Shown here: positions 1 to 41,220 of the stretch, piece by piece | Layout: every line of letters begins with the position of its first letter | Numbering within the stretch: position 1 is the first letter of the stretch | NCBI GenBank assembly: GCA_003599755.1 | Contig: QZJO01000007.1 | Span: forward strand, 1-41,220 | Length of the DNA: 41,220 bases | Direction of reading: 5' to 3' | Origin: Candidatus Parcubacteria bacterium | GTDB lineage: Bacteria; Patescibacteriota; Minisyncoccia; Sungbacterales; SURF-37 | Program-made: the position numbers and the translations under genes | Notes under the pieces: model-generated | The model's database searches: none | Told to the model about the DNA's origin: nothing | Seen by the model: only the letters and a program-made list of their open reading frames with translations

Positions 1-2
1 CG

Positions 3-824
3 CTAAAGCGGACACATATCGCCGCCGTTATCGGTCGACGTGCCGGTATGCACCTGTCCGCGCAGCGCGCCGCTTTGCTGCCGTTGAGTCATAATTTGCA
101 CGTGGATGTCGCCCTGCTGCATAGCGTCAACGAGCGATGCGATATCATCAATATCGCAGCTCGATCCGCCGGAAAGGATGTTTTCATCGGTCATGGTGAA
201 GCGCGCGAACGTGCCATTAACCATGTACCCGCCCGGTACGTCGCCGAAGAGAATCGCGACCGCCGGGCCATTCTGGCCGCGTTCGCCGCAGCGCAACTCC
301 GCACGGCGTACGTCCGTTCTGCCATTAACCGAAAGCTGGAATCGCGCCGCGGTCTCGTTGGCATTGACGATCATCTGGAAGCGCCCGGATGCCGCGCCAT
401 CGGTCGTAGTTCCGGAACCAACCACTTCCGATCTATTTAATGAAGCGACGAATCGCCGGCCGCCCGAAGAATCGAAGTCGTCATCGCCACCCGCGAAGCC
501 GTCCGAACCGTTAAAATCGCCATCGAAGTCGTCGTCGAAATCGTCATCAAAGTCATCGTCATTCCTATCGTCGCGACTGCCGCTCTGCACGTCTTCGACA
601 ACTTCCCCGCGGCGGACTCCGCCGCCGGAATCCGGCGGCGGAGTCGGATCGGTATCCGGACCGTTGCCGCCAGTCGACCGCTGGAGAACTTCTCCTCGGG
701 TAAATGCAAGAAGTTCTCCGGGCTGCAGCATAAACGTGAATGCCGCAACGCCGACCGCTGCAGCCAGCATCGCGGCAAGCACGCGCGGCCCTTTGCGGCC
801 GCGCGAGATAGTTAGGAAGTTCAT
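3..824 (-). CDS. secreted CHRD-domain protein
   Basis: A 273-aa protein. Residues 12-30 form a hydrophobic segment after basic residues (signal peptide or N-terminal anchor). A Pro/Gly and then strongly Asp-rich linker follows (about residues 50-120, DDDFDDDF-type repeats). The C-terminal half resembles a CHRD domain: LNRSEVV near the start, GRFQMIVNANETAARFQLSVNG in the middle, and GALRGQVHTG near the end. Family knowledge: CHRD domains are extracellular and their biochemical role is poorly defined. The stop lies 3 nt from the window edge and the gene is complete. It follows the VKOR/DsbA pair on the same strand, and its own cysteines (ELRCGE, SSCDIDD, DMCPL) make it a possible substrate of that pair (inference). 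Confidence 0.75.
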   Translation of the reverse strand: MNFLTISRGRKGPRVLAAMLAAAVGVAAFTFMLQPGELLAFTRGEVLQRSTGGNGPDTDPTPPPDSGGGVRRGEVVEDVQSGSRDDRNDDDFDDDFDDDFDGDFNGSDGFAGGDDDFDSSGGRRFVASLNRSEVVGSGTTTDGAASGRFQMIVNANETAARFQLSVNGRTDVRRAELRCGERGQNGPAVAILFGDVPGGYMVNGTFARFTMTDENILSGGSSCDIDDIASLVDAMQQGDIHVQIMTQRQQSGALRGQVHTGTSTDNGGDMCPL

Positions 825-889
825 ACGTTGATAAGAAAATTAAAAATAAAAAGCCCGTTGGCTCTTCTCAACTAGGACGAAACGGCCCT

Positions 890-1396
890 TTATTTATTAC
901 CGACTGCGGGCAAGCGGCCCGCGGTCGAGTCATGCCCTGCGGCATCCGATGCGTTTGCCCGCGCGACGGCGAGCCGCCATACGGCAATGCCGAGAATGAA
1001 GATAGCCGTTGACGATCCGGCAGAAAGAATGCAGTACAAGCAAAGCGCATCCAAAATAAATACCTGCACGGAAACAAGCCATACGGACGCAAGAAACCCG
1101 ATAGCACCGGCGATCGCGAGGAGCCGGGCAATTGTCACCGACCGCCGTTCGCGGAATACGAGCGCCAGCACGAGCACTGACGCATAAAACATGACACCAA
1201 GCACGGCGACCGGTATGCCTGCCGGCACGGCATACGCGCTTTTCGTTACCGTATCGCACCCGTCCAGAACCGAGCAGGCGATCGGACCGCCGGTGAAATA
1301 TTTTGCGGCCAGATATGCCGCGTCCAAAAACCCGATTGCCGCCGCGATGATCAGCGCGGCGCTGAGAACGCTAACGATTCTGGGCAATGGCTTCAT
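890..1396 (-). CDS. VKOR-family membrane disulfide reductase/oxidase
   Basis: A 168-aa integral membrane protein with four hydrophobic segments. It carries the vitamin K epoxide reductase signatures: a first Cys pair (ACSVLDGC) in the loop after TM1 and the CLYC active-site motif in the last TM region. Bacterial VKOR homologues reoxidise DsbA-like thioredoxins using quinone. I chose the ATG at 1396 (MKPLPRIV) rather than the longer ORF start, because this leaves a 26-nt overlap with the upstream dsbA-like gene and removes a hydrophilic extension. There is no SD, and translational coupling to the upstream gene is likely. Together with the DsbA-like gene it forms an envelope disulfide-forming pair. 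Confidence 0.85.
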   Translation of the reverse strand: MKPLPRIVSVLSAALIIAAAIGFLDAAYLAAKYFTGGPIACSVLDGCDTVTKSAYAVPAGIPVAVLGVMFYASVLVLALVFRERRSVTIARLLAIAGAIGFLASVWLVSVQVFILDALCLYCILSAGSSTAIFILGIAVWRLAVARANASDAAGHDSTAGRLPAVGNK

Positions 1397-2009
1397 CGAG
1401 CAATGCCGCGAATTCGCTATAGGACTGCGGCCCGACAATGCGCTGGCCGTTCAAGAAAAACGTCGGCGTCGCGTTTACGCCGGCCGCACGGCCGCTTTGG
1501 AAATCTTCCTGGGCGCGATCGCGGCCCGCGGAGGCCTCAACATCGCGGCGATACTGATCCCCATCAAGGCCGATCGCGGCCGCGTATCCGGCGAACAGTT
1601 CGGCGGCATTCGCATTCCCTGACCATTCGCCCTGGTGCTCGAACAACATGTCGTGCATCTCCCAAAATCTGCCTTGATTTGCCGCGGCTTCGGCAGCTTG
1701 GGCCGCAGCGACCGCTTGGCGATGCTGCTGCAGCGGGAAATGACGATAAACGATTGCGACGTCATTCGCGTAATCTTCGGCGATTTTCTTAACGAGGGGA
1801 TAGTATGCAGCGCAGGCCGGGCATTGAAAATCACTGTATTCGACGAGCACCACCATTGCCTCGCGATTGCCTTTAACATGGTCCTCGGCAGTCATAATCG
1901 CCGCCTGGCCGCCGGCAGCCGGACCGCCATCAGCGGCTATACCCAAATATACGAGCCCTGCCGCGGCCAGAACGACGACGCCGAGAATTGCGATGGATGA
2001 TTTGCTCAT
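1371..2009 (-). CDS. DsbA-like thioredoxin-fold disulfide oxidoreductase
   Basis: A 212-aa protein with an N-terminal membrane segment (about residues 5-24), so the catalytic domain should face outside. The thioredoxin-fold active site CPAC is at residues 63-66 (EYSDFQCPAC). The cis-Pro loop is visible as VNATPTFFLNG near the C-terminus, with the helical insertion in between, typical of DsbA_4/thioredoxin_4 proteins. It catalyses disulfide formation in exported proteins, and the overlapping VKOR gene is the expected electron acceptor. A short inverted repeat (CCGGT..ACCGG, 2031-2046) lies just upstream of the start, with no SD. Confidence 0.87.
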   Translation of the reverse strand: MSKSSIAILGVVVLAAAGLVYLGIAADGGPAAGGQAAIMTAEDHVKGNREAMVVLVEYSDFQCPACAAYYPLVKKIAEDYANDVAIVYRHFPLQQHRQAVAAAQAAEAAANQGRFWEMHDMLFEHQGEWSGNANAAELFAGYAAAIGLDGDQYRRDVEASAGRDRAQEDFQSGRAAGVNATPTFFLNGQRIVGPQSYSEFAALLDEAIAQNR

Positions 2010-2154
2010 GCGTGTGCAAAAAATTTAATTCCGGTGGACCTACCGGATCACTACTGGAATACGCCCAGAGCCTAGCGCAAACGATGACACAAATCCAGAT
2101 GATGAATTTTGAGAGGTGTTGCAACCAAGTGATCGCAAGCTCGCTGGTCTCGGT

Positions 2155-2197
2155 ATAAAAACAACGGGGCGTGGCAGGCTCTCCTGCGCACGCCCCC
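2155..2197 (-). terminator. intrinsic terminator of the 150-aa orphan gene
   Basis: On the minus strand a GC-rich stem (GGGGCGTG plus GCAGG, paired with CCTGC plus CACGCCCC, loop AGAG) is followed by GTTGTTTTTAT. It sits 17 bp past the stop codon at 2214. Confidence 0.85.
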
Positions 2198-2213
2198 TCC
2201 GAACTGCCTCCTT

Positions 2214-2666
2214 TCAGTTCCGATTCGGGTCGATGGGTTCGAGCGTGACCGGGTGGAGATGCTTTTTCTCCAAGAGGTCGTAAATGCCAATGAGTGAACC
2301 TGACGCAAACCACTCGCGTCGCCATTCGGGAGGCATCAAGTGATATCCACAACGCTCTGATGCTCCATCGCGGTAGGATTCCCGATATCGGGCATGGTCG
2401 GGACAATTCCCGATTGTCCCATCGGGTAACGTAATCCCCTCACATGGTCGAGGACAGTTCGGTGATGGACCGACTACTCGCCCAATGACATTGCCGCCCT
2501 CGTCGAATACTTCGAGCCGGATAGCGGCCCGCTCAACGAGAAACATGTTATCAGCGATCGCCTGCGCCTGTTCGAGTGCCACTCCTGATGCGTCGGCCTC
2601 TATCGTTGCTTCCTGCGGGATGGGCATCCCGCCCCGCAATGCCACACCACGCAGAGTGTATTTCAC
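2214..2666 (-). CDS. orphan 150-aa Cys-containing protein (SD-class)
   Basis: I do not recognise this protein. The ORF track extends it to 2864, but that N-terminus is tRNA-Ala read backwards. The GTG at 2666 is preceded by GAAAGGAAA and follows a promoter (TTGCGG, 17 nt, TATAGT with the -10 at 2707-2712). The N-terminal half (about residues 1-65) is beta-rich by eye (YTLRGVALRG, AIRLEVFDEGGNVIGRVV). The C-terminal half has NCPRPCEG, NCPDH and RCGYH, a possible metal-binding Cys/His cluster, and then an aromatic segment (PEWRREWF). It has an SD, unlike the housekeeping genes nearby. It could be a small regulator or nucleic-acid-binding protein, but nothing decides this. Confidence 0.6.
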   Translation of the reverse strand: MKYTLRGVALRGGMPIPQEATIEADASGVALEQAQAIADNMFLVERAAIRLEVFDEGGNVIGRVVGPSPNCPRPCEGITLPDGTIGNCPDHARYRESYRDGASERCGYHLMPPEWRREWFASGSLIGIYDLLEKKHLHPVTLEPIDPNRN

Positions 2667-2723
2667 GGTACTTTCCTTTCGTCGGTGAGATTCTTTTCTC
2701 GCTCGGACTATAGCGTTCTCAAT

Positions 2724-2757
2724 CAAAAACCGCAAGCGAAATTGCCTGCGGTTTTTG
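2724..2757 (-). terminator. terminator downstream of tRNA-Ala
   Basis: Inverted repeat CAAAAACCGCA...TGCGGTTTTTG with A and T tails on both sides. It lies 34 bp past the tRNA-Ala 3' end and overlaps the -35 region of the next gene. Confidence 0.75.
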
Positions 2758-2790
2758 AGTTCAATTAGTGATACGAATCTACCAATTTTG

Positions 2791-2862
2791 TGGACCGTGC
2801 GGGGATCGAACCCGCGGCCTCCTCGATGCCATCGAGGCGCGCTACCACTGCGCCAACGGCCC
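2791..2862 (-). tRNA. tRNA-Ala (GGC)
   Basis: Full cloverleaf: acceptor GGGCCGT/ACGGTCC with the alanine identity wobble G3:U70, D-arm GCGC/GCGC, anticodon stem CCTCG/CGAGG with loop ATGGCAT (anticodon GGC), T-loop GTTCGAT, and discriminator A. No CCA is encoded. Confidence 0.95.
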
Positions 2863-3034
2863 AATAACTGTTTTGGAAAGCGCTTGGAGTATACTCGGTA
2901 GTAGAGCGAACTTCAATGCGGTGGAGAATAGGTCTCCGCCATGCGCGCCGCGCAACTTCGAGTGATAACAAGGATCTCTGCTTCACTACCGGGTATACCG
3001 CGTATACCGTTGCAGACGCTTTCGAGCAAGCGAA

Positions 3035-3154
3035 CTACCACACTCATCGAGGTATGGCAGTATTGGTTTCTCTTATCGGGTTTAAATCTCTCCGTGAATG
3101 ATCGATCTTTATCTCAAAAAGCTTGGCGATGATATACCTCGATGAGTGTGGTAG
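3035..3154. repeat. 120-bp palindromic element with perfect 21-bp arms
   Basis: CTACCACACTCATCGAGGTAT at 3035-3055 is the exact reverse complement of 3134-3154. The 78-nt centre is A+T-richer than the surroundings. I see no ORF and no transposase. Confidence 0.85.
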
Positions 3155-3405
3155 CGAAATGCCGCAGACATTCACCTGCGGCATCGCATAGTTCGGACCT
3201 TCAAATCCCCGAGAAATCGCACTTGCGATCCAACCTTCCAAAAGAGAAGGAGGGCACCACACTGGGAGCCCTCCTGGAAATGGTTGCCGCGAACGGCAGT
3301 GGAAGAATCTGCAGAGGCAGACACTGGTGCCGAATCGGCGGTCTCTCAATAAAGAGCTGGGGCGGACCGAAGGTCCTATATGATCGCTCCTGGAAAGCAG
3401 CAATC
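3155..3405 (-). ncRNA. candidate structured small RNA, about 250 nt
   Basis: A minus-strand promoter (TTGCCA, 15 nt, TGC-TATACT; -10 at 3412-3417) would start transcription near 3405. The predicted RNA has a succession of stable hairpins: GGACC-TTCG-GGTCC, CTCT/AGAG, GCCG/CGGC, TGCCG-TTCG-CGGCA, an 8-bp AGGAGGGC/GCCCTCCT, and ATGCCGCAG/CTGCGGCAT followed by TTTCG near 3155. No ORF with a plausible start fits. I could not match it to RNase P, SRP, tmRNA or 6S consensus motifs by eye. Confidence 0.4.
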
Positions 3406-3411
3406 GTTTTT

Positions 3412-3438
3412 AGTATAGCACATACCGGCCACTGGCAA
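3412..3438 (-). promoter_or_regulatory. extended -10 promoter of the candidate RNA
   Basis: On the minus strand TTGCCA (3433-3438), a 15-nt spacer, and TGC directly before TATACT (3412-3417). The extended -10 compensates for the short spacer. Confidence 0.55.
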
Positions 3439-3582
3439 TAGGTTTCGCCGGCCGGGGGCCACGCGCAAAAAGCCGCTTTTTATAAGCATTTATCGGAGCG
3501 AAGCAATTTTTATCCACAAGAAAATTTTGAATGCGCCCCCGGAGAGAATTCCTGCGCAGGCAGGAAACTCCCATCTTTGCAA

Positions 3583-3654
3583 CGCCCCTGCCAGGAATCG
3601 AACCTGGATCCGCGGCTTAGGAGTCCGCAGTTCTGTCCTTTGAACTACAGGGGC
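3583..3654 (-). tRNA. tRNA-Arg (CCT)
   Basis: Acceptor GCCCCTG/CAGGGGC, D-arm GTTC/GAAC, anticodon loop CTCCTAA (anticodon CCT) with an A-G mismatch at the top of the stem, T-arm CCAGG-TTCGATT-CCTGG, and discriminator G. No CCA is encoded. Confidence 0.9.
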
Positions 3655-3714
3655 AAATCGGCTATCTGTCGATGCTGAATATCGTCGGAATATGGTAGCA
3701 TACAGTAGGGATTT

Positions 3715-3990
3715 ATGCATGCGCCGAAAAATCGTAAACCCAATATCAAGGCGCTTATCTGGCTCGAGCGACTCTTCCTACTATTTCTCATAAGTTCCTT
3801 TGCCGCTCTGCCATTCCTCGGCACGCGCGAATCATTCTTTTTCTGGATCGCCTATGTCATCGGGGGCACCGCGGGCTATGCATATCTAACAGCGGCCTTC
3901 GGAGGCAACAATCGGTGGGGCGAAGAAGTCATGGGTATCGGCATTCTTGACCCGTTTTTCAGATTTTTTCGAGCAAAAAATAAACACTAG
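3715..3990 (+). CDS. small two-TM membrane protein, unknown function
   Basis: A 91-aa protein with a basic N-terminus (MHAPKNRKPNIK), a hydrophobic segment at about residues 15-35, a second at about 43-60, and a C-terminal tail rich in Gly, Phe and Lys. I do not recognise a family. It begins 60 bp beyond tRNA-Arg, transcribed away from it, and ends 29 bp before the HtrA-like gene on the same strand. That protease has no membrane anchor of its own, so this protein could be a partner (weak inference from spacing). Confidence 0.65.
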   Translation: MHAPKNRKPNIKALIWLERLFLLFLISSFAALPFLGTRESFFFWIAYVIGGTAGYAYLTAAFGGNNRWGEEVMGIGILDPFFRFFRAKNKH

Positions 3991-4019
3991 TTCTCACTCG
4001 TTACCCGACGCTCTCCGTC

Positions 4020-5084
<1,065 letters not shown>

Positions 5085-5149
5085 TCGCATGCCCGAACCG
5101 TGACGCGCGGCGGCGCGGCGCGGTAGCATAACCGAGATCACTTACCGGA

Positions 5150-5875
5150 ATGCCCGACCAATCGCAACCTCAATCCGCGCCCCCACGCCCTCGGCACATT
5201 GCATTCATTTTGGACGGCAACCGCCGCTGGGCCGTCCAGCGCGGCCTTTCAAAATTGGAAGGCCATCGCTACGGCAGTGAAGCGCTCAAGAAGATCGTGC
5301 CCGCGCTGATCGCCCGCGGCATCGCCGTTGCCTCGCTTTATATTTTTTCGACGGAAAACTGGCGCCGCACCCAGGAGGAAATCGGGGCGATCATGGACCT
5401 GATCAAGGACGCCTTCGCGCAAGAGTTCGAAGAATTCAAGAGGCAGGGCGTACAGGTGCGCATTGCCGGGCGCATCGCGGATTTTCCCGAGGATATCCGG
5501 AACGTCTTCGCCGAAACCGTTGAAGCGACCAAAACGAACACCAAGCTCATCGTCAACGCCTGCCTGTCATACGGCGGACGCGAGGAAATCACCCGCGCCG
5601 CAAAAGCGCTTGCCGCCGAGGCCGCGCGCAATCCCGCGTCCGTGGAAACCATCGACGAGACCGCGGTCCAGCGCAAGCTCTATACTGCCGATCTACCCGA
5701 CGTGGATCTCTTGATCCGCACCGGCGGCGAGCAGCGGCTTTCCGGCTTCCTACCGTGGCAATCAACATATGCCGAACTTTATTTCACGCCCGTGTATTGG
5801 CCCGATTTCAACGAACAAGAGCTCGACAAAGCAATCGAAGAGTTCGGCCGCCGCAAGAGGAATTTCGGCGCCTGA
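5150..5875 (+). CDS. uppS: isoprenyl transferase (undecaprenyl diphosphate synthase)
   Basis: A 241-aa cis-prenyltransferase of usual length. It builds the polyprenyl diphosphate carrier for cell-wall and glycan synthesis. Diagnostic motifs are FILDGNRRWA with catalytic Asp22, GSEALKKI, FSTENWRR, and RTGGEQRLSGFLPWQSTYAE near the C-terminus. The first 15 residues are Pro/Gln-rich and dispensable-looking. It lies 65 bp after the htrA-like gene on the same strand with no terminator between, so co-transcription is possible. A perfect 44-bp palindrome ends the unit. Confidence 0.95.
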   Translation: MPDQSQPQSAPPRPRHIAFILDGNRRWAVQRGLSKLEGHRYGSEALKKIVPALIARGIAVASLYIFSTENWRRTQEEIGAIMDLIKDAFAQEFEEFKRQGVQVRIAGRIADFPEDIRNVFAETVEATKTNTKLIVNACLSYGGREEITRAAKALAAEAARNPASVETIDETAVQRKLYTADLPDVDLLIRTGGEQRLSGFLPWQSTYAELYFTPVYWPDFNEQELDKAIEEFGRRKRNFGA

Positions 5876-5884
5876 CATCGATAT

Positions 5885-5928
5885 GCAAACAAAACCGCTC
5901 CGCCGTACGGCGGAGCGGTTTTGTTTGC
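5885..5928. terminator. bidirectional terminator, perfect 44-bp palindrome
   Basis: Two 22-nt arms (GCAAACAAAACCGCTCCGCC and its complement) meet at GT|AC with no loop spacer. Terminal A and T runs serve both uppS (+) and the convergent receiver gene (-). Confidence 0.93.
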
Positions 5929-5934
5929 ACCGAG

Positions 5935-6315
5935 CTATGCGCCCAGTGCCGCTTTTACCTTTTCGACGATCTCGGGAAGATGGGTTTTCGCCTTGACCAA
6001 ATACTGGGCGACGTTGAGCTCGTTCGCGGCCGCCTGCGACTGCTCGTCTTCCAAATTCGAAAGCATAATGGCCGGCACGGCCGCACCCCCCTCGAGCGCG
6101 CGGATCTCGCGCAATGCTTCGAGTCCGCTTTTTTGCGGCATGACGATATCGAGCAGCAAGAGATCCGGCTTCTCATCCTTGAACTTCTGAATCACGTCCT
6201 CGCCGCTGATCGCAAGCACTACCCGTAGGCCTTCTTTCTGGAATGCATCCGAAAGGAGCGTGACCATAAAGGGATCGTCCTCGGCCATGAGGATCGTCTT
6301 TTGATTCGTGCTCAT
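5935..6315 (-). CDS. single-domain CheY-like response regulator
   Basis: A 126-aa receiver domain with no output domain. It has the acidic pair EDD at residues 12-14, phospho-acceptor Asp56 (LLLLDIVMP), Ser86 in the Thr/Ser switch position (IMLSN), and a conserved Lys108 (VKAK). Such stand-alone receivers pass phosphate or act by protein contact. No histidine kinase is in this window. A TATAGT -10 box (6322-6327) ends 6 nt before the ATG, so the mRNA is predicted to be leaderless. The promoter region is shared divergently with nth. Confidence 0.92.
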   Translation of the reverse strand: MSTNQKTILMAEDDPFMVTLLSDAFQKEGLRVVLAISGEDVIQKFKDEKPDLLLLDIVMPQKSGLEALREIRALEGGAAVPAIMLSNLEDEQSQAAANELNVAQYLVKAKTHLPEIVEKVKAALGA

Positions 6316-6367
6316 GGCGTTACTATACGATGCATACGATGCCTAAATCCAGTATACTGGCTGCACT
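6316..6367. promoter_or_regulatory. divergent leaderless promoters (receiver gene / nth)
   Basis: Minus strand: TATAGT at 6322-6327, 6 nt from the ATG of the receiver gene. Plus strand: TATACT at 6353-6358, 9 nt from the ATG of nth. In both cases the expected +1 falls at or next to the start codon. The -35 elements are weak. Confidence 0.65.
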
Positions 6368-7054
6368 ATGTTGTTTTCGAAAGACATCACGAAACCCTTG
6401 CTTATCCGAAATGAGAGCCCAGAAGCCAAGCGCGCCCGAGCTAAAAAAACTGTAGCGCGCCTGCGGAAGCGCTATCCCGGCGCTACAATCGCGTTGAAAT
6501 TCGGAAACCCAATGCAGCTTCTGGCCGCGGTAATCATGTCCGCGCAATGCACTGACAAAAAGGTAAACGAGGTCACGGCAATGCTCTTCAGGAAATACCG
6601 CACCGTGGACGATTTTGCCGATGCTGATCTCGGAACGTTCGCACGGGAAATCAGGCAAACGGGATTCTACCGCGCCAAGGCGCTTGCCATCATCACCTCG
6701 GCCCGCATCATTCGCGAGAAGTTCAACGGAAAAATTCCCAAGACCATGGCCGAGATGCTCAAGCTTCGCGGCGTGGCGCGCAAAACGGCCAACGTCGTCT
6801 TAGGTAATGCCTACGGCGTCGTGGAGGGCATTGCCGTGGATACGCATGTGCGCCGCCTATCCCAGCGCCTTGGATTCACGACGCACGACGACCCGGTGAA
6901 AATCGAGCAGGACTTGATGGCATTATTCCCAAGGCAGCTCTGGTTTGTCCTCACCTATACGCTGATCGACCACGGCCGCGCGATCTGCACGGCCAAAGGG
7001 CGAAAATGCTCGCTCTGCCCGGTGCGGGATATATGCCCGGCGTCATTGATATAG
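6368..7054 (+). CDS. nth: endonuclease III
   Basis: A 228-aa DNA glycosylase/AP lyase of base excision repair that removes oxidised pyrimidines. The helix-hairpin-helix is LRGVARKTANVV with catalytic Lys139, followed by the catalytic Asp158 (AVDTHVRR). The C-terminal [4Fe-4S] cluster ligands are spaced C-x6-C-x2-C-x5-C (CTAKGRKCSLCPVRDIC). All key residues are present. The start follows a -10 box by 9 nt without an SD. A hairpin terminator follows at 7075. Confidence 0.96.
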   Translation: MLFSKDITKPLLIRNESPEAKRARAKKTVARLRKRYPGATIALKFGNPMQLLAAVIMSAQCTDKKVNEVTAMLFRKYRTVDDFADADLGTFAREIRQTGFYRAKALAIITSARIIREKFNGKIPKTMAEMLKLRGVARKTANVVLGNAYGVVEGIAVDTHVRRLSQRLGFTTHDDPVKIEQDLMALFPRQLWFVLTYTLIDHGRAICTAKGRKCSLCPVRDICPASLI

Positions 7055-7074
7055 CGCTGTTACTAAATATGTAC

Positions 7075-7115
7075 GCGGCGCCCGATGCTTCGGGCGCCGC
7101 TTCATTCTTCTCGTC
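7075..7115 (+). terminator. intrinsic terminator after nth
   Basis: GCGGCGCCCGA-TGCT-TCGGGCGCCGC (11-bp stem) followed by TTCATTCTTCT. It also lies just past the stop of the minus-strand gene at 7121 and may serve both. Confidence 0.8.
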
Positions 7116-7120
7116 CTTCG

Positions 7121-7444
7121 TCAGCTCCGCTTCTTCGTGGTGATGGCCCAGGACCCCTGGCCGTCCGGCGTACACTTCTGGAATTGCAGCCGGACGATGT
7201 CCCGATCCGGATGCTGCCGCTCATATGCGGCTTCCACCTCTTCGGCGGTGTTGCAGTACGCCGCCGCGGTAGCGATCAGGGACTCATTCTCGCTGATCTT
7301 CTCCTCGAGGATAGTGATCAGCGGCGCCGTCGGAGAGTGCCAAGCCTGATAGCCGTAGACGAGGGTCCCGGCGAGCACGAGCACCAGCGCGAGCACGATG
7401 ACGAGCTGGTTCGAGTCGCAGTAGCGCCTGACATTCGCGATCAT
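7121..7444 (-). CDS. orphan single-TM small protein (SD-class)
   Basis: I do not recognise this 107-aa protein. The ATG at 7444 has a perfect upstream GGAGG (spacing 7); the longer ORF-track start has none. It has a short N-terminal region, one strong TM at about residues 13-35 (VIVLALVLVLAG), then a soluble domain with two cysteines (AAYCNTAEE, LQFQKCTPD) and a basic tail. Type II topology with an exported C-terminal domain is likely. It is the last gene of the minus-strand small-protein unit that starts near 8640. Confidence 0.7.
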   Translation of the reverse strand: MIANVRRYCDSNQLVIVLALVLVLAGTLVYGYQAWHSPTAPLITILEEKISENESLIATAAAYCNTAEEVEAAYERQHPDRDIVRLQFQKCTPDGQGSWAITTKKRS

Positions 7445-7913
7445 CGGATCTCCTCCTTGATCCGCGCGGTGGGGTCCTTGCCTCGTCCTGGAGCGGCAGA
7501 TTGTTATCACCAATCTCCGGAGAGATGGAGAGAATAGTTCTCCGGAGGTCGCTAATAAAAACCTACCATCTCGCCTGAATTTCCCGAAATCACACATCGA
7601 GAAACTCGGGTGAGAGCAGGAGCAGAGAATCCTTGCTACCTCCTGCCGCGTATCGTGGCTTCGCACCTGCGCCGCGTGAAGAACTTTCTTTGCCCTTCTC
7701 TGAATCCGCTACCGGCGTACATCCGCGTTTTATCCGCGTTGATCCGCATAATAGTGGACTCGGGTTAGGGGAGATGGGCGGCGGGATGCGCCCATCTCCT
7801 GTGTGCAGCGTCTTCACATCTCCGGCATAAAGATCGTCTCCTTTCTCACGTGGTTGATCGACTGCCTATGCCATATCTCACCTCCCTTCCATCGGCCGTC
7901 GAGCACGCGCCGC
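7445..7913 (-). other. 470-bp stretch with mini-ORFs, hairpins and a tandem repeat
   Basis: On the minus strand two excellent SD sites precede tiny ORFs: GGAGG then ATG-GCA-TAG (7866-7874), and AAGGAG then ATG-CCG-GAG-ATG-TGA (7814-7828). A 10-bp hairpin (GGAGATGGGC/GCCCATCTCC, about 7770-7800) follows. Next come a tandem atccgcgtt repeat (7721-7750) and a CTCCGGAG...CTCCGGAG inverted pair near 7527-7560. No ordinary gene is visible. Confidence 0.55.
7721..7750. repeat. tandem 10-11 bp ATCCGCGTT repeat, three units
   Basis: atccgcgttt, tatccgcgtt and gatccgcata lie in a row, with two looser units just before (aatccgct, gtacatccg). It is non-coding. Confidence 0.7.
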
Positions 7914-8042
7914 CTACTTCACGACCGACCAGTCCACCTCGCGCGGATTGTTGGTCGGGATGCACTCCACCTTGAGCGGGTTGGCGGTGATCGGCTGCTG
8001 CTTCGGCTGCGCCTTGGAATTGCTGCTCGTGTTGCCGGCCAT
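7914..8042 (-). CDS. orphan 42-aa peptide (SD-class)
   Basis: The ATG at 8042 (MAGNTSSNSKAQ) has GGAGG at an optimal 5-nt spacing, which the longer ORF-track start lacks. The peptide is hydrophilic: Asn, Ser, Gln and Lys first, then ITANPLKVECIPTNNPREVDWSVVK. There is no signal or TM and a single Cys. Function is unknown. It lies between the 92-aa membrane protein and the mini-ORFs in one minus-strand unit. Confidence 0.6.
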   Translation of the reverse strand: MAGNTSSNSKAQPKQQPITANPLKVECIPTNNPREVDWSVVK

Positions 8043-8168
8043 TGGATTCCTCCTGCCCCTGCGCATGAGAGCTTTTCGCCTCTCAGAATCTTCGAGCCCC
8101 ATGCTCGAAGACCCAATTGAAGCGAGGAGGGAGCGCGATCTACTTCGACCGTCTCCCTCCCGCGAACA

Positions 8169-8447
8169 CTACGACCGGAGCCACGCCCAGGTGCGACGCG
8201 GCAATCGGGTGTACCACGTACCCGGATTCGGCAAATCCACGTGCTGAACGGCGCCGGTCAGGATTCCGATGTAGTGCACCGCGAAGCCTACCGTGACGAG
8301 CAGCGGGTCGCCCTCACCCGGAATGATGTCCAGATGAAGAAGAACCGGGAGCGTCCACGGGGTGGCCTCCATTCCGGCCACGATCATCAGAACACCCACT
8401 GCCGTCCCGAATCCAGCCACTACGCTCGTGCAGATCTTCATCAACAT
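8169..8447 (-). CDS. orphan 92-aa membrane protein (SD-class)
   Basis: The ATG at 8447 is preceded by AAAGGAG. Two hydrophobic segments are present (about residues 5-25, VVAGFGTAVGVLMIVAG, and about 48-68, LLVTVGFAVHYIGILTGAV), joined by a Pro-rich loop, with a basic, Trp-containing tail (RLPRRTWAWLRS). No family is recognised. It is the first gene after the TTGACA/TAATAT promoter at 8647-8675. The leader of about 190 nt contains a terminator-like hairpin. Confidence 0.65.
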   Translation of the reverse strand: MLMKICTSVVAGFGTAVGVLMIVAGMEATPWTLPVLLHLDIIPGEGDPLLVTVGFAVHYIGILTGAVQHVDLPNPGTWYTRLPRRTWAWLRS

Positions 8448-8527
8448 GACGATCTCCTTTCTCGAAGAACTCCACCTGGGGACCGCGATTCACCATGAAT
8501 CGTAGCCCCGAGAAGAATTCCTCCATA

Positions 8528-8565
8528 AACAAACGGCCGGGGAGAGAACCCCGGCCGTTTTTGTG
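8528..8565. terminator. GC-rich hairpin in the operon leader (terminator or attenuator)
   Basis: AAACGGCCGGGG-agagaa-CCCCGGCCGTTTTT. The U tract is better in the plus direction, but no plus-strand gene precedes it. In the minus direction (GTTTGTTTATGG) it lies between the promoter and the first SD, so it could attenuate the operon or end the upstream gene's transcript. Confidence 0.75.
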
Positions 8566-8646
8566 TATACAAATGGCTGGTGTCTCTCCTCACCACCCGT
8601 GTTTGGCTTGGAATGTGCCTGCCGACAGCATATCTGTATAATATAT

Positions 8647-8675
8647 ATATTACGCTATATATCTGAATATGTCAA
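8647..8675 (-). promoter_or_regulatory. consensus sigma70-type promoter for the small-protein unit
   Basis: Minus strand: TTGACA (8670-8675), a 17-nt spacer, TAATAT (8647-8652). This is one of the best matches to consensus in the window. Confidence 0.75.
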
Positions 8676-8720
8676 TAGTACTATCGAAAATAGCAGAAAA
8701 TATGCCTTTAAAGACCCTAT

Positions 8721-9338
8721 TTACTGATTGATAAAAAGATCGTCAAATTCTCGGAGCTGCTGGCGCAGCCGATTCGACAGTTCAATACTCGTTTGGAGCT
8801 CGGCAGTTACGGTCTTTGCAAGCGGCGGCAGCTCGGTCGGAATTTCCGGTGATTTGCCATCTACTAAATCTTGATAGTACCGCTTTGTCAGCGCGAATAA
8901 CCGTTCGCGGTCATGATGATACCGGGCGCTCGCATCCGCGAACGCGGCGAGCGCTTTGAATGCCTGCTCGGCCTTTGCCGCCGCCAGAGGAGAGGCAATC
9001 TGCGATGATAATTGCACGAGATCTCCGGCAAGCGCGGCTAGCTGCGCACTGGCTTGCTCCTGGGCGGCGTTGGCCGCAAGCGCCGCATCAAGCAGCGCGA
9101 TTGCCGCGGCATACTCGCGGTTCGACTCAAGCTCGACGAGCGGACGGATATCCACGTCCGCAATGCTATTATGCTCGGCAAGGAGTGAAGCTGCTTCGGC
9201 GCGGCGTTCTGAAAATTCAAGCGGCAAGACCGGCGACGGCGCTCTGCCATACCACAGCACCGCGCCGGTCACGATTGCGATTGCAACCGCGGCAATGCCC
9301 CACCGCCATATGCGCGCATTCGGTATCGCCGCATCCAT
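8721..9338 (-). CDS. membrane-anchored helical protein, unknown function
   Basis: A 205-aa protein. The start is set at 9338 (MDAAIPNARIW) because a promoter (TTGTCG, 17 nt, TATAGT; -10 at 9348-9353) ends 9 nt before this ATG. The longer ORF would read through it. One TM at about residues 12-30 precedes a long alpha-helical, Ala/Glu/Leu-rich region with heptad character, ending LRQQLREFDDLFINQ. There are no cysteines or catalytic motifs. It probably exposes a coiled-coil domain outside the membrane. Confidence 0.75.
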   Translation of the reverse strand: MDAAIPNARIWRWGIAAVAIAIVTGAVLWYGRAPSPVLPLEFSERRAEAASLLAEHNSIADVDIRPLVELESNREYAAAIALLDAALAANAAQEQASAQLAALAGDLVQLSSQIASPLAAAKAEQAFKALAAFADASARYHHDRERLFALTKRYYQDLVDGKSPEIPTELPPLAKTVTAELQTSIELSNRLRQQLREFDDLFINQ

Positions 9339-9347
9339 GGTGAGCCG

Positions 9348-9376
9348 ACTATACGCTGCCCGCGCGCAAACGACAA
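9348..9376 (-). promoter_or_regulatory. leaderless promoter of the 205-aa gene
   Basis: TTGTCG (9371-9376), a 17-nt spacer, TATAGT (9348-9353), then 9 nt to the ATG. Confidence 0.7.
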
Positions 9377-9399
9377 TTGTGAATAAACGGCCCGAAAAC

Positions 9400-10230
9400 T
9401 TACCGGTTCCTTTGGCAGCGGCTGCACGCGGTCGTGCCGCGGCCGGCGACAATCATGCGCTTCAGTACACACCGGCAGCGCGGACAGTGCGATCCGGCAC
9501 GACCATAGACGCGATGATGCTCGCGAAATCCGCCGCGCGCACCGTCCGGGCCTGCCCAGTCGCGCAAACTCGAACCGCCGGCGCGCAAACTCGCCGCGAT
9601 CGTCGCAAGCAACGCGCGATGGAGCCGGCCGAGCGTTTTGGCGGAAAGCGATGCGGCAATCGCGCGCGGATGGATGCGCGCTCGCCACAGCGATTCATCC
9701 GCGAGAATATTGCCGATGCCGGCGATCGTATCCTGGCGCAACAGCAATGCCTTGATGCCCGCGCGGCGCCCGGCTACGCGGCGGATAAATGCTTCGCGGC
9801 CGATCGTTCGAGCATCCGGCCCCAATGAGCTAAGATACGCATGCGCCAACAGTCGCGCCGGATCGCCGTACCAAATACGGCCGAATTTCCGCGGATCAAT
9901 GAACCGCAGTTCGGTTCCATTGCCGAGCGTCCACCACGCGCGCGCCCAAGGCGAACGCACCGATCCGGCCGGCTCGACCGCCAAGCGGCCGCTCATGCAG
10001 AGGTGCACCGCGAATTGGCGCGCCGGCGCGCCGGAAAGATCGACCAACAATACTTTGCCGCGGCGTTCAACCGAACGGATGGCCCGGCCGGGAAGTTCGC
10101 GAGCCATGGCTATGCGGGATGCGCCGATAATATTGCGCGGCCATGCGCTGTGGAATGCCGTGATGCGCTCGCCGGAAATCAGCGGTAGAAGTTTGCGCCG
10201 CGTGAGTTCTACTTCGGGAAGTTCTGGCAT
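9400..10230 (-). CDS. mutM: formamidopyrimidine-DNA glycosylase
   Basis: A 276-aa Fpg/MutM that excises 8-oxoguanine and formamidopyrimidines. The N-terminal catalytic MPELPEVE has Pro1 (the nucleophile after Met removal) and Glu2, with conserved Lys59 (RRGKVLLVDL). The helix-two-turn-helix is around GIGNILADESLW. The zinc finger has Cys249, Cys252, Cys269 and Cys272 (CPRC...CSRC). No SD is seen. Together with nth and tag in this window it gives three base-excision repair glycosylases. Confidence 0.96.
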   Translation of the reverse strand: MPELPEVELTRRKLLPLISGERITAFHSAWPRNIIGASRIAMARELPGRAIRSVERRGKVLLVDLSGAPARQFAVHLCMSGRLAVEPAGSVRSPWARAWWTLGNGTELRFIDPRKFGRIWYGDPARLLAHAYLSSLGPDARTIGREAFIRRVAGRRAGIKALLLRQDTIAGIGNILADESLWRARIHPRAIAASLSAKTLGRLHRALLATIAASLRAGGSSLRDWAGPDGARGGFREHHRVYGRAGSHCPRCRCVLKRMIVAGRGTTACSRCQRNR

Positions 10231-10264
10231 AGCGTTCTAAAATTCTGAGCGCAACGAACAAATT

Positions 10265-12853
10265 TTAGTAAACGCTCTGCCCATCCCGCTGCAAAAATTC
10301 TTCGAGCACCTGTTTATCCCTCCGCAAGCGCATCTCGTTGGCATAGATCCGCTCGATTGCCTGCTGGACCGCGCGCTCGGCCCCGGGAATCTGGTGCGTG
10401 CGAAAAAACGAACGAATCTCGCGGGCTTTCGCGCGCATAGCGAACAATCCCGCCGGATGAATTAATGCGGCAAGACCGTGCTGGCCGCCGTAGCGGTTCA
10501 AAAACGTCTTCCAATGTTTCCGCACGAATTTCCATGCAAGCTCCCGGCCATACGGGTTGGTCCAGACCGTCGCGACGATGCCGATCGTATCCTGTTGGCG
10601 CACGTGCCGCGACAGCGCGAACGCAAGCGTGCGCTGGAGCAGCGCAGCATCGCCAAAAAGGGCAAGCGCCCGGCCGAGCCGGTTTTTTTCTTCGTGCAAT
10701 TCGGCGCGGATGTACAGCCGCGTAAGCTTCCGATGCTCCGGCGCGCCGCCGTTGCGCGCGGCGAGTCCATAGACCACGTTGCGTAGATCCGCGGGCACGC
10801 GGTTCTTTCGTTCGGTCACGCCGCGAAACATCCGCCGGATGCGCGTGATGGTTGCCGTATCGCCGTACATGCCGAAGTTCGAGAGCGCGAGCGAGCGCAA
10901 GAGCGTATCGGTGTGATTCTCGCGCGGGCGCTTTTGCCAGCCAACGCGCCGAGCGACGTCCGCGAAGATCCGCCGCGCGAACGATTCGAACGGCGCGGCG
11001 AGCGGCCCGCGGGCGATGAGCGTCCAGATATCGCCGAGCCCGCTCGCGATCTCGGTCCAGACCGTATAATCGGTTTCGCCGACGTAGCTTTGGGCGAGTT
11101 TGAGCGCCTCGGCACTCGGCAACTCGGCCGCTTCGGCGAGCGCGAACGCGTCGCGCACCAGACCGAGGCGATCCAGCGGCTCGAGTTTGCGCCGCCGCAC
11201 CGGCTTTTCCAGCGCAGCCAGGAGGTCCGGGGCATAACGCGTGCGAAATACCCCCGATTCGCCGCTGTTTAGCTTGATCCAAGCTGAACGCGGCACGGGA
11301 ATGCGCTCGCGCCGCCGCTCCATGAGCATATGCTTGGCCGCAGTATTCGATCCGATGCGGATGGACAGGGGAATCGGCCAGACCGTCCGATCCGTCGAAC
11401 GCGCCGACAGCGGGCTTGAAAAAAAGCGCTTCTGATCCAAGGTAAGCGCGCCGTTTTCCCTGCGGGCCGAAACCACGGGGTATCCGACGCGGCGGGTCCA
11501 TTGCGCCATGAGCCGGCGAACCGGTTTTTCCGAAATTTTTTCGAACGCTTCCCAAAGATGAACGGTCGAGGTGTTGGCGTAGCTGTGTTTCTTCAAGTAA
11601 TAGCGGAGGCCGTCGCGAAAATTCCGTTCCCCGATATATTCGGCAAGCATCCGGATGACGCTTGCGCCTTTCGAGTAGCTGACCGCGTCGAATATTTCGC
11701 TGATCTCGTCCGGATGGTGCACGTCCACTTCGATCGGATGCGAATGCTTGAGCGCATCCAGTTCGAGCGCGCGCCCTAAATCCTGGTACGCGAATTGCGT
11801 CCAGATATTCCACTGCGGAAAGAGATGGTCGACCGCCAAGTACTCGATGTACGAGGCGAACCCCTCGTTGAGCCACAAATGCGTCCACCATTCCATGGTG
11901 ACGAGATTCCCGAACCATTGGTGCGAAAGCTCATGTGCGATGACCAGTGCAACCCATTGGCGCGTCGCGGCCGACGTATGCTCGGGATCCACCAATAGCG
12001 CGGATTCGCGATACGTGATCGCGCCCCAGTTTTCCATCGCGCCTGCGGCAAAATCCGGAATGGCGATGAGGTCGAGCGCGGGCAGGGGATAGCGGATGCC
12101 GAAGTAGCGTGAGAAAAAGGGAAGAATTTTTACCGCACAGTCCAGGGCGAATTGGGCTTGGTGTTTTTTGCCGGGCGTGACGAACACGCGCACGAGCACG
12201 CCATCGGCGGTTTTTTTCTCGATCCACTCGAACTTGCCGACGATAAACGCCAACAGATACGTCGACATTTTGGGCGTGGGAGCGAACGAGACGATCTTGT
12301 AGCCGGCCTCGTGTTCGCGGATTTCGATCGGCAAAGTGTTGGAAATCGCCACGCTTTCTTGCGGCACGATGAGATTCACGTCGAATACCGCCTTGGCCGC
12401 CGGTTCGTCGAAGCAGGGGAATGCGCGGCGCGCGTCGGTCGCCTCGAATTGCGTCGTGGCCAGCGTATGCTTCTTGCCGTCGGCTTCGAAGTGGCTGCGA
12501 TAAAACCCGCGCATCTGGTCGTTCAGGATGCCGCGGAACACGAGGCGCAAGGAAAGCTCGCCCTTCGGCAGGGCGCGCGGGAACGCGAATGCGGCCGTCT
12601 CTGCCTTTTCGTCGTAGCTGATGCGCTGGGCGAACAGCTTCTCGGCGCCCTTTTCGGCTTCGACGACTTCGATCGCCAATTCCTTGGCATGCAGCGTAAT
12701 GCGTTGTTCGGATCGTGCGAGCTTGATCCGGATCGTTTCTTCACCCTCAAACGTGAATCGCTCCAAGTCCGGTTTGAGCGTGATATGGTAGCGGATCGGC
12801 GTGATGTGTCCGGGCAGCCGGACGCTTTGCTTCTTCGGTGGTTTGGTCGGCAT
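10265..12853 (-). CDS. M1-family zinc aminopeptidase
   Basis: An 862-aa cytoplasmic-type aminopeptidase that trims N-terminal residues from peptides. Exopeptidase motif GAMENWG is at 271-277. The zinc site HELSH is at 307-311, with the third ligand Glu330 (WLNEGFASYIEY) 18 residues later. The C-terminal ERAP1-like helical domain runs from about 520 to the end. There is no signal peptide. It starts 4 nt after the stop of the M24 peptidase gene, so the two are surely co-transcribed and make a peptide-recycling pair. There is no SD, and coupling to the upstream gene is likely. It is closer to the ERAP/PSA-type than to E. coli PepN by layout (inference). Confidence 0.94.
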   Translation of the reverse strand: MPTKPPKKQSVRLPGHITPIRYHITLKPDLERFTFEGEETIRIKLARSEQRITLHAKELAIEVVEAEKGAEKLFAQRISYDEKAETAAFAFPRALPKGELSLRLVFRGILNDQMRGFYRSHFEADGKKHTLATTQFEATDARRAFPCFDEPAAKAVFDVNLIVPQESVAISNTLPIEIREHEAGYKIVSFAPTPKMSTYLLAFIVGKFEWIEKKTADGVLVRVFVTPGKKHQAQFALDCAVKILPFFSRYFGIRYPLPALDLIAIPDFAAGAMENWGAITYRESALLVDPEHTSAATRQWVALVIAHELSHQWFGNLVTMEWWTHLWLNEGFASYIEYLAVDHLFPQWNIWTQFAYQDLGRALELDALKHSHPIEVDVHHPDEISEIFDAVSYSKGASVIRMLAEYIGERNFRDGLRYYLKKHSYANTSTVHLWEAFEKISEKPVRRLMAQWTRRVGYPVVSARRENGALTLDQKRFFSSPLSARSTDRTVWPIPLSIRIGSNTAAKHMLMERRRERIPVPRSAWIKLNSGESGVFRTRYAPDLLAALEKPVRRRKLEPLDRLGLVRDAFALAEAAELPSAEALKLAQSYVGETDYTVWTEIASGLGDIWTLIARGPLAAPFESFARRIFADVARRVGWQKRPRENHTDTLLRSLALSNFGMYGDTATITRIRRMFRGVTERKNRVPADLRNVVYGLAARNGGAPEHRKLTRLYIRAELHEEKNRLGRALALFGDAALLQRTLAFALSRHVRQQDTIGIVATVWTNPYGRELAWKFVRKHWKTFLNRYGGQHGLAALIHPAGLFAMRAKAREIRSFFRTHQIPGAERAVQQAIERIYANEMRLRRDKQVLEEFLQRDGQSVY

Positions 12854-12857
12854 AGGG

Positions 12858-13955
12858 TTACCGGCGGATATAGGGGGCGTTGGTGAGCCGTTCGGCGCCT
12901 GACGATGTTACGACCAGATCGTCTTCGATGCGCACGCCGCCGCGGCCCTCAAGATAAATGCCCGGTTCATCGGTCAGTACGGTTCTCGCCCGGATTGCAG
13001 CGCGATAGTCGCACGGATCGTGCGCTTCGAGCCCCACGCTATGGCCGAGCGCATGCGTGAAATTCTTACCGTAGCCGCGCTCGGCAATGTATGAGCGCGC
13101 AATGCCATCATACTCTTTCCAGCTCATGCCGGGCCGCAATGCGCGGGCCGCGGCGCGGTTTGCGGCGAGCACGATATCGTATGCGCGCCGCAATTCCGGA
13201 TCGGGTTTCTTGCCGGGAACGAATATCGTACGCGTCAAATCGCTGCAATAGCCGTCCGCATAGCGGCCGCCGAAATCCAAAACGACCGTCTCGCCCGGCC
13301 GCAAGCGGCGTTCATTCGTATTATGATGCGGGATCGCGGCGTTCGGACCGCTGGCGACAATCGTCGAAAAACTATTCTCGATCGCCCCGCGCCGGCGCAA
13401 CGCCATATCGATTTCGCGCGCAACATCGATCTCGCGCGTGCCTGCGCGGATGCGCGGCGCGACATCGGCGAACGCACGGCTCGTGCTGCGGCACGCGCGG
13501 CGCAAAGCCGCGATCTCGCCGGCATCCTTGATTTGGCGGAGTTTGCCGACGATATCGTCGAGCGGAATCCATTTCTTTTTTACGCGCGCGGCCAGACGCT
13601 CGGCCATGAGCACCGAGACGCGCTCACCCTCGTAGCCGATTCGGCTAATGGAGGCCCGGGCCGCTTTGGAAATTTCGGCAATGATATCAGAAAATTTCCG
13701 ATTCGCATTCGCCTGCATCAGTTCGCAGTGTCCCGCTTCGCTCCGGGCGCGTTCGGTATAGCGCGCGTCAGTGGCGATATACGCGCGTTCGCGCGTAATG
13801 ATGAGTGCCGCCGAGGTGCCGCTGAATCCGGAAAGGTATCGGACGTTCTTATTGCCGCCTTCGTCCACGAAAAGCACGAACGCATCCACGCGTTCTTTGG
13901 AGAGCAGCGCGCGCAGCCGGGTGAGTCGTGCGGCAATTGAATGACTGGATGGCAT
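12858..13955 (-). CDS. M24-family Xaa-Pro aminopeptidase
   Basis: A 365-aa protein with an N-terminal creatinase-like domain (about 1-130) and a C-terminal pita-bread metallopeptidase domain. All five dinuclear metal ligands are visible: Asp227 (VLDFGG), Asp239 (CSDLTRT), His305 (HALGHSVGLEAHD), Glu330 (LTDEPGIY) and Glu344 (GVRIEDD). It cleaves N-terminal residues before proline, complementing the M1 enzyme encoded immediately downstream. The upstream region holds a 103-bp palindromic element ending 18 bp from the start. It may function as PepP- or PepQ-like; the sequence alone does not decide. Confidence 0.93.
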   Translation of the reverse strand: MPSSHSIAARLTRLRALLSKERVDAFVLFVDEGGNKNVRYLSGFSGTSAALIITRERAYIATDARYTERARSEAGHCELMQANANRKFSDIIAEISKAARASISRIGYEGERVSVLMAERLAARVKKKWIPLDDIVGKLRQIKDAGEIAALRRACRSTSRAFADVAPRIRAGTREIDVAREIDMALRRRGAIENSFSTIVASGPNAAIPHHNTNERRLRPGETVVLDFGGRYADGYCSDLTRTIFVPGKKPDPELRRAYDIVLAANRAAARALRPGMSWKEYDGIARSYIAERGYGKNFTHALGHSVGLEAHDPCDYRAAIRARTVLTDEPGIYLEGRGGVRIEDDLVVTSSGAERLTNAPYIRR

Positions 13956-13972
13956 GAAGAAACTGCGCGTAA

Positions 13973-14075
13973 ACCCCGTTACAACCCGGACACCTCATCC
14001 TTCAGGACGGGAGGAGGAAAAAATCTAAACGAGCGTATTGGAGATCCAGGCCCTTGGGCTGGGTTGTAACGGGGT
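13973..14075. repeat. 103-bp palindromic element with 15-bp perfect arms
   Basis: ACCCCGTTACAACCC (13973-13987) and its exact complement (14061-14075) flank 73 nt. It lies directly upstream of the M24 peptidase gene, where it would be transcribed as a leader stem, or it may be a small inserted element. Confidence 0.8.
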
Positions 14076-14081
14076 GAAGCA

Positions 14082-14121
14082 TCGCAAAAAGGAATGCGCC
14101 GGTCAACGTTGACCGGCGCAG
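14082..14121 (-). terminator. terminator of the PurM-like gene
   Basis: The perfect 26-bp palindrome TGCGCCGGTCAAC/GTTGACCGGCGCA (14095-14120) is followed on the minus strand by TTCCTTTTTGC. It lies 21 bp past the stop. Confidence 0.88.
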
Positions 14122-14141
14122 TTCGTACAAGTCGGAAAGGT

Positions 14142-15266
14142 CTATTCGCCGCTCGGGGCAAGCTCGACGCCGCTTTCGTGCTCCAGGATCACCCGACGCG
14201 GACCGTATTCGACATGGCCAAGATGCATGAGTTCGTGCCCTATGCGGCGGCCGACGGCAAGCGCCCGATCGACCATGCGCTCGGGCACGATGAAGACCAT
14301 GCCGATGCCGGCGTTGAAAGTTTCGTAGAAGTCCTTCGTGGTCACGCCGCAGTCCGCAAGCCATGCGCGGAGGAACGACCAGAACGCCGTCGGCGCGGGC
14401 CACCGCCGGATGCGATACGTGAACTGCCATGGTGCCCGATCACGCGCCATCTTGGCCGCGCCGTCGCCGGTAAGCGGCTTGATCGCGAAGATCTCGCACT
14501 CCTTGATCAGCGCCTCGACCAGATCCGCGTACGACGGCGTCGGCACGAGAAGATGCTCGCCGAGGCACCGGTTGTCCGGCAGCACGTGCAGCAAGCCCTC
14601 GGAAAGCGTTGGGAGATTGCGAATGATCGGCGAGCTGCCGTTGGTATGGTAGCCCTGCGACGCCACGCCGATGATCTGGGAGCCCTGATCGATGCCACGA
14701 TCCCGAACCATGCGCTCGGGCGGAGCGATAATACCGATGCCCGAGCCAAAGAATACCGCGGCATCGGGAACCGGCAGCGACGGGGCCGACGGCTTCACGA
14801 GGTACGGCAGCGCGGGCGAATCGCCGGTGAGCAGTGCCGCCCGCGATGCCTCGCAGGCATGGCGGAAGCTCTCGACGATCACGCGGATACGCCGCTCATC
14901 GTTGAACCATGCGTCCGCGCTTGCGCCCACGCCGAGCAGGTACGCGAACGGGAGCGCGCCGCGGCGCAAGAGGTCGTACTCCGTCATCATCAGCGTGTCG
15001 AATCCCATGCCCGCGAAGTAGCGGGCATCATTCGTCAGCCGGTACATCATCTCGGCAAAGAGGGTCTTGTGGCCCTGGCTCTCGAGGATCGCGAATTCAC
15101 GATACGGCTGGTCGCCCAGATACGACCACGTTCCGTCCTCGGTGATGAACATCTTGCGCCGGTCGAACGGCAGGCGCCGCGTGGAATCGGCGAGCCCGCG
15201 CATCATCCGCTTCCACGGATTCATGAGCTGGTAGTCCACGCCCGCTGCGGCGTTGGCTTGCGACAT
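14142..15266 (-). CDS. PurM-like (AIR synthase-related) protein (SD-class)
   Basis: A 374-aa protein resembling phosphoribosylformylglycinamidine cyclo-ligase in fold-level motifs: IIGVASQGYHTNGSS in place of IGLxSSGxHSNG, SADAWF in the N-terminal ATP-grasp-like half, and ETFNAGIGMVFIVP near the C-terminus. The start at 15266 (MSQANAAAG) has AGGAGGG 5 nt upstream; the ORF-track start runs through tRNA-His and is rejected. All eight lysines are AAG, unlike the AAA-rich housekeeping genes. No other purine synthesis gene is present, so a role in purine synthesis is doubtful; a related ATP-dependent cyclisation or phosphotransfer is possible. A leader hairpin lies 20 bp before the SD. Confidence 0.75.
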   Translation of the reverse strand: MSQANAAAGVDYQLMNPWKRMMRGLADSTRRLPFDRRKMFITEDGTWSYLGDQPYREFAILESQGHKTLFAEMMYRLTNDARYFAGMGFDTLMMTEYDLLRRGALPFAYLLGVGASADAWFNDERRIRVIVESFRHACEASRAALLTGDSPALPYLVKPSAPSLPVPDAAVFFGSGIGIIAPPERMVRDRGIDQGSQIIGVASQGYHTNGSSPIIRNLPTLSEGLLHVLPDNRCLGEHLLVPTPSYADLVEALIKECEIFAIKPLTGDGAAKMARDRAPWQFTYRIRRWPAPTAFWSFLRAWLADCGVTTKDFYETFNAGIGMVFIVPERMVDRALAVGRRIGHELMHLGHVEYGPRRVILEHESGVELAPSGE

Positions 15267-15286
15267 GTCGCCCTCCTGATGAAAAG

Positions 15287-15320
15287 AACAAGATCGCCCC
15301 GCGTGCGGGACGACCTTGTT
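15287..15320 (-). terminator. terminator-like hairpin before the PurM-like gene
   Basis: Near-perfect inverted repeat AACAAGGTCGTCCCGC / GCGGGGCGATCTTGTT, followed on the minus strand by CTTTTC and then the SD of the PurM-like gene. It could end the tRNA-His transcript or attenuate the gene. Confidence 0.65.
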
Positions 15321-15347
15321 GTACGCCAATTCTATTGAATTCGCCAG

Positions 15348-15419
15348 GGGGCCTAACGGGAGTTGAACCCGTGCCGACGCTGCCACAGAGCGCCGTGCTG
15401 CCGTTACACCATAGGCCCC
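15348..15419 (-). tRNA. tRNA-His (GTG)
   Basis: Acceptor GGGCCTA/TAGGCCC with the encoded extra G-1 (15419) opposite C73 (15348), which is diagnostic for histidine. Anticodon stem GCGCT/AGCGT with loop CTGTGGC (anticodon GTG). No CCA. Confidence 0.95.
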
Positions 15420-15420
15420 A

Positions 15421-15614
15421 TACTTATTGTTCTGCCCGCGTACTTGCAATACCCTGCCCGTCTTTGCGAGCGCCGGCGCGAGCTCCAGCTTTTCTACCAC
15501 CTGAGACGCGGTATCGTCCACCATTGCGCGATACTGCCGCGGGTTCTCGATAGAGTCCGGGACTTCACCGATTACGATCCGATCGCGAAAGCGCGCTTCG
15601 TCTTCAGATCCCAT
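15421..15614 (-). other. coding-like fragment between two tRNA genes
   Basis: The minus-strand frame starting at 15614 (MGSEDEARFRDRIVIGE) gives about 60 protein-like residues but then runs into tRNA-His without a stop. It has only a weak GGCGG upstream. It may be a gene remnant truncated by the tRNA, a spurious open frame, or a small gene with a frameshift. I do not recognise it. Confidence 0.3.
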
Positions 15615-15624
15615 AATTCCGCCT

Positions 15625-15696
15625 CGCCCTCGGAGGGATTCGAACCCCCAATAGCAGGTCCGAAGCCTGCCGTGATATCCATTTCACCACGAGGGC
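15625..15696 (-). tRNA. tRNA-Arg (TCG)
   Basis: Acceptor GCCCTCG/CGAGGGC, D-arm GTGA/TCAC, anticodon stem GCAGG/CCTGC with loop CTTCGGA (anticodon TCG), T-loop TTCGAAT, and discriminator G. No CCA. Confidence 0.95.
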
Positions 15697-15791
15697 GCGA
15701 ATGCTCGAAACGAAGCGTCCTTACCATACCATTCCGCTCGCCGTCGTTTCCAGACGTGATTCGCGCCCGCCTCTGCTGAGGCGGGCGCGTG

Positions 15792-16091
15792 CTAGATTCT
15801 GCGGGCGAACGTGATGGGCGGCGGAACGACCCGCCCCGGACCGAAGGCATAGGCGATCTCGCCGAGCTCCGGGATATTCGCCACGAAGAACGCCTGCTCC
15901 CCCCGCATCACCGGCTCGCCGGAAAACATGCCGGCCGGGATGTGGGCGTGGAGTCCGCGCTCCGTCGGGCACCGCTTCGCGGCGCTGATGTCGCCACATG
16001 CTTCCAGCCCGAAGCGCTCGATCAGCGCCGCGACGCTCGTCGCATTGAATTCGCCGATCAACTCTCCGCCGAAGTAGACCCGATAGGTCAT
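15792..16091 (-). CDS. orphan 99-aa protein (SD-class)
   Basis: I do not recognise this 99-aa protein. The ATG at 16091 has AAAGGAG at good spacing and a strong promoter (TTGACA, 17 nt, TATATT; -10 at 16142-16147). The sequence begins MTYRVYFGGELIGEFNATSV and looks like a small alpha/beta fold, with Cys at residues 32 and 41 and no TM. It is divergent from cca and shares the -35 region with it. A small binding or regulatory protein is possible; nothing decides. Confidence 0.65.
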   Translation of the reverse strand: MTYRVYFGGELIGEFNATSVAALIERFGLEACGDISAAKRCPTERGLHAHIPAGMFSGEPVMRGEQAFFVANIPELGEIAYAFGPGRVVPPPITFARRI

Positions 16092-16141
16092 AGCGGCTCC
16101 TTTCCTAGCTTGGTCTTGGGAGAACCGCAGGGGCGAAAAAC

Positions 16142-16192
16142 AATATATACCAATACAAACAATTTGTCAATAGATGCTACGGCTGCTATAAT
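16142..16192. promoter_or_regulatory. divergent promoters sharing one -35 region
   Basis: Plus: TTGTCA (16164-16169), 17 nt, TATAAT (16187-16192), 7 nt to the cca ATG. Minus: TTGACA (16165-16170), 17 nt, TATATT (16142-16147) for the 99-aa gene. The two -35 hexamers overlap by five bases, so polymerase binding should be mutually exclusive. Confidence 0.8.
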
Positions 16193-16199
16193 GCGCGCT

Positions 16200-17807
16200 A
16201 TGACGCGCGCGATCTCCCGGCAATTCCATATCCCCGAACCCGTGCTCGCCGTCATTCGCGCTCTCGAGCAGGCGGGTTTTTCGGCATACGTGGTCGGCGG
16301 CTCGGTGCGTGATCTCTGTCTCGGCCGCGGGCCGGAAGATTGGGACGTGGCGACCAACGCGCGGCCCGAAGAAATCCAGAAAATTTTTCCCGAAAGTTTC
16401 TATGCGAACAAATTCTTTACCGTAACCGTGCAGACCGGCGCCGAAGATCCGCGCCTCGCCGAAATCGAGGTCACGACGTTTCGCGCCGAAGGAAAATACG
16501 AGGACTTCCGCCATCCCGAAGACGTGAAGCCGGCCAAAACCATCGAAGAAGACCTGAGCCGCCGCGATTTCACCGTCAATGCAATCGCGCTCGGCGTTGA
16601 TGCCCATGGCGCGGTCGTGCTCGTGGATCCGTTCGGCGGCGAGGCCGATCTTCAGACCGGCGTCATCCGCGCGGTCGGCGATGCCGACGCGCGCATCGGC
16701 GAAGACGCCTTGCGGATGCTCCGCGCCGCGCGGTTTGCCGCAGCGCTCGGCTTTTCGCTGGAATCGAAGACCCGCGAAGCCATCAAGCGGCACGCCGGTC
16801 TGTTGCGCGCGATTTCCAAAGAACGCATCCGTGACGAATTTTCAAAACTTATCGCGATCGAAGATCCGGAATCGTGGAACCCGGGACCCGAATACGGCAT
16901 GAAAACCGACGTGCCGGGCAAACCCGCCGCGCATCCGGCCGAAGAAGTCCGCCGCATCGGGGCAAGCCGCGCCTGGCAGGGCATCGAGCTTCTGCGTGAA
17001 TTGGAATTATTGAAGGAATTCCTTCCCGAGCTCGAGGAAGGAGTCGGCTGCACGCAAAACAAACACCATGTGTATACGGTCTGGGAACATAATCTGCGCG
17101 CGCTCGATTATGCCGCACGCCAGAAGTGGACGCCCCTGGTCCGCATCGCCGCGCTCTTTCACGACATCGCCAAGCCCCGCGCCAAGCGCGGGGAAGGGCC
17201 GGATTCGACGTTTTACGGCCACGACGTCTCCGGCGCGAAGATGAGCACCGAAATCCTCGGCCGCCTGCGGTACCCGGACGCATTCATCGAAACCGTGGCC
17301 AAACTCGTGCGCTGGCATTTATTCCGCTACGACTACGACGCCGACGAGGTGCAGACCACGGATTCGGCGATCCGCCGGCTTATCCGCAATATCGGGGAAG
17401 AAAGCATCGAGGACCTCGTGCGCGTGCGCATGTGCGACCGCATCGGCTCGGGCGTACCCAAAGCCGTGCCCTACCGGCTGCGGCATTTCCAATTTCGCGT
17501 CGAGAAGGTGCTCCGCGAGCACGAAGCCGTGCGCGTCACGATGCTCAATATTCGCGGCGACGAGATCATGCAGCTCTTGGGCATCGGCCCGGGGCCGAAG
17601 GTCGGCCACGTGTTGAACGCGCTGTTGGAAGAAGTGCTCGATGATCCGAAGAAAAACGAGAAGGAATACTTGACCGCGCGCGCCAAAGAACTCGGAGCGC
17701 TTTCCGACATCGAGCTTGCGGCGTTGCGCGAAAAAGCCGAGACGCGCGTGGAGCTTTTAGACGACCAGCGAGAACAAGAAATCAAAGGGAAGTACCGCGT
17801 GCGCTGA
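16200..17807 (+). CDS. cca: CCA tRNA nucleotidyltransferase with HD domain
   Basis: A 535-aa enzyme that adds or repairs the 3' CCA of tRNAs; eleven of the twelve tRNA genes here lack encoded CCA. Class II polymerase-beta motifs are AYVVGGSVRDLCLGR and EDWDVATNA, then RRDFTVNAIAL and a head-neck domain. The C-terminal HD domain has HNLRALDYA, ALFHDIAKP and FYGHDVSGAKM. The true start is 16200, 7 nt after a TATAAT box (leaderless). The ORF-track extension upstream runs antisense through the 99-aa gene. An insertion around residues 215-245 (PEYGMKTDVPGKPAA) is longer than usual. Confidence 0.95.
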   Translation: MTRAISRQFHIPEPVLAVIRALEQAGFSAYVVGGSVRDLCLGRGPEDWDVATNARPEEIQKIFPESFYANKFFTVTVQTGAEDPRLAEIEVTTFRAEGKYEDFRHPEDVKPAKTIEEDLSRRDFTVNAIALGVDAHGAVVLVDPFGGEADLQTGVIRAVGDADARIGEDALRMLRAARFAAALGFSLESKTREAIKRHAGLLRAISKERIRDEFSKLIAIEDPESWNPGPEYGMKTDVPGKPAAHPAEEVRRIGASRAWQGIELLRELELLKEFLPELEEGVGCTQNKHHVYTVWEHNLRALDYAARQKWTPLVRIAALFHDIAKPRAKRGEGPDSTFYGHDVSGAKMSTEILGRLRYPDAFIETVAKLVRWHLFRYDYDADEVQTTDSAIRRLIRNIGEESIEDLVRVRMCDRIGSGVPKAVPYRLRHFQFRVEKVLREHEAVRVTMLNIRGDEIMQLLGIGPGPKVGHVLNALLEEVLDDPKKNEKEYLTARAKELGALSDIELAALREKAETRVELLDDQREQEIKGKYRVR

Positions 17808-17858
17808 ACGGCTTGATAAAATCGATCAAGCCGGTACAGTAGATGTGTTAATGGAGGC

Positions 17859-17929
17859 CGGGCCGTAGTATACCGGCAGTACGCGCCCTTCGGGAGGGCG
17901 TAGACTGGGTTCGATTCCCAGCGGCCCGA
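17859..17929 (+). tRNA. tRNA-Pro (CGG)
   Basis: Acceptor CGGGCCG/CGGCCCG with C1:G72 as in proline tRNAs, anticodon stem CGCCC/GGGCG with loop TTCGGGA (anticodon CGG), T-loop TTCGATT, and discriminator A. No CCA. Its 3' end is duplicated downstream. Confidence 0.93.
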
Positions 17930-17992
17930 ATACAAAAATGAAACTACCCTCGCGGTGGTTTCGTTTTTGTATATTCGGTTCTGGGAATCGAA
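17910..17992. repeat. inverted copy of the tRNA-Pro T-arm plus trailer
   Basis: TTCGATTCCCAG in the T-arm (17910-17921) recurs inverted at 17981-17992. Between them TACAAAAATGAAACTACC and GGTGGTTTCGTTTTTGTA (17931-17971) form a near-perfect terminator stem, so the whole 83-bp segment is an imperfect palindrome. Confidence 0.85.
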
Positions 17993-18109
17993 GGATATTT
18001 CGAAACGCAACAGTCGTTGCGTTTCAAAAACCCGGGCTCCGGAGGAGCGCGAAGTCGGGCGAAGCCCGGACGAAGCGCGGGGGAGGAGGATTCTCCAGCG
18101 GCCCGAATA
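17918..18109 (+). repeat. 15-bp direct repeat of the tRNA-Pro 3' end (att-like)
   Basis: CCAGCGGCCCGAATA occurs at 17918-17932 (the tRNA 3' end) and again at 18095-18109. It brackets a 162-bp segment with hairpins (including GAAACGCAAC/GTTGCGTTTC at 18002-18025) and no ORF. The arrangement resembles attachment-site copies left by integration at a tRNA gene. Confidence 0.6.
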
Positions 18110-18114
18110 TGGCG

Positions 18115-18155
18115 AGACCAAAACGGCCGCCGACCATCGGCGCCCGTTTTGGTCC
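18115..18155. terminator. terminator after the anti-sigma gene
   Basis: ACCAAAACGG-CCGCCGA-ccat-CGGCGCC-CGTTTTGGT, located just past the stop of the DUF5667 gene at 18160. The A and T flanks suit both directions. Confidence 0.8.
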
Positions 18156-18159
18156 GTTC

Positions 18160-19569
18160 TTATCGCGGTTTATTCGTAAGTTTTCCGTCGAACGCCACTT
18201 CACCGCCCACGCGCACGATGTAGCGTGTGTCCGGACCCGCCGGCACGACCACGCGTACGCTTTGCGGCTTGCCGAGTACTTGAACGCAAATCTCGGCAGT
18301 CGATTCTTCCGTGAGGTTGATCTGAACCGTCGAAGGCGGCAGATCCTTGGTGCTCGATACGTTGATTTTCCAGTCAATACACGGATTGGCCCGACCGAAC
18401 GTGCCGGTCACCACCGCCGTGTCGTCCTCATAGCGGATGCGCAGCGACCCGTCGGACACGATAATGTCGGCGCTCAACTCCTCCCGCTGCGACGATCCGG
18501 TAGTAGCGCCATCCTCGTCATCGTCATCATCCCCGGATGACCAATCGGTAACCACGACAGAGCCGATATCGACATCGAGGCGCACGGAGAGGGAACTGCG
18601 CGCATTGATCAAGATTTCCGCTTCCTGGGCAATGCGGTAGGCCTGTTGCGCCAGTCGGAACGCGCTCGAAAAATCATCCGCGGCAAACTTTGTCCGCGCG
18701 TCAGCGAGCGTGCGTCCGGCCAAATCCAAGCGCGCTACGGCGCGCGCGGCGACCGCATCACTAAACTTCGATCGTTTATCCTCCAAGCGCGCGCGGGTTT
18801 CGCGTATTTTTTCATCGGCCGCACCGATGCGGCCTTGCGCGGCCGTGCCCAATGCCGTGTTTGCCGAAATCCGCCGCTCCACTTCTTCGCGCGCCGTGGC
18901 GGCCGCTTGGTAGCGCGCCCGGAGCGACGTGACGAGCGGCTCCGTACCGCCGGTCATCGTGCTCGACGCGACAACCGTCGCCAAAATCCGCTCATGGATG
19001 CCCAGCGACGTCTCGACGCCGGTGCTCACATTCGCCGCGACATCGAACTTGCCCGATGCTTCGAGTTTTGCCACATGCGCGCGGATGCGCTCCGCATGCG
19101 CCTGCAGCCGCTCTTCGATTTCCAAGCGCGCCTGATCACCCAAATTCCCCGCGGCGGCAAGTTCTTCGGCCTCCTGCAACCGCCGCGCGAGCCGTTCGGC
19201 CTCCCATTCTGCACGCCGCTCGGAATTGAATACGGCGGCCGCGCGGATCTCTTCGTTGATATGCACTTTGACCGGATAGAGCAAATCTCCCGGCAGCGCG
19301 CCCTCGGCCGCGTACGATGCGCCACCGGCCGCGACCATGAATATGGCGACAACAATAGCCCCCGCGAGGCGGGGGCTTCGGGAAATGCGTACGATTGGCG
19401 ATACTGCACTCACAACGCCCCGCCAATAATCTTGAAACCCCCGCGACCGGCGGGCTGGATACAGCTTCATGAATGCTTCCAATTCCGCGCGCATGGCCAG
19501 GCGTTCGGCCCGGGTCAAATGCAAATTGCGCTTGGGAGCATCGAATAAATTCTTAATCTCGTTATCCAT
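18160..19569 (-). CDS. DUF5667-domain putative anti-sigma factor
   Basis: A 469-aa protein. The N-terminal cytoplasmic region (about 1-65) contains LTRAERLAMRAELEAFMKLYP. A TM (about 70-90, AGAIVVAIFMVAAGGASYAAE) is followed directly by GALPGDLLYPVKVHINEEIR, the DUF5667 signature. A long, charged helical region extends to about 340, and an Asp-rich linker leads to a C-terminal beta domain with two cysteines (NPCIDW, AEICVQV). The start at 19569 overlaps the ECF sigma gene by 8 nt. Membrane topology and coupling point to an anti-sigma factor sensing the envelope (inference). No SD is seen. Confidence 0.82.
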   Translation of the reverse strand: MDNEIKNLFDAPKRNLHLTRAERLAMRAELEAFMKLYPARRSRGFQDYWRGVVSAVSPIVRISRSPRLAGAIVVAIFMVAAGGASYAAEGALPGDLLYPVKVHINEEIRAAAVFNSERRAEWEAERLARRLQEAEELAAAGNLGDQARLEIEERLQAHAERIRAHVAKLEASGKFDVAANVSTGVETSLGIHERILATVVASSTMTGGTEPLVTSLRARYQAAATAREEVERRISANTALGTAAQGRIGAADEKIRETRARLEDKRSKFSDAVAARAVARLDLAGRTLADARTKFAADDFSSAFRLAQQAYRIAQEAEILINARSSLSVRLDVDIGSVVVTDWSSGDDDDDEDGATTGSSQREELSADIIVSDGSLRIRYEDDTAVVTGTFGRANPCIDWKINVSSTKDLPPSTVQINLTEESTAEICVQVLGKPQSVRVVVPAGPDTRYIVRVGGEVAFDGKLTNKPR

Positions 19570-20056
19570 GGTCTTGGGCGAGCGCGCGCAGCGTACGGAC
19601 GGCGCGGTGCAGTCGAACGGATATCGCGTTGGCCGTCTCACCCGTTATAGATGCAATTTCTTGAGGCGCAAAATCATCAACGTATCGGAGGATAAGCACC
19701 TGGCGATGACGCCGGTCCATGCGGTCCAAGAGCGTCCGCAAGGCCTTGCCCTCAATAGTACGGGCAATCCGATCCCGGTCGTCAATTGCCGGCTCAAATC
19801 CTTCTTCTTGAAGCGCATCCAGCGACGTTGCTTTCGCCCGCCGCGCTTCGTCCACGATCAGGTTGTTCAATACGCGGTACAAAAACGCTCGCATATTCTC
19901 TACCTCCTTGCCGCTGCGCACGTACTGCCAAGTCCGGGTAAACGTCTCCTGGACGAGCTCGCGGGCACGCTCACGCTCAAACACCCGCAAGTAGCAGTGT
20001 CTGAACAAAGGGTCGGCATATTCCTCGTAACAGCGGATAAAATCCTGCTCGCTCAT
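19562..20056 (-). CDS. ECF-type sigma factor
   Basis: A 164-aa RNA polymerase sigma factor of the extracytoplasmic function type. Region 2 is YEEYADPLFRHCYLRV through ARELVQETFTRTWQYV and ENMRAFLYRVLNNLIVDEAR. Region 4 is LLDRMDRRHRQVLILRYVDDFAPQEIASITG with the recognition helix ETANAISVRLHRAVRTLR. I chose Met at 20056 (MSEQDFIRCY) because the upstream extension is not sigma-like and a TATAAC box lies 12 nt before this ATG. It is translationally coupled to the DUF5667 anti-sigma candidate. Confidence 0.92.
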   Translation of the reverse strand: MSEQDFIRCYEEYADPLFRHCYLRVFERERARELVQETFTRTWQYVRSGKEVENMRAFLYRVLNNLIVDEARRAKATSLDALQEEGFEPAIDDRDRIARTIEGKALRTLLDRMDRRHRQVLILRYVDDFAPQEIASITGETANAISVRLHRAVRTLRALAQDHG

Positions 20057-20271
20057 GGGGAAGCTCGCGTTATAAGCTGACGAGAGGATACCAGGCTTCT
20101 TACGCGCTCGTACCAAGCCGCGCAAGACCGGCAAAAGTTATATGACGCAACGGCCCACCACTTCTTACACGGAACCGCCCGCGATTGCGGAATCCCTGCG
20201 AAAACGCAAATACATGGGCTTTTCCTATAAGTTGCATATTGGCCGGAAATCGACCAGAATAGCCCCGTATT

Positions 20272-20342
20272 GCGGGTGTTGTATAACGGCAATACGCGAC
20301 CCTTCCAAGGTCGAGCTACGGGTTCAATTCCCGTCACCCGCT
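20272..20342 (+). tRNA. tRNA-Gly (TCC)
   Basis: Acceptor GCGGGTG/CACCCGC with T73 as in glycine tRNAs, anticodon stem CGACC/GGTCG with loop CTTCCAA (anticodon TCC), T-loop TTCAATT. No CCA. Confidence 0.94.
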
Positions 20343-20367
20343 TGCCGCATGCCCGCGGACCCCGAAA

Positions 20368-20402
20368 CGTGAAAATCCTCCGGGCGGGGAGGATTTTTCT
20401 GG
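20368..20402 (+). terminator. terminator after tRNA-Gly
   Basis: AAAATCCTCC-gggcgg-GGAGGATTTTTCT, 30 bp past the tRNA. Confidence 0.85.
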
Positions 20403-20494
20403 TTGTAAAAAGGTACCGTATCACGGTCCGGTGGCGATAAAAATGGATTTGTCAAGAGTTTGGGCGCTAAAATCTGTGGATAATTTCCTCCGTC

Positions 20495-21139
20495 ATGGCA
20501 ATTAAAGCCGTTATTTTCGACATCGACGGCACTCTGTCGCCCACGATTTCCTGGGATTATCTGACTATGCGCATTGGCGGCTCGCTCGAAGAGAATGCCG
20601 CGGCATTCGCCGACTGGAGCACGGAACGCATCACGGAGTCGGTGCTGCGCCAGCGCTTGATCGCCAATTGGACACGCCGCGCGCCGCCGCTCAAGGTAAC
20701 ATTTCGGTCCATTCTTGAAGAAATCGCACTCCACGACGACGCTCCTGCGGCGGTCGCATATCTGCGTAACAAAGGATATCGCATTGCCGCGATCACGGGA
20801 TCGTTTGATATCTACGCCGACATCGTGGGCGAAAAACTCGGTATTGCGGACCGCTACGCGCTGACAACGCTTATCTGGGACGCGGCTGGCAGACTGACGG
20901 ATATCGAGACCAACTACGACGGACGCGCACAAAAATACATCCGATTCATGGCGTTTTGTGAGCGTTATGGTCTAGCGCCGGCCGAATGCGTCGCGGTCGG
21001 GGACAGTTCGAACGATATGGAGCTCTTCCGCGTCACAAAGCGCGGCATTGCCGTTCAGACTGAGCTCGAAGCCAAGGAATTGGAGGCAATCGCATGGAAA
21101 AAAATCCGGCGTCTCAAGGAACTGACCGCCATCCTGTGA
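20495..21139 (+). CDS. HAD-superfamily phosphatase (PSP-like)
   Basis: A 214-aa protein with HAD motif I DIDGTLS (Asp nucleophile at residue 9 and Asp11), a four-helix cap, motif II ITGSF, and motif IV GDSSNDMEL. This layout matches the phosphoserine phosphatase-like HAD-IB group. The substrate is not deducible, and serine, lipid or sugar phosphates are all possible. A GATAAT box ends 10 nt before the ATG, giving at most a very short leader. A 32-bp palindromic terminator follows, shared with the convergent HU gene. Confidence 0.88.
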   Translation: MAIKAVIFDIDGTLSPTISWDYLTMRIGGSLEENAAAFADWSTERITESVLRQRLIANWTRRAPPLKVTFRSILEEIALHDDAPAAVAYLRNKGYRIAAITGSFDIYADIVGEKLGIADRYALTTLIWDAAGRLTDIETNYDGRAQKYIRFMAFCERYGLAPAECVAVGDSSNDMELFRVTKRGIAVQTELEAKELEAIAWKKIRRLKELTAIL

Positions 21140-21157
21140 TTCCGATCGCTCGCGGAA

Positions 21158-21189
21158 CGCAAAACCCCCGCGTACGCGGGGGTTTTGCG
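21158..21189. terminator. bidirectional terminator, perfect 32-bp palindrome
   Basis: CGCAAAACCCCCGCGT meets its exact complement. It lies between the convergent HAD and HU genes. Confidence 0.92.
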
Positions 21190-21213
21190 TAATCCGCGCC
21201 TATGCGGCAGGAA

Positions 21214-21495
21214 TTACTTCACCATTTCCTTGAGCTGCTTGGCGGCGCGGAATTTCGGAGCCACCTTTGCCGCGATCTGGATCTTTTCGCCCGTGCGCGG
21301 GTTTATTCCCTCGCGGGCAGCGCGGCGCGAGACCTTGAAAACGCCGAATCCGGCGATTTTCACCTGCTCGCCTTTGACCATCATCTTCGTGATGTTATCG
21401 AAGATCATGTCCACGATTTCCTGACCTTGCTTCTTGGTGCCGCCAATGTGGTTCGTCACGAGCTCAGAGAGCCACCGCTTGTCTGGTTTTGCCAT
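21214..21495 (-). CDS. HU-family DNA-binding protein
   Basis: A 93-aa nucleoid protein. MAKPDKRWLSELVTNHIG leads into the dimerisation helices, then KIAGFGVFKVSRRAAREGINPRTGE with the DNA-intercalating NPRTGE arm, ending VAPKFRAAKQLKEMV. HU bends and compacts DNA. The start is 21495; the longer ORF is unrelated upstream sequence. The leader contains a TTTTTCAACA/TGTTGAAAAA hairpin (21619-21641). No SD. Confidence 0.95.
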   Translation of the reverse strand: MAKPDKRWLSELVTNHIGGTKKQGQEIVDMIFDNITKMMVKGEQVKIAGFGVFKVSRRAAREGINPRTGEKIQIAAKVAPKFRAAKQLKEMVK

Positions 21496-21676
21496 GGTAG
21501 TGGGGTATTTGTTGGCTGAGTAACTATCGCGCGACCTTTGGAAATGGGGATGTATCGGAAATGGCGCTATTCCCTTGCTCCCTGACGCTACCAGGGAAAG
21601 GGGCCTGAAATCAATGAATTTTTCAACACCCTGTTGAAAAATACTGCATACAATCAAGCGATTCGGGCACCGGCAA

Positions 21677-21707
21677 CGAAAAATCGGCTCTGGGAGCCGA
21701 TTTTTCG
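21677..21707 (-). terminator. terminator after rny
   Basis: CGAAAAATCGGCTC-cca-GAGCCGATTTTTCG on the minus strand, 12 bp past the rny stop. Confidence 0.92.
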
Positions 21708-21718
21708 CGCCACTCGGT

Positions 21719-23245
21719 TCACCGGGCAAATTCGATAACCCGGCTTTCCCGGATGACATTTACCTTGATTTCGCCCGGATACTTCAATTCGCTCTCGATC
21801 CGGTTCGCGATGCTTTTTGCCAGATTTCGGGCCTCCAAATCCGATACCTTTTCCGGGGTGACAAAGATGCGGATCTCCCGGCCGGCCTGAATAGCATAGG
21901 ATTTTTCGACTCCATCGAAGGAGTTGGCGATCGCCTCGAGATCGCCGAGGCGTTTGAGGTAGTTTTCCACGCTATCGCGCCGCGCGCCGGGCCGGGAAGC
22001 GGAGATCGCGTCTACCGTCTGCACGATAACGCTCTCAAGCGTTTCGTAGGGATACTCCTCGTGATGCGACTGCATGGCCTGGACGATGCGCGGGTCCACG
22101 CCGAACTTCTGGAGAATACGGCGGCCGATTTCCACGTGCGTGCCCTGCACTTCGTGGTCCACGGCTTTGCCAATGTCGTGGACGAGCGCGCCCTTTTTGG
22201 CGATGGCGATGTCGGCACCGAGCTCCTGGGCCAGCATCCCGGCCAAGTGCGCCATTTCAATGGAATGCTGGAGCACATTTTGGCCGTACGATGTACGGAA
22301 GCGCAAGCGCCCCAAGAGCGACAAGAGCCGCTCGTCCAGATCAAACACACCGACTTCGAACGCGGCGTTTTTGGCCGCCTCCTTGATCTGCTTTTCAATC
22401 TCGGCGCGCGCTTTGTCTACGGCTTCTTCGATGCGCGCGGGCTGGATTCGGCCGTCGGCGATCAGATTTTCGAGCGCGAGCTTCGCGATATGACGGCGCA
22501 CCGGATCGAAGCCGGAGATCACGACCGCGCCGGGCGTATCATCCACGACGATCTCAACGCCCGCGGCGCGCTCGAGCGCCCGGATATTCCGGCCTTCGCG
22601 ACCGATGATTTTGCCTTTGGCCTCGTCGTTCGGAATAGAAACTGTCGTGGTCGTCACTTCGGACGTAGTCGCGGTCGCAAGGCGCTGGATAATGGTCGCC
22701 AGGATCGATTTGGCCTTGCGCTCCAATTCTTCAAGACCTGTGGTCTCGAGTTTCCGGATGCGCGTAGCAAGGTTTTCATCCGCTTCCTGCTCGACTTTCT
22801 TCATAAGAATCTCCTTGGCCTCGGCCTGCGATAACCCGGCGACGCGTTCCAGCTCCTTGTCCACCGCGCCGCGCGCCTGCTCCAAATCCGCCTTGATTTG
22901 CTTCGCTTTTTCAATGCGGTCGGCCAATTCTCGGTCGCGCTCATCGAGCTGCAGGATCTTTTTGTCGAGGAATGCCTCGCGTTCGCGGAGGCGATCCTCG
23001 GAGCGTTTTTGTTCGCGCTCGCGCTCCTTCAATTCGGCTTGGCCTTCGGTAACGATTTTGACCGCCCGCTCCTTCGCTTCGATCTGGATTTCTTTCGCTT
23101 CCTGCTTTGCGCCTTCGAGCATTTCGCGGATGCGCGACTCGACGGAGTTCTTGCGCCGCTCCGACATCAGCGAATTGATAAAGTAGCCGAGGCCGATGCC
23201 TACGGCGAGGATGGCAATGAAGCCACCGACGATAGGGAGTGACAT
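21719..23245 (-). CDS. rny: ribonuclease Y
   Basis: A 508-aa membrane-anchored endoribonuclease that starts bulk mRNA decay. It has an N-terminal TM (about 5-25), a long charged coiled coil (about 28-190), a KH domain (TTVSIPNDEAKGKIIGREGRNIRALE), and an HD domain with HSIEMAHLAG, ALVHDIGKAVDHE and SHHEEYPYET. The C-terminal region ends YPGEIKVNVIRESRVIEFAR, as in family members of this length. Its long promoter-distal leader (291 nt, structured) could provide autoregulation, as known for other RNase genes (inference). Confidence 0.96.
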   Translation of the reverse strand: MSLPIVGGFIAILAVGIGLGYFINSLMSERRKNSVESRIREMLEGAKQEAKEIQIEAKERAVKIVTEGQAELKEREREQKRSEDRLREREAFLDKKILQLDERDRELADRIEKAKQIKADLEQARGAVDKELERVAGLSQAEAKEILMKKVEQEADENLATRIRKLETTGLEELERKAKSILATIIQRLATATTSEVTTTTVSIPNDEAKGKIIGREGRNIRALERAAGVEIVVDDTPGAVVISGFDPVRRHIAKLALENLIADGRIQPARIEEAVDKARAEIEKQIKEAAKNAAFEVGVFDLDERLLSLLGRLRFRTSYGQNVLQHSIEMAHLAGMLAQELGADIAIAKKGALVHDIGKAVDHEVQGTHVEIGRRILQKFGVDPRIVQAMQSHHEEYPYETLESVIVQTVDAISASRPGARRDSVENYLKRLGDLEAIANSFDGVEKSYAIQAGREIRIFVTPEKVSDLEARNLAKSIANRIESELKYPGEIKVNVIRESRVIEFAR

Positions 23246-23536
23246 ATGACTCGTATTCCCTGCCGATTCGATTCGGCAGCAATGAGAATTAACCGCTGGA
23301 ATCAGCGGTTAGCGTCGAATGCGTGTTGAGATCTCTTCTCTCTGAAGAGGTGTGCGAGTTCGCATACGGGCGGCCTGTCGGTAGGGCAGGCGCAGGTGCC
23401 CGGAGCGTCGGAATCGGGTACGAACAGGGGTCGGGCGGTCGCGATTCAGCCGCTTCGGTCGTCTCATTACCCCGAGAACCCTGCACGCCCTTTCAGGCGC
23501 CGGGTAAATCGTTCAGGGAAGTGGTTACAAAAGGAC
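23246..23536 (-). promoter_or_regulatory. 291-nt structured leader of rny or an independent RNA
   Basis: Transcription from the promoter at 23543-23571 would give a leader of about 290 nt. It contains CGCC/GGGCG inside TTACCC/GGGTAA, GCCTG/CAGGC, TGCGA/TCGCA, CTCTTC/GAAGAG, TAACCGCTG/CAGCGGTTA and CTGCCGA/TCGGCAG hairpins. The penultimate one is followed by TTCTCATT. No convincing ORF is present. Confidence 0.5.
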
Positions 23537-23542
23537 GATTGC

Positions 23543-23571
23543 ATCATACCGGCAAGCGTAACGAACGTCAA
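23543..23571 (-). promoter_or_regulatory. sigma70-type promoter upstream of rny
   Basis: Minus strand TTGACG (23566-23571), a 17-nt spacer, TATGAT (23543-23548). Confidence 0.7.
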
Positions 23572-23596
23572 CTCTGCGCAACGCCGAATCGAGAAC

Positions 23597-23646
23597 CAAA
23601 AAACCCCGGATGCCTGCCCGCCTGGGGCGGGGCGCCGGGGCTTTTG
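23597..23646 (-). terminator. terminator of the second sigma/anti-sigma unit
   Basis: On the minus strand, CCCCGG...CCGGGG enclosing a GC-rich inner hairpin is followed by TTTTTTGG. It lies between the 134-aa gene and the rny promoter. Confidence 0.85.
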
Positions 23647-23700
23647 GCATAGTTGTTTCGGCGACCTTTGGACGGCGAGTAGTAGGCGAGAAGCCGCGCG

Positions 23701-24105
23701 TTAGCGGCGGCTCGGGACAGATATCGCGAGCGGCGAGAGAAATTCCTCGAATGCGGCCGAACGCCGGGCCAGCGCATTGCGGATGTCGCGGGCGAAGAAT
23801 GCGCCGATCGCCAGGTATGCAATCACGAGTAAGCGGGACTGCATGCTTTTGACGAAAAAGTTATCAACGAAGAATTGAACGAATGCCGTAAGGCCGTCGG
23901 ATGCCGCGAGCGCATTCAGGAGAATCTGGCGGAGGGAAATCTGGGTCATCACCCCGGCCGCGACGCCCACGAGCAACACACCCTCAACTGCAAGGAGGGG
24001 GGCGACGCTCTTCCAAAACCAAACCGTGTAGACGCGGCGCATCACGCGCTGCTTGAGCGCGGCGTCGGGATCGGCGGGGGACCGAGAGATTCCTGAAAAA
24101 CGCAT
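23701..24105 (-). CDS. three-TM membrane protein, putative anti-sigma partner
   Basis: A 134-aa protein with a charged N-terminus (about 1-28, including RSPADPDAALKQRVMRRVYTVW). TM segments are at about 30-52, 60-85 and 88-108, followed by a basic helical C-terminus. No enzymatic motif is present. It starts 9 nt after the stop of an ECF sigma gene. That position and a short cytoplasmic N-terminus before membrane spans fit an anti-sigma or sigma-linked sensor role (inference; no known family recognised). Confidence 0.7.
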   Translation of the reverse strand: MRFSGISRSPADPDAALKQRVMRRVYTVWFWKSVAPLLAVEGVLLVGVAAGVMTQISLRQILLNALAASDGLTAFVQFFVDNFFVKSMQSRLLVIAYLAIGAFFARDIRNALARRSAAFEEFLSPLAISVPSRR

Positions 24106-24114
24106 AGAAACGAA

Positions 24115-24714
24115 TTAGGATGCTAACAACTTCTTAAACACCTTGCGGGCCCGAAATAGTTTCATCTTGAGGGCACCGATCGTGATGCCGTGGCGGTCGG
24201 CGATCGTCTGGTAGGCCTGGTCTTCCAAATAATAGGCCGAGAGCAGATCCCGCAGATCCGCGGGCATCATTTCTAATACCGAGCGTACTACTTCGGCGGT
24301 TTCGCGCTCGAGCATTGCCTTGCGGAAGCCGTCGTGGGCTTGTTCCGCGGTCGGGTCCATTTCTTCAGGGATGGGCAGTTCGCGTTTTTTGATGCGGTGG
24401 TAATGGGTGATCGCGGTATTGAGCACGATTTTGTACGCCCATGAGGAAAATTTGCGATCATTGCCCTGGCGGAATTTCTTGGCATGCCGGTAGATCTTGA
24501 CGAATGCCTCCTGCACCACATCCTCGGCATCGGTCCGGTTGCCGACCACGCGCTGCGCCGCGCGCAAAAACGGCGCCTGATAGCGATCCACGAGCAGCCC
24601 GAAAAGCGCGGGCCGTTCTTGGCTCGACGCGAGAATAACTTCATCGGGGATATCCAGCGCCGCCGCCGGAGCGGCGGCAGGGGGCTGTTCGGTTTCTAGA
24701 TATTCCTGCGCCAT
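24115..24714 (-). CDS. ECF-type sigma factor
   Basis: A 199-aa sigma factor. A 28-residue Ala/Pro-rich N-terminus leads into region 2 (LFGLLVDRYQAPFLRAAQRVVG, AEDVVQEAFVKIYRHAKKF, SSWAYKIVLNTAITHYHRIKK). Region 4 is VLEMMPADLRDLLSAYYLEDQAYQTIAD with recognition helix TIGALKMKLFRARKVFKKLL. It differs clearly from the sigma at 19562 and is not a recent duplicate. It is paired with the three-TM protein downstream and divergent from gpmI. Confidence 0.92.
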   Translation of the reverse strand: MAQEYLETEQPPAAAPAAALDIPDEVILASSQERPALFGLLVDRYQAPFLRAAQRVVGNRTDAEDVVQEAFVKIYRHAKKFRQGNDRKFSSWAYKIVLNTAITHYHRIKKRELPIPEEMDPTAEQAHDGFRKAMLERETAEVVRSVLEMMPADLRDLLSAYYLEDQAYQTIADRHGITIGALKMKLFRARKVFKKLLAS

Positions 24715-24814
24715 GGACTCATACGTAGCAGAATCGGCTCCTTATTTCAACCCATCATCGCAAAAAGCGCAAACTCACCTCGCCCTGACTCCATGCAGTT
24801 GTTACACTGAATGC

Positions 24815-26398
24815 ATGGCCAGCGTTCCCAAACCCGTCGTGCTCGCGGTATTGGACGGTTTCGGCGTATCGCCCGAGGCCAGAGGCAACGCAATCCTCGG
24901 CGCCGAAACGCCGCACTTCGACCGTATCGAAGAACAGTTTCCCTTCGTGACGATCCAAGCATCCGGCGTGGCCGTCGGACTGCCATGGGGCGAGCCGGGA
25001 AATTCCGAAGTCGGACACCTGACCATGGGCGCAGGCCGGGCGCTCTATCATCATCTGCCGCGCATCATCGTCGCGATCCACGACGGATCGTTTTTCAAGA
25101 ATCCCGCGTTCCAAAACGTTATCGAACACGTCAAAGCGCGCAAATCAGCGCTTCATATCATCGGCCTTACCTCGTCCGGTTCGGTCCATAGCTATGCCGA
25201 CCATTTGTACGCACTGCTCGAACTCGTGACGCGGTCCGGCTTGCCGCGGGCATGGCTTCATTGCATTACCGACGGCAAGGACGCGCCGCGCCAAGAAGCG
25301 GAAAAATTCCTCGCGCGCCTCGAAGAACGCTTGCGCGCCCGCCATCCGACCATCGCCGTGGCATCGCTCATCGGGCGTTTCTTCGCCATGGATCGCGACG
25401 GCCAATGGGAGCGGATCAAGCGCGCCTACGATCTTCTGACCGGTGCGGGCGGCGCGGCATTTCAGGATCCGCTCGCGTATATCGCGCATGCGTACCAAGC
25501 GGGCGGCTCGGATGAATTTTTGGAGCCGGCATGGCGGGAAGAAAACGGGCGCGCGATCGGCCGCATCGCGCCCGGCGACGGCGTCATCTTTTTCAATTTC
25601 CGGGAAGATTCGATGCGCGAGATTACCGCGGCCTTTGCATCTCGCTCATTTTCGGCATTCGAGCGCCGCACAATCGACGACCTCGCGATCGCAACCATGA
25701 CCGAATATGAAGCGAACGTTCCGGGCGTCCAGGCGGCGTTTCCGCCGCTCGAAATTCACTGGCCGCTTGCGCGCGTCCTCTCCGTGACCGAAAAAAGTCA
25801 GCTCCATATCGCCGAGTCCGAAAAATACGCCCATGTCACGTACTTTTTCAACGGCGGGCAGGAGCAGGCGTTTGCACACGAAGATCGTATCCTCGTGCCG
25901 TCGCTTTCCGTACCGCATTTCGACGAACACCCGGAGATGCGCGCCGCCGCGATCGCCGACAAAGTCATCGAAAACCTTGCCCACTACGACTTCATCCTCG
26001 CGAACTTCGCGAATGCCGACATGGTCGGCCACACGGGGAATTTCGGCGCGATCGTCAAAGCCGTCGAGGTGCTTGATCAGCAAGTCGGAAAACTTATGCA
26101 AGCGGTATTGGACCGCAACGGCGCGCTCGTCATCACCGGCGACCATGGCAACGCCGAGCAAAAAGTCCATCCGCTCTCGGGCGAGCCGGTCACCTCGCAC
26201 ACCACGAATCCGGTGCCGTTTTATTTAATCGCGAACGACCGGCGCCTCTCGACGCCGCATACCAAAGAAGAAATCCTCGTGAAGAAACGCGAGCCGGCCG
26301 GCATCCTCATTGATGTCGCGCCGACGATCATCGCGCTCATGGATCTGCCCAAACCCGACGAGATGACGGGCAAAAGTTTGCTGCCAGTGCTCAATTAA
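24815..26398 (+). CDS. gpmI: 2,3-bisphosphoglycerate-independent phosphoglycerate mutase
   Basis: A 527-aa glycolytic enzyme interconverting 3- and 2-phosphoglycerate with two metal ions. Asp14 in VLDGFG and catalytic Ser64 in PGNSEVGHLTMGAGR are both present. Later metal motifs are NFANADMVGHTGNF and ITGDHGNAE, with HTTNPVPF near the C-terminus. The start is 24815 (MASVPKP), 6 nt after an extended -10 (TGT-TACACT). The ORF-track extension upstream is not family-like. A palindromic terminator follows. Confidence 0.96.
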   Translation: MASVPKPVVLAVLDGFGVSPEARGNAILGAETPHFDRIEEQFPFVTIQASGVAVGLPWGEPGNSEVGHLTMGAGRALYHHLPRIIVAIHDGSFFKNPAFQNVIEHVKARKSALHIIGLTSSGSVHSYADHLYALLELVTRSGLPRAWLHCITDGKDAPRQEAEKFLARLEERLRARHPTIAVASLIGRFFAMDRDGQWERIKRAYDLLTGAGGAAFQDPLAYIAHAYQAGGSDEFLEPAWREENGRAIGRIAPGDGVIFFNFREDSMREITAAFASRSFSAFERRTIDDLAIATMTEYEANVPGVQAAFPPLEIHWPLARVLSVTEKSQLHIAESEKYAHVTYFFNGGQEQAFAHEDRILVPSLSVPHFDEHPEMRAAAIADKVIENLAHYDFILANFANADMVGHTGNFGAIVKAVEVLDQQVGKLMQAVLDRNGALVITGDHGNAEQKVHPLSGEPVTSHTTNPVPFYLIANDRRLSTPHTKEEILVKKREPAGILIDVAPTIIALMDLPKPDEMTGKSLLPVLN

Positions 26399-26434
26399 TC
26401 AAAACCTCCCGCCTCGAGGCAGGAGGTTTTGATT
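26397..26434. terminator. bidirectional terminator between gpmI and hsp20
   Basis: AATCAAAACCTCC-cgcctcgaggca-GGAGGTTTTGATT; convergent genes on both sides. Confidence 0.9.
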
Positions 26435-26438
26435 ATCG

Positions 26439-27032
26439 CTATTCGGAAAACTTCACCTTGAGCTTCTTTGAGCCGCGCTCCTTTTTGGGCAGCTTGATCG
26501 TCAAGAGGCCGCCGCGGATCGAAGCATCGGCTTTTTGGAAATCCACCTCTTCGGGCAGGATGATCGAGCGCGAAAACGCGCCCCAGTACAGTTCCCGCGC
26601 GTAGAACCGGTCATCGCTCACTTCGTGCTGGCGTTCGCGCGTGCCGCGGATGGTCAGCGTGTTTTCTTCGAGTGAAATATCCACGTCTTCGGGCTTTACG
26701 CCGGCGACCGTGGATTGCACCACGATATTCGCGCCCTCGTCGAAAATATCTACGGTCAGCTCGCCTTCTTCTTCGGGCGCGATGGCTGCGGGCGCGACGC
26801 GCTCGGCCTCTTCACCCTCATCGTTTTCTTCCTCCTCTTCGTCTTTATCATCGTCATCATCTTCATCGGCATCATTGACGACGGGCCGCATATGCTTTTT
26901 GGGTGTGTATTCACGCACGCGCGTCCGTCCCGGGCGTTCGGGCGCAGCAGCCGGTGCTTCATCCGCGTCATCGCGGCTTCCTTCGCGGACGCGCAGGCTT
27001 CCGGTAAGACGTTCGAAAAATGATTGAGCCAT
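26439..27032 (-). CDS. Hsp20/alpha-crystallin small heat-shock protein with acidic extension
   Basis: A 197-aa ATP-independent holdase chaperone. The alpha-crystallin domain spans about 92-185, with ELTVDIFDEGANIVVQSTVAGVKPEDVDISLEENTLTIRG and RSIILPEEVDFQKADASIRGGLLTIKLPK. The N-terminal arm is unusual: Pro/Ala/Arg-rich (about 15-50), then a run of about 25 mostly Asp/Glu residues (DEDDDDDKDEEEEENDEGEE). Such acidity may affect oligomer size or client range (inference). A TACCAT box ends 5 nt before the ATG. No SD. Confidence 0.93.
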   Translation of the reverse strand: MAQSFFERLTGSLRVREGSRDDADEAPAAAPERPGRTRVREYTPKKHMRPVVNDADEDDDDDKDEEEEENDEGEEAERVAPAAIAPEEEGELTVDIFDEGANIVVQSTVAGVKPEDVDISLEENTLTIRGTRERQHEVSDDRFYARELYWGAFSRSIILPEEVDFQKADASIRGGLLTIKLPKKERGSKKLKVKFSE

Positions 27033-27072
27033 AGAAGATGGTAGTTCGCCGGATTCGCCCCGATCGAAAATT

Positions 27073-27969
27073 TTATCGATAATCGCTGCCGCTCGGCTGA
27101 GCTGTAACGGGATTCATGCGCCGATCATTGCGCCGGCGCAACCGTTCGAATTCCGCCAGCACCGCGATACCCATGAACACGAGCAGTGCGCCGACCAGCA
27201 GCAACCAGAACAACGGCGTTTGATAGAACGGGGTGGCGGCCGCATATAATTCGATGCGAATCGCCTCGACGCTCTTTTTGATAATAAGGTAGTTGAATAG
27301 CGCGTGCAACACAGTTGCGAACGCAATGCCCGAGGCGAGCGCGTGCCGGCGCCACGGGCTGAATACGTGGCGCGCGAGCGCGTATCCAACGAGGCCTGAC
27401 GCCAACCCATGAAGAAGATTGGCGCCCATGAAGCGATTGGCTGCAAGGTACACGCTGCCGTTTGCTCCCAAATCCGGCAGGCCGGAAAAGATAAAGAACG
27501 CATTCTCGATGGCGGCAAATCCCAAACCCGCCGTCACCATATAGATCATGGCGTCCACGGGCTCGTCAAATTCGACGCGCGAGAGGGCGACAAGTTTCAC
27601 TGCGAAATACTTGACGTACTCCTCCACGAAGGCGATGCCCAAAAACAGGATCGCGCAGCCCGCGAGGCCCCCGGCCAGGATTGCGGCCGAGGAAAAATCG
27701 CACGATCCGAACGTGGCGGGGAAGAGCCGGTACAAAATCCCGCCGCCAAACATAACCTTGCCTGCAAAATCTACCAGCGGCTCGCTGAATAGCGCGAACT
27801 CGGCGACAAACGCCACAAACGCCGAGACGATGCCGGCGACGAACGTGGCGAGCAACAAATGCTTCGGCTCCGGATGCCGATCCTCGTGCAAAAAGAAAAA
27901 CAGCCACAACAGCGGGGGCAAAAACGCGAGCGCGAGATACCCCAAGTACATCCCGACCAAAGCAACCAT
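27073..27969 (-). CDS. PrsW-family intramembrane metalloprotease
   Basis: A 298-aa polytopic membrane protein with about eight TM segments. Family motifs are HEDRHPEP in the first loop, FVEEYVKYFAVK (the EExxK motif), an AAIENAFFIF helix, then HGLASGLVGYALA and VLHALFNYLI histidine motifs. PrsW cleaves membrane-anchored anti-sigma factors in Bacillus, and two ECF sigma systems lie within 10 kb here. A functional link is inference only. The start at 27969 (MVALVGMYLG) is 4 nt after the valS stop, so it is co-transcribed with valS. Confidence 0.9.
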   Translation of the reverse strand: MVALVGMYLGYLALAFLPPLLWLFFFLHEDRHPEPKHLLLATFVAGIVSAFVAFVAEFALFSEPLVDFAGKVMFGGGILYRLFPATFGSCDFSSAAILAGGLAGCAILFLGIAFVEEYVKYFAVKLVALSRVEFDEPVDAMIYMVTAGLGFAAIENAFFIFSGLPDLGANGSVYLAANRFMGANLLHGLASGLVGYALARHVFSPWRRHALASGIAFATVLHALFNYLIIKKSVEAIRIELYAAATPFYQTPLFWLLLVGALLVFMGIAVLAEFERLRRRNDRRMNPVTAQPSGSDYR

Positions 27970-27973
27970 GGGT

Positions 27974-30745
27974 TTATGTTCGCACGCGTTCGGGAACCGG
28001 CCAAGATTCAACGAGCAACAGCGGCGCCTCGGCGCTCGTGCTCATGCGCCGGAGGGATGCCGGCAAATCCTGCCAAAGCGCTTCGGTAATGAACGGCATA
28101 AACGGATGGAGGAGTTTTAGGAGCGTACCGTAGATGCCAAAAAGCGTCGCCTGCGCGGCAGCGCGGTCGGCTGCGGGTCCGGCCGGATCCAAGCGCGGCT
28201 TTGCGGCCTCGATCAATTGGTCGGCGAACGTGTGCCACGCGTAGTGGTACAGCGCCTCGGCCGCGTGATGGAACCGGAATTTTTCCAGATCGGCCGTGAT
28301 GCGCTTGGCCAATGCGGCTGCTTCCTTCTGGCGGCGGCGGTCTTCGGCGGAAAGCTTCGGCCGGACGTCGGCCAGCGCAGGATCATAGCGCATCATGAGA
28401 AACCGATGGATGTTCCAGAGCTTGTTCGCGAAGTTACGGTAACCGCGGATCTTTTCTTCCGAAATAATGATGTCGTTGCCCGGTAGGTTGCCTACGACGA
28501 GCGCCATGCGCACCGCGTCGGTGCCGTATTCGGCGGCCACGCCGAGGGGATCGATGACGTTTCCTTTCGACTTGGACATTTTCTGCCGGTCTTTGTCGCG
28601 TACGAGGCCATGCAAATATACCGTGCGAAACGGCGGCTGCCCGGTACGGTACAAGCCGAGCATAATCATGCGCGACACCCAGAAAAATAGGATATCGTAG
28701 CCAGTTTCCATCACGTCGGTCGGATAGAACGTCTCGAAATCCTTTGTCGTCCACGGCGATTTCGGATTTCGAGTTTCGGATTTCGAGTTTCCGCGCTGCG
28801 CCAGCAGTGTGGCGAACGGCCACTGGCCGGATGAAAACCACGTGTCGAGCACGTCCGGATCCTGCTCCACCATATCCACGCCGCAGCGCGGGCAAGGATG
28901 CGTGACCGAGAAATGCAAAATGCTCGCGTTGTGGACCGGCGTGGCCCGCAGCTCGTTCCAAGAAATATTCTTGAGCCGCGCCAACAGCGCGCGGATCGCG
29001 CCGCCGTGCGAAACGATCACGATATTTCGATGCATATGGTGGTTACGATGCCGCTCGAATGCCTGCGCCACACGCTCTTCGAATTCATTCAATGCTTCAC
29101 CGCCGGGAATTTCATGCGGATCACGCTCGGGCATAAGGCGCGCGCGAATATCGTCGTAGTTTGCGCCCTCGAAATCACCCCAATTGCGCTCGCGAAACGC
29201 CGTATCGCTGATTACTTCGACGCCGCCGAGTTCACGGGCGATAATCTCGCCGGTCTCGCGCGCCCGTTGGAGATCCGAAGTGATAACGGCATCGATGGTG
29301 GCGCCGGATTCTTTCAGCGCTATTGCTGCCTGGCGCGCCTGCTCGCGACCGCGATCGTTAAGCGGCACGTCGCTATGGCCCTGTACCCGGCGCTCTGCAT
29401 TCCAATCGGTCTCGCCATGACGGACGAAATACCAATTGCCCCGTATCGGGGCATCCATGCGCACCTCACCGCAGCCGATGCAAAACCACGCCGGGATCCG
29501 GATGCCCCAGGTAATTTGGCGCGAGATATTCCAATCGCGGATATTCTTGAGCCAATGCAAATAGACCTTCTTGTAGCGGTCAGGGATAATCTGGACCTCT
29601 TTTGCGCGCACCGCGGCAATGGCTTTTTCGGCAAGCGGAGCCATGCGCACGAACCATTGCGGCATGACGAGCGGCTCCACCACATTGCCGCATTTGTAGC
29701 AGACCGCGACATTATGTTTGTACTCGGGCTCGATCTTTGCCAAAAGCCCGCGCGCTTGGAGATCGGCGACCACGCGCTCGCGCGCCTCGGCGACTTTCAA
29801 GCCCGCGTACGGGCCGGCTCGTTCGTTGAGCCGGCCGTCCTTGCCGATGACCGGCCGTACTTCCAAGTTATGGCGCTTGCCGATCTCGAAGTCGTCCGGA
29901 TCGTGCGCCGGCGTTACTTTGACTACGCCCGTGCCGAATTTCGGATCCACGGCTTCGTCAGCAATCACTTTGATTTTTGCCGGGCCGATGAGCGTCTCGA
30001 TTTCAAGCTCTTTGCCAACGTACTTCGCGTAGCGCTTGTCCTTGGGATGCACGGCCACCGCGGTGTCGCCGAATTTCGTCTCCGGCCGCACCGTCGCCAG
30101 GACGAGCGGACCGTACCGCATGTGATACAGCGGATCCGCACGCTCTTCGTATTTGATCTCAAGGTCCGAGAGCGTGGTCTGGTGCTTCACGCACCAATTG
30201 ACGATCCGCTCGCCGCGATAGAGCAAATCGTCTTTATAAAGCTTCTTGAACGTATCGGTCACGACCGCGACGATATCGGGATCGAGCGTAAATTTCTCGC
30301 GCGACCAATCGGCCGACGCCCCGAGCTTGCGCAGCTGATTCTCCATCACTACCTTATTCTCCTGCGTAAATTCCCACATCTCTTGCCAGAGCTGGTTGCG
30401 GGGAATCTGGAACCGATTACGTCCTTCCTTTTCGAGTTTTTTATCGAACACGACCTGCGTCTCAAAGCCCGCATGGTCCGCACCCGGCAGCCACAAGGCC
30501 TTGCGGCCGCGCATGCGCCAGAACCGGATCAAGATATCCTGCAACGTCACGAATACCGCATGCCCGATATGCAGCGCGCCGTTGGCATTGGGCGGCGGCA
30601 TAATAATGGAAAAGGGGTTGCCTCGCTCGCCGGGCAAAGTGTCCGGATTGAAAAAACCGGAATCTTCCCACTTCCGGTAGATCGCGTCTTCGATGTGTTT
30701 CGGGTCGTAGGCCTTCGCCAATTCAACCCGCGGATCGGTTGCCAT
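27974..30745 (-). CDS. valS: valyl-tRNA synthetase with inserted histidine-phosphatase domain
   Basis: A 923-aa class I synthetase charging tRNA-Val. LHIGH is at 58-62, the CP1 editing domain at about 180-340, and KMSKS at 722-726. A complete phosphoglycerate-mutase-type histidine phosphatase domain (about 436-615) is embedded between the two zinc-knuckle pairs CIGC (422-425) and CPRC (618-621). It has RHGE (442-445), LNDRG, SDLQRARET, FRERNWGDFEG and VSHGG (His580), so all catalytic residues are kept. The usual C-terminal coiled-coil arm is absent. A repeat-derived stretch (SKSETRNPKS) follows at 654-663. AAGGA precedes the ATG, with TATAAA as -10. Confidence 0.95.
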   Translation of the reverse strand: MATDPRVELAKAYDPKHIEDAIYRKWEDSGFFNPDTLPGERGNPFSIIMPPPNANGALHIGHAVFVTLQDILIRFWRMRGRKALWLPGADHAGFETQVVFDKKLEKEGRNRFQIPRNQLWQEMWEFTQENKVVMENQLRKLGASADWSREKFTLDPDIVAVVTDTFKKLYKDDLLYRGERIVNWCVKHQTTLSDLEIKYEERADPLYHMRYGPLVLATVRPETKFGDTAVAVHPKDKRYAKYVGKELEIETLIGPAKIKVIADEAVDPKFGTGVVKVTPAHDPDDFEIGKRHNLEVRPVIGKDGRLNERAGPYAGLKVAEARERVVADLQARGLLAKIEPEYKHNVAVCYKCGNVVEPLVMPQWFVRMAPLAEKAIAAVRAKEVQIIPDRYKKVYLHWLKNIRDWNISRQITWGIRIPAWFCIGCGEVRMDAPIRGNWYFVRHGETDWNAERRVQGHSDVPLNDRGREQARQAAIALKESGATIDAVITSDLQRARETGEIIARELGGVEVISDTAFRERNWGDFEGANYDDIRARLMPERDPHEIPGGEALNEFEERVAQAFERHRNHHMHRNIVIVSHGGAIRALLARLKNISWNELRATPVHNASILHFSVTHPCPRCGVDMVEQDPDVLDTWFSSGQWPFATLLAQRGNSKSETRNPKSPWTTKDFETFYPTDVMETGYDILFFWVSRMIMLGLYRTGQPPFRTVYLHGLVRDKDRQKMSKSKGNVIDPLGVAAEYGTDAVRMALVVGNLPGNDIIISEEKIRGYRNFANKLWNIHRFLMMRYDPALADVRPKLSAEDRRRQKEAAALAKRITADLEKFRFHHAAEALYHYAWHTFADQLIEAAKPRLDPAGPAADRAAAQATLFGIYGTLLKLLHPFMPFITEALWQDLPASLRRMSTSAEAPLLLVESWPVPERVRT
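28761..28790. repeat. in-frame 14-bp tandem repeat inside valS
   Basis: ttcggatttcgagt occurs twice in direct succession (28761-28774 and 28775-28788) and partly beyond. It encodes the low-complexity stretch around residues 652-663. Confidence 0.8.
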
Positions 30746-30767
30746 GGCAGTAGTTCCTTTTTATACT
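30739..30767 (+). promoter_or_regulatory. promoter of the 66-aa gene, overlapping the valS promoter
   Basis: Plus: TTGCCA (30739-30744), 17 nt, TATACT (30762-30767). Minus: TATAAA at 30760-30765 for valS. The two -10 boxes overlap, and the plus -35 covers the valS start codon. Confidence 0.65.
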
Positions 30768-30818
30768 TCCCAAGCGTAGCGCAAAAACGCGCGAATTTCC
30801 ACGGTTCTCGAACGCCAT

Positions 30819-31274
30819 TCAGGAGGGGTCATGCCGCTGAGCGAACTGCGAGATCGGAAGGGCCGCACATACTATCCGAAGCTCGGAGATCCGCACGCCG
30901 TCCAACCGCTGTTCGGTCCGTGCAGTCCGGACTGCCCGCTCCGCGATCGGGAAGAGTACCGATCCGATCGGTGTCACCGGGACCTGTGCGGTTATCGCAT
31001 GCGGCACGCAGTGCTCCCGGCAGCCGGCTAAGGGCTGCCCGCGCGCGAACCGCCGCCGAAGCAGGCCAGCACGCCTGCGCAGTTCACCCCATTCGTCCGG
31101 ATGGGGGTTCCGTTTTCCCCAACCGCATTGACAGCATCCGCCGAATCCCGCTACGGTAAATGCGGTGCCGCTGTGCGCCGCTGCAAGTATGTCGAACTGT
31201 GCCGCAATTTCCGCCATCTGGACCGCCTCGACGGCCGGGATTTTTCTCATGCAAGTCGTCGTCGTTGCGGTCAT
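30819..31274 (-). CDS. alternative antisense ORF, 151 aa (conflicts with the 66-aa gene)
   Basis: The minus-strand ATG at 31274 has GGAGG 9 nt upstream. The first 90 residues look protein-like (AVEAVQMAEIAAQFDILAAA, then GCCQCGWGKRNPHPDEWGEL). However, the frame runs antisense through the whole 66-aa gene at 30831, which has its own promoter and SD. Either only one strand is coding, or the minus gene once ended earlier. No clear promoter was found for it. Confidence 0.3.
   Translation of the reverse strand: MTATTTTCMRKIPAVEAVQMAEIAAQFDILAAAHSGTAFTVAGFGGCCQCGWGKRNPHPDEWGELRRRAGLLRRRFARGQPLAGCREHCVPHAITAQVPVTPIGSVLFPIAERAVRTARTEQRLDGVRISELRIVCAALPISQFAQRHDPS
30831..31031 (+). CDS. orphan 66-aa Cys-rich protein (SD-class)
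   Basis: The ATG is preceded by AGGAGGGG and by a good promoter at 30739-30767. The protein is charged: MPLSELRDRKGRTYYPKL, then FGPCSPDCPLRDREEYRSDRCHRDLCG. Four Cys spaced CxxxC...CxxxxC with a neighbouring His suggest a small metal-binding knuckle (inference). No family recognised. The stop lies inside a GGCAGCC/GGCTGCC hairpin. A minus-strand ORF overlaps it completely. Confidence 0.6.
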   Translation: MPLSELRDRKGRTYYPKLGDPHAVQPLFGPCSPDCPLRDREEYRSDRCHRDLCGYRMRHAVLPAAG

Positions 31275-31524
31275 CGTACACATCCTCCGCAAGAAAGGCG
31301 GCGAGGGAATGCAGCTGGTAGCAGCCGAATAAACGGCAGCAACAACGAACTCCAGACGCAGTCCCTCGCCTCCGGCGCAGGGACTGCTTTCGTAGATGGG
31401 CTCATGCCATGGCAACGCGGTTACCACGCCGCAGCCGGAGGGCGCTTCCACAAGAAGAAGGGTGCAAGACCCGACGAGCCCAACCATTCAACCGCGGCTC
31501 TTTCATAATCAGGGGGGTACAGTA
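31032..31524 (+). other. 490-bp stretch upstream of the four-gene SD operon
   Basis: On the plus strand no gene is supported. A 9-bp hairpin (GCAGTCCCT/AGGGACTGC, about 31361-31390, followed by TTTCG) resembles a terminator. CATAAT at about 31505 may be a -10 for the operon. The 5' half of the antisense ORF 30819-31274 lies here. Confidence 0.45.
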
Positions 31525-31794
31525 ATGGCCTACGCCGTGGTCGTGCCGCGACGGACCGGCCGCTTCTTCCTCGCTGAGCCCATCCAGGACAACGCGGCCG
31601 ATGCCGCCCACCTCGCGTACAGACGCGGACCTGATGCGCGCATCATCTGGGTCACGAAGGCGAACCTGGCAACGTCCTATTCCGAAGAGGAGGTGCTGCG
31701 CTACGATCGGACCGACGAAGCCCGTGTTGCACTCCGTCATCGTGAACTGATGCAGAGTGAACTGGCCGGCTGGGAACATGCCGGCGCCGACTGA
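31525..31794 (+). CDS. orphan 89-aa protein (SD-class), first gene of the operon
   Basis: The ATG at 31525 follows AGGGGGG at 8 nt. The N-terminal half looks like a beta-alpha unit (MAYAVVVPRRTGRFFLAEPIQDNAADAAHLAYRRGPDARIIWVT). The C-terminal half is helical and charged (EEEVLRYDRTDEARVALRHRELMQSEL). No Cys or TM. No family recognised. Its lone Lys is AAG. The next gene follows after 12 nt. Confidence 0.7.
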   Translation: MAYAVVVPRRTGRFFLAEPIQDNAADAAHLAYRRGPDARIIWVTKANLATSYSEEEVLRYDRTDEARVALRHRELMQSELAGWEHAGAD

Positions 31795-31806
31795 CAAGGA
31801 GAGTCC

Positions 31807-32064
31807 ATGCACGAACTCCGCCCGGTGAAATCCGACCCGGATCCGCTCGATCAGGTACGCAGGCGCATCGAAGAAGTCGCCGCGCTCGAACGGAAGTTGC
31901 AGCGCGGCATCGCCACGGACGGTCCGTGCGATCGGCCGCCGGCGAGCAAGCAGGAAAAGCGCCGCTGGCATCTCGATCATCTGAAGCGGGTCGTCATCCC
32001 GCGAGCAACCGCCCGCGCGGAAGACGCCTGCGATCCGCGCGTCCGCGAAGCGTTCGAACTCTAG
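31807..32064 (+). CDS. orphan 85-aa helical protein (SD-class)
   Basis: AAGGAGAG precedes the ATG. It is highly charged and mostly helical: DQVRRRIEEVAALERKLQRG could form a short coiled coil, followed by KQEKRRWHLDHLKRVVIP. Two Cys (GPCDRPP, EDACDPR). No family recognised. It ends 9 nt before the next start. Four of five lysines are AAG. Confidence 0.7.
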   Translation: MHELRPVKSDPDPLDQVRRRIEEVAALERKLQRGIATDGPCDRPPASKQEKRRWHLDHLKRVVIPRATARAEDACDPRVREAFEL

Positions 32065-32073
32065 GAGGCAGAG

Positions 32074-32580
32074 ATGGCGACGGCGTTCTACGTCCCGCGT
32101 CCCCACGGCATGCTCGAGCGCACGCATCTGTTCATCGATACCGCCACGGGCATCCGGAACCTTCCGACGCGGCCGCACCGCTCGATCTTCGTCTCCGGCA
32201 GCTTCAACGCACTGGCGACCAACATCAATGCTGCGACGGTCTCGGCGCGCACCATCAAGGCGGGAGCGCCCACCGTACTCTTCTTCGCCGCTTTCACCCG
32301 GCACGACTGCGCCGATTACCGGCATCGGACGTGCCGCCGGCAGGGTCTCTGGGAGCGTCCCTTCACGCCGCTGACGCGACCCGAACCGCTGCTCAGTCAC
32401 CTCGAACGCCATCCGAAGTTCCGCCCCATCTCCGTGGACCGCAAGCGCATCGCCTGCGGTACTTGGCAGCTCATCGGATACCCGCGCCTCAATGGCGCGC
32501 TCCTCGATTCGCTCATCGAGTTGGGCCACTTCCACGTCTTGAACGGCGAGTTCTCGAGCCATTCGGCCGCGCCGGCCTAG
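32074..32580 (+). CDS. orphan 168-aa protein (SD-class)
   Basis: The ATG follows TAGGAGGCAG. This is the largest protein of the operon. The N-terminal part is a possible beta/alpha fold (FYVPRPHGMLERTHLFIDTATGIRN, SIFVSGSFNALATNINAATVSARTIKAG). Then comes a Cys/His-containing segment (TRHDCADYRHRTCRRQ), and the C-terminus is IACGTWQLIGYPRLNGALLDSLIELGHFHVLNGEF. No catalytic motif or family recognised. All three lysines are AAG. The HDC...HRTC grouping could bind metal (inference). Confidence 0.72.
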   Translation: MATAFYVPRPHGMLERTHLFIDTATGIRNLPTRPHRSIFVSGSFNALATNINAATVSARTIKAGAPTVLFFAAFTRHDCADYRHRTCRRQGLWERPFTPLTRPEPLLSHLERHPKFRPISVDRKRIACGTWQLIGYPRLNGALLDSLIELGHFHVLNGEFSSHSAAPA

Positions 32581-32603
32581 GCATCGAGCGCCAGGAGGGA
32601 TGT

Positions 32604-32795
32604 ATGCGGCTTCGGGATCACGAAGACCTCGAACGGCGAGCCAGCGTGTCGCTGCTCATGATGTACAACAGCCAGCTCGCGAGCCCGCGGCTCCGAGCGG
32701 ACGAGCGCCGGCGCCTCGAATCCCGCCGCCAGAGGGTCATCGCGATCCTCGGCCGGCGGGGCGACCTCCCCCAGCACTTTCGTCCGGTCGGTTAG
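32604..32795 (+). CDS. orphan 63-aa basic protein (SD-class), last gene of the operon
   Basis: The ATG at 32604 has CCAGGAGGG upstream (spacing 4). The ORF track only shows this frame as the tail of a longer spurious ORF. It is Arg-rich and helical: MRLRDHEDLERRASVSLLMMYNS and ADERRRLESRRQRVIAILGRRG. It may bind nucleic acid by charge alone; no domain is recognised. A terminator lies 29 bp past the stop, inside tsaD. Confidence 0.65.
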   Translation: MRLRDHEDLERRASVSLLMMYNSQLASPRLRADERRRLESRRQRVIAILGRRGDLPQHFRPVG

Positions 32796-32801
32796 CGAGC
32801 G

Positions 32802-33980
32802 CTAGCCAAGCCGCAGATTCGCATCGGCCTGGACCGTGTTCCAGGCCGATTTCTTTTTCGTATTGAAAAACCCGGCCAGCGCGATCATGAGCGCGTTGTC
32901 GCCGGTCAACGGAACATGCGGCACCAGGAACGGCACGCGCGGCAGCTCGGCCGCGAGTTTCGCGCGCAGGGTTTCGCGCAGTTTCTTGTTTGCCGCAACG
33001 CCGCCGCCGATCATCACGGTTCGCGCGCGAAACTTCTTCGCCGCGCGCACGGTCTTGGCCACAAGCACGTCCACCGCGGCCTGCTCGAAACTTGCCGCGA
33101 TATCGCGCTTCTCTTTTGCGCCCAGTTTCTTCATGTCGCGGATCGTATAGAGCACCGCGGTCTTCAAGCCAGAAAAACTGAAATCGAAATGTTCATCGCG
33201 GATCATCGGCCGCGGAAACGCGTACACCCGCGTGTTACCGCGCTCCGCCAATCTAGAAATAATCGGCCCGCCGGGAAATCCAAGGTTCATCATTTTCGCG
33301 ACCTTGTCGAATGCTTCGCCCGCGGCATCGTCGCGCGTCTCGCCCACAATACGGTACGTTCCCGCGCGCGGCATAAGTGCGAGTTCCGTGTGTCCACCCG
33401 ATACGATGAGGCAGAGCGCCGGATATCGAAATCGAGGCAGAGGAAATGATGCTCCGCCATCCGCGTCTTTGGGAATAAGATTGGTATAGATGTGGCCCTC
33501 GAGATGATTGATCGGAATCAAAGGTTTCTTCCAAAGAAATGACAATGCGCGCGCGAAGTTCACGCCGACCCAGAGCGCGGGCGCCAATCCGGGCCCCGCA
33601 GTAACGGCAATCGCATCAATGTCGGGTGTGGCAAACGGAACAACGCGCTTTTGCATCGCGGCGAATAATTCCGGCTCACGTTCGAGAATAGAATCAAGAA
33701 TCTTGTATTGAGAATCGTGGGACATGCCCACCCGTTTCCGTGATTCATGCTTCATGATTCTTGATTCACGCAACGCCTGCAGCAGTACAGGCACGAGATT
33801 GCGCTGATGCTCGCGCTTCGCCAAGTTCGGCACCACGCCGCCGAATTTGGCATGGAGTTTCATCTGCGAGGAAACGACGTTTGAAAGTACGCGAATGCGA
33901 GGCGCCCTGGACGTTCCGGTCGCCTCTATAACGGCAATCGCCGTTTCATCACAGCTGGTCTCGATCCCGAGGATGCGCAT
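32802..33980 (-). CDS. tsaD: tRNA N6-adenosine threonylcarbamoyltransferase
   Basis: A 392-aa enzyme that finishes t6A37 synthesis on ANN-decoding tRNAs. The family start is MRILGIETSCDETA, with metal ligands in INHLEGHIYTN, then SGGHTELALM, FDKVAKMMNLGFPGGP and GGGVAANKKLRE near the C-terminus. An in-frame insertion of about 30 residues (70-99, ESRIMKHESRK to KILDSILER) separates NLVPVLLQAL from the DIDAIAVTAGPGLA core; it is encoded by a palindromic repeat. A TACAGT box ends 9 nt before the ATG. No SD. Confidence 0.95.
   Translation of the reverse strand: MRILGIETSCDETAIAVIEATGTSRAPRIRVLSNVVSSQMKLHAKFGGVVPNLAKREHQRNLVPVLLQALRESRIMKHESRKRVGMSHDSQYKILDSILEREPELFAAMQKRVVPFATPDIDAIAVTAGPGLAPALWVGVNFARALSFLWKKPLIPINHLEGHIYTNLIPKDADGGASFPLPRFRYPALCLIVSGGHTELALMPRAGTYRIVGETRDDAAGEAFDKVAKMMNLGFPGGPIISRLAERGNTRVYAFPRPMIRDEHFDFSFSGLKTAVLYTIRDMKKLGAKEKRDIAASFEQAAVDVLVAKTVRAAKKFRARTVMIGGGVAANKKLRETLRAKLAAELPRVPFLVPHVPLTGDNALMIALAGFFNTKKKSAWNTVQADANLRLG
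32824..32859 (+). terminator. plus-strand terminator inside the 3' end of tsaD
   Basis: TCGGCCTGGA-ccgtgt-TCCAGGCCGA followed by TTTCTTTTTC. It serves the SD operon while coding for the tsaD C-terminal region on the other strand. Confidence 0.8.
33691..33767. repeat. palindromic element inserted in frame in tsaD
   Basis: GAATCAAGAAT (33691-33701) and ATTCTTGATTC (33757-33767) are exact inverted copies. Inside are further GATTCATG/CATGATTC units. The element is coding, with no stop in the tsaD frame. Confidence 0.8.
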
Positions 33981-34236
33981 ATAAGAAATACTGTATTAAA
34001 ACGATTCCCCACATCAGAATGCCGATTACAAACGAAACTAACGGCAGATATGCATTCGTGGCAAAGAAAAATGCAATCTGCGAAGCATAGAAACCAATGG
34101 CAATCAGTATCGTCAAAAGCGGTTGTCCGGATCGCTTCTCCCGATAATTTTTGGCGATTTGCGCTGGTACGCCGATCAATACTAAAGCAAGCGCGAAAAT
34201 GCTTACCAAAATTCCGAGAAACGACGCAAGATCCAC
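33949..34236 (-). CDS. small three-TM protein, SemiSWEET/PQ-loop-like
   Basis: A 95-aa membrane protein with three hydrophobic segments (about 5-24, 40-60 and 65-87). GVPAQIAKNYREKRSGQP after TM1 resembles the PQ-loop of SemiSWEET sugar transporters, which are about this size and work as dimers (family resemblance by eye only). The only reasonable start is GTG at 34236, 1 nt after the tRNA-Glu 3' end, so it is probably co-transcribed and freed by tRNA processing. Its 3' end overlaps tsaD by 32 nt. Confidence 0.65.
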   Translation of the reverse strand: MDLASFLGILVSIFALALVLIGVPAQIAKNYREKRSGQPLLTILIAIGFYASQIAFFFATNAYLPLVSFVIGILMWGIVLIQYFLYAHPRDRDQL

Positions 34237-34237
34237 A

Positions 34238-34309
34238 CGGCCCCACGGGGAATCGAACCCCGGTTTGCGCCTTGAAAGAGCGCCGTCCTAGCCGTTAGAC
34301 GATGGGGCC
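34238..34309 (-). tRNA. tRNA-Glu (TTC)
   Basis: Acceptor GGCCCCA/TGGGGCC, anticodon stem GCGCT/GGCGC with loop CTTTCAA (anticodon TTC), T-arm CGGGG-TTCGATT-CCCCG, and discriminator G. No CCA. Confidence 0.94.
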
Positions 34310-34335
34310 AAACCAAATCGAAAATACCAGAAAAA

Positions 34336-34364
34336 TTGAAAAAAGGCAATAAAATCGGTATCGT
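34336..34364 (+). promoter_or_regulatory. leaderless promoter of the 100-aa gene
   Basis: TTGAAA (34336-34341), a 17-nt spacer, TATCGT (34359-34364), then exactly 6 nt to the ATG. Confidence 0.65.
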
Positions 34365-34370
34365 TTATCT

Positions 34371-34673
34371 ATGGATAAACTTGCCCGGATATACATGTAT
34401 CTCTCGCCCGCGCCATTAGCGCTGGGGCTGGGCGCAAAATACTACTACGCATACCTCTTTCGAACCGGCCGCATCGATGGGTGGGGAATGTTCGGCGTGC
34501 TCAAGTACGAAGTAGCCGCTTACATCCTGAGTTGGGCCTTGGGCGCAACAGGCATCGTACTTATCCTCATCTATTTGTCCCGGAGAAAATTCCATCCGCT
34601 CCTTTTATATGGCACCGCGATTCTCGCGGCACTGCCGGGCATTCTAGTTCTGCTCGGAATGCCCCTATTCTAA
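34371..34673 (+). CDS. small membrane protein, unknown function
   Basis: A 100-aa protein with three or four hydrophobic segments: LSPAPLALGLGAKYYYAYLF (about 11-30), AAYILSWALGATGIVLILIYL (about 49-69), and LLLYGTAILAALPGILVLLG (about 77-96). A basic stretch (SRRKFH) lies between the last two. No family recognised. The start follows a -10 box by 6 nt. The downstream YdjM-like gene begins 2 nt after its stop (TAA-TC-ATG), so the two form a tight unit. Confidence 0.7.
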   Translation: MDKLARIYMYLSPAPLALGLGAKYYYAYLFRTGRIDGWGMFGVLKYEVAAYILSWALGATGIVLILIYLSRRKFHPLLLYGTAILAALPGILVLLGMPLF

Positions 34674-34675
34674 TC

Positions 34676-35242
34676 ATGTTACTGGATATCGGCCTCGGGA
34701 TTCTGGCCGCGCTCGGCGTCGCGAATCTATTTGGCGAAATTCCAACGGAATTATTTATCATGGCCGGCATCGGTTTCGCGCTCTTGCCGGATCTCGATTT
34801 TGTCTACGCGCTTTTGCGCTACGGACCGAATAACTATCGCGCCATGATCCGGCATCGTGATTACCTGCACTATCCGATCCTCTACGTCGCCGCGGGCGGC
34901 TTCCTCGCGCTCTTCATCTCGCCCGCTTGGGGCGTGCTGTTTTTGATCACCACGCTCGCGCATCTCGCGCACGATTCCATCGGCCTCGGATGGGGCGTGG
35001 CCTGGCTCTGGCCGCTGTCGGATAAAAACTACACGTTCTTCTGGCGCTATGTCACGCCGGGCAAAGAATTGCCCCGTCAGCTCGTCTACTGTTGGGAGCG
35101 AGCGCGCATCGACGACCTGATAGAGGAATACCGCGACCCGCAGTGGCTCAAGAACATATACTTTCGCCCGCATCCGTTTTTCGCGACCGAAATCATCGGT
35201 TTTGCCGCCTCGGTACTGATCCTCGTGCGCGTGCTCGGATGA
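34676..35242 (+). CDS. YdjM/DUF457-like membrane-bound metal-dependent hydrolase
   Basis: A 188-aa membrane protein. The true start is 34676 (MLLDIGLGILAAL); the ORF-track start lies out of frame inside the previous gene. Motifs fit the LexA-regulated YdjM-like family: FALLPDLDFVY, then IRHRDYLHYPILY and HLAHDSIGLGWG, with Asp/His residues placed to bind metal. About four TMs. The biochemical role of the family is not established. It is followed after 4 nt by tag. Confidence 0.8.
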   Translation: MLLDIGLGILAALGVANLFGEIPTELFIMAGIGFALLPDLDFVYALLRYGPNNYRAMIRHRDYLHYPILYVAAGGFLALFISPAWGVLFLITTLAHLAHDSIGLGWGVAWLWPLSDKNYTFFWRYVTPGKELPRQLVYCWERARIDDLIEEYRDPQWLKNIYFRPHPFFATEIIGFAASVLILVRVLG

Positions 35243-35246
35243 GTGC

Positions 35247-35894
35247 ATGAAGCAGCTCAATGCTCGCAAGCAACCGACCGCGCGGAATCACCGTTTTCCC
35301 AACGGCCGATTTCGCTGCCCGTGGGTGATGCCGCGGCCGTTGATCGTGCACTATCACGACACTGAATGGGGCGTGCCGCAGCACGATGATGCGCGGCTGT
35401 TCGAAGCGCTGACGCTGCAGACATTTCAGACCGGTTACTATTGGGATGTGTTCCTTCGTCATCGCCGCCAATACCGAGATGCATTCGCCGGCTTTGATCC
35501 GCAGCGCCTTGCACGGCTTGAGAGCGAAGACGTCCTGCGACTCGCGCGGCATCCCGGCATCATTCACACCCGCGAGAAAATATCCGCGACTATTTCCAAT
35601 GCGCGCCAAGCGATGAAAATTCAGGAAGAATTCGGCACGTTTGATAAGTACCTCTGGCAGCCGGTCGGCGGCGGCCCGATAGAGCATCATTTCCAAACGC
35701 TCGCCGATTACCCGGGTCGGGATGGATTTTCCGATGCACTAAGCACGGATCTCCGGAAACGCGGATTCCTCATGACCTCAACCGGCGTGTGCTATGCGTT
35801 CATGGAAGCGGTCGGCATGGTCAACGACCACACGCTCTCGTGCTTCCGCCATGCCGAAGTGGCGAAAACCGATAGGGCTGGAAAAAGTGACTGA
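35247..35894 (+). CDS. tag: DNA-3-methyladenine glycosylase I
   Basis: A 215-aa base-excision glycosylase removing 3-methyladenine. Family motifs are RCPWVM near residue 23, YHDTEWGVPQHDDARLFEALTLQTFQTG, and the C-terminal VNDHTLSCFRH with His and Cys of the structural zinc site. The usual EGFQAGLSW is LQTFQTGYYW here, a conservative deviation in the base pocket region. The N-terminal 20 residues are a basic extension. It overlaps no neighbour and shares a unit with the YdjM-like gene. Confidence 0.9.
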   Translation: MKQLNARKQPTARNHRFPNGRFRCPWVMPRPLIVHYHDTEWGVPQHDDARLFEALTLQTFQTGYYWDVFLRHRRQYRDAFAGFDPQRLARLESEDVLRLARHPGIIHTREKISATISNARQAMKIQEEFGTFDKYLWQPVGGGPIEHHFQTLADYPGRDGFSDALSTDLRKRGFLMTSTGVCYAFMEAVGMVNDHTLSCFRHAEVAKTDRAGKSD

Positions 35895-35931
35895 TCCGTA
35901 TTATCCTTTTCGTGCGCTTGAAAACGCATTT

Positions 35932-36003
35932 GCGCGGCTAGCTCAGTGGTAGAGCGTCACATTGACATTGTGAAGGCCATAGGTTCGATCCCTATGCCGC
36001 GCA
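35932..36003 (+). tRNA. tRNA-Val (GAC)
   Basis: Acceptor GCGCGGC/GCCGCGC, D-arm GCTC/GAGC, anticodon stem TCACA/TGTGA with loop TTGACAT (anticodon GAC), T-loop TTCGATC, and discriminator A. No CCA. Confidence 0.95.
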
Positions 36004-36010
36004 CTCAGTC

Positions 36011-36502
36011 ATGCATGACATTTCTGAAAACGTCCTCGCTGCCGTAAACGCCACCGGCGTTCCGTTTGAAATCATCGAAATCGATCCGGCTTTTTCGGAT
36101 ACCGCCGCATTCTGCGAGAAATACGGATTCACGCTCGAACAGTCGGCCAATACGATTCTCGTCGCCGCACAAAAATATCCCAAACGTTATGCGGCCTGCG
36201 TGGTGCAGGGGATGAAGAAGCTCGATGTGAACCATGCGGTGCGCGATCTTGTGGGCGGCGCAAAGCTCTCGTTCGCATCAGCCGAAGAAACAAAACAGCT
36301 GACCGGCATGATGATCGGCGGTGTGACCGCATTCGGCCTTCCACCCGATCTACCGCTCCTCATTGATGAACCGCTGCTTGCGCTCGATTGGATCATCCTC
36401 GGCGCGGGCACGCGCGCTGCGAAAATAAAAATAGCGCCTCGCGCCCTGGAAAAAATTCCGAACGCGACGGTTGCGGCCATCTCGACACCAAAAACGCCCT
36501 GA
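36011..36502 (+). CDS. YbaK/EbsC-family aminoacyl-tRNA deacylase
   Basis: A 163-aa stand-alone editing domain related to YbaK/ProX/INS proteins, which hydrolyse mischarged tRNAs. It has the family layout: SANTILVAAQKYPKRYAACVVQGMKKLDVN with the conserved lysine region, AKLSFASAEETKQLTGMMIGGVTAFGLP, and the C-terminal LGAGTRAAKIKI. The substrate specificity cannot be read off. It starts 8 nt after tRNA-Val, suggesting co-transcription and release by tRNA 3' processing. A terminator overlaps its stop codon. Confidence 0.88.
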   Translation: MHDISENVLAAVNATGVPFEIIEIDPAFSDTAAFCEKYGFTLEQSANTILVAAQKYPKRYAACVVQGMKKLDVNHAVRDLVGGAKLSFASAEETKQLTGMMIGGVTAFGLPPDLPLLIDEPLLALDWIILGAGTRAAKIKIAPRALEKIPNATVAAISTPKTP

Positions 36503-36520
36503 GTCCAAGGCGTTTTTGGT
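36487..36520 (+). terminator. terminator overlapping the ybaK-like stop
   Basis: ACCAAAAACGCC-ctgagtccaa-GGCGTTTTTGGT; convergent with the DUF5667 gene. Confidence 0.88.
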
Positions 36521-36540
36521 CCCATGATATAAATTGTTCT

Positions 36541-36969
36541 CTAGAGGCCGAGCTCCACAGCAGCGGATCCTTGTGCCTGGGCGCTCGCCTCCGTGCCGGT
36601 ATCTATATGGACGAGTGACTGCAGCCGCGCTTCGATGTCCGCGGCAGCTTCAATATCTCCCGATGCCCGAAATTGGGCGGCATGCGCGGCGGCCCGATAC
36701 GCATGCGCTTCATAGCGCGCATACGCTTCGGCCGCAGCTTCGGTATTACCCTCGCCCTTGGCGCTCAGCTCTGAAATTTCCTGCAGGCGGCGCTCGGCAA
36801 ACGTGGTTTGGAGCCCGGCATCGGCCGAAGAAGACAGTGCCAGGGCGGCCTGTACCCGTTCATTCACTCCGGTCTTTATCCGGTACAGCGGATTTCCCGG
36901 CAGCGTCCATTCGGAGGCAATGCTGGCGCTGACCAATACGGCTGCGGAAAGAATAACGGCTATGGGCAT
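36541..36969 (-). CDS. secreted or anchored DUF5667-like protein
   Basis: A 142-aa protein. The start at 36969 gives a signal peptide/TM at the very N-terminus (MPIAVILSAAVLVSASIAS). It is followed by EWTLPGNPLYRIKTGVNERVQAAL, the same motif as in the anti-sigma candidate at 18160. An Ala/Glu/Arg-rich helical region extends to the end (RLQEISELSAKGEGNTEAAAEAYARYE). Unlike that protein it has no cytoplasmic domain and no sigma gene next to it. The longer ORF-track start is less likely. Role unknown. Confidence 0.75.
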   Translation of the reverse strand: MPIAVILSAAVLVSASIASEWTLPGNPLYRIKTGVNERVQAALALSSSADAGLQTTFAERRLQEISELSAKGEGNTEAAAEAYARYEAHAYRAAAHAAQFRASGDIEAAADIEARLQSLVHIDTGTEASAQAQGSAAVELGL

Positions 36970-37174
36970 AGGTTTTTTCAAGCAATTAACGGCGGAACAC
37001 GATGATACGACCGATGCAAATATTGACGCCGTCGAACGGCCGTTCTTACGCCCATGTCGGAAAATATCCGGAAAACCCGTGTATAACCCCTGAACGGCAT
37101 CTAAACCCCGCATTGCGAAAACGCATGAAAAATGATACTCTCCGCTGGTATTTGCCGATCTCCGAGCGCTCGCC

Positions 37175-37261
37175 GGAGGCGTGCCAGAGTGGTTGAATGG
37201 GCCGGTCTCGAAAACCGGTATATCCGCAAGGGTATCGGAGGTTCGAATCCTCCCGCCTCCG
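37175..37261 (+). tRNA. tRNA-Ser (CGA)
   Basis: 87 nt with the long variable arm of class II tRNAs (TATCCGCAAGGGTA). Acceptor GGAGGCG/CGCCTCC, anticodon stem CCGGT/ACCGG with loop CTCGAAA (anticodon CGA), and discriminator G. No CCA. Confidence 0.95.
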
Positions 37262-37282
37262 GTGAACGCTTGGTATCAGCTC

Positions 37283-37756
37283 ATGCCCCAGTCCTTCCTT
37301 ACGCCAGAAATGCTCGCGCTCGCGACGGGCGCCATCGCAGGTATTGCGATTGCGGCGCTCGTCATTGCGTTTGTTCTCTGGCGCCGATGGCAGCGCGTGT
37401 TCAAAAATGGTGCTCCCTCGGGCGATGCGCTGGCCGAAGTGCTCAATCGCCTGCAACGCGCAGAGCAGAAGCTCGCCGCGGGCGAGCCGCGCTTGAACGA
37501 ACTGGAACGGATCGGCCGCGTTGCCGTGCAAAAAGTAGGCTTTCTCCGGTTCAATCCATTCGCGGACACCGGCGGAGACCAGAGTTTCGCCGCCGCGCTC
37601 TTGGACCGGGACGACAACGGATTCGTGATCTCGAGTTTATACGCGCGCACGGGAGTCCGCGTGTACGCCAAAGAAATCGCGAACGGCAGATCCAAACATC
37701 CGCTGTCGGACGAAGAAGAGACGGTGCTGCAGCGCGCCATGCGCCCGAATATATAA
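37283..37756 (+). CDS. DUF4446-family membrane protein
   Basis: A 157-aa protein with one N-terminal TM (about 15-35, GAIAGIAIAALVIAFVLW). A short helical linker leads to the DUF4446 domain: LERIGRVAVQKVGFLRFNPFADTGGDQSFAAALLDRDDNGFVISSLYART and KHPLSDEEETVLQRA. Function is not known for the family. The ATG at 37283 is 21 nt after tRNA-Ser, so the ORF-track start inside the tRNA is rejected. Only 2 nt separate its stop from infB, indicating an operon. Confidence 0.88.
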   Translation: MPQSFLTPEMLALATGAIAGIAIAALVIAFVLWRRWQRVFKNGAPSGDALAEVLNRLQRAEQKLAAGEPRLNELERIGRVAVQKVGFLRFNPFADTGGDQSFAAALLDRDDNGFVISSLYARTGVRVYAKEIANGRSKHPLSDEEETVLQRAMRPNI

Positions 37757-37758
37757 TC

Positions 37759-39297
37759 ATGCCCGCTACCACGGAACAGAAAACCGAACTCGCGCATCGT
37801 CCGCCCGTCGTCGTCGTCGTGGGCCATATTGACCATGGCAAGACGACCCTGCTGGACGCGATCCGTGAGACGAAAGTCGCAGAGCGCGAAGCCGGCGGTA
37901 TCACGCAGGCCATCGGCGCTTACCAGGCGGAGCATGGCGGAAGAAAAATTACGTTCATCGACACGCCGGGGCACGAAGCGTTTTCGGCCATGCGGGCGCG
38001 CGGCGCGCACGTCGCCGACGTTGCGGTGCTCGTCGTCGCGGCCGATGAGGGCGTGAAGCCGCAGACCGAAGAGGCAATTCGGATCATCCAGCAATTCGAG
38101 CTGCCGTTCGTCGTGGCTATGAACAAGATGGATAAGCCCGGCGCAGATCCGAACCGCGTCAAAGGCGAACTGGCCGAGCGAAGCATCCTCGTCGAGGGCT
38201 ACGGCGGGACCGTACCGGTCGCCGAGATTTCGGCCAAAGACCGCACCGGGCTCGATCATTTGTTGGAAACGATTTTGCTGCTCGCCGAACTCGAGGAGCC
38301 GACATGGCATCCGGACGCACCGGGCGCTGGCGTAGTCATTGAATCGCACCTGGACCCGAAGCGGGGCGCTGCCGCAACGCTCTTGATCGAAGACGGCGCC
38401 GTACGCCAAGGTGATTCAATCGTCATCGGCGACCAAGCGACGCCGATCCGCATTTTCGAAAATTATCGAGGCGAATCCGCTACTGAAGCGGCGGCGTCCG
38501 AGCCCGTACGCATCGTCGGCTTCAAGAGCGTGCCGAAACTGGGCGAGCCGTTCCGCGTGTATCGCGATCGGAAGGAAGCCGAGGCAGCCGCGGCTGCTGC
38601 CAAAGCCGGAGCCACTGTGCCGGCAGCGAGCGCGGGGCCGGCCCCTGCGACAAGCTCAGGACAGATCAGCGAGACGCCGAAAACCGTAGTCAATCTCATC
38701 ATCAAAGCTGACACGCTCGGCTCGAAAGAAGCGCTCGAAGCGATGCTTGAGAAAATCGGCTCGGCTGAGCTCGGCCACAAAATTCTGAAGAGCGAGGCGG
38801 GTGAGGTAAACGAATCAGACGTCAAACTCGCGCAAGCGAGCAAAAATGCGTTCATCGTTGCGTTCCGGGCGAAAATTCCCGCGGCCATCCGCGATCAAGC
38901 CGAACGCGGCGGCGTAACGATCGTTTCCAGTGATATCATCTATGAACTGCTCGACGCGGTGAAGCAGGCGATGATCGCACTGGCACCCGCCCAGCTGCGC
39001 CGCGTGGATCTCGGTACCGCGCGCGTCATCGCATTATTCAAAGAAGAGCGGGGCAGGCAGATCATCGGCGGCCGCGTGGAGGAGGGAAGCGTCCGGAAAT
39101 CCGCCGCGTTCGAAATCATCCGCAACCAGCGCGTCATCGGCCGCGGGAAAATCATGCAATTACAGTCGCAGCGGCGCGACGTAGACGAAGTCGCGGCCGG
39201 GAGCGAATTCGGTATCATGGCCGACGCGGATCTTTCCCTTGCCGCAGGCGACACGCTCAAAACGTATACCGAAGAACGCGTCACGCCGACGCTCTGA
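37759..39297 (+). CDS. infB: translation initiation factor IF-2, short form
   Basis: A 512-aa GTPase that places initiator tRNA on the ribosome. G1 is [10 protein letters not shown]2 is [12 protein letters not shown]3 is DTPGHEAF, G4 is NKMDKPG and G5 is SAK. The C-terminal domains II-IV are present. The N-terminal extension of several hundred residues found in E. coli IF-2 is absent; only about 15 residues precede the G domain. An Ala/Pro-rich linker (about 275-310) separates domain II from III. The operon DUF4446-infB-rbfA joins initiation and small-subunit maturation. Confidence 0.96.
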
Positions 39298-39310
39298 TCA
39301 CCCAACGTCC

Positions 39311-39667
39311 GTGGCCAATCCGCGCCGCATCGAACAAGTCAATGTGCTTATCCGCGAAGTAATCGCGGGGGTTCTCGCGCGAGAAATCCCGTTTCCTGAC
39401 GCGACGCTCGTGACCGTCACGCGCGTTGCCGCTTCCGAAGATTTATACTACGCGACGGTATTCGTCTCCGTGCTCGGCGGCGATGAAGCGGCCGTGCTCG
39501 AGCGCCTCAAGGAAGCAACCGGCGACATACAGCACCGCTTGAACCGGACGCTTCGCATGCGACCCGTACCCCGCATCACGTTCGCGATCGACGAGGAAGA
39601 AAAGCGCCGCGAGCGCGTGGAAAAACTCCTGTCGGACGAGGCAAAAACGATTGAACCCGAGGAATGA
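39311..39667 (+). CDS. rbfA: ribosome-binding factor A
   Basis: A 118-aa KH-like 30S maturation factor. The GTG at 39311 (VANPRRIEQVN) gives the canonical start of the family; the ORF-track ATG lies inside infB. Motifs are RRIEQVNVLIREVIAGVLAREI, TVTRVAASEDLYYATVFVSVLG, and the C-terminal RMRPVPRITFAIDEEEKRRERVEKLL. It starts 13 nt after infB without an SD. tRNA-Cys follows after 21 nt and may be part of the same transcript. Confidence 0.94.
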   Translation: MANPRRIEQVNVLIREVIAGVLAREIPFPDATLVTVTRVAASEDLYYATVFVSVLGGDEAAVLERLKEATGDIQHRLNRTLRMRPVPRITFAIDEEEKRRERVEKLLSDEAKTIEPEE

Positions 39668-39688
39668 CCGTGGTATCCTGCAGCACGC

Positions 39689-39760
39689 GGCACCGTAGCC
39701 AAGTGGCAAGGCGAAGCTCTGCAAAAGCTTTATACGTGGGTTCGATTCCCACCGGTGCCT
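39689..39760 (+). tRNA. tRNA-Cys (GCA)
   Basis: Acceptor GGCACCG/CGGTGCC with T73 as expected for cysteine, anticodon stem AAGCT/AGCTT with loop CTGCAAA (anticodon GCA). No CCA. Confidence 0.95.
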
Positions 39761-39832
39761 CTGCCTGGGTGGCGAAACCCAGCACTACATTAAGTGCTGT
39801 GCATGCTGGCAGATTTGCCCCGCACAGTTGGT

Positions 39833-39920
39833 GGGAGAGTGGTGGAATCAGGTATACACGGCAGACTTAAAATCTGCTCCCCGAAAGGGGTTGAGGGTTC
39901 GACTCCCTCCTCTCCCACCA
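39833..39920 (+). tRNA. tRNA-Leu (TAA) with encoded CCA
   Basis: Acceptor GGGAGAG/CTCTCCC, discriminator A and an encoded CCA (39918-39920). Anticodon stem GCAGA/TCTGC with loop CTTAAAA (anticodon TAA) and a long variable arm (CCCCGAAAGGGG). It is the only tRNA in the window with a genomic CCA. Confidence 0.95.
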
Positions 39921-39972
39921 CTTGTGCGGGGCGCAGGGGCTCCCCGCGCCATCCTCGGCATTGGTTAAATAT

Positions 39973-40045
39973 CCGCCCGTAGCTCAGTTGGTAGAGCAGT
40001 TGCCTCTTAAGCAAACGGTCGCAGGTTCGAATCCTGCCGGGCGGA
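39973..40045 (+). tRNA. tRNA-Lys (CTT)
   Basis: Acceptor CCGCCCG/CGGGCGG, D-arm GCTC/GAGC, anticodon loop CTCTTAA (anticodon CTT) on a 4-bp stem with a mismatched bottom pair, T-arm GCAGG-TTCGAAT-CCTGC, and discriminator A. No CCA. Confidence 0.92.
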
Positions 40046-40050
40046 CCCAT

Positions 40051-40088
40051 ACCAAAACCGTCTCGATGGCCATCGAGACGGTTTTGGT
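40051..40088. terminator. bidirectional terminator, perfect 38-bp palindrome
   Basis: ACCAAAACCGTCTCGATGG and its exact complement end the tRNA cluster (+). The same palindrome sits directly at the stop of the xer gene (-). Confidence 0.93.
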
Positions 40089-41000
40089 TTATTCGCGCGA
40101 TCTTCCGTGGAACTTTTTATGGATTTCGCCGAGCGTCTTGTCAGTAAAGTGCGTGTAGATCTGCGTGGTCGTGATCTGCGCGTGGCCAAGCATCATCTGC
40201 ACGGAGCGCAGATCCGCGCCGCCCTGCAATAAATCGGTTGCGAAGGCGTGGCGCAGTCCGTGCGGCGTCACCTTTTTGACGATGCCGGCAGCAGTCGCAT
40301 AGTGGCGCACGATGCGTTCAATAGAGCGGGCCGTGAGGCGCAGATCGCTGTCACGCGTGGCCTTGATCGTTCGTATACGAATAAAGAGGGCCGGATCCGG
40401 ATCCTTCCGGGCGTCGAGCCATCGCGCGAGCGCGGCCTTGGCCGTATCGGAAAGGAATACCACGCGGATTTTGTCGCCCTTGCCGCGTACGGAAAACTCG
40501 CCCTTCTTCATATCCACGGTCTCGCGGTCGAGCGACACAAGTTCGGAAACGCGGAGGCCCGTGGAAAATAACAGTTCCAAAATCGCGCGATCGCGCAACG
40601 CCTCGAACGCAGCGCCTTTGGGCGCGGCAAGCAGGCGCGCCAATTCGTCGAATTCCAGGAATTGGATTTCACGCGCCGGCATTTTTCCGAGTTCCACTTT
40701 CTCGGGCGCGAGTGATTTAACGTCGCGCTTAGCCAAATACTTCAAGAAACTCCGCAGCGCGATAAGGTGGTACAGCTGCGTCTGCTTCTTCAGCGGCTTC
40801 TGGTCCTCGCCCTCGATCCGCGCCAACCGCAATCGGAACGTGCGCACCAATTCATCCGTAATGTCAGCTGGCTTTGCCGCGCCGCTCAATTGAAAGAACC
40901 GACGCAAGTAGCGGTCATAGTTCTCGACGGTTTTCACGGAGCGATTTTTCTCTACTTCCAGATACTCGAGAAATTGCCGCTCCAATTCGCTCAACAGCAT
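40089..41000 (-). CDS. XerC/XerD-type tyrosine recombinase
   Basis: A 303-aa site-specific recombinase of normal Xer length, probably resolving chromosome dimers. It has an N-terminal SAM-like core-binding domain (about 1-100). The catalytic residues are Arg150 (TGLRVSEL), Lys174, His247 and Arg250 (PHGLRHAFAT), His273 (LGHAQITTTQ) and Tyr282 (IYTH). All are present. I set the start at 41000 (MLLSELERQ), exactly 6 nt after a TATACT box. Whether it is the sole Xer protein (XerH/XerS-like) or one of two cannot be told from the window. Confidence 0.93.
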   Translation of the reverse strand: MLLSELERQFLEYLEVEKNRSVKTVENYDRYLRRFFQLSGAAKPADITDELVRTFRLRLARIEGEDQKPLKKQTQLYHLIALRSFLKYLAKRDVKSLAPEKVELGKMPAREIQFLEFDELARLLAAPKGAAFEALRDRAILELLFSTGLRVSELVSLDRETVDMKKGEFSVRGKGDKIRVVFLSDTAKAALARWLDARKDPDPALFIRIRTIKATRDSDLRLTARSIERIVRHYATAAGIVKKVTPHGLRHAFATDLLQGGADLRSVQMMLGHAQITTTQIYTHFTDKTLGEIHKKFHGRSRE

Positions 41001-41006
41001 GGCTTC

Positions 41007-41012
41007 AGTATA
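41007..41012 (-). promoter_or_regulatory. -10 box of the leaderless xer gene
   Basis: TATACT, 6 nt before the ATG at 41000. The -35 (TTCAGC at 17 nt) is poor. Confidence 0.55.
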
Positions 41013-41085
41013 CCCGGTAGCGCGACTCTGCTGAATCATACGAGTAGCTCTGGTAAACTGGCCGAATCTCCGATACTATGGTCTT

Positions 41086-41220
41086 ATGAACCGCCAAAAC
41101 CTTCCGCTCATTATCGCCATTGTCGTTCCGGTCGTCATGATCATCGCCGTCGCGGCAAGCATTATCGTGCCGCAGTGGATGGTACGACCAGAATACGATT
41201 TTCTCTATGCCACCAGTTAT
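41086..41220 (+). CDS. membrane-anchored protein, truncated by the window edge
   Basis: The first 45 codons of a gene that runs off the right edge and so is missing from the ORF track. MNRQNLPLIIAIVVPVVMII is a strong N-terminal TM or signal anchor (about residues 7-28), followed by VPQWMVRPEYDFLYATSY. A TACTAT box (41074-41079) ends 6 nt before the ATG, the same leaderless geometry as other housekeeping genes here. The family cannot be told from this fragment. Confidence 0.7.
   Translation, partial: MNRQNLPLIIAIVVPVVMIIAVAASIIVPQWMVRPEYDFLYATSY

Follow-up and report, generated by a model that had tools for sequence, protein, structure and literature searches.

We analyzed a window of 41,220 bases, which forms the first part of contig C13 in a genome of 928,662 bp (13 contigs, listed as 100% complete). 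The size of this genome and the genes it carries point to Patescibacteria. Five small plus-strand open reading frames of 66, 89, 85, 168, and 63 aa, here called P1 to P5, lie in this window between valS and tsaD. A sequence-only reading of the same DNA had reported these five frames, the gaps of 12, 9, and 23 nt within P2 to P5, and the two flanking genes, and all were found as reported. The features of the locus are as follows.

27974-30745 (-): valS, flanking gene
30831-31031 (+): P1, 66 aa; AGGAGG 4 nt before the ATG; codon score uninformative (-0.009)
31350-31490 (+): candidate leader structure ahead of P2; strong fold predicted
31402-32562 (-): antisense ORF, 386 aa
31525-31794 (+): P2, 89 aa; acidic, pI 5.9; codon score 0.225
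31807-32064 (+): P3, 85 aa; charged, pI 9.2; AAGGAG as SD; codon score 0.190
32074-32580 (+): P4, 168 aa; pI 10.75, 3 Cys and 10 His; AGGAGG as SD; codon score 0.165
32604-32795 (+): P5, 63 aa; Arg-rich (15 Arg), pI 11.7; AGGAGG as SD; codon score 0.144
32802-33980 (-): tsaD, flanking gene, convergent with the cluster
32823-32850 (+): terminator-like hairpin of 11 bp, then TTTCTTTTT; inside the 3' part of tsaD

Coding evidence and gene organization

Codon usage was scored as log-odds per codon with a model whose training set was 449 long ORFs from the same genome (training mean, 0.165). P2 to P5 scored 0.14 to 0.23 per codon, around the training mean, indicating host-like usage. Against the wrong frames, these scores lay beyond the 99th percentile in four cases out of five; the exception is the in-phase antisense frame, where scores can be just as high. 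P1 had no codon signal. The sequence AGGAGG precedes P1, P4, and P5 at a spacing of 4 to 5 nt, and AAGGAG precedes P3. Textbook SD sites had been claimed for all five genes; P1, P3, P4, and P5 do have them (6 nt), but P2 carries GGGGGG instead, for which the duplex energy is good (-11.6 kcal/mol). An SD of at least 6 nt precedes ~1.4% of random ATGs and 31 of 415 (7.5%) called genes of at least 250 aa. We defined an SD chain as three strong-SD ORFs, each of at least 60 aa, separated by no more than 40 nt. Such chains occurred at only two places genome-wide, the second of which consists of three longer genes on contig C4; 300 Markov models of the island produced none.

P2 to P5 are thus co-directional and coding-like, with short gaps and ribosome sites, and P1 shares these properties in part. 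We concluded that P2 to P5 form a convincing operon. P1, separated from P2 by 493 nt, is therefore only a candidate member of that operon. A weak terminator-like hairpin (31087-31106; z, -1.05) lies between the two genes. The proposal that all five are real genes is well supported by codons, SD sites, and gaps for P2 to P5, which are very probably genuine; for P1, with an SD and no codon signal, support is moderate, and it is probably a genuine gene.

An alternative is that the plus-strand frames are shadows and that the true gene is the antisense 386-aa ORF, or that the region is noncoding high-GC DNA. Length and a positive codon score (0.085 per codon; total, 32.6) speak for the antisense ORF, and a greedy caller that ranks by total codon score picks it over P2 to P4, which, together with the lack of a codon signal in P1, counts against the plus-strand genes. 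However, the summed score of P2, P3, and P4 is 64.0, compared with 32.6 for the antisense ORF. The antisense ORF has no SD, whereas three of the four plus-strand genes P2 to P5 have 6-nt SDs, and it matches no Pfam family. It is also in phase with the frame common to P2 to P4, the arrangement from which shadows of real genes result; on the strand opposite real genes, the median score of the in-phase frame is close to 0.1. On this combined evidence the antisense ORF is best read as a shadow, and we consider the alternative unlikely.

The sequence-only reading had further described a good promoter upstream of the cluster and a dedicated terminator downstream. The promoter match (30739-30767) overlaps the start of valS and lies upstream of P1, not P2; promoter matches showed no excess over shuffles (3 found, 1.9 expected). 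The hairpin at 32823-32850 is strong (z, -3.3), but it sits within the convergent tsaD rather than being dedicated to the cluster. Promoter and terminator are therefore weaker evidence than had been stated.

The stretch at 31350-31490, picked after inspection, folds better than its own shuffles (z, -4.14) and contains a hairpin (31358-31387; z, -4.89) and a junction closed by UGGGCUC/GAGCCCA; the fold of the 501-nt gap as a whole is unremarkable (z, -1.52). No Rfam family was matched by this stretch. A tRNA-like reading of 31397-31487, in which UGGGCUC/GAGCCCA is followed by ACCA, was rejected: ARAGORN and Rfam were negative, and the T-arm did not fit. Between P1 and P2 there is also a 47-aa ORF (31189-31332, +) with coding-like codons (0.23), no SD, and one hydrophobic stretch, which appears membrane-like; its Pfam match to FixQ is below the cut-off (E, 0.014). 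Elsewhere in the window, between tRNA-Ala and tRNA-Arg (3035-3154, -), two 21-nt arms, CTACCACACTCATCGAGGTAT / ATACCTCGATGAGTGTGGTAG, form a perfect inverted repeat around a 78-nt spacer.

A variable slot between tsaD and valS

We fetched the tsaD regions of 17 relatives from the same order. In 15 of the 17, valS adjoins tsaD; in the remaining two, no valS match lay within the stretch fetched. Next come prsW (ten relatives) and hsp20 (nine); among the remaining fetched stretches, several end early. The interval between tsaD and valS ranges from ~60 bp (L082) to 3.3 kb (L093) and measures 2.06 kb in the genome studied here. Inspection by eye, which is the source of the gene names given here in place of a family search, found aldehyde dehydrogenase-like genes, in either orientation, in larger intervals (L080, L085, L089, and L092 to L095) and a nucleotidyltransferase-like gene in the intervals of L087 and L090. 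The flanks are thus conserved while the content differs among relatives. We concluded that the order tsaD to valS holds across the taxonomic order with a variable slot between the two genes, which is a new fact, and that the cluster is lineage-specific cargo and not a conserved core system. The sequence-only reading had noted that essential genes flank the cluster. Both neighbors are present, but they say little about the importance of the cluster, because in relatives the slot holds unrelated genes or almost nothing.

The valS gene of this genome itself encodes an in-frame histidine phosphatase domain inside the synthetase (Pfam His_Phos_1, residues 439-618; E, 8.9e-54). Judged by motif, the domain is also present in valS of L081 and L095 and is absent from that of nine other relatives with a readable frame. 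A literature search found no paper naming both the valS synthetase and histidine phosphatase.

Search for relatives

We searched for homologues of the five proteins; the collection scans (find_related_loci) use short exact peptide patterns, which distant relatives of such short proteins can escape. No homologue was found for P4 in order and class genomes, GTDB contigs, viral contigs, phages, and plasmids, or for P2 in family and class genomes and the same other collections. Likewise, none was found for P1 and P3 in class genomes, viral contigs, and phages, or for P5 in viral contigs or phages. Across 384 class genomes, P1 to P4 had zero homologues. The island DNA had no match in plasmids. No family in Pfam, PHROGs, NCBIfam, or PADLOC passed for any of the five proteins, and a PDB sequence search with P4 and P2 gave no significant match. 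Compared with each other, the five showed no clear similarity. Several candidate matches were rejected: those of class genomes to P1 were weak and, read in translation, look like chance; that of G001 to P4 is antisense to a histidine kinase; and those to P1 to P5 within the genome were weak. A better within-genome match concerns the overlapping 135-aa frame (E, 0.0044) but runs antisense to another gene. Hence, in the collections searched, the cluster has no homologue beyond a narrow lineage, and its description as undescribed holds.

Taken together, the operon layout, the SD chain, the host-like codons, the lack of relatives in the collections, and the variability of the slot support, by computation, the reading that P2 to P5, and probably P1, are genuine lineage-restricted genes, the cargo of a variable tsaD/valS slot in a Patescibacteria-like genome. 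We consider this reading likely.

Small, tightly packed genes with no assigned function in a variable slot would also fit a remnant of a phage or other mobile element, and the GC content of the cluster (0.649) is in the top 0.5% of 2-kb windows. We regard this origin as improbable. PHROGs, phage records, and viral contigs gave nothing beyond weak matches (P1 at E 0.4 and P3 at E 0.6 in phages), no hallmark gene or phage homologue was found in the cluster, and neither an integrase nor convincing flanking repeats were found there. Codon usage is host-like, and the dinucleotide signature, at the 92.5th percentile, is not extreme. Slightly less probable again is an unrecognized toxin-antitoxin or anti-phage defence system, to which the variable slot and the adjacency of small acidic and basic proteins might point, but for which the cluster has no defence family match in PADLOC, Pfam, or NCBIfam, and relatives hold aldehyde dehydrogenase-like genes, not defence genes, in the slot.

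Protein properties and significance

The genes encode proteins of contrasting charge: P3, P4, and P5 are basic (pI 9.2, 10.8, and 11.7), and P2 is acidic (5.9). P3 and P5 are probably helical. An AF2 model of P2 built without an alignment (pLDDT, 56.5) has, at low confidence, a strand-helix-strand and a long C-terminal helix, and Foldseek with this model returned nothing at E 0.001 or better; the corresponding model of P4 (pLDDT, 33.6) is unusable. P1 contains four Cys spaced C-x3-C-x12-C-x4-C and, from this spacing, could be a metal-binding protein.

A second ORFan of ~150 aa with four Cys lies at 2214-2666 (-); it matches no Pfam family, and neither the 384 class genomes nor the viral contigs yielded a relative. 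It has CP-x16-CGY in common with P1, and the two are the only ones with this pattern among the 8907 ORFs of the genome. Their alignment score was reached by 0 of 500 shuffles and by 0.05 to 0.25% of 2000, the pair having been picked by eye. A relationship between the two proteins is only suggested by these sequences.

The proposed multicomponent system is plausible given the operon layout: P2 to P5 would share one transcript, and their products would act together. Tentatively, and with more doubt than confidence, we suggest that they may form a small assembly in the cytosol, where the basic P3, P4, and P5, along with the acidic P2, would make contact with nucleic acid or RNA-protein surfaces; P1 would be a small metal-binding protein apart from it. 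The nucleic-acid part of this guess is weak because a high Arg content is partly expected at the 59% GC of the genome. A bolder version, which we think distinctly unlikely, is that P2 to P5 would be an undescribed multiprotein complex under the structured RNA leader at 31350-31490, in a tsaD/valS slot with cargo exchanged across the order.

Lineage-specific clusters of unknown function in Candidatus Patescibacteria number 54,343, with 45,788 at the species level (AGNOSTOS, PMC9132574). P2 to P5 resemble these entries as genes of unknown function limited to one lineage; unlike them, they stand together, four genes in a tight, SD-led operon, within a variable slot that has been mapped. FESNov comprises novel families from uncultivated taxa, including Patescibacteria (PMC10849945); those families are conserved, whereas no relative of P1 to P5 turned up in the collections searched. 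Further small SD-led gene runs exist in the same genome (e.g., C10:109462-111158, C1:66362-67366, and C7:25934-26515); like P1 to P5, they are short tandem genes, several with strong SDs. Nine proteins from four such places were compared with Pfam: six lacked a match at E 0.01 or better, and the matches of the other three all fell below the cut-off. These runs differ from P1 to P5 in that no sequence similarity was found within the genome and several are membrane or zinc-ribbon-like. At C3:11995-12320 (L013), also in this genome, two small membrane-like ORFs (49 and 48 aa) with strong SDs stand in tandem; they are nearly identical and have the sequence VxxHTGSDRDEQIPGSTWPERILAVITIISWVG in common.

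The cluster is a sound and credible finding of a common kind, one-lineage genes being abundant in Patescibacteria, and alone it is one further entry among very many lineage-specific unknown genes. It is a clean case of a coherent operon of uncharacterized proteins in a reduced genome, and the tsaD/valS interval is a variable slot open to a survey of cargo across this order.
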